NCBI RefSeq assembly: GCF_009727055.1
Contig: NC_052351.1
Location: forward strand, 9,091,963 to 9,155,962
Origin: Benincasa hispida
Lineage: Eukaryota; Streptophyta; Magnoliopsida; Cucurbitales; Cucurbitaceae
Direction of reading: 5' to 3'
DNA: 64,000 bases
The position numbers and the translations under genes are program-made. The first letter of the stretch is position 1. Each line of letters opens with the position of its first letter. Below the pieces are notes generated by a model that saw nothing but the letters and a program-made list of their open reading frames with translations, made no database searches and was not told the origin of the DNA. This document shows positions 1 to 64,000 of this stretch, in pieces.

Positions 1-628
1 GCATCTAATAAATCTCTTATATATTCAAAATAGTAAAAACTAAATTTTTATTATACATTAAATTCACTTGTGTCTAATAAATCCCATTGAACATTTAAAA
101 AAAAATTAATGTATCTATAAACTAAAAATTTGAAATTGTAAGGTTTAATTGGAGATAAAAGATTTTTTTTCTAATAAAGCAATTAATTTTTAAACATTTT
201 TAATATTGTCGAGATTTATTAGATTTAAAATTGAAAATTTATAGTTCAATTGAACATTTTTTAGTGACTTGTTAGAACTAAGATTGAAAATTCGAGAATT
301 TATTAGTTACAATTTTCAAAATATGGACTAAACTTATAATTTAACATTTAAATTTTTATGTAGCATTATACACTAATATATAATATCTCGATTAAGTAAT
401 ATTAATTAAAAGAATACTATAGAGTTTATGGAATTATTCACTTAAATACTAAAAAAAAAAAAAACAAACTTACATATTTATTGATGTTTTTTAAAATAGA
501 AAGAAAAATATATACATTTATTTAAACCGAACAATTGAGTGGGACGTGTCCCTGGTCCCTTTATAAATCCATCATTGACTAGGCTAATACAAAAGCCAAT
601 CATAAAGTATGATGATAGTTGTTATTTT
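1..628. other. AT-rich non-coding DNA
   Basis: Very AT-rich sequence with long A and T runs. I see no open frame with protein-like composition, no RNA gene and no recognisable element end. Probably host intergenic DNA or old repeat. Confidence 0.5.
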
Positions 629-809
629 ACCCTCAAACTTTCAATTGTAATAAATTGAGCGCTCAAATTTATAAATATTAAAATTGGACCCTCAAATATA
701 TTATAGTTATAGAAATTGGACCTTCAAATGATAAATGATGAACCCTAAAAAATTTTGTTTTATCATTTTGGGATCTAATTTCTACGATTATTATAAATTT
801 GAAAGTTCA
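629..809. repeat. Possible small fold-back (MITE-like) repeat
   Basis: The left part (around 636-655, aaactttcaattgtaataa) is similar to the reverse complement of the right part (around 786-809, where aaatttgaaagttca lies on the plus strand). The interior repeats the phrase 'attggacc(c/t)tcaaat'. The arms are imperfect and I see no clear target duplication, so this is a weak call. Confidence 0.3.
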
Positions 810-1413
810 TTTTTTATCCATGAAAATTTGAACCGAAACAAATGATTTGAAAGATTGAATGTGTTAGAATGGGTGGTCCGATAAAAGCAGACATGAGAGG
901 GAAATTATAAATAAAAATGGTGTGCAAAGCAGTGGATGGGTCGGGCTACCACAAGACAACGCAGTTCATACATTAATTATCACAACGTTGATGAAACAAC
1001 AACCAATAATTATAATTTATACCCCTAAACCTTCAGCCTTCGGTCATTTTGCAACTTTCACAGACCAATCATGTTACTGCTTTTATATGCTAATTAATTG
1101 TTTTCTTGTTCTACTTCAAATATTACTAATAATAAAATAATATGTTGGGTTAATCACTCTTCACTAGGTCCAAATACTCAAATCAATACTGGAAAGATGA
1201 AGAAAAGGCTAAGAAATATTCTGCCAAATCCTTGATGCTAGATACTCAACGTTCGATGTCTTCCTACTCGATGCTCGATAAGAATTCCCTTTCTTTGTCT
1301 GATGAGTCTCGGTTAAATCCTCGATGGAACTCGATGACAACTGAACTGATACTCGATCTTACTTGATGAGTCTTGATCAATATCCGAGACGACTCACTGA
1401 ATATACTATATAA
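810..1413. other. Non-coding DNA
   Basis: The 1,140-1,400 part is less AT-rich and repeats 'ctcgat' several times (for example tactcgatgctcgata). No gene or element end is recognisable. Confidence 0.45.
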
Positions 1414-1670
1414 TATATATAATTATATTTATATAATAATTATTATTTATTATTGTTGTTATTATTATTAACTCATATTCGGTTTACATAAACCGAATAT
1501 GAATTTATTATAATAATAATAATTATTATAATTATTATACTATATATTTATATTTATATAATAATAATGATCTATTATTGTTGTTATTATTATTATTAAC
1601 TCATATTCTGTTTACAAACCGAACATGAGTTTGTTATAATTATAATTATTATAATTATTTTATCTATATA
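1414..1670. repeat. Two tandem ~127-bp units, each with a hairpin
   Basis: Unit 1 (1,414-1,540) and unit 2 (1,541 to about 1,670) share the order: AT stretch, (ttatta)-rich stretch, 'aactcatattc', then an inverted copy. In unit 1 the arms tcatattcggttta (1,473-1,486) and taaaccgaatatga (1,489-1,502) are perfectly complementary with a 2-base loop. In unit 2 the hairpin (about 1,599-1,631) has lost several pairs. The AT-rich flanks are themselves roughly complementary, so each unit can fold into a long cruciform. Confidence 0.75.
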
Positions 1671-2211
1671 TTTTTTATAAAAATTGTGGTACAAAAAGTT
1701 AATTACTTTCTAATTTTTATTTAAATTTTTTCACTTTAATATATATCTAAATTATTTTAACATTTAAGATTTTTTTACCTTAAACCATAACTGTTATGGA
1801 TTTTAATTGAAAGTTTGACTATGATATTGTAATATTTAAATTTTAATTTTTAGAAATTATAAGATTAAATTATATTTTTACATATATAATAGTATTATTT
1901 TTATAAGGCAATCTGGTTCTGACATCAAATGGGAGTTCTCTTTCTTAGAGGCTCTTCCCACTTTTTAGTAACAAATATGTCTTTAATCAGTCCCTAATCT
2001 ATTCTATCAGTACTACTTTCAGTCAAAACTCTTCCCCTTCGTTTTTATAGATATTCAGGTTTGTACGGAAATTTTTATACTATTTTCTTTGAATGAAAAA
2101 TTTATTGAAAATAATTTATTTAATATATAAAATTTTATTTGGTTGAGAACAAACAAAATTGCTAAAAATGAATATATTAAAAAAAAAAGGAAATTTTTTT
2201 TCCTGCAGTGA
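1671..2211. other. AT-rich non-coding DNA
   Basis: No gene, RNA gene or mobile element end is recognisable. Confidence 0.5.
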
Positions 2212-2319
2212 ATCCCTATCTCGATCCCCGCGTGGAATTTTGCGGGGACAAGGAATGAAATAGGGGCAGGGATGGGGATGGGGAAGCCTTCCCTATCCCC
2301 GTCCCATTCCGTGAACATC
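2212..2319. repeat. G/C-rich island of gggga/tcccc phrases
   Basis: Inside AT-rich DNA, this short stretch alternates cccc and gggg phrases (atccccgcg, ttgcggggac, ggatggggatgggg, tatccccgtccc), so it can fold on itself. Both strands give accidental proline/glycine-rich frames. It resembles the G-rich fold-back pieces that are scattered in plant genomes; no function is implied. Confidence 0.5.
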
Positions 2320-3549
2320 TCTAGTGCTGACAATTTTCAGAAGATTTGGGCGACGAGGAGTTATTCTTCATGGGAGGTGGAAGGAAGATTTTTTTGTGGG
2401 GTGGGGGAATCGAACCTTAAACCACGAGATTGAATGAATTTAATTTTAGAGGCAGCAGTGATCCAAAATTTTAGATTAGGCAATTTCATTTAAGATTAAA
2501 AGTTTATTACATATCCTTCTAAATTTGTTTTGGTGTGTTTGATAGACTTTTAAGGTTTGGAGTCTCTTACACACCTAAAATATATATATTAATGATCAAC
2601 ACTAATGGTAATATCATATATATATATAAAAACTCATGAATTATCTATTATTTGCTAAAATGAAAATTTTATTCTTAATTAAATACAAAATTATATTTTT
2701 GTCCAATACAATAATTAATTTTAAAACTTTGAATAGGTATGAAGCTTATTATATGCAAAATGAAAAGTTTGAGGTTATGTTAGCCATTTATGATTTATTA
2801 TACAAAATTAAACTTACAGTGATTTATTCGATAGAATTTGAAATTTTAGAGATAAAACTTGTAATTTAATATTTAAATAAATGCAAAATACATCGTGTAG
2901 TAATATTAGTTATAAAATTTAAAAATAAAAAACAAAACCTAGGTGTGGAGAAAGATTCCAACTAAGCCTAGAGGGCACAGAGTATATAAACCGACCTATT
3001 GACAACCGAGTCAAGGTTGGCTAACTATTATATAAGACCATATTTATCAAATCATAATAAAAATTCGTGTAATCATAATAATTTTTTATTGATGGATCAA
3101 TTATAATAAACTTGAATCACAAACATAATTGGATTGATTTTGATCACATTTACTTAAAATTATGAATTTTGTCAAATTTATTGTTACCGTTACATCTACT
3201 TCTACCTTTAAGGGTCAAGCGCGATTTTGAATGTAGGGTCCATGTATCAGTACAAATGCATAATACAAGTAAACAACACAAAAAGTAAAATTGTGGCCCA
3301 CTTTTTTTATTCATCTATTACGTTTTCAGTGAGGTATACATGACCTATAAATCGACTACATTATATATATATAGCGGAATCAATTAAGGGAAGCACGTGC
3401 TCCTTTCCCTTACGTGCATCTGTCGTTGTTTAAAGGGGAATGAAGTTTAAAAATGTAGTGTATTTTCAAACTATTGAAAAAAATGGGGTATATGTGAAAG
3501 TATTTTTAAAAATAGGTGGAAATGGAAAGTATTGACAAAAGTAGGGTAG
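2320..3549. other. AT-rich non-coding DNA
   Basis: No supported gene. Short open frames on both strands are low-complexity (Ile, Lys, Asn, Phe) and are best explained by base composition. Confidence 0.5.
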
Positions 3550-3620
3550 AGAAATCGTGTACGGGGTACACGATTAGCATTTAGAAGAATCATGTATGGG
3601 GTATACGATTAGCGTTTAAT
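3550..3620. repeat. Two adjacent small hairpins (atcgtgtac ggg gtacacgat)
   Basis: The first hairpin is perfect: atcgtgtac (3,554-3,562), loop ggg, gtacacgat (3,566-3,574). A diverged second copy follows at 3,589-3,609 (atcatgtat ggg gtatacgat). Both copies are followed by 'tagc(a/g)ttt', so they are tandem duplicates of about 35 bp. They lie shortly downstream of the putative minus-strand gene remnant at 3.9-4.8 kb. Confidence 0.7.
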
Positions 3621-3899
3621 CTAGTCAGCACCACGTCGGCTGATTTGGTTGACCGGTCGCATGGAGACTCGTGGACCTGATCCACATTTTTTCTTTTTTC
3701 TTTTTTTTAAAAAATAGATTGATTAATTAATTTTTTTAATCGGAGATGTACAACAATATTAAGACCTTAGGATAGGTCCACAAATTCCTTCTTTATTCAA
3801 CTTAATTATATATTTAATCTACAATGAAAACATAATTATTCTGCACTCATATTCAAAAAAAAAAAAAAATGTCATGATACTAAAGAAGATTTACAATTA

Positions 3900-4760
3900 G
3901 TTCTTTAATTTGAAAATAGAAGTTTACATGAAATTTAAAGACGACCCCCTGGTCTTTACCCCACATGGGGTTGTCTTCGTGTGCCTCTAAATTAGCTTCA
4001 CCTTGCTGCCATTGTCGTCTATGACGAATACATCTTCGTTCTTGTTTGTTGAATAATACTTTCTATGTTGACCAATGTTTGGTGACACATTGAACCCAAC
4101 TCTGGTAAGTTGTGCTGCATTGAATATTATTGCACAATATTCATATAATATATATGGAAAATGTCTGATTTTAAATCTCTTACCATGTAGTTATAGTAAG
4201 TGCCGTCAGGTGTGATAAATCGCCTCGTGATTGAATCGTACCAGACCCATTTGTTATTTCTCCTTGTACACAACGATCATGTCATCCATGCCAGTAGGAT
4301 ATATATTCCGCGTGGATTCGACATTAGTCTTGGTCGTGCTTACCTTTCAAATCAATCTAGTGTAGAGTGTTGGGAGTGTATAGGACAACGAAGGTATCGT
4401 CTTGATTTGATTCCACTACAATAATCTCATAGTGTTCTGTCACATAATATTTTTTTACAGCAAGTTGTAAATCTTCTTGTATTAAATAACATTCATTTCT
4501 ATATTAAACTAAAATTACCTACACATACACTCCTTTCCTCCAAAGTTGACCCTAGTTTACATGTTGAATTTGTAATTTTTCAATCTATTTGGGTGAACAT
4601 ATCCGATGGTATAACTCAAGATCATGTTCCCCACTATTGTCATTTCCAAATAATTCTTCAACTTCAACATCAATATCACCGTCTCTATCATTTCCAGGTT
4701 CAAGAATAACTAAATCTTCAGGACGCATCGACATATTTATTATGATTTTTTCAACTGTTA
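3900..4760 (-). pseudogene. Possible remnant of a plant mobile-domain or Mutator-like gene
   Basis: I do not firmly recognise this gene. On the minus strand, around 4,190-4,260, one frame reads WYDSITRRFITPDGTYYNYM and is followed by gtaag, a possible splice donor. About 100 bp further, at 3,960-4,110, another frame reads TRVGFNVSPNIGQ and continues without stops into an acidic tail. Upstream, at 4,585-4,740, a frame is rich in Asp and Glu (for example PGNDRDGDIDVEVEELFGN). The Trp-Tyr and Thr-Arg-Arg phrase recalls the C-terminal part of plant mobile domain (MAIN-like) transposon proteins, but the match is from memory. Stops break the frames between the segments. It could equally be a decayed Mutator-like gene or chance. 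No intact copy is present. Confidence 0.28.
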
Positions 4761-4819
4761 TAGTTGACAAAAAATATGTTAATATGTCAACCCAACAAAA
4801 TCCAATTTCTAAGTTCAAT

Positions 4820-4954
4820 ATATAAGATCTGAATATTATACATTTAAATCAACTCAAATCTAAGATCCAAAAACTATACATTTAAATCAACCCAAATAAA
4901 AACAAAATAGTATATCCATGAATCATACATTTAATTCAGCCCAAATGCAAACAA
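4820..4954. repeat. About three degenerate ~49-bp tandem units
   Basis: The phrase 'atacatttaa(a/t)tca(a/g)(c/t)(c/t)caaat' recurs at about 4,838, 4,879 and 4,927, with 'aaacaaaat' ending the last two units. The array runs directly into the AAT microsatellite. Confidence 0.6.

Positions 4955-5051
<97 letters not shown>
4955..5051. repeat. (AAT)n followed by (ATT)n microsatellite
   Basis: About 17 AAT units run into about 15 ATT units, meeting at 'atatatt' near 5,003-5,009. The two halves are reverse complements, so the block is a ~95-bp hairpin. It sits exactly where the first ~300 bp of the following LTR should be. Confidence 0.9.
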
Positions 5052-6143
5052 GGGATGTAAAGCTGATAATGGTCAATTATGAAATATAGTTGACGACCGT
5101 TAAAGATCATACCGTTGCAAATATATTGAACTTCTGGTGATTTCCAGACGGCGCAACAGAGTATGGAAATTAATGCTATCCATCCATGCAATCATTAGTG
5201 AGAAGAACTGCTTCACCTTGAAATCTATAAATACCCAATGTTACCAAACCAGAGGGAGAGTGTGAGGAGGCGAGGTGAAGCCAAGGGAAGGAAATTCTTG
5301 AAAAGAAATTAATTTTTGGAGAGGTCGAGAGACTGCCGGAAAATAGCACGAAGGAGAGACATCCAACCCTTGCGAGAGCAAGATTCTAGAAATTAAAAAA
5401 GAGTTGAAGTGATAAGAGAAGTGTAAAAAGCCATGGGAAGCAAGACATTGCTCACTCCATCTATTGTTTTTTACTTTATTTGCAAATATGGAAACTTCAT
5501 TTCAATTTATGTTCAGTCTCTCCACACCATGCATGGGTAACTAAATTTGTGAATGGGTTGAGAAGTACTTAGCTAGCATGACTTAAGCTATGCACTTCAT
5601 GTGATCATCTTGTCTTATGTATGCGTCATTCATTATTTGGAGTATTTGAGAGAGTAGTCTAAAGATAGAATCTAGGTTTGAGAGAGTCGGATTAGATCTC
5701 ATAAGCAAGAGTAGAGACTTAGAAATAAGTTCTATCTACTACATTCCATACGCATCGCATGTATCTTATGGATAGGAAATGTGGCACTATGCATTGAGAA
5801 ATGTAGTGTTTAATATTTGTGTATAGCATGATCGCATGACTTGCACAAAATCTTAAGAAATGTTAGCTAAATCTCTTCTTAACCCCTTCATCGCATACTT
5901 GTTACAACACCACCCTTTCATCACTCCACGTTTAATTCCATCGCATTAGAACATCTAAATATCTACTTCTTTCTCACATCGTAATAGAATCAGAGAGTCC
6001 GTCGCATATCTATTTAGTAATCCCTACATTCGACCCTGGACTTACCAAGACCCTAAGAAGGCTTATACTTGGGCTTTGTTAGGAAAACTTGTATGATCAT
6101 CGCATCCACACATCTCTACATCGCATGATAAATCAACACATCA
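5052..6143 (+). mobile_element. Truncated LTR of Athila-type family C
   Basis: This matches the LTR at 61,788-63,207 from its internal position near 62,090 to its end (same order and orientation), so the first ~300 bp are missing and replaced by the AAT/ATT microsatellite. The right end is '..cacatca' (CA at 6,142-6,143), as in the full LTR. No PBS or gag follows; instead comes copia I integrase. It is therefore either a solo LTR or the 3' LTR of a deleted copy. Directly after it lies aatac, the 5-bp duplication also found before the LTR at 61,788. Confidence 0.85.
5226..5233 (+). promoter_or_regulatory. TATA box of LTR C (left copy)
   Basis: TATAAATA, at the same place as in the full LTR at 62,265-62,272. 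It would start Pol II transcription of the element. Confidence 0.6.
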
Positions 6144-6148
6144 AATAC
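6144..6148. other. Target-site duplication aatac (right side of LTR C)
   Basis: aatac follows the CA end of the LTR; the same aatac precedes the TG of the LTR at 61,788. Joined through one aatac, the copia integrase frames of the two flanks become continuous. Confidence 0.8.
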
Positions 6149-6790
6149 TCATAGCCACCTCGAGGTCGAACATTCATAGGACAAGAGGCTCCTTGGCTCT
6201 ATAACCTTTTCCAGTAAAAGGTCGTTTAGTTATCTTACCCTCAAGGCAAGACTCGCATATTGGTAAAGAATTTTCTTCTAACTCACTTAGAAGTCCATTC
6301 TTCACCAATCTCTCAATCCTATTGAGATTGATGTACCCTACACGTAGATGCCAAAGTTGGGCATTTTCTTTTGGAGAAATATGTCGACGTTTTGTTTGAG
6401 TTACGACAGTTCTAAACAATTCATTATTATGGAGGGAATTAATGGCTAATGACATTAGCACATATAAATTAGATTCTAGATTTGCAGTACAAATAAAAAT
6501 ACCGTCTTTATGAATAAACGCTTTATCCACATTCAAAGAGATAGTATATTTATATTGCAATAAACACTTTACAGAAATTAGGTTCCTCTTAAGTTCAGGA
6601 ACAATATATACATAATTCAAAACAAGAAACCTATTCTGTAAAGCTAACAGTAGCCCTCCCACTGCCATGACTGAGACGACGTGCCCGGTGCCTACTCGCA
6701 TCGTCATCTCATCAGCCTCTAGCTGTCGCCAAAATCCCCTGAAAAGAAGAACGAAAATGGTTAGTGGTGTCCGAATCAATTATCCAGGCA
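6149..6790 (-). pseudogene. Copia I protease end, GAG-pre-integrase and start of integrase
   Basis: Part of a Ty1/copia polyprotein on the minus strand. The upper end (about 6,750-6,790) encodes a protease start in which the usual Asp-Ser-Gly reads Asp-Ser-Asp (IIDSDTTNH). The long open part (down to 6,174) has the GAG-pre-integrase domain: NYVYIVPELKRNLISV, then the zinc-binding region LWHLRVGYIN...CESCLEGK. The second zinc histidine is replaced by Tyr (normally Leu-Gly-His), and the Cys-x2-Cys pair is kept. A frame break lies at about 6,174, and the integrase core is cut at 6,148 by the family C LTR. The missing continuation is of the type seen at 60.8-61.8 kb. A dead copy. Confidence 0.85.
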
Positions 6791-6859
6791 GAATCATCAT
6801 TGTCCACTAAACAAGTTTCAAGAACTAGTAAATCGTATTTACCTTTATCGGCCTTGGGC

Positions 6860-7730
6860 TTAGCCTTGGTTGCCTTCCTCTCTTTCCGATAGCGAGGACA
6901 ATTCCTCTTCCAGTGGACGCCTCCTTAGGGTGACAGATGGTGGGTTAACAGGCACCTTCCCTTTTCCCTTACCACCCTTCTTCTTTTTTCCCTTTGCAGA
7001 GTTAGAAGTAAAAGGTGCATACTTCGTTCCTGAAGTCGAACCTCTATGGAACGTTTTGGAGGATGAAGCAACATTTGCCTCACCCTTCTTCCCCTCCTTA
7101 CTTTTCAGTAAGGATTGGTAGGTCTGCAACTCGTTGAAGAGAGTTGTAAGGTTATATTTCACTTTGTTAAGAATCACATTGCTAACAAAGTACAGGAAAC
7201 TCTCAGGCAAAGAATGCAGGATTATGCTAACTTGGCTGCCCTCATTAATGGTGGACCCATTTAACTCTGCCACATTAAAGTGGACCATCATGTTAAGCAC
7301 ATGTTCACGAATAGAGGTGCCTTCTTCCATTTTGGAGTTGAATATATATTTAAGAGCCTTATGCATAAGCTATTCAGATGGTTGTCTGAACATCCCCTAC
7401 AAGGACTCCATGATCTCACATGCTGAGACTATAGGCTCATGGTTCTTGGCCAAGACTTCAGAAAGACTTGCCAAGATGTAGGCTCGAGCCTTCTCATTCG
7501 TCCTTGTCCATCGCTCGTATGCTTCCCAAACATTTCGAGAGGCATTTGGAGCTGGAATAGGAGGACAGGCCTCCGTGAGAGCAAACATGAGATCCCCGAT
7601 GATTAGGATCATCGTGATCATATGTTTCTATGTTGCGAAACTTTCGCCAGTTAATTTTTCGATGCTTAACAAAGCCAAAGTGGCTGTTGCCAATTTGAAA
7701 AAGTTGTTTCTAAAAATACGAACAAAACTT
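6860..7730 (-). pseudogene. Copia I gag
   Basis: Minus-strand gag of a Ty1/copia element. The N-terminal part (7,400-7,730) has the family phrase LLSIEKLTGESFAT followed by a TAG where the family usually has Trp, then DLMFALTEACPP and a helical stretch ending CEIMESL. The next part (6,860-7,366), in another frame, continues KALKYIFNSKMEEGTSIREH, then FNELQTYQSLL, then a Lys/Gly-rich tail (GKKKKGGKGKGK). At least one stop and one frameshift separate them. The Cys-His zinc knuckle expected near the C end is not visible, so it is lost or lies in the gap to the protease. This is the particle protein of the element and is not functional here. Confidence 0.85.
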
Positions 7731-8025
7731 TATTAGATTTTGCTAAACCACTTTTAAACCAATCAGTTTTACAAAATAGTTTCAAGTACCCTAAGTTATA
7801 GACTTCTATTTTGCAATGATACCCCAGTGAGGCAGGACAAACGTCACCAGTGGGGTGATTAGATGCCCCTTCACTGAGATGAGACATTCTCAACCATTAG
7901 GCAGAACCAACTCTTGGAACTGAACCTAACAACCACCATTTTTTTCAGTCCAGAACTATTAACCTTTAACAATTCTGTGTAAGTGTGACCCCTCGCTTTC
8001 GGTGCCAGAGTCCCGTCCTATTGAG
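7731..8025 (-). other. Copia I leader, gag-proximal piece
   Basis: Non-coding leader between the copia I primer site and gag. It is cut at 8,030 by element A and resumes at 32,998. No ORF of note. Confidence 0.55.
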
Positions 8026-8030
8026 CCCAC

Positions 8031-9716
8031 TGATGCGTGGTTAATGCGATGAAATAATGGTGTATATTGCGTTGGTGGTGTATCCGTTGTACATGCAAGT
8101 TCTCCTAGCAAAATCCAAGTATAAATTCTACTAGGTTGCCTGGTAAGCTCAGGGTCGAACATAGAGACTATGGAGACAGTATGCGACGGTGATTTCAGAT
8201 CTCTTTGTGGTGACAAATAAAACAATGCGTTGGTTGGTATGTTTGTTTAATGTAGAAATTCTATGCGGCGAAGTTGAGAAAAAAGTTAATACAAACAAAA
8301 GTTACAATAAGTATGCGGGTGAATGGGTTGAGAAGAGATTTATCTAACACTTCCTAAAGATTCGTTCACGTTATGCGATCATGCTACACACATACAAAAG
8401 CAAGTTATCTCTCAATAAAAATGCTATAGCTCATAGTTTTAGAACGCATGTGATGTATGCGATGATGTCTATAGGACTTATGTCTAACCCATTATTCTTG
8501 TCCATGCGATGATGAATGACACACACATACACAAGGCGACTGCATACTACTATAACCTATTTCTAGGGTGCATGCGATGCATGTTAGTAAACAGAACTTA
8601 TCTCTAAGTCTCTATCTCTTGCTTATGCGGATCTAATCTTGCTTTCTCAAGTTTAGATTCTAACCTAGCTCTCTCATGTCTAGGTTCTTTCTTTAGACTC
8701 TCTCTCGAGTAGCTCTAAAGGGGTGATGGACGCATACATAAGACAAGATGATCGCATACAATGAAGATCTTAGGTCATGCTAGCTAAGTGCTTCTCAACC
8801 CATTCAGAAGTTTAGTTACTCATGCGTAATGTAAAGAGAGTGAACAGATGTAAAAATGCAGGTTCCATTCTATAAATGAAATCAAAATACAAAATGACAA
8901 TGAGAAATAAAGATAGGGAGTCTGGTAGCAATTTCTTGCTTCCCAAGGCTTCTACACTGTTTTTCTCTACTCTGCTCAAAGAATATTCTTGCTTTTGCAA
9001 GAGTCGGCCTCTCTCCATTCTCAACGCTTCCCGACACTCTCTCGAGCTGACCAGGAACGATCTTCCGACATCTTCTCTCTTCTCTCGCCTCCGCCTTTTA
9101 AGTGTAAGAAAACTATGAACAAAGGCTAATTATATTATGTATGGTGAACTCTCTATATGGCTCAGCTGGAATAGAACCAAACTCCTTTAACGAAGGTGGC
9201 CTTCGGTATTTATAGAGCTTTAGGGTGAAAAGCTTTTTCTCTCAAATGATTGCACTGATGGGATATCATTAGTTCTCTATCTGATGTGCCGAATAATTGT
9301 CACTGAAAAGTTGAGTGTACTTGCTATAGTGTATCATTAACGGCTTGTCAACTAAATTCGGATTCAACCGTCATAAGTTTTCTGTCCCATCGTGATTTAT
9401 TAAGCTTTCACCTTGATGTGTTGTCTCTATGCGGCCATCTTCTTGAGCAGATTTTCGCAATGCAAACGATTGCATAGCCTTAAGGCTGCAATCTTTTAAT
9501 GCGCTCGGCTGAATTCCTTGGATCGCAATTTTGCCTTGCACCAACACATTTTTCTGCACAAAATACATAAATTAGCTGTTTTAATGCGATGGACTCATGC
9601 GATCGCAATGTTCTAAACTTAATGCTTTTGGACACGGTTTTATATTTTTTACCGTCGCAATCCTTCATTGTTTTATATCTTTGCGTTGTAATAACGTGCA
9701 TTTCTGACCGTTATCA
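8031..9716 (-). repeat. 3' LTR of element A
   Basis: 1,686 bp, plus-strand ends tgatgcg and gttatca, that is TGATAAC...CGCATCA on the element strand. It matches the split 5' LTR. It contains a TATA box at 9,207-9,214, many 'tgcgat'/'atgcg' phrases, and the motif cagggtcgaacata (about 8,149-8,163) shared by the other LTR families here. Confidence 0.9.
9207..9214 (-). promoter_or_regulatory. TATA box of 3' LTR A
   Basis: tatttata on the plus strand, TATAAATA on the element strand, within 'ctctataaataccgaagg', which is repeated in the 5' LTR at 32,483-32,490 and in LTR B and LTR G. Confidence 0.6.
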
Positions 9717-9732
9717 CACCCCCAAATTTAAA
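9717..9732 (-). promoter_or_regulatory. Polypurine tract of element A
   Basis: Element-strand TTTAAATTTGGGGGTG directly abuts the TG of the 3' LTR. This is the primer for plus-strand DNA synthesis. The same sequence abuts LTR B (26,408) and LTR G (44,244). Confidence 0.85.
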
Positions 9733-10508
9733 GCAATGCTTGTTCTCAAGCATAAACTAAAGATTTTCTTTAGAAAGTCAGGTGCCTTATTCAAATCCTA
9801 TGTACCAAAATCTCCTTAATTCCTATCCAGGTCTCTTCTTAAAATATTTCTAAAATTTAGAGACCGCAAGTTTAACCTTCAAAAGGACTTTACTTGTTTC
9901 CAGGGCATTGCTTGATTTATTTCAAAAAAACTTTTTCAATTGGGGTGTTTTCAATTGATTTTTATCCTTGCATAGTTTAGATATTTTTTTCTATGACCTT
10001 GTGCTGCTGATCCAAGTACCTAGCCTTCATTTTGGCTTGCCCCCATGTGTGTCATACAAGCATCCATTTACGAGCAAGGCACTCTTTCTCAGTCTAAACT
10101 CATGCCCATTTGGCAGCAGAGTTGCGATCATTTTATTTATGCGTTGATCACGATTCCTACCTTCGTTTTGCTTGCCCCCATGGGTGTCATGTGGACATCC
10201 AACTACGAGTAGGATCCAATCGCAACGTTATGATTTTTTTGAATGCCTAAAAAAACAACAAGGTTGAAAATATAAACGCAACAATGTCCTCATTGCTGAA
10301 AGATTGAAAGAATTCATGTGATGCTCTTAGGAGGTTTCATAAAAGTTAGTTTGAAAGAAAGTTGGTGGATCACTAACTTCTAGAAATATTTCATGAATTG
10401 ACTGTCCTAAAATTAAGTTGACTCTAGTGCATGTGATGAAAATAGAGGCATGCGTTTCATCATTGAAATCATAATCGGCAAAGAAAAACAATGCGATAAC
10501 TTACTAAA
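9733..10508 (-). other. 3' UTR of element A with a duplicated ~50-nt motif
   Basis: Non-coding. It holds two copies of a motif (10,024-10,074 and 10,160-10,209) with core ttggcttgcccccatgtgtg then 'gacatcca'. The same two-copy layout is present in elements B and G. Target bases ctaaa at 10,504-10,508 border solo LTR T1. Confidence 0.7.
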
Positions 10509-10689
10509 TGTAAGACCCTAAGATTAAATCTAAAGTAGGAGGTTAAATAAGGATATTGGAACAAAGGGTGGAAAACATTAAAATTATCCAAAAAGGTGAC
10601 CAAAGTTCCAAACACCTATGAAGGGCTTAAAACATGTGGGATGCAAGAATGCATGGAGGATGGAAGCAAGAAGACTTGAAAAATGGCTA

Positions 10690-11160
10690 AGGGTTGCATA
10701 CAACCAACGCAAAGGTATACATGAGCCATGCGGACACGGGCAGGAAGCATGCATCGAGTGAGCATGCTAGGCGCGCAGGCCAAGCGCACAGGCCATGCGC
10801 CAAGTGCACAGCCCATGCGTCGAGGACAAGCGCATAGGCCATGCGACGATGGTGTATGCTGAGCACCCTGCCTATGCGTCGAACGGGTGAGCGAGCAAGC
10901 CATCCTATGCGTCAAAGCATTACCGTGTCTGCCGAGTAGCCATGCGTCGATGCGTTATGCCAAGCGCATGCCCATACGGCGAGGCACGCCCACGCAGTTG
11001 AGCATGCTTATGCAGCCAAGCGCTCAAGCACCTAGGTAGCACGCCCATGCGTCGATGGTCAGCACCGTTCGTCCATGCTTAGTAGGCCGAGCAAGCATAC
11101 CTAGCAAGCCATGCGTCGAGGGTGAGCGGCCACCCTATGCATTGGTGATGGCCTACTCAT
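10690..11160. repeat. ATGCGTCGA / GCGCA-rich degenerate repeat cluster in T1
   Basis: atgcgtcga or close variants recur at about 10,816, 10,873, 10,908, 10,941, 11,047 and 11,110, between many 'ccatgcg', 'aagcgca' and 'agcatgc' phrases. The stretch is much richer in G, C and CpG than its surroundings. There is no fixed period. Confidence 0.75.
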
Positions 11161-11567
11161 GCATGGCTAAATAGGACTTTAATGAAGGAAGGGTGAGTTG
11201 CTATGCGTTAAGGATAAAAGGTAAGGCTAATTGATGAGAAACTTCAAGGGAAGATGTCAATGGTATACGAGCATAAGTCTTAAACAATTTAAGTAGAGAA
11301 ATATGTTAAGTATTTAAGTGATTTAGGTGGAAAAAGGAGGATCACACAAAGTTCTAGTAGGAGGTGGACAAAAGAGATTTCATGCAATTGAAGTCTTATC
11401 ACCCCAAGCAAAAGGTGGGTGAAGGAGATTTCATGCAAAAAAGGAGATTTTAGCTGGCAAGCTAGATGAGAACAACTTAAGGCTAGGCTGGGTAGACTAA
11501 GTGTTGGCAGCTCCAAAGTGAGACAAATGGGAGTTGAGTTGTCACCATGGGGTGAGTTTGGAATGGC

Positions 11568-11575
11568 TATAAATA
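11568..11575 (+). promoter_or_regulatory. TATA box of T1
   Basis: ctataaatagagg at 11,567-11,579; T2 has the equivalent at 48,856-48,863. Confidence 0.55.
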
Positions 11576-12969
11576 GAGGGGTTGGGCAAGAGGAATTTAT
11601 TCATACCATCACCTAAATCTTGTTTGAGAGCATATTTAGAGAGTTACATTTGAGTTATTAGGCTGCCAAATTGATTGGAGATCAAAAGAAACAAAGGTTG
11701 CATTGGTGAGGCATTGATCAGTCGGACGCACAGCCAGCTCACACCCTGCGCGCATGCCTCGCAGCGCTGCTTCCATCTGCGCGCCTCGCTCGATACATCC
11801 CGCGCGCTAGCTCAGTGCAGCTGCCTTCCTCGTGCGAGCATCATGCCTAGTGCAACGCACACCCAATGCATCAACCCCCTATGCGGCACAGCATGCTCAC
11901 CCTGCCTACTGCCCAAACGCCCAATTGCCTACCACGGTCCAAATAACCTCTAAAAAGGTTAATTTTGGGATTTTGGCTAAATTGGAGTAGGGTAAGCTAG
12001 TATTTTCATTATATAATGATATTTCAACTATTTTGACATTTTTTATTGATATAACAAGTATTAATTGAGAAATTTCCATTGATATGGAGGAATTCTCAAG
12101 AAGGTATTCTCAAGGTGATTTTAGTGGAAAAACTTGCTTGCGGTGAATGTTTACCTAGTTTTATGTGTTGATATGTGGATAAATACATATGTAAGTGCAA
12201 AATGCATGCTTATGATGTTATGATGTTGCCATGATATTGTTTGTGGAATTTCTATGGAAACTGAGATTATACCCGGACTACATAAGTTAGAATGCTTAAT
12301 AAAATGTGCTTGGTGGGAAAATATAGTCGACCTCGGTCTTCGGGAAATAATAATCAATGACGACCGATGGGAAATATAGTCAAGTTACCTAAGCATGACT
12401 AGCGGGAAAAGAATTGTCGATGTGCACATTGGCGGGAAAATTTGGTTATAGGAAAGTTTCCATAAAAAGTTGTTGTGATTGATAATATGTCCATGATATG
12501 AACATGCCACGTATAGCATGGAACTGGAGGATGATGATTGAATGAATGTACACATGATCTTGCATAAAGTACTGGAATTGTGATTATGTGATTGATTTCC
12601 CAAAAATATGTTTTGCAAAGTGACTATTATTTTAAAAGAACCACTCACTGGGCTTAGTAGCTCACACTCTTCCAAATGTTTTCTTATATCCCTCCCCCCC
12701 CCAAATAGCAAAGTGGAGCGTTCAGGAAGGAGTCTACTAACCACCAACGCACCAGAACTTGGTAATTTCTCAAGACACGGTTCGGATCATGTATTAAAGA
12801 ATATAGGAAATTGAACTATGTGTATGAAAGTTAGATAGAGTGTTGTAAACATGTTGAAATAAGGGGGAAAATGTTAAATTTAAATGTTTTCTTAGAATAC
12901 TACTGGTGTACCCTCACGCTCCCTTCCAAGTCTTGGGGCCTAAGGCTAGGGAGGGGGTATGACACTAGA

Positions 12970-13439
12970 TTAATCAATCTTTAATGATTGTGCCGACTAA
13001 AGAGGATGCGATGATAAAATTATCAAAGTTAAAATAAAATGCGAGAGTGCAAAATTTGGAATAAACAAAGTCAAGGAAAGATACGACCCCCAAATTTGCT
13101 CTGTCGCCCACATTATTTGTGATTGCATCCTTCTTTGCGGCGAGCCGATTTCTTCGATTGCGGTGGCTAAATAAACTTGTTGCGACTTTCGTGTAGCTCC
13201 CCCGCAATCGTTCTCCACGCTCGTTGCAAAAACTTATCGAGAGGGTCAAATAAAAGACAGTAATTTTTTTTTTTTTGGTTTTTGTAGAAATGCAAAGGAG
13301 TAAACAAATATAGAAATGATAATGGATAAAAAGAGGTAGAATTGAGTTCATGAATTGAAGGTTCAAAGTTTCACAAAAATTACGTCCCTGATGAATTTGA
13401 ATTGCATGATTGTTCAAGGACTACCCACTTTTTCTTTAG
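12970..13439 (-). other. 3' UTR of element A, pol-proximal part
   Basis: Non-coding stretch after the integrase stop. It is closely related to 27,310-27,790 in element B and 45,150-45,600 in element G. A short phrase acccccaaatttgc (13,085-13,098) resembles the polypurine tract. Confidence 0.6.
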
Positions 13440-14730
13440 TCAGAATTCCTCAGGTACACGGAGGTGTTCTCGCAAGTCTTCTCCGTGATATATTTTGACT
13501 CTTTGCTCATTGACTTTGAATACGTTGGTCTCGTCCTCATTGGATAATTGAACCGTGCCATGTGGGAATACCTCTCTGATTATAAAGGGTCCGAACCAAC
13601 GTGACTTTAATTCACTGGGAAAGAGTCGTAGCCACGAATTGAATAATAAGACCTTTTGTCCGACTTGGAGATTCTTCTCGCATAATTATTTGTCATGCCA
13701 ACGTTTTGTGTGCTCCTTGTAGATTTTGGCATTCTCATATGCGTGAGTTCTTCATTCATCAAGCTCAACCAGCTAAAGTTTCCTTGCTTCTCATGCGGCC
13801 TTTAAGTAAAAATTAAGCTTTTTCACTGCCCACAGTGCTTTATGCTCCAACTCAAGCGGTAAATGACATGCCTTTCCGAACACCAGTGCATACGGGGACA
13901 TGCCTATAGGTGTCTTATAGGCGGTCTTGTATGCCTACAAGGCATCATCCAACTTCATTGCCCAATCTTTATGTGAAGGTTTTACCACCTTCTCTAATAT
14001 CAGTTTGATTTACCTGTTGGACACTTCAGCTTGACCATTTGTTTGTGGAGGGTATGTGGTGGCCACCTTATGGAGGATATTATACATGAGCAACAATTTG
14101 TTGATGATGTGTTTAACAAAGTGAGAGCCTTCATCACTTATTATGACACGTGGAGTGCCAAAACGAGTGAAAATATTCTTCCTTAAGAACTTGGAGACTA
14201 CCGCTGCATCGCTTGCGACGCACGATACCGCTTCTACCCATTTGGAAATGTAGTCGACGGCTAATAGAATGTATTTGTGACCATTCGATGGTGGAAATGG
14301 TCCCATGAAGTCTATGCCCCGGACGTCGAACAACTCCAATTCTAAGATGATTTTCATGGGCATTGCATATTTCCATGAAATGTTTCCCATGTGTTGGCAC
14401 CGGTCACATTTCATTGCATAGTCTCTTATGTCCTTAAATAATGTTAGCCAAAAATAACCACTTTGTAACATCTTTGCTGCTGTGCGTTGGCCTCTAAAGT
14501 GTCCTCCATATGGCGAGTCATGGCATTGTGATAGTATGCGTTAGTGAGCAGCGTTTGGTATGCATAGGCATAAAATCTAGTTTGACCCCCTCTATAAAGA
14601 TTTGGCTCATCCCAATAATATGATCTACATTCATGTATGAGCCGCCTTTTTTGGTGGGCTGTGTAATCCTCAGGGAATTGTTTGTAAACTAGAAAATTGA
14701 CCACGTCCGCATACCATGGTAATTCTTCAA
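13440..14730 (-). pseudogene. Element A integrase
   Basis: Minus-strand Ty3/gypsy integrase, the enzyme that joins element DNA to the chromosome. The zinc region at the upper end is damaged (YYWDEPNLYRGG, then frameshifts; CDRC remains). The catalytic core is visible in the frame 14,010-14,471: Asp in GIDFMGPF, Asp in IISDEGSHF and Glu in GQAEVSN. The last two are 35 residues apart, the classic D,D35E spacing. The C-terminal region runs to a TGA at 13,440-13,442 after REHLRVPEEF-like codons, with several stops. Catalytic residues are kept but the reading frame is not. The mirror image of this gene at 22-23.4 kb is an artefact. Confidence 0.88.
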
Positions 14731-14739
14731 GTTTAAACA

Positions 14740-15238
14740 GCTACTCATCTGGGAAGGTTACGTTCACCTCTGACTGGTTGCGGTCGACTTCTTGTTTTTC
14801 TAATCTTGACAAATGGTCCGCAACCTGGTTCTCCGTCCCCTTGCGATCAATGATTTCCATGTTGAATTCTTGAAGGAAGAGAACCCATCAAATCAATCTG
14901 AGCTTCACATCTTTCTTTGTCATCAAATATTTTATCATCGAGTGGTCAATGTGAACGATTACTTTAGTTCCCAGCAAGTAAGCTCTAAATTTTTCCAACG
15001 CAAATATCATCGCAAGCAATTCTTTTTATGTGGTAGTGTAATTTATTTAAGCAGGGTTCAAGGTTTTACTCGCATATGCGATGGGGTGTAGCATTGTTTT
15101 CTTCTTTTGTGCCAGCACTGCCCCCATCGAATAATCGTTTGCGTCGCACATTAGTTCAAAGGGTTGTGTCCAGTCCGGTGCGATCAACACAGGTGCAGAT
15201 GTTAATGCGTTCTTCAGTATCTTGAATGCGTTGAGCAT
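14740..15238 (-). pseudogene. Element A RNase H
   Basis: Minus-strand RNase H domain, which removes RNA template during reverse transcription. 15,047-15,238 reads KNALTSAPVLIAPDW, then ELMCDANDYSMGAVLAQ with the first catalytic Asp, and SKTLNPA. The remainder, down to about 14,760, is interrupted by stops and frameshifts but keeps a 'HIDHSMIKYLM'-like frame. Element G carries a less damaged version at 51,739-52,086. Confidence 0.8.
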
Positions 15239-16380
15239 TGGTCATCAAAGTCAAATGTTCTTTCTGCCTCTAACAATGCACTCAATGGTCGTACAATCTT
15301 TGAAAAGTCTTTCACAAGACATCGATAAAAGCCAGCATGTCCTAAGAAACTACTGACAACCTTCACATTTGTTGAAGGTGGGAGCTTTTTAATCGCCTCA
15401 ATATTTTCCTTGTCCATCTCCAATCCATCCTTGGAGACTTTGTGCCCAAGCACAATACCTTCCTTCACCATGAAGTGGCATTTCTCCCAATTTAGCACAA
15501 GGTTCATCTCTTCACATATTTTCAGTATCTTCTGTGGATTGTTGAGATAGACTTCGTATGTTTGCCCATACACCAAGAAGTCATCCATGAAAATTTCTAT
15601 AGAATATTCAAGATACTCAGAAAAGATGGCCATCATACACCTTTGGAAAGTGCTCGACACATTGCATAGGCTGAACAGCATAAGTCGAAATGCAAATGTT
15701 CCTTAGGGGCAGGTGAATGTGGTTTTCTCTTGATCTTCAGGAGCAATCATGATTGGTTATAGCCGGCATATCCATCCAAGAATTAGCAATAATCATTTCC
15801 TGCTAGGCGGTCTAGCATTTGGTCAATAAAAGGAAAGGGGAAATGATCCTTCTTTGTTGCCGTATTCAGTTTGCAGTAGTCCATGCAGATCCGCTAGCCA
15901 GTGATGGTCCTCATCAGTATTAGTTCATTGTTTGCATTTGAAACTACTGTCAACCCTCCTTTCTTTGGCACACATTGCACGAGGCTGACCCATATGCTGT
16001 AGGCGATTAGATAGATAATCCCTGCATCCAACCATGTGATTATCTCCTTCTTCACGACCTCCTTCATCGCAGGGTTGAGTCTGCATTGATGTTCGATCGA
16101 TCCTTTCTGATTGTCCTCGAGACGTATCCCGTGCATGCAGTATGTGGGGCTGATTCCTTTAATGTCTGCTAGCGTCCAACCAATTGCTTTTATGTGCTTT
16201 TTCAGGATGCTCAGCAGTGCATTTTCTTGATCTTCTTGAAGTACAAAGGAAATTATTACTGGTAGCATTTCATTCTGCCCCAGAAAAGCATACTTCAGGT
16301 GGTTTTGAAGGGTTTTTAGCTCTACTGTTGGTGGTTGTTCCAAGGATACTTTTGGTGTTTTTCTTTCTTCATTCATTGTC
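15214..16380 (-). pseudogene. Element A reverse transcriptase
   Basis: Minus-strand Ty3/gypsy RT. The N-terminal part (15,894-16,376) has LKTLQNHLKYAFLG, LNPAMKEVVKKEI and VQCVPKKGG, ending before the usual WRVCIDYRKLN box. Between 15,894 and 15,690 several stops break the frame. The core (15,214-15,681) carries STFQRCMMAIF and the catalytic box FMDD at 15,580-15,591, then VLGHKVSKDGLEMD and SFLGHAGFYR. The Asp pair is intact; the gene is not, because of the stops. It overlaps the RNase H frame at 15,214-15,238 owing to a frameshift. Confidence 0.88.
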
Positions 16381-16636
16381 AGCTTGTCTTCTTTGGTTGT
16401 TGTTTCTGTGATCGCATTGTATACTACTATGAATGCAATCGCATCCTCATCTTCATTTCATCTTTAGACTTTTCTTCTTCATTCAAATTGGGTTCATCAT
16501 CGGACTCGATGAGGTCTTCTTCTTCTGTATATTTCATGGCTCTGATAATATCAAACCTGAGCTTCTGTTCATTCACGCTCAGTGTGATATTTCCTTTGTA
16601 CACATAAATCTGAGCGCGACCAGTGGATAAAAATGG
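16381..16636 (-). other. Element A linker between protease and RT
   Basis: Continues the polyprotein as an acidic, low-complexity region (Glu, Asp, Lys) broken by stops. No domain recognised. Confidence 0.45.
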
Positions 16637-17110
16637 TCATCCCAGAATGATGGGTACATCCTTGTCCGCTTCATAATCAAGGATGATGAAGTCTGCCGGT
16701 AACATAAATTTGTCAATCGTGACCAGGACATCCTTCATCTTCCCTTCTGGATACACAAGGGATCTATCAGCTAGCTTGAGAGTCACCGTCGTGGGCGCCA
16801 GCTGGCCTACAATGAGCTGTTTAAAAATGGAGAGGGGCATTAAGTTGATGCTAGCCTCGAGATCACAAAACCTTGACCAATGTATAACCAGTTGATGGAG
16901 TAGGGTATTGTGAAACTTTTGGGGTCGTGCATTTTCGGTGGAATTATGGATTTTGAACTTTGCGTCAATGCCACCATTGCAAACTTACCAGTGCTTCTTT
17001 TCTTCATCACCATGTCCTTTAGAAAATTTGCATGCTTTGACATCTGTTCAATTGATTCAGTGAAAGGAATGTTGATATGCAACTGTTTTAGGATGTCCAT
17101 GAAGCGTTGA
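16637..17110 (-). pseudogene. Element A aspartic protease
   Basis: Minus-strand retroviral-type protease that would cut the polyprotein. 16,840-17,100 reads MDILKQLHINIPFTESIEQM and then the MKKRSTGKF region; 16,637-16,840 reads MPLSIFKQL, LADRSLVYPEGK, DFIILDYEADKDVPIILG. A frameshift falls at the active site. In the shifted frame the usual Asp-Leu-Gly-Ala reads Asp-Leu-Glu-Ala, so the active-site Gly is lost. Element B keeps an intact Asp-Leu-Gly-Ala at the same place. Confidence 0.85.
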
Positions 17111-17181
17111 TACTACACTTCATCATTTTTCTTCTTTTTAAGTCTTTGAGGGAATGGTGGCAGCTGTATTTTCACGGTTCC

Positions 17182-18226
17182 CTATTCTTTTGGCTTCAAA
17201 GTGGATGCAATCTCCGGTTCCATTGTCTTCTGTTCTTTTGTTTCTTCCTGAGTCAACGGGGTCTGTGGTTCCGTCGCAACTAGAGCAGCCCAGCTAGGCT
17301 CCTTCTTCTCCTCCGCCATTGTCTTTCCACTTCGCAACGTCACAACTTCACATTGCTCTTTTCTCGTACTCCCTGGGTTGTGTGGAAGCTCTGTTGAACT
17401 CGGCAGTGCCCCTTGTGGTCTACTTTTGAGTTCGCCCGCAATCTGTCCTATCTGAATTTCGAGATTGAAGATGGACGTCGCTTGATTCTGAAGCACTTTT
17501 CATTCTTTTCAATATATTGCTTCAGTAAACTCTCCAAAGATGAAGATTGTGGCACCCGTGAACTACTGGCTTAAATTTTTGTTTGACCGTTTGTTTGCAG
17601 GAAAAATCCTGGTAGCCCTTCTTTTGTGCCCTTGGTTGAAAATTTTGTTGTTGATTTTTCCACGCGAAGTTTGGGTGGTTTCTCCAACCAGGGTTGTGTA
17701 TTGGAAAGCGGATTATTCTTCACAAAATAGATAGACTGTGGGTTCTTCAGATACTCTTCCATTAGATGGCCTTCACCACAAGTAGCGCAACTTGCACTCA
17801 TTTTTTCGATTGCGTTGACCTAACCCCTATGCGTTCCTGGGCTGCTGATTGCGATTCCTTTTATCAAATTCATCATCACAGTCATTTGGTTTTGCAGGGA
17901 TGCAATGGCCCTATTATTTGCGTCACTGTCCTTAATTCTCAATCTATGATCACTTTCTCTCCAGTCCTCGTGATTTTTCAAAATGCGATCAAGTATGTTC
18001 TTAGCCTCATCATATGTTTTGTCAAACAGACCTCCAGCTGCTGCCGCATTGGCAGTCGTTTGTGATGCCGGGTACAAACCGTGGTAGAAAATTTCCATCT
18101 GTAAACAATTTGGTAAGCCATTATGCGGACAATCTCTTACCAACCTTTTAAACCTCGCCCAGGCGTCACTGAGTGATTCATCAATATCCTGTTCAAAATT
18201 AGTGATCAACTTCCTCCTTCTTGCGT
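17182..18226 (-). pseudogene. Element A gag, central and C-terminal part
   Basis: Minus-strand Athila-type gag (particle protein). 17,820-18,209 begins ITNFEQDIDESLSDAWARFK, then CPHNGLPNCLQMEIFYHGL and AAAAGGLFDKTYDEA. 17,571-17,801 holds the zinc knuckle CATCGEGH, whose last Cys is Tyr (EEY). 17,182-17,496 has the coiled-coil-like LEIQIGQIAGEL and the linker KEQCEVVTLRSGK leading to protease. Frameshifts separate the parts. At 18,226 it is cut by an adapter sequence. The N-terminal part is at 23,586-24,015; only about 15 bases seem to be missing between the two. Confidence 0.88.
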
Positions 18227-18264
18227 CTGTCTCTTATACACATCTAGATGTGTATAAGAGACAG
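18227..18264. other. Nextera mate-pair junction adapter (artefact)
   Basis: Two 19-base Tn5 mosaic ends lie back to back: CTGTCTCTTATACACATCT at 18,227-18,245 and its exact reverse complement at 18,246-18,264. This is the circularisation junction of Nextera mate-pair libraries, not plant DNA. It translates to the telltale peptide SYTHLDVYKRQ on the minus strand. Confidence 0.98.
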
Positions 18265-18416
18265 GCGTTTGACCAATATATAACCCTTCGATTGAGCAGG
18301 GTATTGTGAAACTTCCGGGGTCGTGCATTTTCGGTGGAATTATGGATTTTGAACTTTGCGTCAATGCCACCATTGCAAACTTACCAGTGCTTCTTTTCTT
18401 CATCACCATGTCCCGA
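18265..18416. other. Read-length stray fragment of the protease region (artefact)
   Basis: About 150 bp that match 16,873-17,026 in the same orientation but with several differences (for example ttcgattgagcagg against agttgatggagtagg), so it comes from another copy of the family. Its length fits one short read trapped at the junction. Confidence 0.85.
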
Positions 18417-21400
18417 CGAGAAGTAGAAGGAGGAAGTTGATCACTAAATTTGAACAGGATATTGATGAATCATCAGTGACGCCTGGCGAGTTTTAAAAGT
18501 TGGTAAGAGATTGTCCGCATAATGGCTTTACCAAATTGTTTACAGATGGAAATTTTCTACCACGGTTTGTACCCGGCATACAAACGACTGCCAATGCGGC
18601 AGCAGCTGGAGGTCTGTTTGACAAAACATATGATGAGCTAAGAAACATACTTGATCGCATTTTGAAAAATCACGAGGACTGGAGAGAAAGTGATCATAGA
18701 TTGAGAATTAAGGACAAGTTGGACGCAAATAATAGGGCCATTGCATCCTGCAAAACCAAATGACTGTGATGATGAATTTGATAAAAGGAATCGCAATCAG
18801 CAGCCCAGAACGCATAGGGGTTAGGTCAACGCAATCGAAAAATGAGTGCAAGTTGCGCTACTTGTGGTGAAAGGCATCTAATGGAAGAGTATCTGGAAGA
18901 ACCCACAGTCTATCTATTTTTGTGAAGAAATATCCGCTTTCCAATACACAACCCTGGTTGGAGAAACACCCAAACTTCGCGGTGGAAAAATCTCAACAAC
19001 AAAATTTTTCAACCAAGGGCACAAAAGAAGGGCTACCAGGAATTTTTCCTGCAAACAAACGGTCAAACAAAAATTTAAGCCAGTAGTTCACGGGTGCCAC
19101 AATCTTCATCTTTGGAGAGTTTACTGAAGCAAATATATTGAAAAGAATGAAAAGTGCTTCAGAATCAAGCGACGTCCCTTTCAATCTCGAAATTCAGCTA
19201 GGACAGATTTGCGGGCGAACTCAAAAGTAGACCACAAGGGGCACTGCCGAGTTCAACAGAGCTTCCACACAACCCAGGGAGTACGAGAAAAGAGCAATGT
19301 GAAGTTGTGACGTTGCGAAAGTGGAAAGACAATGGCGGAGGAGAAGAAGGAGCCTAGCTGGGCTGCTCTAGTTGCGACGGAACCACAGACCACGTTGACT
19401 CAGGAAGAAACAAAAGAACAGGAGACAATGGAACCGGAGATTGCATCCACTTTGAAGCCAAAAGAATAGGAACCGTGAAAATACAGCTGCCACCATTCCC
19501 TCAAAGACTTAAAAAGAAGAAAAATGATGAAGTGTAGTATCAACGCTTCATGGACATCCTAAAACAGTTGCATATCAACATTCCTTTCACTGAATCAATT
19601 GAACAGATGTCAAAGCATGCAATTTTCTAAAGGACATGGTGATGAAGAAAAGAAGCACTGGTAAGTTTGCAAATGGTGGCATTGACGCAAAGTTCAAAAT
19701 CCATAATTCCACCGAAAATGCACGACCCCAAAAGTTTCACAATACCCTACTCCATCAACTGGGTTATACATTGGTCAAGGTTTTGTGATTCTCGAGGCTA
19801 AGCATCAACTTAATGCCCCTCTCCATTTTTAAACAGCTCATTGAGGCCAGCTGGCGCCCACGACGGTGGACTCTCAAGCTAGCTGATAGATCCCTTGTGG
19901 TATCCAGAAGGGAAGATGAAGGATGTCCTGGTCACGATTGACAATTATGTTACACGGCAGACTTCATCATCCTTGGATTATGAAGGGACAAGGATGATAC
20001 CCATCATTTCGGGTGACCATTTTTATCCACTGGTCGCTGCTCAGATTTATGTTACAAAGAAATATCACACTGAGCGTGAATGGAACAGAAGCTCAGGTTT
20101 ATATTATCAGAGCCATGAAATAATACAGAAGAAGGAAAAGACCTCATCGAGATCACGATGATGAACCCAATTTGAATGGAAGAAGAAAAAGTCTAAAGAT
20201 GAAATGAAGATGAGGATGCGATGCATTCATAGTAGTAACAATGCGATCACAGAAACAACACCAAAGAAGACAACTGACAATGAATGAAGAAAGAAAAAAC
20301 CAAAAGTATCCTTGGAACAACCACCAACAGTAGATGCTAAAAACCCTCAAACCACCTTGAAAGTATGCTTTTCTGGGCAGAATTGAATGCACAGTATAAT
20401 TTCCAATTTGTACTTCAAGGAAGATCAAAAAATACACTGCTGGCATCACTGAAAGCACATAAAAGCAATTGGTATTGACGCTAGCAGACATTAAAGGAAT
20501 CAGACCCCACTACTGCATGCACGGGATACTCTCGAGGACAATCAGAAAGGATCGATCGAAACATCAATGCAGACTCAACCCTGCGATAAGGAGAGATCGT
20601 GAAGAAAGGAGATAATCACATGAGTCTGATGAGGGAATATTAATCTTAATCGCCACAGCATATGGAGATCAGCCTCGTGAATGTGTGCCAAAAGAAGGAG
20701 GGTTGACAGTAGTTTAAATGACAAAAATAACTAATACTGATGAGGACATCATGGCTAAGCGGATTGCATGGAACTACTCAAACTGAATAACGGCAACAAG
20801 AAGGGATCATTCCCTTTCCTTTTATTGACCAAAGTGCTATGACCGCCTAGCAGGAAATGATTATTGCTAATTCTTGTGTGGATATGCCGGCTATAACCAA
20901 TCATTGATTGCTCCTGAAGATCTAAGAGAAAACCACATTCAGCCCTTAAGCCCCTAAAGGAAGCATGTCTCGACTTTGTCGTTACTTAGTCTGTTCAAGC
21001 GCCCTCAGCAAATGCTGCTCCGGACAACGTTTCCTAGAAGGTGATGATGGCGTCACTATGCTTGTCCTCTGATAGTCTTTGAATATTCTATAGAAATTTT
21101 CATGGAGACTTCATTGTGATATGGGCAAACATACGAAAGATTCATATCTCAACAATCCCACAGAAGATATGAAAATATATGTGAAGAGATGAAACCTTGT
21201 GGCTAAATTGGAGAAAATGCCACTCATGTGAAGGAAGTATTGTGCTTGCGGCACAAAGTCTCTCCAGGAATGGATTGGAGATGGAACAAGGAAAATATTG
21301 AGGCGAATTAAAAAGCTTCCACCTTCAAACAAATGTGAGGTTAGTCGTAGTTTCTTTAGGGAACATGCTGGCTTTATCGATGTCTTGTGAAAAAACTTTC

Positions 21401-23560
21401 AAAGATTTACGACATTGAGTGCATTGTTAGAGGCTCAGAAGAGACATTTGACTTGATGACCAATGTCAACGCATTCAAGAATACTGAGAAGAACGCATTA
21501 ACTCATGCACCTGTGTGTTGATCGCACCGGACTGGACACCAACCATTTGGAACTAATGTGCGACGCCAACGACTTATTCGATGGGGGCAGTGCTGGCACA
21601 AAAGAAAAGAAAACAATGCATAACCACCAATCGATAATTGCGAGTAAAACCTTTGAACCCTGCTAAATAAAATTTACACTACCACATAAAAAATGCTTTG
21701 CGAGTGATATTTGCGTTGAGAAAAATTAGAGACTTACTGCTGGGACTAAAGTAATCGTTCACATTGACCAACTCGAGAATATAAAATATTTGAATGACAA
21801 CAGAAAAGATCGTGAAGCTCAATTGATTTGTGGTTCATCTTCCTTCAAGAATTCAAATGGAATCATTGTCGCAAGGGGACGGAGAACCAGGTTGCGGACA
21901 CCATTGTCAAGAATTAGAAAACAAGAATACGACCGGCAAAACCAGATCAAGAAGTGGAAGGAACCTTCCCAGATGAGTAGAATGTTTAACTTGAAGAGAT
22001 TTACCATGGTATGCGGACGTGGTCATTTTTCTAGTTTACAACAATTTCCCTGAAGGATTACACAGCCCACCAAAAAAAGGCGGCTCATACAAGAAGTTAG
22101 ATATATTATTGGGATGAGCAAATCTTTATAGAGTGGTTCAAAACTAGATTTATTGACCTATGCGATACCAAACAGCTGCTCACTAACGCATACTATCACA
22201 ATTGCCAGACTCGCATATGGAGGACAACTTTAGAGGCCAACGCACAGCAGCAAGATTTACAAAGTGGTTATTTTTGGACTACATTATTAAGGACATAAAG
22301 GAGACTTATGCAAATGAAATGTAGACGAAGGTTGCCAACACATGGAAACATTTCATTTGGAAAATATGCAATGCCCATAGAAATCATCTTAGAATTGAGA
22401 TTGATTCAGACGTCGGAGGCATAGACTTCATGGACCATTTGGTCCACATCGATGTCACAAATACATTCTATTCAAAAAAAAAAGCCGAATCGACTAACAT
22501 TTCCAAAATGGGTAGAAGCGATATCGATGAGTCAGCAAGGCGATGCAGCGGTTAGTCTCCAAGTTCTTAAAGGAAAATATTATTCACTCGTTTTGGCACT
22601 CCACGTGTCATATTAATAATGATGGAAGGTCTTCACTTTGTTAACACATCATCAACAAAATGTTGCCTCATGTATAATATCCTCCATAAAGAGTGGGCCA
22701 CCACATACCCTCCACAAAACAAATGGTTCAAGGCTGAAGTGTCCAACAGAGTAAAATCAAAACTGATATTCTAGAGAAGTTGGTAAAACCTTCTACTAAA
22801 GATTGGGCTAATGAAGTTGGATGATGCCTTGTTAGGCATCATACAAGACCGCCTATAAGGACACCTATAGCATGTCCCCCGATATGGCACTGGATGTTCG
22901 GCAAGGCATGGTCAACTTTACGCTATGAGTTGGAGAAGCATTAAGCACTGTGAAGGATGAAAAAAGGCATAATTTTTACTTAAAGGCCGCATGAGAAGCA
23001 AGTGAACACTTTAGCTGGTGTGGACTTGAATGAATGAAGAATCCACGCATAATGAGGATGCCAAAAATCTACAAGAGCACATCAACAAGTTGGCATTGAC
23101 AAATATTATGCCGAGGAGAAGAATCTCCAAGTCGGGACCAAAAGCGTCTATATTATTTCAATCGTGGCTACGACTCTTCCCAGTGAATTAAAGTTCACGT
23201 TGGATCAGGACCTTTATAATCAGAGAGGTATTTCCCACATGGGCACGTTTCAATATATCCAATGAGGACGAGACCAACGTATTCAAAGTTCAATGAGAGC
23301 AAAGAGTCAATATATCACGTGAAGAAGACTTGCAGAGAACCCCTATCCGTGTACCTGGAATTCTGACCTAAAGAAAAAGTGGGTTTAGTCTATAACAATC
23401 ATGCAATTCAAATTCATCAGGACGTAATTTTTTTGAAATTAACCTTCAATTCATGAACTCAAATTCTACCTCTTTGATTATCCATATATCATTTCTATAT
23501 TTTGTTATACTCTTGCAATCTTCTACAAAACAAAAAAAAAACATTACGAATCTTTATTGC
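18417..23560 (+). other. Error-rich mirror copy of element A pol and gag (artefact)
   Basis: Reverse complement of 13,245-18,226 with frequent small indels, so no frame longer than about 90 codons survives. It reads gag (18.4-19.4 kb), protease (19.5-20.0), RT (20.3-21.4), RNase H (21.4-21.9) and integrase (22.0-23.3) in order on the plus strand. These should not be counted as genes. Confidence 0.9.
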
Positions 23561-23585
23561 NNNNNNNNNNNNNNNNNNNNNNNNN
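23561..23585. other. Assembly gap of 25 N
   Basis: 25 unknown bases at the outer end of the mirror arm. Confidence 1.
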
Positions 23586-24015
23586 GGGAAGTACTTCTTC
23601 ATGAACTTCTCCACTACCTGTTCCCATGATGTAATCTCCCCTGGTTCAAGAGAATAAGCCCATTTTCGTGCCTAGTCACACAACGAAAATGGGAACAATG
23701 TTAATCGAACCTCCTCAGCGGAGATGTTTGAAAACATAAACGTATTGCAAATCTCAATAAAACTCCGGAGGTGGGCGTGCGGATCCTCGTCATGCCTACT
23801 GCCAAACTATCCGACAGTTTGAATCATCTGCGGCATCACCGGTTTCATATCGAATCTCGATCCGTCTAAGGCTGGCCTCATGATTCTTGGTGAGAATCAT
23901 AAAGGTTGGGCGACGCATAGTCCCGGATGGGCCTATTGTGATCGTTCGCCAAGAGGATGGGATTCGCCATGATATTCTTTGCATTTGGTGCTCTATCTTC
24001 TGGTTGTTCTACCAT
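23586..24015 (-). pseudogene. Element A gag, N-terminal part
   Basis: Starts with ATG at 24,015 (MVEQPEDRAPNAKNIMANP), as in the gag of element C at 63,439, and continues RPIRDYASPNLYD. A frameshift follows within the family's 'SPGI.RP' region. Later frames read HAHL and FIEICNTF-like codons, then WAYSLEPGEITSWEQVVEKF and KKYFP at the gap edge. The next expected residues are those found at 18,226 and below. Confidence 0.85.
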
Positions 24016-24228
24016 GTTTGGATCTTTCTCTTGTTGTCGTTGGCGGCTGTTTCTTCTTCTTTATCGAAAAGTTCTCTCAATCTCTAGGTCGTAATTGGGC
24101 TCAGGATTTTGTCTTTCGCTCATATGACACCCGCTTCCTCCCTTACCTAAGGAGAGGCAGTGCATAGAGATGGAGAGTCTACAAAGAAAATAAAAAAGTT
24201 ACTGTTACCATAATTCGTACTGCTGTAT
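24016..24228 (-). other. 5' UTR of element A
   Basis: About 210 bp between the primer site and the gag ATG. Non-coding; no uORF judged meaningful. Confidence 0.6.
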
Positions 24229-24246
24229 TTCCCAGCAATGGCACCA
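24229..24246 (-). promoter_or_regulatory. Primer binding site of element A (tRNA-Asp type)
   Basis: Element-strand TGGTGCCATTGCTGGGAA matches TGGCGCCGTTGCCGGGGA, the complement of the 3' end of tRNA-Asp used by Athila-like elements, at 14 of 18 positions. All four differences are transitions. It lies 5 bases after the LTR end. Confidence 0.8.
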
Positions 24247-24251
24247 AAAAT

Positions 24252-24712
24252 TAATGCGCGGTTAGCGATGAAATAATGGTGTATATTGCGTTGGTGGTGT
24301 ATGCGTTGTGCATGCAAGTTTTCCTAGTAAAATCCAAGTATAAATTCTACTAGGTTGTCTGGTAAGCCCAGGGTCGAACACAGGGACTATGAAGAGAGTA
24401 TACGACAGTGATTTCAGATCTCTTTGCGGTGATAAATAAAACAATGTGTTGGTTGGTATGTTTGTTTAATGTATGAATTCTATGCGGCGGAATTGAGAAA
24501 ATAGTTAATACAAACGAAAGTTACAATGAGTTTGTGGGGGAACGGGTTGAGAAGGGATTTAGCTAACACTTCCTAAAATTGCGTTCACGTTATGCGATAA
24601 TGCTACACACATACAAAAGCAAGTCATCTCTCAATGCAAATGCTATAGCTCCTAGTTTTATAATGCATGCGATGTATGTGATGATGTCTATAGGAATTAT
24701 GTCGAAGCCGCT
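24252..24712 (-). repeat. 5' LTR of element A, piece 1 (3' end of LTR)
   Basis: Matches 8,031-8,490. The terminal dinucleotide has mutated (plus strand taatgcg instead of tgatgcg). It is interrupted at 24,712 by element B; the last five bases ccgct are the target duplication. Confidence 0.85.
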
Positions 24713-26407
24713 TGATGCTTGTTGTTATTATGCGATGAAATAATGGTAAGAATGCGATGGTGGAAAATGCGTTGTGCAAGCACGTTTTCTCAGCAAGATT
24801 CAAGTATAAACCCTACTGAGTTGCCTGGTAAGCCTAGGGTCAAACTTAGGGATAAGGAAAACAATATGCAATGATAATTTTTAGATAACTTTGCGGTAAC
24901 AAATAAATCAATGGTTTGGTTGGTTTGCTGTTTACAGTATAAAGTGTATGCAGTGAAGTTGAAAAAAACGTTAATAATACGAAAGATGCGATGAGTATGT
25001 GGGGAACGGGTTGAGAAGGGGTTTAGCTAACACTTCCAAGGATTGCGTTCATGTTATGAGGTCATGCTACATACATACAACAACAAATCATTTCTCAATG
25101 CAAATGCTATGGCATCTAGTTTTAGAACGCATGCGATATATGCGATGATGTCTATAGGATTTACACATAAGCCTCTATTCTTGTCTATGCGATGACGATT
25201 GACAAACACACATATAAGGCGACCGCATACTACCATAACCTATCTCTAGGGTGCATGCGATGCATGTTGACAAACAGAGTTTATCTCTATGTCTCTATCT
25301 CTTGTTTATGCAGATCTAATCTTGTTCTCTCGAGTCTAGATTCTAACCTAGCTCTCTCAAGTCTTAGGTTCTTTCTTTAGACTCTCTCTTGAGTAGCTCT
25401 AAACGGGTGATGAACGCAACATAAGACAAGATGATCGCATGCAATGAAAATCCTAGGTCATGTTAGCTAAATACTTCTCAACCCATTTGATAGATTTAGC
25501 TACTCATGCGTGTTTTAAAGAGAGTGAACAGATGTAGTAAAGCAAGTTCTATTCTACAAATATATAATCAAAGTAGAGAATGACAATGCGGAATAAGAAT
25601 AAAGAGCCTGGTAGAAATTTCTTGCTTCCTAAGGCTTTTACACTGTTCTTCTCTACTCTGCTCAAAATATATTCTTACTCTCACAAGATCGTCCCTTTCT
25701 TTGTTTTTCCATGCTCCTTGGAACTCTTTTGAGTTGACCAGGATGATCTTCTGGTGTCTCTTCCCTTCTCTCGCTTCCGCCTTCTAAGTATAAGAAACTA
25801 AAAACAAGGCTAAGTATCGTGTAAATGGTGAACTCTAAAAATTGGGCGAACTCCTTCATTGAAGGTGACCTTCAGTATTTATAGAGGTTCGGGGTGAAAG
25901 GCTTCTTCTCTCTTATGATTGCACTGATGGGATGACATTAATTCTCTATCTGATGCGCCAAATATTTGTCACAAAAAAGTTGAGTGTAGTTGCTACAGTA
26001 TATCGTTAACGACTTGTCAACTTAATTTAGAATCGACCATCATCCACTTTCTGTCCCATCGTGATTTATTAAGCTTTCACCCAGATGCGCCTACCTTGAT
26101 GCGCTGGCTCTATGTGGCCACCTTTCTTGAATAGATTTTCTGCGAGCGCAATTGATCGCATAGCCTTGGGGTCGCAATCTCTTAATGCACTCAAACGTTA
26201 ATTTCTTTGGATCGTATTTCCGCCTTGCGTCAACGCATTTTCCTACACAAAAATACATAAGTTAATTGTTTTAATGCGATGGATGCATGCGATCGCAATG
26301 CTGTGAACTTAATGCTTTTGGACACAATATTTTATATTTTTATCATCGCAATCCTGCATTATTTTATGACTTTGCACTGTAATAACGTGCATTTCTGCCT
26401 GTTATCA
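24713..26407 (-). repeat. 3' LTR of element B
   Basis: 1,695 bp, plus-strand ends tgatgct and gttatca. Related to LTR A but clearly a different subfamily (for example gtaagaatgcgatggtggaa near the low end). TATA box at 25,876-25,883. Confidence 0.88.
25876..25883 (-). promoter_or_regulatory. TATA box of 3' LTR B
   Basis: tatttata on the plus strand, at the same relative place as in LTR A. Confidence 0.55.
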
Positions 26408-26422
26408 CACCCCCAAATTTAA
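26408..26422 (-). promoter_or_regulatory. Polypurine tract of element B
   Basis: Element-strand TTAAATTTGGGGGTG abuts the TG of the 3' LTR. Confidence 0.82.
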
Positions 26423-27958
26423 ACAATGCTTGTCCTCAACCATAAGCTAAAGATTTTCTTTAGAAAGTCGACCGCCTTCTCTTTCCTAGATTTCTCAAGG
26501 ATGCCTTATTCAAATACTATACACCAAAATCTCCTTAATTCTTATCTAGGTCTCTTCTTAAAATATTTCTAAAATTTAGGGACCGCAAGTTTCACCTTCA
26601 AAAAGACTTTACTAGATTCTAGGGCATCGCATGATTTATTTCATAAAAAAAACTATTTCACTGGGTATTTTCAAATGATTTTTTTATTCTTGCGTATTTT
26701 AGACACATTATTTTTATTTTTATTATTTTTATTATTTTATTTTTTTTATGACCTTGCGCTGATCCAAGTGCCTAGCCTTCGTTTTGGCTTGCCTCCACAT
26801 GTGTCATGCGGACATCCAACTATGAGTAAGGCGCTCTTTCTCAGTCTAAACTCATGCCCATTTGGCAGCAGAGTTGTGATCATTTATTTATGCGTTGATN
26901 ATCATTTATTTATGCGTTGATCACGATTCCTACCTTCGTTTTGGCTTGCCCCCACGTGTGTCATGCGGACATCCAACTATGAGTAGGATCCGATCGCAAC
27001 GTTATGATTTTTCTTCTTTTTTTTTAAAACCTAAAAATAGCAAGGTCGAAAATGAATACCGCACCCCTAAATTTAAAACGCAACAATGTCCCCATTGTTA
27101 AAAGATTGAAAGAAGTCATGTGATGCTCTTAGAAAGTTTCGTAAAAAGTCAGTTTGAAAGAAAGCTAGCAGACCACTAACTTCTAGAGATATTTCATGAG
27201 ATGACTGTCCTAAAATTAAGTTGACTCTAGTATATATGAAAAAAAATAGAGGCATGCATTTCATCATTGAAATCATAATTGGCAAAGAGAAATAATGCGG
27301 TGACTTACTAAATTAATCAATGTTAAATGATTGCGCCGATCAAAGAGGATGCGATGCTAAGATGATCAAAGTTTAAATGTGATGCGATAGTGCAAAATTT
27401 GGCATAAATAAAGTCAAGGAAAGATACAACCCCCAAATTTGCGCTGTCGCCCACATTATTTGTGAACGCATCCTTCTTTGCGACGAACTGCTATCTTTTG
27501 ATTGCGGTGACGGAATAAAGTAATTGCGTCTTTTGTGTAGTGCCTCCGCAATCGTTCACCTCAATCGTTGCAAAGAAAACATTGAGAGGGTTAAATACAA
27601 AAACAAAGTTAACCAAATTGTTTACTACGATCGTTCAACACGATCGCATTCTTCCCCTCTTTTCAGTAAAGACAAATATACAATAAAAGTTAAAAGAAAG
27701 GTAATGAAAGTTCATGAAGCATTGATATAAAAAAAAAAGATATTCCAAATGGATTGCGTCCCTGATGAATTTGAGTCGCATAGTAACGCAGGAACTGCTT
27801 ATTTCAATCTGGACTTTTTTCATCCACGACGACTTTCTCTTCTTTTCTCAATCTTCTAGGATCTTGATTGCCTTAATCCAGAGCTTTTCCCCATTAACGT
27901 TCATCACGATCTCCCTTTTGCGTACATCAATTTGAGCGCGACCGGTCGAGAGGAATGG
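26423..27958 (-). other. 3' UTR of element B and pol deletion scar
   Basis: Contains the duplicated motif at 26,776-26,826 and 26,933-26,983. At 27,760-27,830 the sequence related to the region after integrase in element A (gtccctgatgaatttga) passes directly into the region after protease, so the whole RT-RNase H-IN block was deleted. Confidence 0.7.
26879..26921. other. Single-N gap with a repeated 21-bp flank (artefact)
   Basis: The 21 bases atcatttatttatgcgttgat occur on both sides of one N at 26,900. Elements A and G have the phrase once, so this is an unmerged contig overlap. Confidence 0.9.
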
Positions 27959-28300
27959 TCACCCCAATATGATGGGCGCATCTTCGTTCGTTTTATAGTC
28001 CAGAATGATGAAATCTATCGGCAAGATGAATTTGTCAATTGAGATTGCAGCATCTTTCAACTTTCCTTCTGGATGTATTTGGGATCTGTCTGCAAGTAGA
28101 AGAGTCTCTGTCGTGGGCGTGAGTTTGCCCATATTCAATTGTTTGAAGATTGATAGTGGCATTACTTTTATACTCGCGCCAAGATCGCATAGTGCTTGAC
28201 CAATGTTAACCTCTCCAATTGAGCATGGTATCGTGAAGATTCCTGGGTCGCACATTTTTGGTGAGATCGTCGTATTTTTCGTTACTGCCATTGTGGCGAC
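27959..28300 (-). pseudogene. Element B aspartic protease
   Basis: Minus-strand frame with an intact active site ALCDLGASIKVMPLSIFK, then LADRSQIHPEGK, FILPIDFIILDYKTNEDAPI. It is the best-kept protease in the window: 110 open codons covering the typical Athila protease core. Upstream it connects to the gag tail through one frameshift near 28,290. With no RT or integrase in the element, it can only be a leftover or act in trans. Confidence 0.82.
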
Positions 28301-29135
28301 TTTCCTTCATCATTCTGTTTCTTTTTCAATCTTTGTGGGAATGGTGGTAGTTGGATTTCTTCTATCTCGTGTTCTAGATGTTTGAAGGTGGATGCGACTT
28401 CTGGGTTCATCTTCTCAGGCTCTTCTAAATCATATGTCAACGGGTCCTCGGTTGTCACCACATTCAAGTTGGTCGTGATGGGTTCCTCCCCTACTTCCAC
28501 TGCCATTTTTTCGCTTAGCAAAGAGACTACAAGCATTGGTTCCTTTCCTGTATTCCCCCAGAGTTGCGAGGAACTCTAGTTGAGTCTCGACAACGCTTCT
28601 TGCGGTCTATTTTTTAGTTCGCCCGCAATCTGTCCTAGCTGAATTTCAAGATTTAGGATGGACGTCACTTGGTTCTGAAGCACTGATTCATTCTTCTCAA
28701 TATATTGCTTTCGCAAACTCTCCAAGGATGAAGATTGTGGCAACAGCGAACTGCTGGCTTGGTTATGCGTCTGACCGATTTTTCAGGAGAAAAATCTTGG
28801 TTGCCCTTCCTTTTGCGCCACTAGTTGAAAGCCTTGTTGTTGATTTTTTCACGTGAAATTGGGTTGGTTTCTCCATCTGAGGTTGTACGTATCGGAATAA
28901 GGGTTATTCTTTATGAAGCATACTGACTGCGGATTTCCTGGGCATTCTTCCATCGAACGTGCTTCTCCACAGATGACACAACTTGTGGTCGTTTGAGCAA
29001 TTGCGTTGACCTGCCCTTTTTACGTTCCGTGTTATTAATTGCGATGCCTTGTATCAAACTCATCATCGCAGTTATTTGGTTCTGAAGGGATGCGATGGCC
29101 CCGTTGTTCGCGTCACTGTCTTAATTCTTAATCTT
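28301..29135 (-). pseudogene. Element B gag, C-terminal remnant
   Basis: 28,282-28,536 is an acidic linker (PEKMNPEVASTF, LPPFPQRLKKK). Above it, frames with stops match the gag coiled coil (LEIQLGQIAGEL-like at about 28,600-28,650), a decayed zinc knuckle (about 28,960-28,990) and the 'IASLQNQITAMM' region (about 29,060-29,110). It is cut at 29,135 by the 5' LTR, so about half of gag and the primer site are gone. Confidence 0.75.
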
Positions 29136-30650
29136 TGTTGTTATTATGCAATGAAATAATGGTAAGAATGCGATGGTGGAAAATGCGTTGTGCAAGCAAG
29201 TTTTCTCAGCATGATTCAAGTATAAACCCTACTGAGTTGCCTGGTAAGCCCAGGGTCGAACTCAGGGACTAAGGAAAAAATATGTGATGGTAATTTTTAG
29301 ATCACTTTGCGGTAACAAATAAATCAATGGTTTGGTTAGTTTGTTGTTTACAGTATAAAGTGTATGCGGCAGAGTTGAAAAAAAAGGTTAATAATTTGAA
29401 AGATGCGATGAGTATGTGGGGGAACGGGTTGAGAAGGGGTTTAGCTAACACTTCCTAGGATTGCATTCATGTTATGCGGTCATGCTACATACATAAAACA
29501 GCAAATCTGCATACTACCATAACCTATCTCTAGGGTGCACGCGATGCATATTGACAAATAGAGCTTATCTCTAAGTCTCTATTTCTTGCTTATGCAGATC
29601 TAATCTTGCTCTCTCGAGTATAGATTCTAACCTAGCTCTCTCAAGTCTTAGGTTTTTTCTTTAGACTCTCTCTCGAGTAGCTCTAAACGGGTGATGGACG
29701 CAACATAAGACAAGATGATCGCATGCAATGAAAATTCTAGGTCATGTTAGCTAAGTATTTATCGACCCATTTGATAGATTTAGCTACTCATGCATGTTTT
29801 AAAGAGAGTGAACAGATTTAGTAAAGTAAGTTCCATTTTATAAATATATAATCGAAGTAGAGAATGACAATGCGGAATAAGAATAAAGAGCCTGGTAGCA
29901 ATTTCTTGCTTCCCAAGGCTTTTACACTTGTAAGAGTCGGCCCTCTCTTTGTTTTTCCACGCTGCCTGGCACTCTTGAGCTGACCAAGACGATCTTCCGG
30001 TCTCTTTTCCCTTCTCATGCTTCCGCCTTCTAAGTATAAGAAACTAAAAACAAGGCTAAGTATCGTGTAAATGGTGAACTCTAAAAACTGGGTGAACTCC
30101 TTCACTGGAGGTGGCCTTCGGTATTTATAGAGCTTTGGGTGAAAGGCTTCTTCTCTCTTATGATTACACTGATGGGACGACATTAATTCTCTGTCTGATG
30201 CGCCGAATATTTGTCACCGAAAAGTTGAGTGTACTTGCTACAGTATGTCATTAATGGCTAGTCAACTTAATTCGGGATTGATCATTATCAGCTTTCTGTC
30301 CCATCGTGATTTATTAAGCTTTCACCCAGATGCGGCCACCTTGATGCGCCGGCTCTATGCGCCCACCTTTCTTGAGTAGATTTTTCGCGAGCGCAAATGA
30401 TCGCATAGCCTTGCGACTGCAATCTCTTAATGCACTCGAACGTTAATTTCTTCAGATCACATTTTCGCCTTGTGTCAATGCATTTTCCTGCACAAAAACA
30501 TATAAGTTGACTGTTTTAATGCGATAGACACATGTGATCGCAATGTCGTGAACTTAATGCTTTTGGACGCAATATTGTATATTTTTATCATCGCAATCCT
30601 GCATTGTTTTATGACTGCACTGTAATAACGTACATTTCTGCTCGTTATCA
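29136..30650 (-). repeat. 5' LTR of element B
   Basis: About 1,515 bp, same family as 24,713-26,407. The low end lacks the last ~8 bases (tgatgct) and it has an internal deletion near 29,500, where 'gcaaatc' jumps to 'tgcatactacc'. Upper end gttatca at 30,644-30,650. TATA box at 30,122-30,129. Confidence 0.85.
30122..30129 (-). promoter_or_regulatory. TATA box of 5' LTR B
   Basis: tatttata on the plus strand. Confidence 0.55.
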
Positions 30651-30895
30651 CCACTATTGTTGTCCATGCGATGATGAATGACACGCACATACACAAGGTG
30701 ACCGTATACTACCATAACCTATTTTTAGGGTGTATGCGATGCATGTTAGCAAACAGAACTTATCTCTAAGTCTCTATCTCTTGCTTATGTGGATCTAATC
30801 TTGCTTTCTCCAGTCTAGATTCTAATCTAGTTCTCTAAAGTCTAGGTTCTTTCTTTAGACTCTCTCTTGAGTAGCTCTAAAAGGGTGATGGACGC
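30651..30895 (-). repeat. 5' LTR of element A, piece 2
   Basis: Matches 8,490-8,735 of the 3' LTR directly after element B (tccatgcgatgatgaatgac). Interrupted at 30,895 by solo LTR D1. Confidence 0.85.
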
Positions 30896-32014
30896 TGATA
30901 ACTTGTAGAAATACAAGTTATTTATACTGCCTTATCTAGATATTGCGGCCAAAAGATAGTAAATATGCGCCGATTGTATGAAAATTAGCTCAAAATTACA
31001 ATAATTATAAATTATCGCAATTACACCCACTAACATCATTGTATTTCACTTTCTTTATCTCTTCATTCACACACCATGTATCAAATGCTTAATAGATATA
31101 TTAAATGTTTCGATTGCTTTCATATTCCATTTTCTGTCTACTTCCGTTCCTTCGTGAATCACTTTCTCTATGATGTCTTCTTAATCCCCTGGTAGTTAAT
31201 ATGAATTAAACGAGTACTTAACTTGTGTTAAAGAGATACCTGCGTTTAGCTAAAGCATGCTACACGACATCTTCACCTGTGAGAGTAGAAGTGAAGATGC
31301 CATTCTGATCTATCACGAGAAGGTTAGAAGAATGCGTTAACTAAAACGAGTAGTACTTCATGACATGGAAGCAACCTTTTGTTCATTACGTTCGTCTCTG
31401 ATTCACCACAGATATGTGGGAGCGCGGTCGATCACTGAAAGGTGTACACCAAGAGAAAAGCGAAATCGTACTTATAACTTCAATGCAATTAAGAAACTTG
31501 CATTGTTTATATTCGTTATCTTTCTCTTTCTGTTTGTACATAAGACTTGCCGCCGCATTCCATGCTCTTTGCATAACCTTCACAGCCAGCCTGGACCCCA
31601 GCATCATGTATCATGAAGCCTGTATCTAGTATCATCTAGTTTAGGTTTACTGTACTAATTTTATTATCGTATTTTACTGTTTTCCTTTACTTTACCGCAA
31701 TTTTATATAATTGTACAAAACACTCTTTAAAGATTGAAAAACCCGGTCGCATATACCACGAACATACCACAATAATCTTAAACAATCCCTGTGTTCGACC
31801 TGATCACACCGAGAAAGTTGTGGTGGAATTACACTTGGTTCCAACATAAGGAAACTTGTGACAATGCAAGGCATACTACAAGAATATTCATAAGTAACGC
31901 ATATCTAGAAGTAGTATCGCATATTTGTCTACATGCTTAAAGATATAAAATTTTCTTTCATTCTTATCCATATTTGTATCAGCGCATTGTTTAAGAATAA
32001 AATTTTGCATTACA
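30896..32014 (+). mobile_element. Solo LTR D1 (1.1 kb, shortened family D)
   Basis: Begins TGATAACTTGTAGAAATAC and ends TTGCATTACA. Flanks are gacgc (30,891-30,895) and aatgc (32,015-32,019); the two differences are transitions. It matches the start and end of D2 (38,629-40,574) but lacks about 830 bp of the middle. It contains the motif ccctgtgttcgacctgat at 31,786-31,803. No internal domain. Confidence 0.83.
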
Positions 32015-32997
32015 AATGCATACATAAGACAAGATGATCGCATACAATGAAGATCTTAGATCATGCTAGCTAAGTGCTTCTCAACCCATTCAGAAGTTTA
32101 GTTACTCATGCATAATGTAAAGAGAGTGAACAGATGTAGAAATGCAGGTTCCATTCTATAAATGAAATCAAAATACAGAATGACAATGGGAAATAAAGAT
32201 GGGGAGCCTGGTAGCAATTTCTTGCTTCCCAAGGATTTTACACTGTTTTCTCTACTCTACTCAAAGAATATTCTTACTTTCGCAAGAGTCTGCCCTCTCT
32301 CCATTCTCAACGCTTCCCGACATTCTCTCGAGCTGACCAGGAATGATCTTCTCTCTTCTCTCGTCTCTGCCTTTTAAGTGTAAGAAACCTATAAACAAAG
32401 GCTAACTATATTCTGTATGGTGAACCCTCTATATGGCTCAACTGGAATAGAACCGAACTTCTTTAACGAAGGTGGCCTTCGGTATTTATAGAGCTTCAGG
32501 GTGAAGAGCTTTTTCTCTCAAATGATTGCACTGATGGGATATCATTAATTCTCTGTTTGATGTGTCGAATAATTGTCACCAAAAAGTTGAGTGTACTTTC
32601 TACAGTGTGTCGCTAACGGCTTGTCAACTAAATTCGGATTCGACCGTCATCAGCTTTCTGTCCCATCGTGATTTATTATGCTTTCACCTTGATGCACCGT
32701 CTCTATGTGGCCACCTTCTTGAGTAGATTTTCGCGAACGCAAACGATCGCATAGCCTTGCGGCCGCAATCTCTCAATGCGCTCGAACGCTAAATTCCTTG
32801 GATTGCAATTCTGCCTTGCGCCAACGCATTTTTCTGCACAAAATACATAAATTAGCTATTTTAATGCGATAGATGCATGCGATCACAATGTTCTAAACTT
32901 AATGCTTTTGGACACAGTTTTATATATCTTTACCATCGCAATCCTTCATTGTTTTATATCTTTGCGCTGTAATAACATGCATTTCTGCCCGTTATCA
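32015..32997 (-). repeat. 5' LTR of element A, piece 3 (5' end of LTR)
   Basis: Matches 8,730-9,716. Ends gttatca at 32,991-32,997. TATA box at 32,483-32,490 (tatttata). The LTR promoter is thus separated from the element body by elements B and D1. Confidence 0.88.
32483..32490 (-). promoter_or_regulatory. TATA box of 5' LTR A
   Basis: tatttata on the plus strand within ccttcggtatttatagagct, identical to the 3' LTR context. Confidence 0.58.
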
Positions 32998-34968
32998 CTC
33001 ACCGAAGGGAAGAAGCATATTAGGAAAAGAGACTAAGTTACCTTATCCTCTTACAGAAGATTAAATAAAGAAACGCGCAAAAACTGTCATCCTTTAGGGG
33101 GACACTCCTAGGGTGCCTCAAGACGATGCGCAGTAACTTTATTCAACCCAACGAGGCTGACCGAGGGATATGCTGTCACACTTCCCACTCCCACTTACTA
33201 TAAACACTCACCCCATCCACCTTGATATTGACCTACCCAAACACCATCCGTTAGGGGGACATGCCAAAGGTGCCTTGAGGCCGAGGGTAGATCTCACGGT
33301 GTGGACTATTTAGGAGAAACGTGAAAGGTTTAAGTGAAACATCTTATGCCCTAAGTACCTTCCATTGAATGTTCTACCTAGGGTTTCATTAACCTAGACA
33401 ATCCAACTACTGATTTTAGTCTAAGTCGCCTTTTTAATTCCCGCTCATAAACAACGTTTGTCTATGAAATATGAACAAGTTCAAGTAGTCACATTTAAAC
33501 ACTTTAATGGACTGTCCTTAACTTGCATGCATGCATCAAATCTATCTAATTCACCTTTTCAGGTAAGTTCCTAGGTAGGGGTCTTACGTTTCCGTCAACT
33601 TAAATACCCTAGCCTAGACAGAACCTGCCTTAGATAAAAGGTCCCTTATAGATAGATTTGTTACACTTTAACCTTTTATTAGTCAATTTAATCCTATTAA
33701 ACTGAGTAAAAGATTAAAGCCTTAGGGTTACTAATCATATTAGAATCATGATCTTAGGCCTATGTGATCCATTGTGCACAACAAAGTGTTTAACTTTTTT
33801 ATTTCTTTTAGTTCTAATTTCTCTTTAACTTTTAAGAAGAAACAACTAAAAAAACCATTGTGCACAACAAGGTGTTTATAACATTTCTAAAGTAACCTAT
33901 GTGTCATGCTTCATGCAATGTCCGGTCATTACTATACATAACTTTTATATAACGCGTAATAACCAAGCAAACATGCTATCATTCACCCTTATATTATAAC
34001 AATTATGATATAAAGATGATGCATGTCAATGCTTTTTATGCATGCATAAATATAACTGTTATATTATATGATGCATGAGCATGCTCTTACATAAATAAAT
34101 CATGTTTCTCTAAATTATAACAATTACAATAAAGAGATGATGCATGACTAATGCATAATCAAAGGTGGGATTTACTAAATATTCATACCATATGACATAT
34201 AAAAACCATACATCGCATGTAATAAATTAAGGATTAATGGATCGGAATGAACCTTTACAAAAAAGCAAAATGAAATAACCCTATCTAGTATAAATTTCAT
34301 CGAGCGAACCAGTTCACAGGCGAATCGGGTCTTGAACCGCCAGGAGGACTCCACCGTGTAGTAAATGCCAAAGGTAGACGATCGCCTAGCGCGCACTAGA
34401 CGATAGACGCATAAACTAAACAATCGCGTAGACGACAATGAGGCTGCGAAGCTGATCGTCTAGGCGATCACTTAACTCGGTGACAGGTAAACGGTTTACC
34501 TTGCTATACTAATCGATCGTTTAGTCAGTTACTAAGTGATGAAGCTTGCTGAGCTAAACAATCGTCTAGTGTGCATGCACGTTAAACGATACGTGAACAT
34601 CCCATCGTCTACACGACCCGATACTCAGTGATCGCTTACCCATCATCTACACGACACGATCAACCCTTGATCGTCTCCTTCCTCGAAGAACTGCAATGCT
34701 TGCTCCGATCTTCGTCACGAACGACTCAAGACTTAAACTGACTTTGAATTACAGACTCGATAACGATTATTAAAGCCCAAAAACGCAGGGGTCTTTACAA
34801 ACAACCGAAAATGTAAATGAATTAAATCAAACCGAGGCTAACATCCACGAAAACATCCATTAATCTACACATCCACAGCAATTTAATAAAATTAAACAGA
34901 GTAGACATGCACCCACCAAGAATGTATATGTAATTCGTTGCAACAATGAAATTGCAATATCAGAACCT
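32998..34968 (-). other. Copia I leader, LTR-proximal part
   Basis: About 2 kb of non-coding leader between primer site and gag. It has two copies of 'ttagggggaca(c/t)...ggtgcct(c/t)' (33,088-33,124 and 33,243-33,282) and two of cattgtgcacaacaa (about 33,770 and 33,856). 34,370-34,690 is rich in 'cgatcgt(t/c)tag' phrases, one unit of the 140-bp repeat at 42.7-43.1 kb. 34,430-34,930 is the inverted relative of 42,256-43,146. Confidence 0.65.
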
Positions 34969-34981
34969 GGCTCTGATACCA
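34969..34981 (-). promoter_or_regulatory. Primer binding site of copia I (tRNA-iMet)
   Basis: Element-strand TGGTATCAGAGCC, the standard plant copia primer site complementary to initiator tRNA-Met, one base after the LTR end TTCCATCA. Confidence 0.9.
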
Positions 34982-34982
34982 A

Positions 34983-36247
34983 TGATGGAACTCTTAACGA
35001 AGAGCATCTCTGAGCGCATTTGGATCTTTTCGATTTCATCGTGACCGAAATATAACACATACATTCTAACATACAGTTATGCAAATTCACACTAATTAAA
35101 GGCATGCTTTGAACAATAAAATGTAAAGGAAAGAGTTCTCATGCTAGTTGAAGACCTTCTTCAAGCTTTGGAATTCAAACGTAGTGAAAGAACCTCCTTT
35201 CGTACGCTATTGCCCAACAAACAAGTCGGTTGTAGCAGCATGGTCGTCTACACGAACGGCAGCAACACGAACAGTCACAAACAAGCGAACGCAGTGGGGA
35301 CGACACCACTAAAATGGAGCCCTTAGTATTCTCGGAGTGAGAATCCAAAGAGTGGTCTTTGGTGAATTTGGTAGAGGTAGGAGGAAGAATAAATCGTGTA
35401 GATGATAAGCAAGTGGGAGAGAAAAGGATCTATCATATAGCTATGTGCTTATCGTTTAGAAGAAGCTACATGATCGTGTAGGTTTTACTAAGTGACCGTT
35501 TAGTAAATGGTAGACGATTGTTTAGAAAATGCAGCACATTATGCGATCGTTTAGGAAAGCTAAGCGATCGTTTAGGGACTTGCATGCAATCGTTTAGGCG
35601 AGAAATGTGCGATCGTTTAGACGATAAAACTCTATCGTATAGGCTCTCGATTATGCAATCATTTATGTTTTCACACCTATGCCAATTTTTCCGAACCTTT
35701 GAAAAATGAAACAAATTTTCATTTTATTCATCGGTTACCATAATCTAATGCGGCTACTCCCACTAATGCACGTCCGAGAGAAATTTTAGGCCAATTATCA
35801 TATAATTAACCAATTTAATAATTAATGAATATAATCATATTATATTCTTACCTTATAGTTTGATATCACATATCTACTATAGTAATTTCTCATCTACTTG
35901 ATATAAATCATATTTATATCTAAATTCCTCCAAAATAATGTATCTCATACATTTAGTCAATTATATCATATATAATCAACCAGTTCAATTATATCATATA
36001 TAATCGAACTCCCTCTTGTCAATTTGAACATTTCAAATTAACCCAAACACTGATTCTCGATTTTATCCAAGCTACCCAGGGGACCTAATAGACCTATGGC
36101 TCGAAACTCCAATGGTATGTGAATAGCTAACTAAACTCTTTAACCACGAGATCTACCATCCGTTAACTGTCAGGCATTCCACTAAAGACTAACAACTTAA
36201 CTCTTCTTACTACAGATATATTTCTATGTCCATCGGATATGACCAAT
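34983..36247 (-). repeat. 5' LTR of copia I, truncated
   Basis: Low end tgatggaactc. It contains at least five 'gatcgtttag' phrases at 35,480-35,620, an AT-rich middle and a 36,010-36,247 block shared with LTR copia II (caatttgaacatttcaaatt, ccgttaactg, cattccactaaag, accaatca). It stops at 36,247; the first part of the LTR (TGTTGGGA...) is absent, and the short repeats of the next region begin there. Confidence 0.75.
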
Positions 36248-36425
36248 CATGAGTATCACTAATATATTTATGGTAATTATTATGATTATCAATAATAGAC
36301 TTTTATCACTAATAGATTTCTACCACTGATATCTACCTAAATTCGATATCACTAATATATGAATATGATTGACATCTATCTAAGTTTTATCACTAATATC
36401 ACTAATAGTTAATATTATCAATATA
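36248..36425. repeat. tatcactaata(t/g) short-repeat tract
   Basis: tatcactaat recurs at about 36,255, 36,306, 36,349 and 36,398, with variants (accactgatatc). Similar 'tatcagtgata' tracts are, from memory, frequent in cucurbit genomes. Confidence 0.7.
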
Positions 36426-37057
36426 CAAATACACAAATATTTTAATGTGTACTCTTCATTTTAGGTCATCTATGCCATGTTTTCAAGTTTATTTCGGATA
36501 GACTTCATACTTTTAGAGTCCTATAAAAAGAAAGAAAAAAAAAAACTATTGGTCTGTTTGATATCGTTCACATTTCTCAGTTTTTGAGAAATAAACTTAT
36601 TTAATAACTATTCTCGTTTCTTATTTCAAAATTTAAGAAGTATTTCTAAAAATATTGAAATTTTGTAGACTAAAAAAATAGTTTCTTTCATATCCATAAT
36701 ATTTAACTTTTCGTTATAATAATCAAATTTAATGATTGACTTGTTGGTGTTATGTTACTTATGAATTGAGTACTTTCAAGTGTTGGGTATGGAACTCGAC
36801 CCCATAAAAAAGGGAAGGGAAGAAGTAAAAATCGGATAAAAAAACAAAATTAAAAAAAAAAAGCAAAAATTGAAGAAAAAAAAGAAAATTACAAAAAAAT
36901 GAAGAAACAAAAACTAGAAGCAAAAATCGGATAATCCAAATTTTGTGAAATCGAACCCAATGGTGAGATAGAGTGATCCGACATGTCGTTGGGCCCTGGA
37001 AACAAAACCATATATAACGGCCCACTCTATTTGGTGACAGGAAATTGCTAAGTATCC
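36426..37057. other. AT-rich host DNA
   Basis: A-rich tract at 36,800-36,920. No gene recognised; likely unique flank of the tRNA gene. Confidence 0.5.
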
Positions 37058-37061
37058 AAAA
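37058..37061 (-). terminator. Pol III terminator of tRNA-Ile
   Basis: TTTT on the minus strand, 15 bases after the tRNA 3' end. Confidence 0.6.
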
Positions 37062-37076
37062 TATTAATAAATACTT

Positions 37077-37150
37077 TGGCCCATGCAGGTTTCGAACCTG
37101 CGACCTTTGCGTTATTAGCACGACGCTCTAACCAACTGAGCTAATAGGCC
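37077..37150 (-). tRNA. tRNA-Ile (anticodon AAU)
   Basis: 74 bases on the minus strand, no intron. The 7-bp acceptor stem (GGCCTAT with ATGGGCC, one G-T pair) is closed and followed by discriminator A. The A box TAGCTCAGTTGGT and the B box GGTTCGAAACC are both present. The anticodon loop CTAATAA gives AAU at 37,114-37,116, read as IAU after editing. Plastid Ile tRNAs have GAU (with an intron) or CAU, so this is nuclear. An AT-rich TATA-like stretch (about 37,171-37,182) lies 21-32 bases upstream, as is usual for plant tRNA genes. It is the one clearly intact host gene here, and the copia II LTR begins only about 110 bp upstream of it. Confidence 0.96.
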
Positions 37151-37260
37151 AATCTATTCGGTACAATCACATTTATATAAATAATTAATTTATGTATGCG
37201 TTATGCCTTTGCTTTATGTAATTTTCTTTAGATCTTTAAAGGTATGTATATTCACTAGTT
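37151..37260. other. Short host segment between tRNA and copia II LTR
   Basis: AT-rich tRNA 5' flank. The exact LTR border is not certain. Confidence 0.45.
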
Positions 37261-38628
37261 TGAGGTCTATATATGAAAGGAGTTTCTACATAGAAGGAAT
37301 TACCACTTTTCTTCTCTTTCGTTTTTTTTTAGAGAGAATTATTCTCTCAGTGTTTCATGGAAGAAGATGAATTACCACGATCCCTCTCTTTAACCCCTCT
37401 CATCACGTATTTGACTAAGAGAAATTAGGGGGAAGGAGTTGTAACTCTTTCCCTTTTATTAATTAATATTAATTTAATAAAATTAAATTAATAATAAGTA
37501 TACATATAATAACAACCTTTTTATATGTATATAAACTATATGTTATATCCCATATAACACATAATCTATAGTTACATATTGTATCAAATACAATATAACC
37601 TATAAATGTATTTTCTCTCAACCATACATGACATTTAATATAAATCACATTTATAGTAAACTCACTTATATGAATCTCATTCATATAATTGATATTTGGA
37701 TCATATCTAAATATTTAATTCCTCTCAACTTATTTATGGTATTTAATATAAATCATATTGATATTAAATTTAATTATATGAATCTCATTCATATAATTGG
37801 TATTTGAATCATATTCAAATTCCTCTCATATTACCTTATATTATAATGTATCAAATACATAATTAATTATATCAATTCCCTCAATTAATTTGAACACTTC
37901 AAATTAATCCAAAAATAATTCTCAACTAAATCCCTGTTGAGCTATAGAGGGGACCTTATGGACCTCGAGATTGAAGCTCCAACGGTACTTGGTTAATTAA
38001 TTAAATTCTTTAATTAAATTACCTTATATCCGTTAACTGCTGGTCATTCCACTAAAGATCGACAATTGCAGTTTTCACACTGCAGATAAATTTTTGTGCC
38101 CATTGGATATAACCAATCAACAACGCAATGACCCTTCACAAATTGCTCGTAAATACAACTATGCTAAAATTACCGTTTTGCCTCTGTAGTTACATCTAAC
38201 TTATTAAGTACCACTGATCCTTCTAATGAACAATAAGTCATAGTCCAATTATGACCAAGTACCTCTCAAGCCAGGAGAGGGTGTGGCCACTATGTTCAAG
38301 CATCAGAATCAGCCATTAAGGGAATAATTTATCTACTTGCCCATACATCCAGGAAGGAGTGAATTCCGTCTCGTGTAGCTGTGTTGCTAGCTTCCCAGCC
38401 AGACGAATTCCCAAAATGGTAGGCTTATTGAGTTGGTAATCTGGCCACTCTCACCCATACAAATCAAAAGACCGCCTTCATGAGCAAGAGTTTACAACTC
38501 ACTCAGGATTCAGGTCATGTCACTTATGGTCATCCTAGTAAAATGTAAGTCTCTATTATTAACGGCGTTATATAAAAAGACTAATCATTTCGTGGTTCAG
38601 TCTTATACAAACTCTTAATACATAACAC

Positions 38629-40574
38629 TGATAACTTGTAGAAATACAAGTTATTTATACTGTTTTATTTAGATAATGCGACCAAAAGAAAGGAAAGTTG
38701 CGTCAATTGTATACAAATTGGCTAAGAAATGCAAGAATTATAAATTGTCGTCAATACACCCACTAACACCATTACGATGGTAGAAAAGAATGTTTCTGTT
38801 CTATTTTGTAGGAAATCAAGTCACCACATACGTTCATGGCTTAAGATAAAAGAACAACGCATATACGTCGCATTGCGCCCATCATTCACGAATGAATAGA
38901 CGATCAACGCAATAACGGCGTATGCGACAATCAATTAAGAGCTAAATGATCAACGCAATATCAACCGCATGCGGTAATAAAAAACAACAATGCATATGAG
39001 CAAACGATCGAAGATGTGAAGAGCAACTCAATTGCGGAGGATTCTGATGTGTGTACAGCTAACCGTTGTGCATTTCTGACGGGATTATTGCGTAACAGAA
39101 GGAATATTCACTCCACCATTTTAGGAACTGCCTTAACAATAAAGTGGGGACCAAAATGCAAAGAGTCGAGGCTTAGCCTATAAATAGCTTCGGCCATTCC
39201 ACTGAAAAAGGATGTTTGAATACAGAGAAAAGTGTATATACTGATCTGAGGGAGAGACTGGTTGGGCGGCTAATCAGAGTAGATCCGAGAATAATTAAGA
39301 GACAAGGGCGAGAGGTGAGTCTCTGGGCAAAGAATCCTTCTAATCCCCGCCGTTGAAGCTCTGTATGAAGGTCACTTCTACCAGAAGAGCAAGCTTGAGA
39401 GGGAAGCTCTTCTCTTCATCAATTCCACACGCCAGCAAGCAAAACCACCGTCAAGATTTATGTTAAGATGTTGACACTCTTCTGTATTTGTTTCTATCTC
39501 TTTATCATCACTTGTACTCATCTTCTTAATCTCTATCATTCACACCATGTATCATACGCTTAATTCTATAATTAAATGTTATGATCATTTCCATCTCTAT
39601 CTTTTTGTCTATTTCCGTTCATCCATAATCCACTTTCTCCATGATGTTTTCTTAATCCCACAGGTAATTAGCAAGAATTAAACAAGTAAATTAATTGGGT
39701 TAAGGAAATAATTATGTTTAGTTAAAGCATGCTAGACGACATCTTCACCTGTGAGAGCAGAAGTGAAGATGCCATTCCGCCTATCGAGAGAGGGTTGGAA
39801 GAATGCATTAACTAAAGCGAGAAGTACTTCTAGAGATGGAAGCAACCTTGCGTTCACCACGTTCATCCCTGTTTTACCATAGAGATATGGGAACGCAGCC
39901 GCTCACCGAGAGGTATACGCCAAGGGAAAGCGGAACCTTAGTTATATCTTTAACGCGATTAACAACCTTGCGATGTTTGTACTAATTATTTCTTCACATT
40001 TTTGTTTCATACATAAAGACTTGTCATCGCATACCATGATCCTTTGTATAAACTTTGCAGTTGATCTCGAACTCAGCATCATGTATATCATGTATCTTGT
40101 ATCTTGCATCACGTTAGCTTTGGTTTATTTTTATCGTATTTTATTTTATTAATGCAACTTTAGTTTATCTGCACAATTTTACTTTATCGCAATTTAATTT
40201 CCTGTACAAACACAATCTTTATTAATTGTAAAAAGACCGATCGTATATATCACAAATGTAACACACTAACGACAACAATCCCTGTGTTCAACCTCAGATC
40301 AATCCGAGAAACTTGCGTTGGAATTATACTTGGTTTCAGTGCAAGGAAACTTGTGACAACGCATTACTCCATAGCATACTACAAACATTTAGTTAACAAC
40401 GCATATGTCTAGAAGTAGTCATGCATAACACAACATCCACATTCCATTTCCATATTTACGTCATCAAGTTTATGGCAACATGAGCTTGTATGATTCATTC
40501 ATCTGTATTCATATTTGTCCGCATGCTCTAAGTAGTGTGAATAAGCATAAGATACACAATTTTATGCCACAACA
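38629..40574 (+). mobile_element. Solo LTR D2 (1,946 bp)
   Basis: TGATAACTTGTAG...ATGCCACAACA, flanked by aacac (38,624-38,628) and gatac (40,575-40,579), which differ only by transitions. Its length equals that of D3 after removing T2. TATA box 39,179-39,186. The motif ccctgtgttcaacct is at about 40,280-40,294. It holds no gag or pol. Confidence 0.85.
39179..39186 (+). promoter_or_regulatory. TATA box of D2
   Basis: TATAAATA in agcctataaatagctt; D3 has the same on its strand at 50,561-50,568. Confidence 0.55.
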
Positions 40575-40913
40575 GATACCCCGCTAACATGGTACATGAA
40601 TGATCAGGATTAGATCATTTGTAGCATTTTACAACACTTGTAACACCTACAAAGCAGGTCGTATCTATAGTGTCATAAGAATAAGGTACCCAGCCTTATC
40701 CATATACTACAGCCCGTTTAGGTTATTATTTAAACAAGATCCACTTGTATGTCTCTACATACTTGTTTAAATTATATAAAATAACATAGGATCTTAGTTT
40801 ATTGGATTGAGTATATGCTTATAAAATAACACTTATTTTATTAGCAATAATATGTTTATACAAAGTTTACAAACTACGAGATTAGAAGGAGATTTAGGAC
40901 ATCAATCCCAACA

Positions 40914-40928
40914 ATCTCCAACTTGTCC
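40914..40928 (-). promoter_or_regulatory. Polypurine tract of copia II
   Basis: Element-strand GGACAAGTTGGAGAT abuts TGTTGGG of the LTR, the usual plant copia arrangement. Confidence 0.85.
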
Positions 40929-41043
40929 TAAAGCTTAGGGAGCCTAATGTACAATACAAATAAAGTACAAATCACAATAAACTAGGGCGTACACTATACT
41001 CTAGTAACATTTCCCACTTGCCCTAGACAATATATTGCAAATC

Positions 41044-42255
41044 TTATAGACTCAGACTTTCTAGATGACCCTTGAACATTTTAGCCGTGAGAGTCTTTGT
41101 AAACGAATCAATAACGTTGTGCTTCGAGGAAATCTTCATGACGATCATGTCATCACGTCACCTCGATGCACAATTTCCCAAATAAAATGATATTTTTTCT
41201 CTATGTGCTTGCCTCTTCGGTGACTCCTAGGTTCCTTAGAATTTACCATAGCTCCACAGTATCATGATAAAGCGTGATAGGCAAAGACATATTTGGAACA
41301 ACTTCAAAACAGTAAGAAATTTCTTAAGCCATACAACCTCTTTAGCAACTTCATAAGTAGCTATGTATTGGCTTCCATAGTGGAGTCTGCGATGCATCCT
41401 TGTTTGATGCTTCGCCATACTATAGCTCTTCCATTCAGAGTAAACACTGGCCCTGATTTGGAGTTCTGAGAATCCCGATCAGTTTGAAAGTCAGAGTTTG
41501 TGTATCATGTAAGGATCATATCCTTATCTTCATATACAAGAATATAGTCACTCGTTCTCCAAAAATACTTGAGGATCGTTTTGACCGCTGTCCAGTGATC
41601 TAATCCTGGATTCGACTGATATTGACTAACAATCCCTACTGCATAGCAAATGTCAGGTCTAGTACATAACATTGCATACATAAGGCTGCCAATAACCGAT
41701 GCATAGGGGATTCGTCTCATTTTCTCAACCTCTTGGGGAGTCTTAGGACACTATTCCTTAGAAAATACAATTCCATGCCTGAAAAGTAATAAACCTTTCT
41801 TAGAATTGTGCATCGAATATCTGACAAGCATCTTGTCAATATACGATGGCTGAGACAAGGCCAACCTTTTGTTATTACGATCCCTTATAATCTGGATCCC
41901 TAAAACAAATTACGCCTATCCAAATCTTTCATTTGGAATTGGGCGGCTAGCCATTTCTTTACATCAGTCAGAAAACCTACGTCATTTCCAATAAGTAAGA
42001 TATTATCCACATACAACACGAGGAAAGCTATTGAGTTGTTGATGATTTTCTTGTAAATACAAGGCTCGTCAACATTTTGATCAAAGCCATAAGATTTGAT
42101 TGCAACATTAAAATTTATATTCCAAGATCGAGATACTTGTTTCAGTCCATAAATGGACCGATTAAGCTTGCAAACCTTTTGCTTTTGATCTTGTTCAATG
42201 AATCCTTCTGGTTGATTCATGTAGATGGTCTCTTCAACGAAATGAGATTTATATT
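41044..42255 (-). pseudogene. Copia II reverse transcriptase and RNase H
   Basis: Minus-strand C-terminal half of a Ty1/copia polyprotein. At the upper end it reads FVEETIYMNQPEGF, KLNRSIYGLKQVSRSWN, and the RT catalytic box LYVDNILLIGND (Tyr-Val-Asp-Asn, so the second Asp of the usual YVDD is lost). 41,505-41,720 reads VIGSLMYAMLCTRPDICYA, and 41,236-41,418 reads QYIATYEVAKEVVWLKKFL (RNase H). The final frame ends SFTKTLTAKMF...SLSL with a stop at 41,044-41,046. Frameshifts occur near 41,440 and 41,740-41,900. It is cut at 42,255 by an inverted copia leader, leaving out the N-terminal RT and everything upstream. Confidence 0.88.
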
Positions 42256-43146
42256 CATGGTGGGTGCATTTCTACACTAATTTAATGGTTAAATTTGTTG
42301 TGGATGTGCAGATTAATGGATTTTTTCAGGATGATTAGCCTCGGTTTGATTTAAATCCTTTTACATTTGCGATTTTTTGTAAAAGGCCACTACGTTTTTG
42401 GGCATTAATAATCGTTATCGAGTCTGTATTCAAAATTTGTTTAAAGTTTTGAGTCATTCATCAAAGAAGCAGATCTATGCAAGCATTGCATAAGAATGGT
42501 ATGCGATCTGGGCAAGCGTTGCAGTTCTTTGAGGAAGGAGGCGATCTAGGGTTGATCGCATTGTGTAGAAGATGTGCTACGCGATTGCTGTTGATCACAT
42601 CGTAAAGATGAAGGAGTATGCGATCGTTGTTGAATGCATCAGTTAAACGATGGGGTATGCGATCAAGTGTTGATCACATCGTGTTGATGATCGGGTAAAC
42701 GATCGCTAAGTATCAATTAAAGCGCACGCACTAGACGATCGTTTAGGTCAGCAAGCTTCATCGCTTAGTAACTGATTAAACAATCGCTTAGTATTGCAAG
42801 GTAAATAGTTTACCTAGTTGCATGTATCGTGTATACGATGAAGTGCTCGCATATCGTTTAAAGCATGTGTGCTAGAAGATAGTTTAGGTCAGCAAGCTTC
42901 ATCGCTTAGTAACTGACTAAACGATCGCTTAGTATCGCAATAAAAATCGTTTACCTAGTTGCACACATCGTGTAGACGATGAGATGCTTGCGTATCGTTT
43001 AGAGCGTGCGCTAGACGATCGTTTAGGTTAGCAAGCTTCATCGTTTAGTAACTGACTAAACGATCGTTTAGTAATGCAAGGTAAATCGTTTACCTGTCGT
43101 CGCGCTATACGATCATATAGACGATCAGGCTTCGCAGACTCGTCGT
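42256..43146 (+). repeat. Copia leader fragment in inverted orientation
   Basis: Reverse-complement relative of 34,430-34,930 (both share ggtgggtgcat, tgtggatgtgcagatta, ttagcctcggtttgattta, cattaataatcgttatcgag). It faces the copia II RT fragment head on, so this junction marks an inversion or the end of another element. Confidence 0.8.
42725..43146 (+). repeat. Three tandem ~140-bp units with CGATCGTTTAG
   Basis: The marker gcaagcttcatcg occurs at 42,751, 42,892 and 43,031 (spacings 141 and 139). Each unit has 'aacgatcg(c/t)ttagta' flanked by complementary phrases. In unit 3, actaaacgatcgtttagt (43,055-43,072) is a perfect 18-bp palindrome. The copia I leader has one unit only (about 34,440-34,575). 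Confidence 0.85.
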
Positions 43147-43621
43147 CGTCTATGCAATGGATGAATGAAGCATACATAATACAAGATAATCACATAAAAT
43201 GAAGATCCCTAGTTGTGCTAGCTAAATGCTTCTCAACCCATTCAACAGATTTAGCTACTCATGCATGATAAACAAAGAGTGAACAGATATAGAGAAGTAA
43301 ATTCCATTTTATAAAAGAGTTTGAATACACAATAACAATGGAAGATAAAGGTAGAGAGTCTGGTTGCAATCCCTTGCTGCCCAAGGCTTTTACATTGGCA
43401 ACTCTATTCGGTTTAAAAGATATTCTTGCTTCCGCAGGAGTTGGCCCTCTCTCTGGTCTTAAAGCTTCCGGCACCCTCCCGAGCTCACTGGAACGATCTA
43501 TCGGCACAACTTCCTTCTCTCGCTTCCGACTTAAAATAAAAGAAAATCTAAGAACAAGGTTAAACTATCCAAGGAAAAATTCTCTAACCCTCCGAACTCC
43601 TTTTCTGAAGGCTGCCTTTGG

Positions 43622-43629
43622 TATTTATA
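43622..43629 (-). promoter_or_regulatory. TATA box of LTR G
   Basis: tatttata on the plus strand, same context as LTR A. Confidence 0.55.
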
Positions 43630-43830
43630 GAGCTTCTGGGGTGAAAGGCAACTTCTCTCTTATGATTGCACAAATGGAATGGCTTTAATTCTCTGACTGA
43701 TGTGCCGAATATTTATCACCGAAAAGCTGAGTGTACTTGTTATCGTTAGTAGCTGTCAACTTAATTCAGATTCGATCGTCATCAGCTTTCTGTCCCATCG
43801 TGTTAATTATGCCTTTCACCCAGAGGCGCC

Positions 43831-44010
43831 CACCAAGTTGCGCCGACTCTATGCGGCAATCCTTCTTGGGCAGATGTTGGCAAACACAAATCACTCCAAA
43901 GCTGTCTCTTATACACATCTAGATGTGTATAAGAGACACACCAAGTTGCGCCGACTCTATGCGGCAATCCTTCTTGGGCAGATGTTGGCAAACACAAATC
44001 ACTACAAAGC
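43831..44010. other. Adapter junction with 72-bp artefactual duplication
   Basis: Mosaic ends at 43,902-43,920 and 43,921-43,938 lie between two copies of the same 72 bases (43,831-43,902 and 43,939-44,010, one difference: ctcc against ctac). LTR A and B have this segment once. Peptides such as VSYTHLDVYKR in several frames come from the adapter. Confidence 0.95.
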
Positions 44011-44243
44011 CTTGCGATAATGCTGCGCTCGTCCATTGATTTCTTGTGATCGCTCTTTATGCCTTGCGTCAACGCATATTCTGTATAAAAATACAAAATT
44101 TAACTGTTTCTATGCAATGAACGCATGCGACCGCAATGTTATGAATTTAATGCTTTTTGGACGCAATCTAACATATTTTATCAGCGCAATCCAACATTGT
44201 TTAATAACAAACACTGTAATAACGTGCATTTTGCCCGTTATCA

Positions 44244-44259
44244 CACCCCCAAATTTAAA
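44244..44259 (-). promoter_or_regulatory. Polypurine tract of element G
   Basis: Element-strand TTTAAATTTGGGGGTG, identical to element A. Confidence 0.83.
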
Positions 44260-45654
44260 CAATGCTTGTCCTTAAGCGTAAGCTAAAGATTTCCTTTAGC
44301 AGGTCGACCCAAATCTCTTTTCCTAGATTTCTCAAGGATACTTCATTCAAATCCTATACACCAAAATTTCCTTAAGTCTTATTCAAGTCTCCTCTTAAAA
44401 TATTGACCTAAGAACCGCAAGCTTAACCTTCAAAAGGACTTTACTAAATTTTGGGACATCACATGATTTATTTTAAAAAGAAAACTTTTCCACCGGGGTG
44501 TCAAATGATTTTTATCCTTGCATATTTCTTGGCATTGTTATTTTTTCTGACCTTGCATTGATCCATGTGCCTTGCCTTCGTTTTGGCTTGTCCCCACGTG
44601 TGTCATGCAGACATCCAACTACGAGCAATGCACTCTTTCTCAGACTAAACTCATACCTACTTAGCAGCGGAGTTGCGGTCATTTATTTAGGCGTTGATCC
44701 TAGTGACTTACTTTCGTTTTGGCTTGCCCCCACGTGTGTCATGCGGACATCCAACTACAGGTAAGTGCCCTTCACAACTTAACTCTTATCAACATAAGTT
44801 TCTCATTGTGTTGATAGTGGAGTTGTTATTCTCAACATTTTCCTCTTTTCTTCTTCTCTTTCTTCTTCTCTTTATGAAATAGCAAGGTCGAAAATACCTC
44901 ACCCCCAAATTTAAAATGCGACAATGTTCTCATTGCCAAAAGATTGAAAGAAGTCATGCGATGTTCTTAGAAGGCTTCATAAAGAGAGTTTGAAAGAAAG
45001 TTAGCAGACTCCTAACTTCTAGAAATATTTCATGAGGTGTCTATCTTAAGATTAAGTTGACTCTAGTATATACGAAAGAAATAGAAGCATGTTTTTCATC
45101 ATTGAAATCATAATTGGCAAAGAGACATCATGCGGTAACTTACTAAATTAATCCATGTCAAATGATTGTGGTAATCAAAGAGGATGCGGTGATAAAACTT
45201 TTAAAACTAAAATGAGATGCGATAGTGCAAAATTTAAAATAAAGTTAAGGAAGAATACAATCCTCAAATTTGCGTTGTTGCCAGCATTGTTTGTTGACAC
45301 ATCCTACTTTGCGGCGATCTTCTATCTTTGGATTGCGGTGACGACGTGAAATTTCGTCTTCGTATAGTGCCTCCGCAATCGTGTACCTTGATCATTTGCA
45401 AAGAAACGTCAAGAGGGTCAAATGATAAAAAATGTTAACAAAATTTTTCGCCTTTTTTTTTTTTTTTGAGAAGTAGTAATAAGTAAAATGAAAATAGATA
45501 AATGATGATTAAAGTGTCGAAGAAATGATAGTTCAATAACCAAACAAAGGATACTCCAGAAGGCTTGTGCCCCAGATGATGTTTCTTGCCAGTGCAGGGG
45601 CCACTCCATTTTTCTTTATTCCGAGTTTTTCAGATCCACAGAGGTCTTTTCTTG
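44260..45654 (-). other. 3' UTR of element G with the duplicated motif
   Basis: Motif copies at 44,575-44,624 and 44,711-44,759 (ttggcttg(c/t)ccccacgtgtg then 'gacatccaacta'). No accessory ORF is present between integrase and the polypurine tract. Confidence 0.7.
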
Positions 45655-46439
45655 CTAAAAATCACCCCCGCAATATGCCTTAACTCGCTGTCCATTAACC
45701 TTAAATGTACGGCTTTCATCCTCAGTGATCAGCTCCACCGCACCATGTTGGAATATTTCTTTAATGATGAAGGGTCCGAACCAGCACGATTTTAATTTTC
45801 CATGGAAAAGCTGTAGTCGTGAGTTGAATAGTAAGACCTTCTACCAGACTTGGAGGTTCTTGCCGCATATGTGTTTGTCGTGCCAGCACTTTGTGTGCTC
45901 CTTGTAAATCTTTGTGTTCTCATATGCGTTGATCCTCCATTCCTCCAGCTTGACCAGTTGAAGTTTTCTTGCTTCTTCTGCTTTCTTCAAATCAAAGTTT
46001 AGTTTCTTTACTGCCCACAGTGCCTTGTATTCCAGCTCCAGAGGAAAATGACACGCCTTACCGAATACCAACGCATACAGGGACATACCGATGGGTGTTT
46101 TAACTGCAGTCCAGTATGCCCACAACGCATCGTTGAGCTTTGTTGCCCAATCCTTCCACAAAGGCCTTACTACCTTCTCAAGTATCAGTTTGATCTCCCG
46201 ATTGGACACCTCGACCTGACCATTCGTTTGCGGATGGTATGCGGTGGCCACTTTGTGGATAATGTTATATTTGCGCAGCAGCTCCTTGATAGTATTGTTG
46301 ACAAAGTGGGACCCTTCATCACTTATGATGGAATGTGGGGTGCCAAAATGAGGGAAAATGTTTTTCTTCAAGAATTGTGAGACTACCATCGCATCACTTG
46401 CGGTGCATGCTACTGCCTCTACCAACTTGGATACATAGT
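45655..46439 (-). pseudogene. Element G integrase, core and C-terminal part
   Basis: Minus strand. A 194-codon open frame (45,841-46,425) carries the second catalytic Asp in SIISDEGSHF and the Glu in TNGQVEVSN, followed by [20 protein letters not shown] and the C-terminal domain (KLQLVKLEEWRINAYEN). After 45,841 a frame change leads to a C-terminal SH3-like part (SCWFGPFIIKEIF, VNGQRVKAY) with a TAG at 45,655-45,657. The gene is split at 46,439 by D3; the first Asp is in the piece at 51.1 kb. Confidence 0.87.
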
Positions 46440-47879
46440 TGTTGTGGCATAAAATTGTGTATCTTATGCTTATTCACACTACGTACAGCATGTGGACAAA
46501 TATGAATATGGATGAAAGAATCATACAAGCTCATGTTGCCATAAACTTGATGACGTAAAGATGGAAATGGAATGTGGATGCTGTGTTAGGCATGACTACT
46601 TCTAGATATATGCGTTGTTAACTAAATGCTTGTAGTATGCTATAGAGTAATGCATTGTCACAAGTTTCCTTGTGCTGAAACCAAGTATAATTCCAACGCA
46701 AGTTTCTCAGAGTGATCCGAGGTCGAACACAGGGATTGTTGTCGTTAGTGTGTTACATTTGTGATATATGCGACCGGTGTTTTTACAATTAAGAAAGATT
46801 GTGTTTGTACAGAAAATTAAATTGCGGTAAAGTAAAATTGTGCAGATAAACTAAAGTTGTGTTAATAAAATAAAGTGCGATGAAAATAAACCTAAGCTAA
46901 TGTGATGCAAGATACAAGATACATGATATACATGATGTTGAGTTCGAGACCGACCGTGAAGTTTATACAAAGGATCGTGGTATGCGATGGCAAGTCTTTA
47001 TGTATGAATCAGAAATGGGAAGGAATAATTAGTACAAACATCGCAAGATTGTTAATTGCGTTAAAGATATAACTAAGGTTCCGCTTTCCCTTGGCGTACA
47101 CCTCTTGGTGATCGGCCACATTTCCATATCTCTATGGTAAAACAGGGATGAACGTGATGAACGCAAGGTTGCTTCCATCTCTGGAAGTACTTCTTGATTT
47201 AGTTAACGCATTCTTCCAACCCTTTATCGATAGGCAGAATGACATCTTCACTTCTGCTCTCACAGGTGAAGATGTCGTCTAGCATGCTTTGACTAAACAT
47301 AATTATTTCCTTAGCCCAATTAATTACTTGCTTAATTCATGCTAATTATCCAAGGGATTAAGAAAACATCATGGAGAAACTGAATTATGGATGAACGAAA
47401 TAGACAGAAAGATTGAGGTGAAAATGATCATAACAATTAATAATAAGATTAAGCATCTGATACATGGTATGAATGATAGAGATTAAGAAGATGAGTACAA
47501 GTGATGATAAAGAGATAGAAACAAATATAAAAGAGTTTCAACGTCTTGACACAGATCTGGACAGTGTTTTTGCTTGCCAGCGCGTGGAATGGATAAAGAG
47601 AAGAGCTTCCCTCTCAGGCTTGCTCGTCTGGTAGAGGTGACCTTCGTACAAAGCTTCAACAACGGGGATCAGAATGATTCTTTTCCCAGAGACTCACCTC
47701 TCGTATGAAACCTGGATTTCCATTTTCCCTACTTAAGCAGGTGGTTAAGGAAATTAACTAAGTGAAAGTTAAAATCTATGTTGAAGAGAAGGAAATTTCT
47801 AAGTGTTGAATAGATTTTCCTTGAGTAGTTTTGAGTTAAGCTTTAATTGATGAAAAATTGGCTAAGTGTTGGACTAGGT

Positions 47880-49000
47880 ATTGCTATGCGTTGGCCATAA
47901 GACCTTGGAGAGATTACTTGGGTAAAGGGAGAAGAAAAAGTGTGAATTTGGAAGCTTGACTTTTGGGGAAAAACTTGGAAAATTGGCTAAGTATAAACCT
48001 ATATGATGGATGCGTTGGATGTGTTGGATGCGATGGATACATTGGAAGGGTGGTATGCATCCATACGGCTGAAGGAAGAAAGTTGAAAGTGATGCGTTGG
48101 AAGGTTGGATGGCACGAGGGTCGGTTGTGCAGAAGGCATACGGATGCAAGGGTAGGCGAGGATGCGGGCAGGGCATACGCTGGAGGGTGGCATGCGTCGA
48201 TGCACACGCCCATGCAACGAGTGGCCAAGCGAGCCCTGCGAGAGATGCTAAGCTGCCGTGCCAAGCGATGCGTCAATGCCAAGCTGCCATGCCAAGCGCC
48301 TATGCATTGATGCGGCCAAGCACCTATGCATCGATGCGATCGAGCGAGGCCATACGTTGGTGTCGTGCGACCTTGATATGCGTTGGAAGTTGATGATGGC
48401 TTGCACGATGGATACGTTGGATGCAGAAACTCTGTTAAGGCATAGGCCATGCGATGGGCTAGGTTGGACACATGGTGGTTGGCCCTTACGTTGGTTAAGG
48501 CTTGCGATGACTGAGTGAGTTGGGTTGCAATGGTGTTATGTTGAAAACCAAGGGTTGCTATGCGTTGATGGTCTACTATGCGTTGAACATGAAGGGTTTG
48601 TGGATGCATATGAAGGATGAGCTCATATGGAGGACGTCATTCGGACATGTGGCTTGTTAGAAGGAATTCTTAAACCTTAAGAAAATTAGGTGGATGCATA
48701 AGAAGACATGTAAAATTTGAGGGCTATGTGTTGGTGAAAGGAGAAGAAGACACTTTGGCTTGCGCTGATGTAAGAATGCGTTGATAGTGTGAGAAAAAGA
48801 CACTTGGATATGTGGCCAAGTAGGAGGTGTTGACCGTGGAGCAATCTTGGTTGCCTATAAATAGAGCCAAAGACTTCAGATGAGAACTCAAATTCTCTTC
48901 AAAGGACATAAAGAAGAGTGTGTGAGGACTAATTGGGAGAAGATTATGCGTTGATGGAAGAACGCATGCGTTGGTAGCAAGACCATGCGTTGGTCAAGAA
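47880..49000. repeat. ATGCGTTGG-rich degenerate repeat cluster in T2
   Basis: atgcgttgg recurs at about 47,886, 48,009, 48,091, 48,378, 48,968 and 48,986, with many atgcgttga, gatgcg, catgcg and aagc(t)gcc phrases. No fixed period. Confidence 0.75.
48856..48863 (+). promoter_or_regulatory. TATA box of T2
   Basis: cctataaatagagcc, equivalent to T1 at 11,568. Confidence 0.55.
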
Positions 49001-50560
49001 GTTTCAAGAGGGGAGATGCTGTCGGGCAGAAAAGATAGAAAGTAGCATCAACATGGAATGAGAAGTTCTCCCATAATACTCGTGCGCTTGGAGTGATTCC
49101 AAATCCACCTGAAAGCTATGAGAGTATAGTTTTCATGGTGAGGCTACCAGAGAAGAAGCTCTAAGGGATCAGGCTTGAAATTGAGGAAAAGAAAGAAGGG
49201 TCAGGCTGTCGGGTAAGCTGGGCCAGTCTTGAAGATTTTGAGATTCCGGTCAAACCATGAAGATTTCTGAGCTAAGAATTTATGGTAAGCTTCCTGAGAT
49301 ATTTTAGAACATGTTTGCAGAAGGAAGTATCTTAAAATAAGGTCTAGAACTATGAGTAATATAAGCTGATATTTGAATCTGGAATTTAGGGTTCATAATG
49401 GAAACCATGGAAACCTAAGGAACTTCGGAAAGGAAAGTTCTTAACCAATCAAGGTGAGTGGTTATTGTGTTGTTGTATTGTTGATGTAATTTCTATATAT
49501 AATATATATAGGAGATAATGTTAAATTGGCATGATCAGGGATATATGTTTATCTTGTTACTGTGCTTGTTAAGATATTGTTTGTATGTTTGGAAACTGAA
49601 ATTGTACCCAGGATATATAGTTAGCATGCTTGAAAAGGGTACTTGACGGGGAAATATAGTCGGCTTCGGTCGGCAGAAAATGATAGTCAGTGACGACCGA
49701 CGGAAAATATAGTCAAGATACCTAAGCATGGCTAGCGAAAAATAGTTGTGGATGTGCACATTGGCGAGATAATAGGGTACAGGGAAAGTTTCCACAGGAA
49801 TTTTTGATACATTGCTTTTGTGTACGTGTGAAAGTACTGGGAAAAATGTAGGATCATGCCAAGGATAACCAATGGTAAAGCTGGGGATGTTTTTATTATA
49901 TGATAACCAGCGGTCAAGCTGGGGATTGATTGTTTTAACCAGCGGTCGAGCTGGGGATTGTCTAGGGGTCTGGCTGGAAAATAATATTGAACTTGTGGTA
50001 ATGTTCTTATTGACGATGCATTGCTTTTCCAAAAGTATATTTCTGTCGACAAAGTTATTTGTTTATTTAAAGGCACCACTCACTGGGCTTTATAGCTCAT
50101 GTTTTTCATGTTTTATGTCCCCCCCCAGGTAGCGAAAAGTGAGGAGTTCCAGGGTGCTGCTAAGGTCAAGGTCTGCCACAAGCCATAGTTACACTTTCGG
50201 AGGGTTTTACAGTTGTTTTTGTAAACTTGTAATTAAGTCTTGGAGTTGTATAAATGTTACATTGTTGTAATAAAATGGGCCTACTTAATCAGTTGACTGT
50301 TCAATTTGTACATTGTATCAGAGTTATTTCCGCAAAAATTTTTTAGGTAGTAAGTGTCAACGAAAGGATTGATAACTACTGTCAGTCATGCCCTTTCTCA
50401 GGCTCACAGGGTAGTCTGGGATGGGGTGTGACATCTCGGCCTTGTCTCTTAATTCTTCCCGGATCTACTCTGATTGGTCATTCAACCAGTCTCTCCCTCA
50501 GATCAGTATATACACTTTTCTCTGTATTCAAGCATCCTTTTTCAGTGGAATGGCCAGAGC

Positions 50561-50568
50561 TATTTATA
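50561..50568 (-). promoter_or_regulatory. TATA box of D3
   Basis: tatttata on the plus strand. Confidence 0.55.
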
Positions 50569-51127
50569 GGCTAAGCTTTGACTCTTTGTATTGTGGTCCC
50601 CATTTTATTGTTAAGGTAGTTCCTGCAATGGTGGAGTGAATATTCCTTCTATTACGCAATCAATCCCATCAGAAATGCACAAGGTCAGCTGTACACGCGT
50701 CAGAATCCTCTACATTTACGTTGTAGCTCTTTACATCTTCAATCGTTTGCCCACATGCGGTATTGTTTTCTATTACCACATGCGGTTGAGATTGCATTGA
50801 TCACTTAGCTCTTGATCGTTTGTCGTATACACCGTCATTACGTTGATCGTCTATTCATTCCTGAATGATGGGCGTCATGTAATGTAGATGCGTTGTTCTT
50901 TTTATCTTGAGCCTTGAATGTATGCGGTGACTTGATTTCCTAAAAAACAGACTTGAAATATTCTTTTCTACCATCGTAATAGTGTCAGTGGATGTATTGA
51001 CAACAATTTATAATTCTTGCATTTCTTAGTTAATTTCTATACAATTGACGCAACTTTTCTTTCTTTTGGCCGCAATATCTAAATAAAACAGTAAAAATAA
51101 CTTGTATTTCTACAAATTATCAATAGT

Positions 51128-51700
51128 CGATGGCTAAAAAAATATAATTTTTACCATTCGAGGGAGGGAATGGTCCCATGAAGTCAATACCCCATACATC
51201 GAACAACTCAAACTCCAAGATGATGTTCATCGACATTGCATGTTTCCATGAAATGTTACCTGTACGTTGGTACTGATCATACTTCATGGCGTAGTCAGCT
51301 GCATCCTTAAACAATGTTGGCCAAAAGAATCCACTCTGTAAAACCTTGGCTGCGGTGCGCTGTCCTCCAAAGTGCCCACCATATGGTGAGTCGTGACATT
51401 GCAATAATATGCGTTGTTGAGCAGCGTCTGGTATGCATAGTCGCAGAATCTGGTCTGCTCCCTTTTTATATAGATTCGACTTCCCAATAATGATATATGC
51501 ATTGTTTGAGATTCATCTGTTGGTAGTAGGTATATTCTTCAGGAAATTGCTCGCAAACTAGATAGTTGACTATGTCTGCATACCATGGTAGTTCTTCAAT
51601 CTGAAACAGCTGCTCAACTGGGAATACCGCACTCACCTCTGACTGATTGCGGTCAACCTCAGGGTTTTCCAATCTAGACAAGTGATCCGCAACTTGGTTC
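51128..51700 (-). pseudogene. Element G integrase, N-terminal part
   Basis: Minus strand. 51,120-51,404 reads CHDSPYGGHFGGQRTAAKVL (the His-His part of the zinc region), QYQRTGNISWKHAM, where CxxC has decayed to YDQY, and GIDFMGPFPPSNG with the first catalytic Asp. Upstream (51,466-51,681) is PWYADIVNYLVCEQFPEEY, the RNase H-integrase linker. Frameshifts lie near 51,400-51,480. It continues at 46,439 once D3 is removed. Confidence 0.85.
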
Positions 51701-51738
51701 TTTGTCCCCTTTCGATCAATTATTTCTATGTCAAATTC

Positions 51739-52120
51739 CTAGAGGAGGAGAACCCATCTGATCAACCTCGGCTTCGCATCTTTTTTTACCATTAAATACT
51801 TTATTGTCGAATGATCAGTGTGGATGAGTACCTTTATTCCCAGCAGATATGCTCTAAATTTTTCCAACACAAAAATTACCGCAAGAAGCTCTTTCTCTGT
51901 GGTGGTGTAATTGGTCTGAGCAGGATTTAATGTCTTACTCGTATATGTGATAGGATGTAAGATTGTTTTTCTCTTCTGTGCCAAAGCTGCTCTCATCGCA
52001 TACCCGCTTGCATCGCACATTAATTCAAAAGAAAATGTCCAATCAGGTGCAATTAACATGGGTGCGGTAGTCAGTGCATTCTTCAAATTCTGAATGTGTT
52101 GAGGAAATTATCATCAAAAT
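51739..52120 (-). pseudogene. Element G RNase H
   Basis: Minus-strand open frame of 115 codons (51,739-52,086): [32 protein letters not shown] (catalytic Asp), [16 protein letters not shown] (catalytic Glu), [12 protein letters not shown] (catalytic Asp). All three visible acidic residues are kept. It connects to RT with a frameshift near 52,086 and ends in LIRWVLLL, the border to the linker. Confidence 0.86.
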
Positions 52121-52633
52121 CAAATTTTCTATCAGCCTCTAACAACGCACTCAGTGATCGTACTATTTTCGAAAAGTCTTTGACAAAGCGTCTATAGAAT
52201 CCATCATGCCCCAAGAAACTTCGTACAACCTTCACGCTTGTTGGAGGTGAAAGTTTTTCAATTGCTTCTATTTTTGCTTTATCCACCTCCAACCCGTCCC
52301 GAGAAACCTTGTGCCCCAACATGATGCCCTCCTTTACCATAAAATGGCATTTTCCCAGTCAAGAACGAGATTCGTCTCCTCACATCTCTTCAGTATCTTC
52401 TCCAGGTTGGCCAGACAGACTTCATAGGTGTGCCCATAGACAGAGAAGTCGTCCATGAAGATTTCAACAGAATCCTCGAGATAGTCTAAAAAGATGGCCA
52501 TCATGCACCTTTGGAACGTGCTTGGCGCATTGCAGGGGCCAAATGGCATGCAACGAAAAGCAAAGGTCCCATATGGGCAAGTGAATGTGGTCTTGTCCTG
52601 GTCTTCTGGAGTAATCATAATCTGGTTATACCC
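52083..52633 (-). pseudogene. Element G reverse transcriptase, catalytic part
   Basis: Minus strand: TTFTCPYGTFAFRCMPFG, CNAPSTFQRCMMAIF, EIFMDDFSVYG (catalytic Asp-Asp), then in the next frame LGHKVSRDGLEVDKAK and SFLGHDGFYRRFVKDF. One frameshift at about 52,335. The upper end is cut by insertion E within the phrase that in other copies follows FLDGY. Confidence 0.87.
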
Positions 52634-52638
52634 GGCAT

Positions 52639-54718
52639 AAAAAACTTGATGATTGGAAATTAGAAGTAAAATTATTCAACAACTAAAATCCCTTGGACGT
52701 GGTATGCAATGCATCTTCCTAAGATATGCATTGATAGTCATGCGTCAATGGTCATACGTTGGAATGAATATGCATTAATAAATGTATGCGATGACCATGT
52801 GTCCTGTCACAAATTTTCTTGCGCTCACGCCAAGTATAACGTGAACGCAAGTTTCTCGGGTAATCTGAGGTCGAACACAGGGACTTGTAGCTATATGTAT
52901 GTGGTAATGTGCATGCAGCAGTTTAAATTAAAGAATGGAAGGGAGGTTGCTAAGTTAACCCTACTTCTACTTCTATCTAACAAATAACACAATGAGAATA
53001 TGCATGAGAGGTAGAGATACGACAACACTTGACATGAAATAAATGTATGAGAAAATAAATAAAATGCAGAGATGATTTCATTGCAACCCTTAAGAGTGAC
53101 CGCAAGGGCAACCTTAGTCAACGCAAACCATGCAATCATGCTACACACACGTGAACCTAACTCTAGGACGTATACGGTGTATCTGCGATATTTTCGAGAA
53201 GCCTATGATTGCCTAGACCTCCATAACCAGGTCATTAGCTCTCGCCGCATGAGCTTGGCTGCCGCATAACCCCTTATTCTACTTCCTGGATGCATGCAAA
53301 TCCATTCTGTAGGGTGCATACGTTGTGTGAAGCAAACAGAGCTTATTTCTAAGATCCCCATTCTTGCCTATGCATTCCAATCCGCTCTCTCGAGTCTTAG
53401 ATGTGGGTTTTCGACTACTCTCCCAAGTATGCCTAAATGATGAATAAAGCGCTCATAAGACAAGGTAACTGCATGAACTTTGCTTACCTAAGATTGCTAC
53501 TATCCCTAGTGAACAATGCATACATTGCTTAATGCAACCAACCACCTACCCTCCCGGGCAGTTGATTGTTGCTGACTTCACTCATAGACAAGCAATGCGT
53601 TAGCCTATAGACAGGCATTGCAGTAGCTTCAACTAAACAAATAAGATTACTCACACACTCACGCAACGTACACCTTTCGATGGGTTGCTACATGCTTCAT
53701 ATCCCTAATCCACATGACTAAGTATGCGATACCCAAGCAATCCTACTAAGTGTTGCAATGAAAGTAAAGATGCTAAGTAAAGAAGATGGAGATAGAGTCG
53801 AAGGAATAGAGAAATGCATTGAAAACAAATTGTATTAATTCCTTAAATCCAAAATATCATACAATACAATATAAGAAAAGAAAGGAAAATGAAATGACCA
53901 GCTGGAAGCAAAGACTTGCTTCCAGCGGATGTGCGTCAAGGCTATCGGTGGTGCCATGGATGGGAGGTGGAGCTGACTCTCTCGAGATCTAGCTCCGGTC
54001 GTCATTCGGAATGGATGAAAGAGGTGAAGAACTCTCAAACTTTTTCTCACGCGTTTGTCTGGATCGCAAGATCCGCCCTAGGCGAACCTCAGGTGAAAAC
54101 CTTGGATAGCTTGAATTTTTGCTCATCGGCTTCTATTTATAGATCTTGGGTCACCGACAGCATTAATTGGACTGCTTTGAGTCTAACATTCGGTGCATTA
54201 GTCTTTTTTAAACCTCTACCACTAATGGCGTGGTAGGTGAAATGTCAGCATCATCTTTTGGTTTTTCTCGAGGTAGATCCGTTGATGCGTTCATTCCACC
54301 AACCTTGCGTTGATCCCATCAGTATGCGTTGTCACGTAGCTGCAATCATATAATGACTGCATTCGCTTAATACCAGAACTCTGCACGATGACCGCAACTG
54401 CTTGACGAGCGCAACTCCCATGTGATGGACGCATACGACTGATTACAGCAATATCCATGTGTTAATCGACGCGTTCAGCTTTGCGATGGAGTGTTTCTCC
54501 GCATGCGATCGTCTATGTGGTGGTCTGGTTTCCGCATTTGCGTCCATTTCCTATTTTAGCTACAAAAATAGAACATTGAATGCATAATAACGCAAAATAA
54601 CGGGTTAGCTAAGATTCAACATGTTGATCGACGCAAGCTCATTTTCTCATGAATTCCTATCATGATTGTCGCATATTCTGCCTAACAACCTTCATAATTC
54701 TAATAAAAGGCCTAAGAT
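52639..54718 (-). mobile_element. Insertion E: D-like LTR in element G RT
   Basis: 2,080 bp between ggcat (52,634-52,638) and gacat (54,719-54,723). The motif ggtcgaacacagggactt (about 52,870-52,887), preceded by aacgcaagtttctcgg, is in the same place and orientation as in D3, so this is a minus-strand D-like LTR. TG...CA could be 52,648-54,689 (tgatgattgg...cctaaca), leaving about 30 unexplained bases at the right. TATA box at 54,134-54,141. Confidence 0.7.
54134..54141 (-). promoter_or_regulatory. TATA box of insertion E
   Basis: tatttata on the plus strand (ttctatttatagatc). Confidence 0.5.
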
Positions 54719-54723
54719 GACAT

Positions 54724-55310
54724 ATCCATCCAGAAAGCAGTAAAAGTCATTTCCGGCTAAACGATCTAGCATTTTGTCAATGAACGGTAGAGGGAAATGA
54801 TCTTTCTTTGTGGCCGCATTCAGCTTGCGGTAGTCCATGCAGATGCGCCACCCAGTGACGGTCCTTTGCAGTATTAGTTCATTATTTTCGTTCGGGACTA
54901 CCGTCATGCCACCCTTTTTAAGCACACACTGCACGAGGCTGACCCACATGTTATCTACTATCGTATGAATAATGCTTGCATCTAACCACTTAATGATCTC
55001 CTTTTTAACGACCTCTTTCATTGCAGGGTTGAGTCTGCGCTGATGTTCGATCGTTGCCTTGTGGTTTTCTTCGAGACGAATTCGGTGTATACAGTACGCT
55101 GGGCTAATACCTCGAATGTCGATGAGCATCCAGCCAATTGCTCGCACATGTTTCCTCAGAATGCTCATCAACACATTCTTTTGGTCTTCATTAAGTTCGG
55201 AGGAAATAATTACTGGCAGCTTCCCATTTTGCCCCAAAAATGCATACTTTAAATGGTTCGGCAGGGTCTTTAATTCCATTATTGGTAGTTCTACTAGGGA
55301 GGGTTGGTAT
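54724..55310 (-). pseudogene. Element G reverse transcriptase, N-terminal part
   Basis: Minus-strand open frame: MELKTLPNHLKYAFLGQNGK, IRRILHKHVRAIGW-like, LNPAMKEVVKKEIIKWLDAS, VQCVLKKGGMTVVPNENNEL, WRICMDYRKLNAATKKDHFP, LPFIDKMLDRLAG, FYCFLDGY. This is a fully recognisable Athila RT start without internal stops over 180 codons. It breaks off toward 55,320, before the protease. Confidence 0.88.
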
Positions 55311-55472
55311 TTTCAGGACAGATCTCATTGTACTGGCTGTTTAACGTAGAGAGCAGCCTGACGGTGTATGAGTTCTGGTGCTGAACCGGAATTCGTAGCT
55401 GACCCTGAGATCGAGTGAACTTTCGGTGCCAGGATATGCCAGAATAGGAATCGACGAAAAAAGGCGGCCAGC

Positions 55473-56846
55473 ATGGCAAATAATAACGATAACGCAGTGC
55501 CAGAAGTAAATCAAGGGGTTGTTTGATTGGCCCAGGATCCCATATTCTTGATAGCCAATCGCAATATCCCAATGCGAAACTATGCGGCACCCAACCTATA
55601 CGATTTTTCACCTGGAATCTCAAGGCCAACTGTTGAGGAGAATGCTCGTTTTGAGATCAAGCCGATCATGTTACAAATGATCTAGAACGTAGAGCAGTTT
55701 GAGGGTCTACAAGGTGAAGACCCGCATGCCCACCTGACCAGCTTCATGGAGATGTGCAACAATTTCTCCCTACCTGGCATAACTCCAGAGAACATTAGGT
55801 TATATTTGTTCCCTTACACCTTGAGGGATGAGGCTAAGAAATGGGCTTATTCACTAGAGCCCAATGAAATCACGTCATGGGGGCAACTGGTTGAGTGGTT
55901 TATAAAGAAGTTCTTCCCACCAGCTATCAACGCAAGAAGACGGAAGGATGTGCTGAACTTTGAACAAAAAGAGAATGAGACCCTAAGCACCGCTTGGGTG
56001 CGATTTAGAAGGTTGGTGAAAATTTGTCCACATATCGGGATTCCCGATTGCGTCTTGATGGAAACGTTTTCTAATGGCCTGAATAGAGCAAAGCAGGTTG
56101 TTGATGCCTCCGTGGCAGGAGGTTTTATGGACAAAACATACACCGAGGCCAAAGTCATCCTCGACCGCATCTCACGGAACATGGATGACTGGATTGATGA
56201 CGGTTATGGAGGTCGAGGGAACGAGAGAAAGAAAAATGAAACAACCATTGTCCCGGCGGAGACAATGACTACATTAGCTGCTCAGATGGCCATGGTAACC
56301 TCAATCCTTCAATCAATGGCCATTAATCAAGGAGCCATTGCTCCACAATCAGCACAACCCGCTGCGCCGGCTCAAGTGGCCGCAATTGGTTGCATTAACT
56401 GTGGAGGGGCTCACGGAGTTGAAGGATGTCCATTGAATCTGCAGCAAGTGTGTGCCATCCAGAATAACCCATTCAGCAACACCTACAATCTGGGCTGGAG
56501 GAGTCATCCTAACTTTGGTTGGGGTGGCAATCCTAACCTAGGGGGGCCAATAAACCATCAAAGGGCCAGCAAAGGGAACTCTCCGTTTCACCATAATCAG
56601 AGGCAATCAAGACCGCAGAACCAGAAACCATCATCATCATCTAATGCCTCAGGACGATCGTTGGAGGCGCTGCTAAAACAATATATGGATAAGAATGATG
56701 TGGTAATGCAGGCCCAAGCATCCTCTATACGAACTCTAGAGATCCAAGTGGGCCAACTGGCTTCTGAGCTGAGAAATCGGACACCTGGAACACCACTCAG
56801 CAATTTTGAAGACCAAGGATCGACAGGGAAAGAACAATGTCCGTGA
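55473..56846 (+). pseudogene. Element H gag
   Basis: Athila-type gag starting MANNNDNAVPEVNQG (ATG 55,473). Two in-frame stops, TGA at 55,524-55,526 and TAG at 55,683-55,685, interrupt the first 91 codons; from 55,746 the frame is open for 366 codons. Visible parts: NLYDFSPGISRPT, EDPHAHLTSFMEMCNNF, TPENIRLYLFPYTLRDEAKK, FIKKFFPPAINARRRK, WVRFRRLVKICPHIGIPDC, the zinc knuckle CINCGGAHGVEGC (C-x2-C-x3-H-x4-C, about 56,390-56,430), a Gly/Asn-rich stretch and LEIQVGQLASELRNR. It stops right after GKEQC, where other copies go on to VTLRSGK and protease; a deletion border lies there. It is the longest single open frame in the window. Confidence 0.88.
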
Positions 56847-57660
56847 AGACATTAAGCAGGCAAGCCTGACCGCCTGCAGAGATGTGGATTGTGAACATCA
56901 AAGACAATGCAAATTTTTGATCCATATCTCGATACTACATTTATTCTGCTTTACTGAATTCCTTCTTTGATTTCTGAACTAAGCTTTAATGATTCATTTA
57001 ATGCAAACTTTAATTCTTTGAATTTCATTCTTCAACTACTTATGTGCATTTAATTCATTCTTGCATTGAATTCTTTGAGTTTTCTGTAGTCAGTGTATGA
57101 GCTTTAATTTGTGAATGATTGAGTCATAAAGAAAAATAAATAATGAAAAAAAAATAAAATAAAATGCATGTGTTACAAAAATAAAACATTGAACAACAAG
57201 AAAGCAAAATGACAATGGATGCATCCCAAACCTATTAGGAATGCATTGCGATCACCGTACTTAACTGTATTGAGTTGAAGGGTGTGTTGCATTCATATAT
57301 GTCCTTTACCTATCCTTAGCCAAATGCACTATGTCGAGGTATCCTCCAAAAATGCATTGGTTAAGGGGTGTGTTGCAGGGATATATGCGTTGTTGCCCGT
57401 CCTCTGCAAAGATACAGTTGCGTTAGTGAATACGATGCGTTATAACTTATCATGCATCCATTCGAATAAAATATTAAAGAAAATGTTGTCTGGTAATTCA
57501 AGAATAAGTCCACTCGATTCGTATCCCCAAGCAATTATGGCTTGGCAGATGAAAGGACATCTTTTTTTCTGAAAATTCCATAAATACGGGAGGTGGAACG
57601 ATGCGCCTGTTGAGATGCTCGAGGTCAGTCGCCGCGCGAATCGGATTGGACCCTACCACG
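56847..57660 (+). other. Element H spacer between gag and accessory ORF
   Basis: Non-coding, AT-rich to 57,240, then two related phrases 'aaggg(g)tgtgttgca' (about 57,278 and 57,363). The pol deletion border must be near 56,840. Confidence 0.55.
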
Positions 57661-57668
57661 GCCCAACC

Positions 57669-57676
57669 TATAAATA
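57669..57676 (+). promoter_or_regulatory. TATA box of the accessory ORF
   Basis: TATAAATA in cctataaatacctctttccc, 140 bp before the ATG at 57,816. It is followed by a pyrimidine-rich leader with 'aaaccctag', a phrase common in plant 5' UTRs. This suggests a separate, subgenomic transcript. Confidence 0.6.
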
Positions 57677-57815
57677 CCTCTTTCCCCTTCTTTGGAAATT
57701 CTTTACCAGCAACTCAAAACCCTAGCATTTTGCTTTCAGAACTCTTTGCTCTCCCAAAAAGCTCTAAGTTACCAATCCCTTTTTCAGACCCCTTTTCTTC
57801 TCCAAATCTGTTTCA

Positions 57816-60814
57816 ATGGCCGATCAAACTTCAAACTAACCTGTTTCACCCTCTGTCCCTGACCAAGCAGCCCTGCGAGAGGCATCATTCCTCGTTGCTA
57901 GTCGCAGGCTTGCTGCCCAAACCCGTTTTGTCCCAAGGCCCACTCGAAGAACCCGGAGAAATCCCTTGGTCGTTAGGCCTCCTACGTTCAAAAGAGGAGG
58001 AAGCACTGAAAGCTTGCCAACGCCAGCACCGTCCGTCTCCACTAAAATTGAGCGGAAGAGGCGAGACAACACGGAGGTGTTTGGTAACATCCTAAGCACC
58101 TTGGAGCAAGGAGGAGAACTACCCGAGGCAGGGGTGTTAAACTAGCCACTGCTTACGAAGGAGGAGATGGTGGTTGTGGCGAAGGAAACGATAAAGGATG
58201 GAGTAGTGGTGGTGGAAGATGTGGTGGCTGAAGAAAAAGATAAAGGGAATGATGTTTTGGTCCCGGAGACTCCGGAGACCACCATCATTGCATAAGTTTT
58301 TGATGAGCCTCCACAAATGGAAGAAGAGGAGATTGTGATCATTGAAAGAGAAGAAAACGAGATTGCAGTTGAAGAGGCCGGAGAAGCGGAGATAGAGTTA
58401 ATAGCTCCTGACATTATGGTGGAGGAAGTCGCCAGAGATGTACTGCCAGAAGAGGCCAAGAAGGAAGAGTTGAAGGAAGCTAAGGTAGAGAAGGAAGTCA
58501 GAGCTAGATTGAAAAAGGTAGCAGAGGCCGAGAAGGAAGACAAAAAGAAGAAGAAGAGAAAGGAAAAGAAGGCTGGAAAGGCGAAGTCGTCGCATCATCA
58601 CAAGTCCAGAAAGACAAAGAGTAAAAGGATGATGATGAAGATGAAGAAGCCAAGAAGAAAAGAAGAGAGGAGAAAGAAGAGAGAAGGTTGCACCGAAAGG
58701 AGTGAGAGAAGAAGAAAAAGCCAAACAGAGGGCTACAAGCCCCGAGAAGGATGGAGAGTCGACCTCCGTAAGGGAGGATAAGGGGAAACGGCACAGTTGA
58801 TGGAGCCGCCACAACCGAAGCAACACAATTAGTTGCAACGGACGAAGGAGAAGAAACAGAGGGAACCCCCCTAATATGGCGTCGCAAGGAGAATGCACCA
58901 CAAGGGTCTAGCATCGACCCTCAACAATTAATGTTAGCACTAGAAGAGAAGGAAAGAAGAAGAAAAGAAGAAGAAGAGATGTAAGAAAAGATGGAGCAGA
59001 GCAAGCTCATCATCACAGAAGGGAACAGAAGAAGAAGATTAGAATTTGAAGAAATACGAAGAAATAACGAGCTTGCCAGGCTTGAAGGGATCTGAAAATG
59101 CAAATAGGATCAGCGCCTATTGCTGGCCTCTGAACATTTTGAAGAAAAGTTTGAGAGAGAAGAGAAAGAGGCAGAAGAAGAAGAAAGGAGAAAAAAGGAA
59201 GAATAGGAAAGATTGCGTGCGGAAGAGAAGAAGAGGAAACACGAAGCAAACAAAAAATGCTTGCATAAAAGTAAGGGAAAAGAACTCACTGAATGCGAGA
59301 AAGAGGAATAGCGCAAGGAGCGGAAAAAGAGACTAAGGCAAGCAGCCTGCCTTGCACAAGCAAAAGGAAAATACGTAGCAGAGAGCAGTGAGCCTGGATC
59401 GGCCAAGAAGCGATCATCTAAGAGAAAGAAGAATGATGATATGCTGATCGAGATGGGCTTCTACCCTGCGTCGACCCTACTACCTGATCTCATCACGAGT
59501 GTCATTGTGGAGCATGGGTGGGACACTTTCTGTCAGTACCCATCCATCATTGTGCCTCAGGTAGTGCGGGACTTCTATCGCGGGCGTCTGCACGGAAATA
59601 GGGATACGGTGACTTTTAAGGGCGAGACAGTACACTTCAGCGCAAAGGACATAAATGGACTTTATCAGATGAGGGATAACCCTGATGCACCAGGGAACAA
59701 TATCATTGATGATCCTACAGAAGAATTGATGAGAGACGCTCTGAAGGTACTAGCACAACTAGGTACAAGATGGACAGTCTCCCTTAAAGGCATCCGCACT
59801 CTGGAATCTAAGTCTTTGCTACCGGAGGGAAGGCTCTGGGTTTAATTGGTCAAGAAGTGGTTGATCTCAACAACGCATGAAAGAACGGTATCAAGGGATC
59901 AGGTGATAGCCGCATATTGTATTGTGCGTGGAATTCCTATTAACGTGAGAAGGTTGATTGTAGGGCAGATCAGAGCACTAGTGGGGCACATACGGGGGCA
60001 GTACTTCATTCCATGGATCGTCTCAAGTTTATGCCTAAGTGCGGGTGTAGGCATTGATGAGGAACCCATGCCAAAAGTTCACGGCCTCATCAACATCAAA
60101 ATTCTGAGGATGCTCCTCAAGGATTCCCCTCATTGCTCGGAACTGTCAGCAAAGAGACATGTGATTAATTTGAATGTGTTGCAGGAGCCCAGACCAAAAA
60201 GAAGAAAAAGAGAAGATAAGGGAAAAGAGAGGGTGCATGAGTCACCAACGCATGATCCTGAGCCCTTAAACTCTCTTCCCTTAGTCATTAGATCTCCAAA
60301 CCCTCTAAGCCCGCCAACGCAAACTTTCTCCCCTCTTCGTGAACCGATTACCAATATTCCTCTTAACCCCAACTCTCCTATTCAACCAGCAGCCCCACTT
60401 TCACCAACAACTTCATGACTACATCCCACTACCCCACCGCCGCAAGTTGATGACCCACACGCTTTGGGTGAAGGCACATCTGCCCAACCCCAAAACAGTG
60501 CTGGCGAGACATTGCAGGCACAACTATCCTCCACCTCCTTGGCTGCTGAGTTAGCTGAAATGAGAACCCTCTTAGCCCAACAACAAGAACTTGTCTCTCA
60601 GCAGCATCTCTTCTTCAACCATCGATTTGAGGTAGCAATGGAGCGCATTGATGAGATTCAACGCAATGTTGCAACCTCAAGGGAAGCGCTCATCAATATC
60701 CAGTGCAGTATGTACAGGATCTTCCAACGCCAGCGGCAGATAGCGGAGCGCAATCAAGAATACTTCAACTTTCTCACCGCCTATCTACATGGTCCGATGG
60801 TGCCTCCACATCTA
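57816..60814 (+). pseudogene. Accessory (env-like position) ORF with plant transposon domain
   Basis: A decayed gene of about 1,000 codons in the place where Athila elements may carry an env-like ORF. It starts MADQTS at 57,816, with in-frame stops at 57,837, in 58,143-58,145 and near 58,291. N-terminal part: Arg/Pro-rich, then acidic (MEEEEIVIIEREENEI), then strongly basic (KKKKKRKEKKAGK) to 58,781. After a frameshift, a Glu/Arg/Lys helical stretch follows to about 59,440. The domain at 59,441-60,418 (one stop at 59,843) reads VEHGWDTFCQYPSIIVPQVV, VTFKGETVHFSAKDINGLYQ, then FIPWIVSSLCLSAGVGIDEE. This pattern is that of the 'putative plant transposon protein' domain. Then come a Pro-rich linker (stop at 60,416) and a coiled-coil tail (LAAELAEMRTLLAQQQELVS). 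The natural end is lost at the copia border. Function unknown. Confidence 0.75.
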
Positions 60815-61787
60815 AGGCTGATCTACAAGATCCCATACTGAGTTGAAGTACATCAACTTCATCTTGAGATCCATGGCCTTGACCCATTCATCCCGGTCAA
60901 CATCCTCCATTGCCTTCTGATAAGACAACAGATCCTCAATGTTGCCATCTACTACCATAGCAAGGATTTTCGTGAAACCCAAATAGTGAATGGATGTGTT
61001 CGCAACCCTCCCACTACGTCGAGGTTCCCTCAATTCTTAAGGTGGAACCGACCTACTAGATGAACTTCGATCAACAACTCTTGCTAATGTAGCACAACTC
61101 TTGTTGAAGTTTCAGTAGTTTCATTGGAAAGCTCACGCAACATGACTTTACTTCGTGAACTGTGCTCCCTCATATAATCCACCTGCAAAAAAGTAGCATT
61201 CGTGGAAACAAACACCCTATTTTCAGTCGGATAATAAAAATAACCCCCTTGTGTACCTTTGGGTATCCTACAAAGAGGCATAACCTTGACCGTGGTTCCA
61301 ACTTCTTGGGATTAGCCTCAATCACATGTGCAGGGTAACCCCAAATACGAAAGTGACGTAAACTAGCTTTACGCCCGTTCCACAACTCTAGAGGTGTTCT
61401 AACACTCTTGGAGGGAATATAGTTGAGTATATATATCATAGTCTCCACTGCGAAATCCCAAAAAATGAGTCCGGTAAGGAAGCGTAACTCATCATCAATC
61501 GAACCATGTCCAACAGGGTCCTATTTCTCCTCTCCGTTACACCATTTTGCTGAGGTGTACCCGACACTGATAGTTGGAAAGTGATTCCATGTTTTATCAA
61601 ATAGTTCTGGAATGACGAGTCAAAAACACTCCACCTCGATCCGATCGAAGTGTTTTGATCCGTCTACCTAATGCGTTTTCAACTTCAGCCTTGAAATCTT
61701 TGAACTTTTTAAAGGATTCAGACTTTCATTGCATAAGATAAACATACCCATACTTGAAGTAATCATCAGTAAAACTGATAAAATACT
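60815..61787 (-). pseudogene. Copia integrase and N-terminal RT fragment
   Basis: Minus-strand Ty1/copia piece. At the upper end, 61,690-61,787 in reverse reads the integrase core phrase with FTDDYFKYGYVYLMQ. 61,170-61,448 reads METMIYILNYIPSKSVRTPL, ELWNGRKASLRHFRIWGYPA (integrase C-terminal region). 60,812-61,033 reads the linker and RT start (YQKAMEDVDRDEWVKAM, NSVWDLVDQP). Several stops and frameshifts. It is cut at 61,787 by LTR C, exactly where copia I is cut at 6,148, and at about 60,815 by element H. Confidence 0.87.
61783..61787. other. Target-site duplication aatac (left side of LTR C)
   Basis: Precedes the TG of the LTR; identical to 6,144-6,148. Confidence 0.8.
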
Positions 61788-63207
61788 GATAATTGATAGA
61801 AATACAAGTTATTAAAGCTCAAATTACTAAAACAATGGGAGAAAGCAATGGTAAAATAGGCAATATTATGATTAAATGCGCCAAACTAAAATAAATTGCG
61901 ATCGCTAATGCTCATTGCATAAAAGTAGTTAAATTGCGTATTTCTGTGCATGTACAATGCGATTGCGCATCTAAAAATACGATCCAAGGATACAACCTGA
62001 TGGCGCATTTGAAATTGGGATCACAAGAAGAACCTAAAAAACGATCGCATAAAGACCTTACATAAAGGCGACAATATAATAAAATATGATGGGACGTAAA
62101 GCTGATAATGGTCAATTCTAAAATATAGTTGACGATCGTTAACGACCATATCGTTGTAAATACATTGAACTTCTGGTGATTTTTAGATGGCCCAACAGAG
62201 TATGGAAACTAATGTTGGCCATCCATGCAATCATTAGTGAGAAGAATTATTTCACCTTGAAATCTATAAATACCCAATGTTACCAAACCAGAGGGGGAGT
62301 GCGAGGAGGCGAGGCGAAACCGAAGGAAGGGAATTCTTGAAAAGAAATTAATTTTCGGAGAGGTCGAGAGACTGCCGAAAAAAAGCACGAAGGAGAGACA
62401 TTAGACCCTTGCGAGAGTAAGATTCTACAAATCGGAAAAGACTTGAAGTGATAAGAGTAGTGTAAAAAGCCACGAGAAGCAAGACATTGCTTATCTGGCT
62501 TGATATTTCTCACTCCATCTATTGTTTTGTACTCAACACTTTATTTGCAAATATGGAAACTTCATTTCAATTTATGTTCAGTCTCTCCACACCATGCATA
62601 AGTAACTAAATTTGTGAATGGGTTGAGAAGTACTTAGCTAGCATGACTTAAGCTATGCACTTCATGCGATCATCTTGTCTTATGTATGCATCATTCATCA
62701 TTTGGAGTACTTGAGAGAGTAGTCTAAAGACAGAATCTAGGCTTGAAAGAGTCGGATTAGATCGCATAAGCAAGAGTAGAGACTTAGAAATAAGTTCTAT
62801 CTGCTACATTCCATACGCATCGCATTCATCCTAGAGATAGGAAATGTGGCACTATGCATTGAGAAATGTAATGCTTAATATTTGTGTATAGCATGATCGC
62901 ATGACTTGCACAAAATCTTAAGAAATGTTAGCTAAATCTCTTCTCAACCCCTTCATCGCATACTTGTTACAACACCACCCTTTCATCGCTCCATGTTTAA
63001 TTCCATCGCATTATAACATCTAAATATCTACTTCTTCATTACATCGCAATAGAATCAGAAAGTTCGTCACATATCTATTTAGTAATCCTTGCATTCGACC
63101 CTGGACTTACAGGACCCTAAGAAGGCTTATACTTTGTCTTTGCTAGGAAAACTTGTATGATAATTGCATCCACACATCTCTACATCGCATGATAAATTAA
63201 CGCATCA
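61788..63207 (+). repeat. 5' LTR of element C
   Basis: 1,420 bp, TGATAATTGATAG...AACGCATCA. TATA box 62,265-62,272. The motif cattcgaccctgg lies about 115 bp before the end. From 62,090 on it matches 5,052-6,143. Confidence 0.9.
62265..62272 (+). promoter_or_regulatory. TATA box of LTR C
   Basis: TATAAATA in aatctataaatacccaatg, conserved in the left copy. Confidence 0.6.
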
Positions 63208-63213
63208 ATTTGT

Positions 63214-63231
63214 TGGCGTCGTTGCCAGGGA
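63214..63231 (+). promoter_or_regulatory. Primer binding site of element C (tRNA-Asp type)
   Basis: tggcgtcgttgccaggga, 16 of 18 positions as in the complement of tRNA-Asp (TGGCGCCGTTGCCGGGGA); both differences are transitions. It starts 6 bases after the LTR. Confidence 0.88.
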
Positions 63232-63438
63232 TTACAGTATAGAGTGCGCTAACATCAAACCTTTTTTATCTTTGCAGCTTTCAACCTCTGTTGTATTGCC
63301 ATTCCATCTGTGAGGGAAGAGGCAAGCATCATATGAGCGAAAGACATACTCCTAAGCTCAAATACGACCTCGAGATCAAAAGAACTTTTCGCAAAAGACA
63401 GAGAAAAAGACGTAAACGACAAGGAAGAATTCACAGAA

Positions 63439-64000
63439 TGGTTGAACAACCAGAGGAACGAGTAGCAAATGAAAACAACGTAATGGAAAATCCTATCCTA
63501 CTGCCAAATGATCGCAATAGACCCATCCGAGACTATGCGTCACAAAACTTGTATGATTTCTCCCCAGGAATCATGAGACCAGCACTGGATAGATCAAGGT
63601 TTAAGATGAAGGCAGTAATGTTACAAATGATACAAACAGCAGGGCAGTTCGGAGGACGACGTGGTAAAGATCCGCATGCCCATCTACGAAGCTTCATTGA
63701 AATTTGCAACACTTTTGTGTTCCCTAATATTTCCCAGAAGAGGTTTGACTCACGTTATTTCCATTTTCACTATGCGATAAAGCAAGAAAATGGGGTTACT
63801 CTCTTGAACCAGGACAGATAACATCATGGGAGAAAGTTGTGGAAAAGTTTATGAAGAAGTATTTCCCTCCCACAAAGAATGCCAGAAGGAGGAAATTGAT
63901 CACCAATTTTGAACAAGAAGAAGATGAATCGCTCAGTGACACATGGGCGAGATTCAAAAGACTAGTATGCGACTGCCCATACAATGGATTGTCGAATTGC
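63439..64000 (+). pseudogene. Element C gag, 5' part
   Basis: Starts MVEQPEERVANENNVMENP at 63,439, the same start as gag of element A; the frame is open from 63,291, but the homologous ATG is preferred. It continues RPIRDYASQNLYDFSPGIM, VMLQMIQTAGQFGG, GKDPHAHLRSFIEICNTF. A frameshift at about 63,735-63,745 ends this frame at 63,821. The family sequence goes on in another frame (WGYSLEPGQITSWEKVV, FMKKYFPPTKNARRRK, ESLSDTWARFKRL) to the window edge, with one TGA just after the shift. The copy is young-looking but already broken unless the shift is a sequencing error. Confidence 0.88.

What the first reader, a model, noticed from the sequence alone, without database searches (positions are those of the whole stretch)
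13245..23585. A 5-kb mirror-image block is an assembly artefact, and gag reads through without it
18,417-23,560 is the reverse complement of 13,245-18,226 with dense small indels, ends in 25 Ns and begins beside an adapter. The gag frame leaving off at 23,586 (KKYFP) and resuming at 18,226 (RRRKLITNFEQ) lines up with gag of element C with only about 15 bases missing. The true element therefore has no inverted repeat here. A long read that turned back on itself and was used to fill a gap explains everything.
Basis: partly seen in the sequence, partly recalled or inferred. Interest (0 to 1): 0.88.

Follow-up and report, generated by a model that had tools for sequence, protein, structure and literature searches.

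The report
Flipped gap patch mimics inverted repeat
A 5-kb mirror-image stretch in a published wax gourd genome is not real DNA structure but a long-read gap patch that was most likely pasted in backwards beside leftover sequencing-kit adapter, and the same adapter is left in the assembly thousands of times.

Summary
In detail: 18425-23558 is the reverse complement of 13249-18221 (34 mismatches, 402 indel events), followed by 25 Ns; outgroups place 263 of 268 indel columns in the right copy. It is an artefact. The window lies in the wax gourd B227 assembly: Illumina contigs, mate-pair scaffolds, PBJelly gap filling with PacBio subreads. In the 20 best of 38 other listed genome copies, all 20 have the two gag edges (18226, 23586) 10-11 bases apart, so no block belongs there. 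The proposed cause, one read folding back, fits less well: error steps from 12.0 to 3.5 per 100 bases towards 18425, no hairpin adapter lies at the turn, PBJelly splits fold-back reads, and the block starts within a few bases of the right contig's edge. A patch anchored on the right contig and inserted, with its Ns, in reverse complement explains these together (inferred). Not a real feature; an assembly warning.

The parts
13249..18226 (-). Left arm: part of an LTR retroelement (gag end, RT, integrase on the minus strand; RT before integrase, the Ty3-type order, recalled), without the dense indels of the block
   Evidence: Pfam RVT_1 in 15214-15681, rve in 14010-14471; outgroup copies agree with this arm at 263 of 268 polarised indel columns
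18227..18264 (.). Exact 38-bp mate-pair junction adapter (two 19-bp mosaic ends head to head)
   Evidence: given as a mate-pair ring adapter in PMC7357533 (passage); 9,991 exact copies genome-wide
18265..18413 (+). False contig tail: direct-orientation copy of 16869-17017 reached through the adapter (jump back of 1,358 bp)
18414..23560 (-). Mirror-image block: error-rich long-read patch of the same locus, most likely an extension of the right contig's left edge placed in reverse complement
23561..23585 (.). 25 Ns, the smallest stretch that PBJelly counts as a gap
   Evidence: PMC3504050
23586..23758 (-). Right contig: first part of gag (residues 1-58 of the element C yardstick), with one in-frame stop
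17350..18226 (-). Second part of gag (from residue 62 of the element C yardstick), with in-frame stops: a decayed copy
43832..44009 (.). Second adapter (43902-43939, last base differs) flanked by a 70-bp direct duplication (43832-43901 and 43940-44009): closed loop of the same origin

Best explanation
Two stacked assembly errors. (2) That false tail kept long reads from being anchored on the left side of the gap (inferred from PBJelly's published rule that reads must align to within 25 bp of the gap). PacBio reads anchored on the clean right contig (edge 23586) therefore extended leftwards over the true neighbour, re-reading 18221 down to 13249 as a patch that is better near the anchor and raw further out. 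The patch could not meet the left contig, so 25 Ns were left at its outer end, and patch plus Ns went into the scaffold in reverse complement (inferred). In the plant the two gag edges lie about 11 bases apart and there is no inverted repeat.
For: Published methods: mate-pair libraries, ALLPATHS-LG, PacBio RSII subreads of mean 6.1 kb, PBJelly (PMC6856369 passages). Genome identified by size and by B. hispida nr proteins on contigs whose lengths equal those of C1, C3, C6, C10, C11 and C12. 20 of 20 copies examined (the best 20 of 38 listed others) have the two edges 10-11 bases apart. Indel polarity 263 of 268 in the right arm. Right arm 96% to the left arm in 18026-18226, next best copy 92%: same locus. 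Error step 12.0 to 3.5 per 100 bases at 16320, 2dLL 110. The bases just before 18425 match the relatives' stretch between the two edges: whole-stretch control 1 of 997 (11 bases) and 0 of 998 (14 bases) random stretches as good; with the 5-8 bases next to the mirrored arm kept and only the outer ones replaced, 0-10 of 1000 (11 bases) and 0-2 of 1000 (14 bases); best-fitting start 9 of 11 bases beyond 18226. Turning patch plus Ns round as one unit accounts for orientation, N position, start point and error gradient together.
Against: No raw reads or PBJelly logs. The flip is inferred at one place only; no second 25-N patch lay among the fetched G000 loci. The start-of-block test rests on 11-16 error-prone bases and weakens for other lengths (10 of 1000 at 8 bases, 4 of 998 at 16, 30 and 50 of 1000 at 18 and 20; 4-36 of 1000 at 16), and a fold-back turning at that spot would pass it too. 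The error step is not smooth (4.0 per 100 at 17600-18222, 1.6 at 16900-17600). That PBJelly leaves exactly 25 Ns in such cases is recalled; its code was not inspected. The B227 paper's text does not name Nextera (0 occurrences), says contigs came from paired-end reads, and gives mate-pair inserts of 2 and 8 kb, so how a junction with a 1.36-kb jump entered a contig is not explained.
Confidence: 0.78

Rival explanations
1. Fold-back read: a PacBio subread with a missed hairpin adapter read the left arm forward, turned and read it back; its second half was used as an extension of the left contig.
For: Gives an inverted, error-rich copy of the flank; about 1% of PacBio reads are such reads (PMC3504050 section 5). 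It would also give the observed start of the block if it turned about 9-11 bases beyond 18226.
Against: Error steps along the block, whereas one read should be about uniform; no SMRTbell adapter (sequence recalled) at the turn: score 20 against a control mean of 17.6 (max 32 of 300) and 71 expected at 13% error, though it could have been trimmed; PBJelly detects and splits such reads; the turn would have to fall by luck at the right contig's edge; left-flank anchoring is hindered by 187 bases of adapter and tail.
Confidence: 0.17
2. A real recent inverted duplication inside the element, assembled from raw reads on one side only.
For: Substitution difference between arms is low (34 in 4,816 aligned bases), as for a young duplication.
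Against: Indels are almost all private to the right arm; the join runs through kit adapter; 20 of 20 relatives examined lack it; it would have to start and stop at contig edges.
Confidence: 0.02
3. A second, oppositely oriented copy of the element inserted head to head.
For: The family is large: 38 other copies scored, 3,479 first-look candidates.
Against: Nearest other copy is 92% identical, the right arm 96% with mostly indel differences; the turn lies inside gag, not at an element end.
Confidence: 0.01

Closest known systems
Untrimmed mate-pair junction adapter in assemblies (Nextera-type, 38 bp; the kit name is recalled)
   Same: Exact 38-mer; flanks repeat each other in direct orientation where a repeat is found; also present in at least 120 stretches of prokaryote genomes (scan stopped at its limit)
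   Different: 9,991 copies in one published plant assembly
PBJelly overfilled gap with flank extension (PMC3504050)
   Same: 25 Ns left, PacBio-type insertion-rich error, PBJelly used for this assembly
   Different: The extension is reverse-complemented relative to the flank it belongs to; not described in the PBJelly passages that I read
PacBio missed-adapter palindromic read
   Same: Inverted, error-rich copy of the flank
   Different: No hairpin adapter found, stepwise error, start at the contig edge

Membership tests
Mate-pair junction adapter artefact | Exact 38-bp palindromic junction sequence | tested here: met
   18227-18264
Mate-pair junction adapter artefact | Flanks are two ends of one fragment, so the right flank repeats upstream sequence in direct orientation | tested here: met
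   Jump back 1,358 bp at 18227 and 70 bp at 43902; 9 of the 20 sampled loci likewise, 11 of 20 without a direct copy within 4 kb; of 26 junctions an inverted copy only at the window block
PBJelly flank-extension patch | PacBio reads and PBJelly used for this assembly | tested here: met
   PMC6856369 methods passage
PBJelly flank-extension patch | 25-N remnant and PacBio-type error, insertions over deletions, weak homopolymer bias | tested here: met
   25 Ns; 254 insertion and 148 deletion events; deletion rate 2.9% in single bases, 3.3-4.8% in runs of 3-5
PBJelly flank-extension patch | Patch continues the flank it is anchored on | tested here: inconclusive
   It does so for the right contig only if read in reverse complement; start-of-block tests
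Fold-back (missed-adapter) read | Uniform error along the mirrored half | tested here: not met
   Step at 16320
Fold-back (missed-adapter) read | Hairpin adapter at the turn | tested here: not met
   (adapter sequence recalled); trimming cannot be excluded
Genuine inverted repeat in the element | Present in other copies | tested here: not met
   0 of the 20 relatives examined

The most novel reading that the evidence does not exclude
Reverse-complemented flank-extension patches are a systematic class of error in this assembly (and perhaps in others gap-filled the same way), seeding false inverted repeats with raw-read error next to 25-N gaps wherever an untrimmed junction tail blocked one side.
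Probability: 0.3. Interest if true: 0.4.

Novelty: not a real feature. Interest (0 to 1): 0.22.

Why it matters
It removes a false inverted repeat from any analysis of element structure, hairpins or inversions at this locus, and flags that the B227 assembly carries 9,991 exact kit junctions (about one per 91 kb). In 8 of 20 sampled loci the junction sits inside a spurious 61-215-bp tandem duplication. Indel, tandem-duplication and gene-model calls on this reference should mask these sites.

Tried and rejected
Rejected: a biological mosaic end (exact copies, also in unrelated bacteria); a second element copy; a misoriented short-read contig as the first part of the block (its 1.6-5.5 error events per 100 bases, look too high for a short-read contig). 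Led nowhere: a search for other 25-N patches in the fetched G000 loci (only a 51-N run, a single N and N runs at locus ends); a promoter/terminator scan; the cork oak guess; the genome-wide count of the single 19-bp mosaic end did not complete. The control was flawed (a new random stretch for each relative made its spread too small) and is replaced. Literature: the searches were seen as listings with abstract starts; these listings showed no paper on junction adapters in B227 or on flipped PBJelly patches, which is no proof that there is none. Of the papers I saw passages of PMC6856369, PMC9905507, PMC7357533 and PMC8848313, and passages plus section 5 of PMC3504050.

Full report
What was checked. 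The window (64,000 bases) has one run of 25 Ns at 23561-23585 and a single N at 26900. Blastn of the window against itself gives one outstanding inverted pair, 18425-23541 with 18221-13267, 89.4% identical with 274 gap openings. Realigned, the pair runs 13249-18221 against 23558-18425 with 4782 matches, 34 mismatches, 318 inserted and 157 missing bases in the right copy (254 and 148 events). Of the 28 window pairs of 500 columns or more, four have a member wholly inside the block; these have 4.07-6.27 gap openings per 100 columns. The other 24 have 0-3.95, and their gap-opening to mismatch ratio is at most 0.21, against 1.51 for the two arms.

Which arm is wrong. Five stretches of other copies in the window served as outgroups. 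Of 268 arm-specific indel columns the outgroup agreed with the left arm at 263 (211 of 215 insertions, 52 of 53 deletions). Substitution columns in those alignments favoured the left arm 375 to 58, with 91 agreeing with neither; as the direct alignment has only 34 mismatches in all, most of these are misaligned indels, and they were not used. Deletions are only mildly more frequent in runs (2.9% of single bases, 4.8% in runs of three, 3.3% in runs of five), and 142 of 318 inserted bases differ from both neighbours. That is the insertion-rich, weakly homopolymer-bound error of raw PacBio reads (recalled).

Where it comes from. The gag of the element at 55746-56846 hits Benincasa hispida proteins on contigs whose lengths equal those of C1, C3 (the window's own contig), C6, C10, C11 and C12. 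The window's genome has 912,946,352 bases, as the B227 wax gourd assembly does (912.95 Mb, PMC9905507 Table 2, passage). Its paper describes Illumina paired-end and mate-pair libraries (2 and 8 kb), ALLPATHS-LG contigs from paired-end reads, mate-pair scaffolding and gap filling with PacBio RSII subreads (mean 6.1 kb) by PBJelly; the word Nextera does not occur in it (PMC6856369). PBJelly counts 25 or more Ns as a gap, and flank-extending reads must align to within 25 bp of the gap (PMC3504050).

The adapter. 18227-18264 is two 19-bp mosaic ends head to head, the sequence given as a mate-pair ring adapter in PMC7357533 (passage). The genome holds 9,991 exact copies and none of the reversed pattern. 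I examined the first 20 listed loci on contig C1, 10 kb each (24 junctions; not a random sample), and the two junctions in the window. In 8 of 20 loci the adapter sits inside a closed direct duplication of 61-215 bp, one locus (L024) has a jump back of 439 bp only, and 11 of 20 show no direct copy within 4 kb. In the window, 43902 is a closed 70-bp loop and 18227 a jump back of 1,358 bp. Among the 26 junctions inverted flanks were seen only at the window's block. In 144 junctions from 120 prokaryote stretches, 56 had direct copies (26 closed loops, 30 one-sided), 88 had none and 1 had an inverted copy; 3 junctions too near an end were left out. This is the geometry of a circularised fragment: the fragment's end, the adapter, the fragment's start. 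So 18265-18413 is a false contig tail. Its best match elsewhere is 97%, better than to the window's own 16873-17017 (94%), so the fragment may have come from another copy. How junction sequence entered contigs said to be built from paired-end reads is not explained.

The relatives. 18026-18226 has 40 scored matches of 3,479 candidates; two are the window's arms (100% and 96%), and the best of the 38 others is 92%. I fetched the first 20 of these 38. In 20 of 20 the equivalents of 18226 and 23586 lie 11 (18 copies) or 10 (2 copies) bases apart; in one (L042) only 71 of the 200 bases of the right piece aligned. Two loci were read over 4 kb: L046, one of the 20, and L045, a further copy; both show the two pieces side by side without a block, and L045 has a junction adapter of its own with a 181-bp duplication. 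At protein level the pieces align to gag residues 1-58 and from 62 on. Both pieces carry in-frame stops, so the copy is decayed in any case.

Mechanism. Three things speak against a single folded-back read. First, error events drop from 12.0 to 3.5 per 100 bases at 16320 (2dLL 110), as expected for several reads near an anchor and one read far out; within this trend 17600-18222 (4.0) is worse than 16900-17600 (1.6), so it is not smooth. Second, PBJelly splits missed-adapter reads, and no hairpin adapter lies at the turn. Third, the block begins at about 18414, and its first bases resemble the relatives' stretch between the two edges. Against random stretches: 1 of 997 as good at 11 bases, 0 of 998 at 14, but 10 of 1000 at 8, 4 of 998 at 16, 30 of 1000 at 18 and 50 of 1000 at 20. 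That comparison included five bases that belong to the mirrored arm itself, so I repeated it keeping the inner 5-8 bases and replacing only the outer ones: 0-10 of 1000 at 11 bases, 0-2 of 1000 at 14, 4-36 of 1000 at 16 (the control was flawed and is not used). The best-fitting start lies 9 bases beyond 18226, 10 and 11 being close. The block therefore starts within a few bases of the right contig's edge. A fold-back turning at that very spot would look the same, so this argues from coincidence, not from exclusion.

If patch and Ns are taken as one unit and turned round, the patch is a plain leftward extension of the right contig, with the Ns at its outer end and error growing with distance from the anchor. 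The false tail (187 bases of adapter and copy) explains why the left contig could not be reached. The flip itself is inferred from this one place.

Verdict. Artefact with high confidence (my judgement: about 0.97). The flipped patch is the preferred route (0.78), the fold-back read the main rival (0.17).

Noticed in passing
43832-44009: Second junction adapter (last base differs) flanked by a 70-bp direct duplication: a 108-base spurious insertion in a repeated stretch.
   Followed up: yes
G000 whole genome; L019 4732-5401: 9,991 exact mate-pair junctions in the wax gourd B227 assembly; at one locus four junctions in tandem at a 167-bp period, as if a 129-bp mini-circle had been read round and round.
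   Followed up: partly
L047-L166 (genome contigs), L167-L173 (viral contigs): The same 38-mer sits in at least 120 stretches of prokaryote reference genomes (scan stopped at its limit; several Enterococcus, Scytonema, Collinsella, Ideonella MAG records) and in 7 IMG/VR stretches.
   Followed up: partly
38629-40574 and 46440-51122: A separate inverted pair, up to 93% complementary, with almost no indels in its best part (2 gaps in 1,266 columns): looks like two real repeat copies in opposite orientation, unlike the block.
   Followed up: no
L008 1356-1918: 51-N gap with duplicated contig ends on both sides (97-99%): looks like an overlap left unmerged.
   Followed up: no
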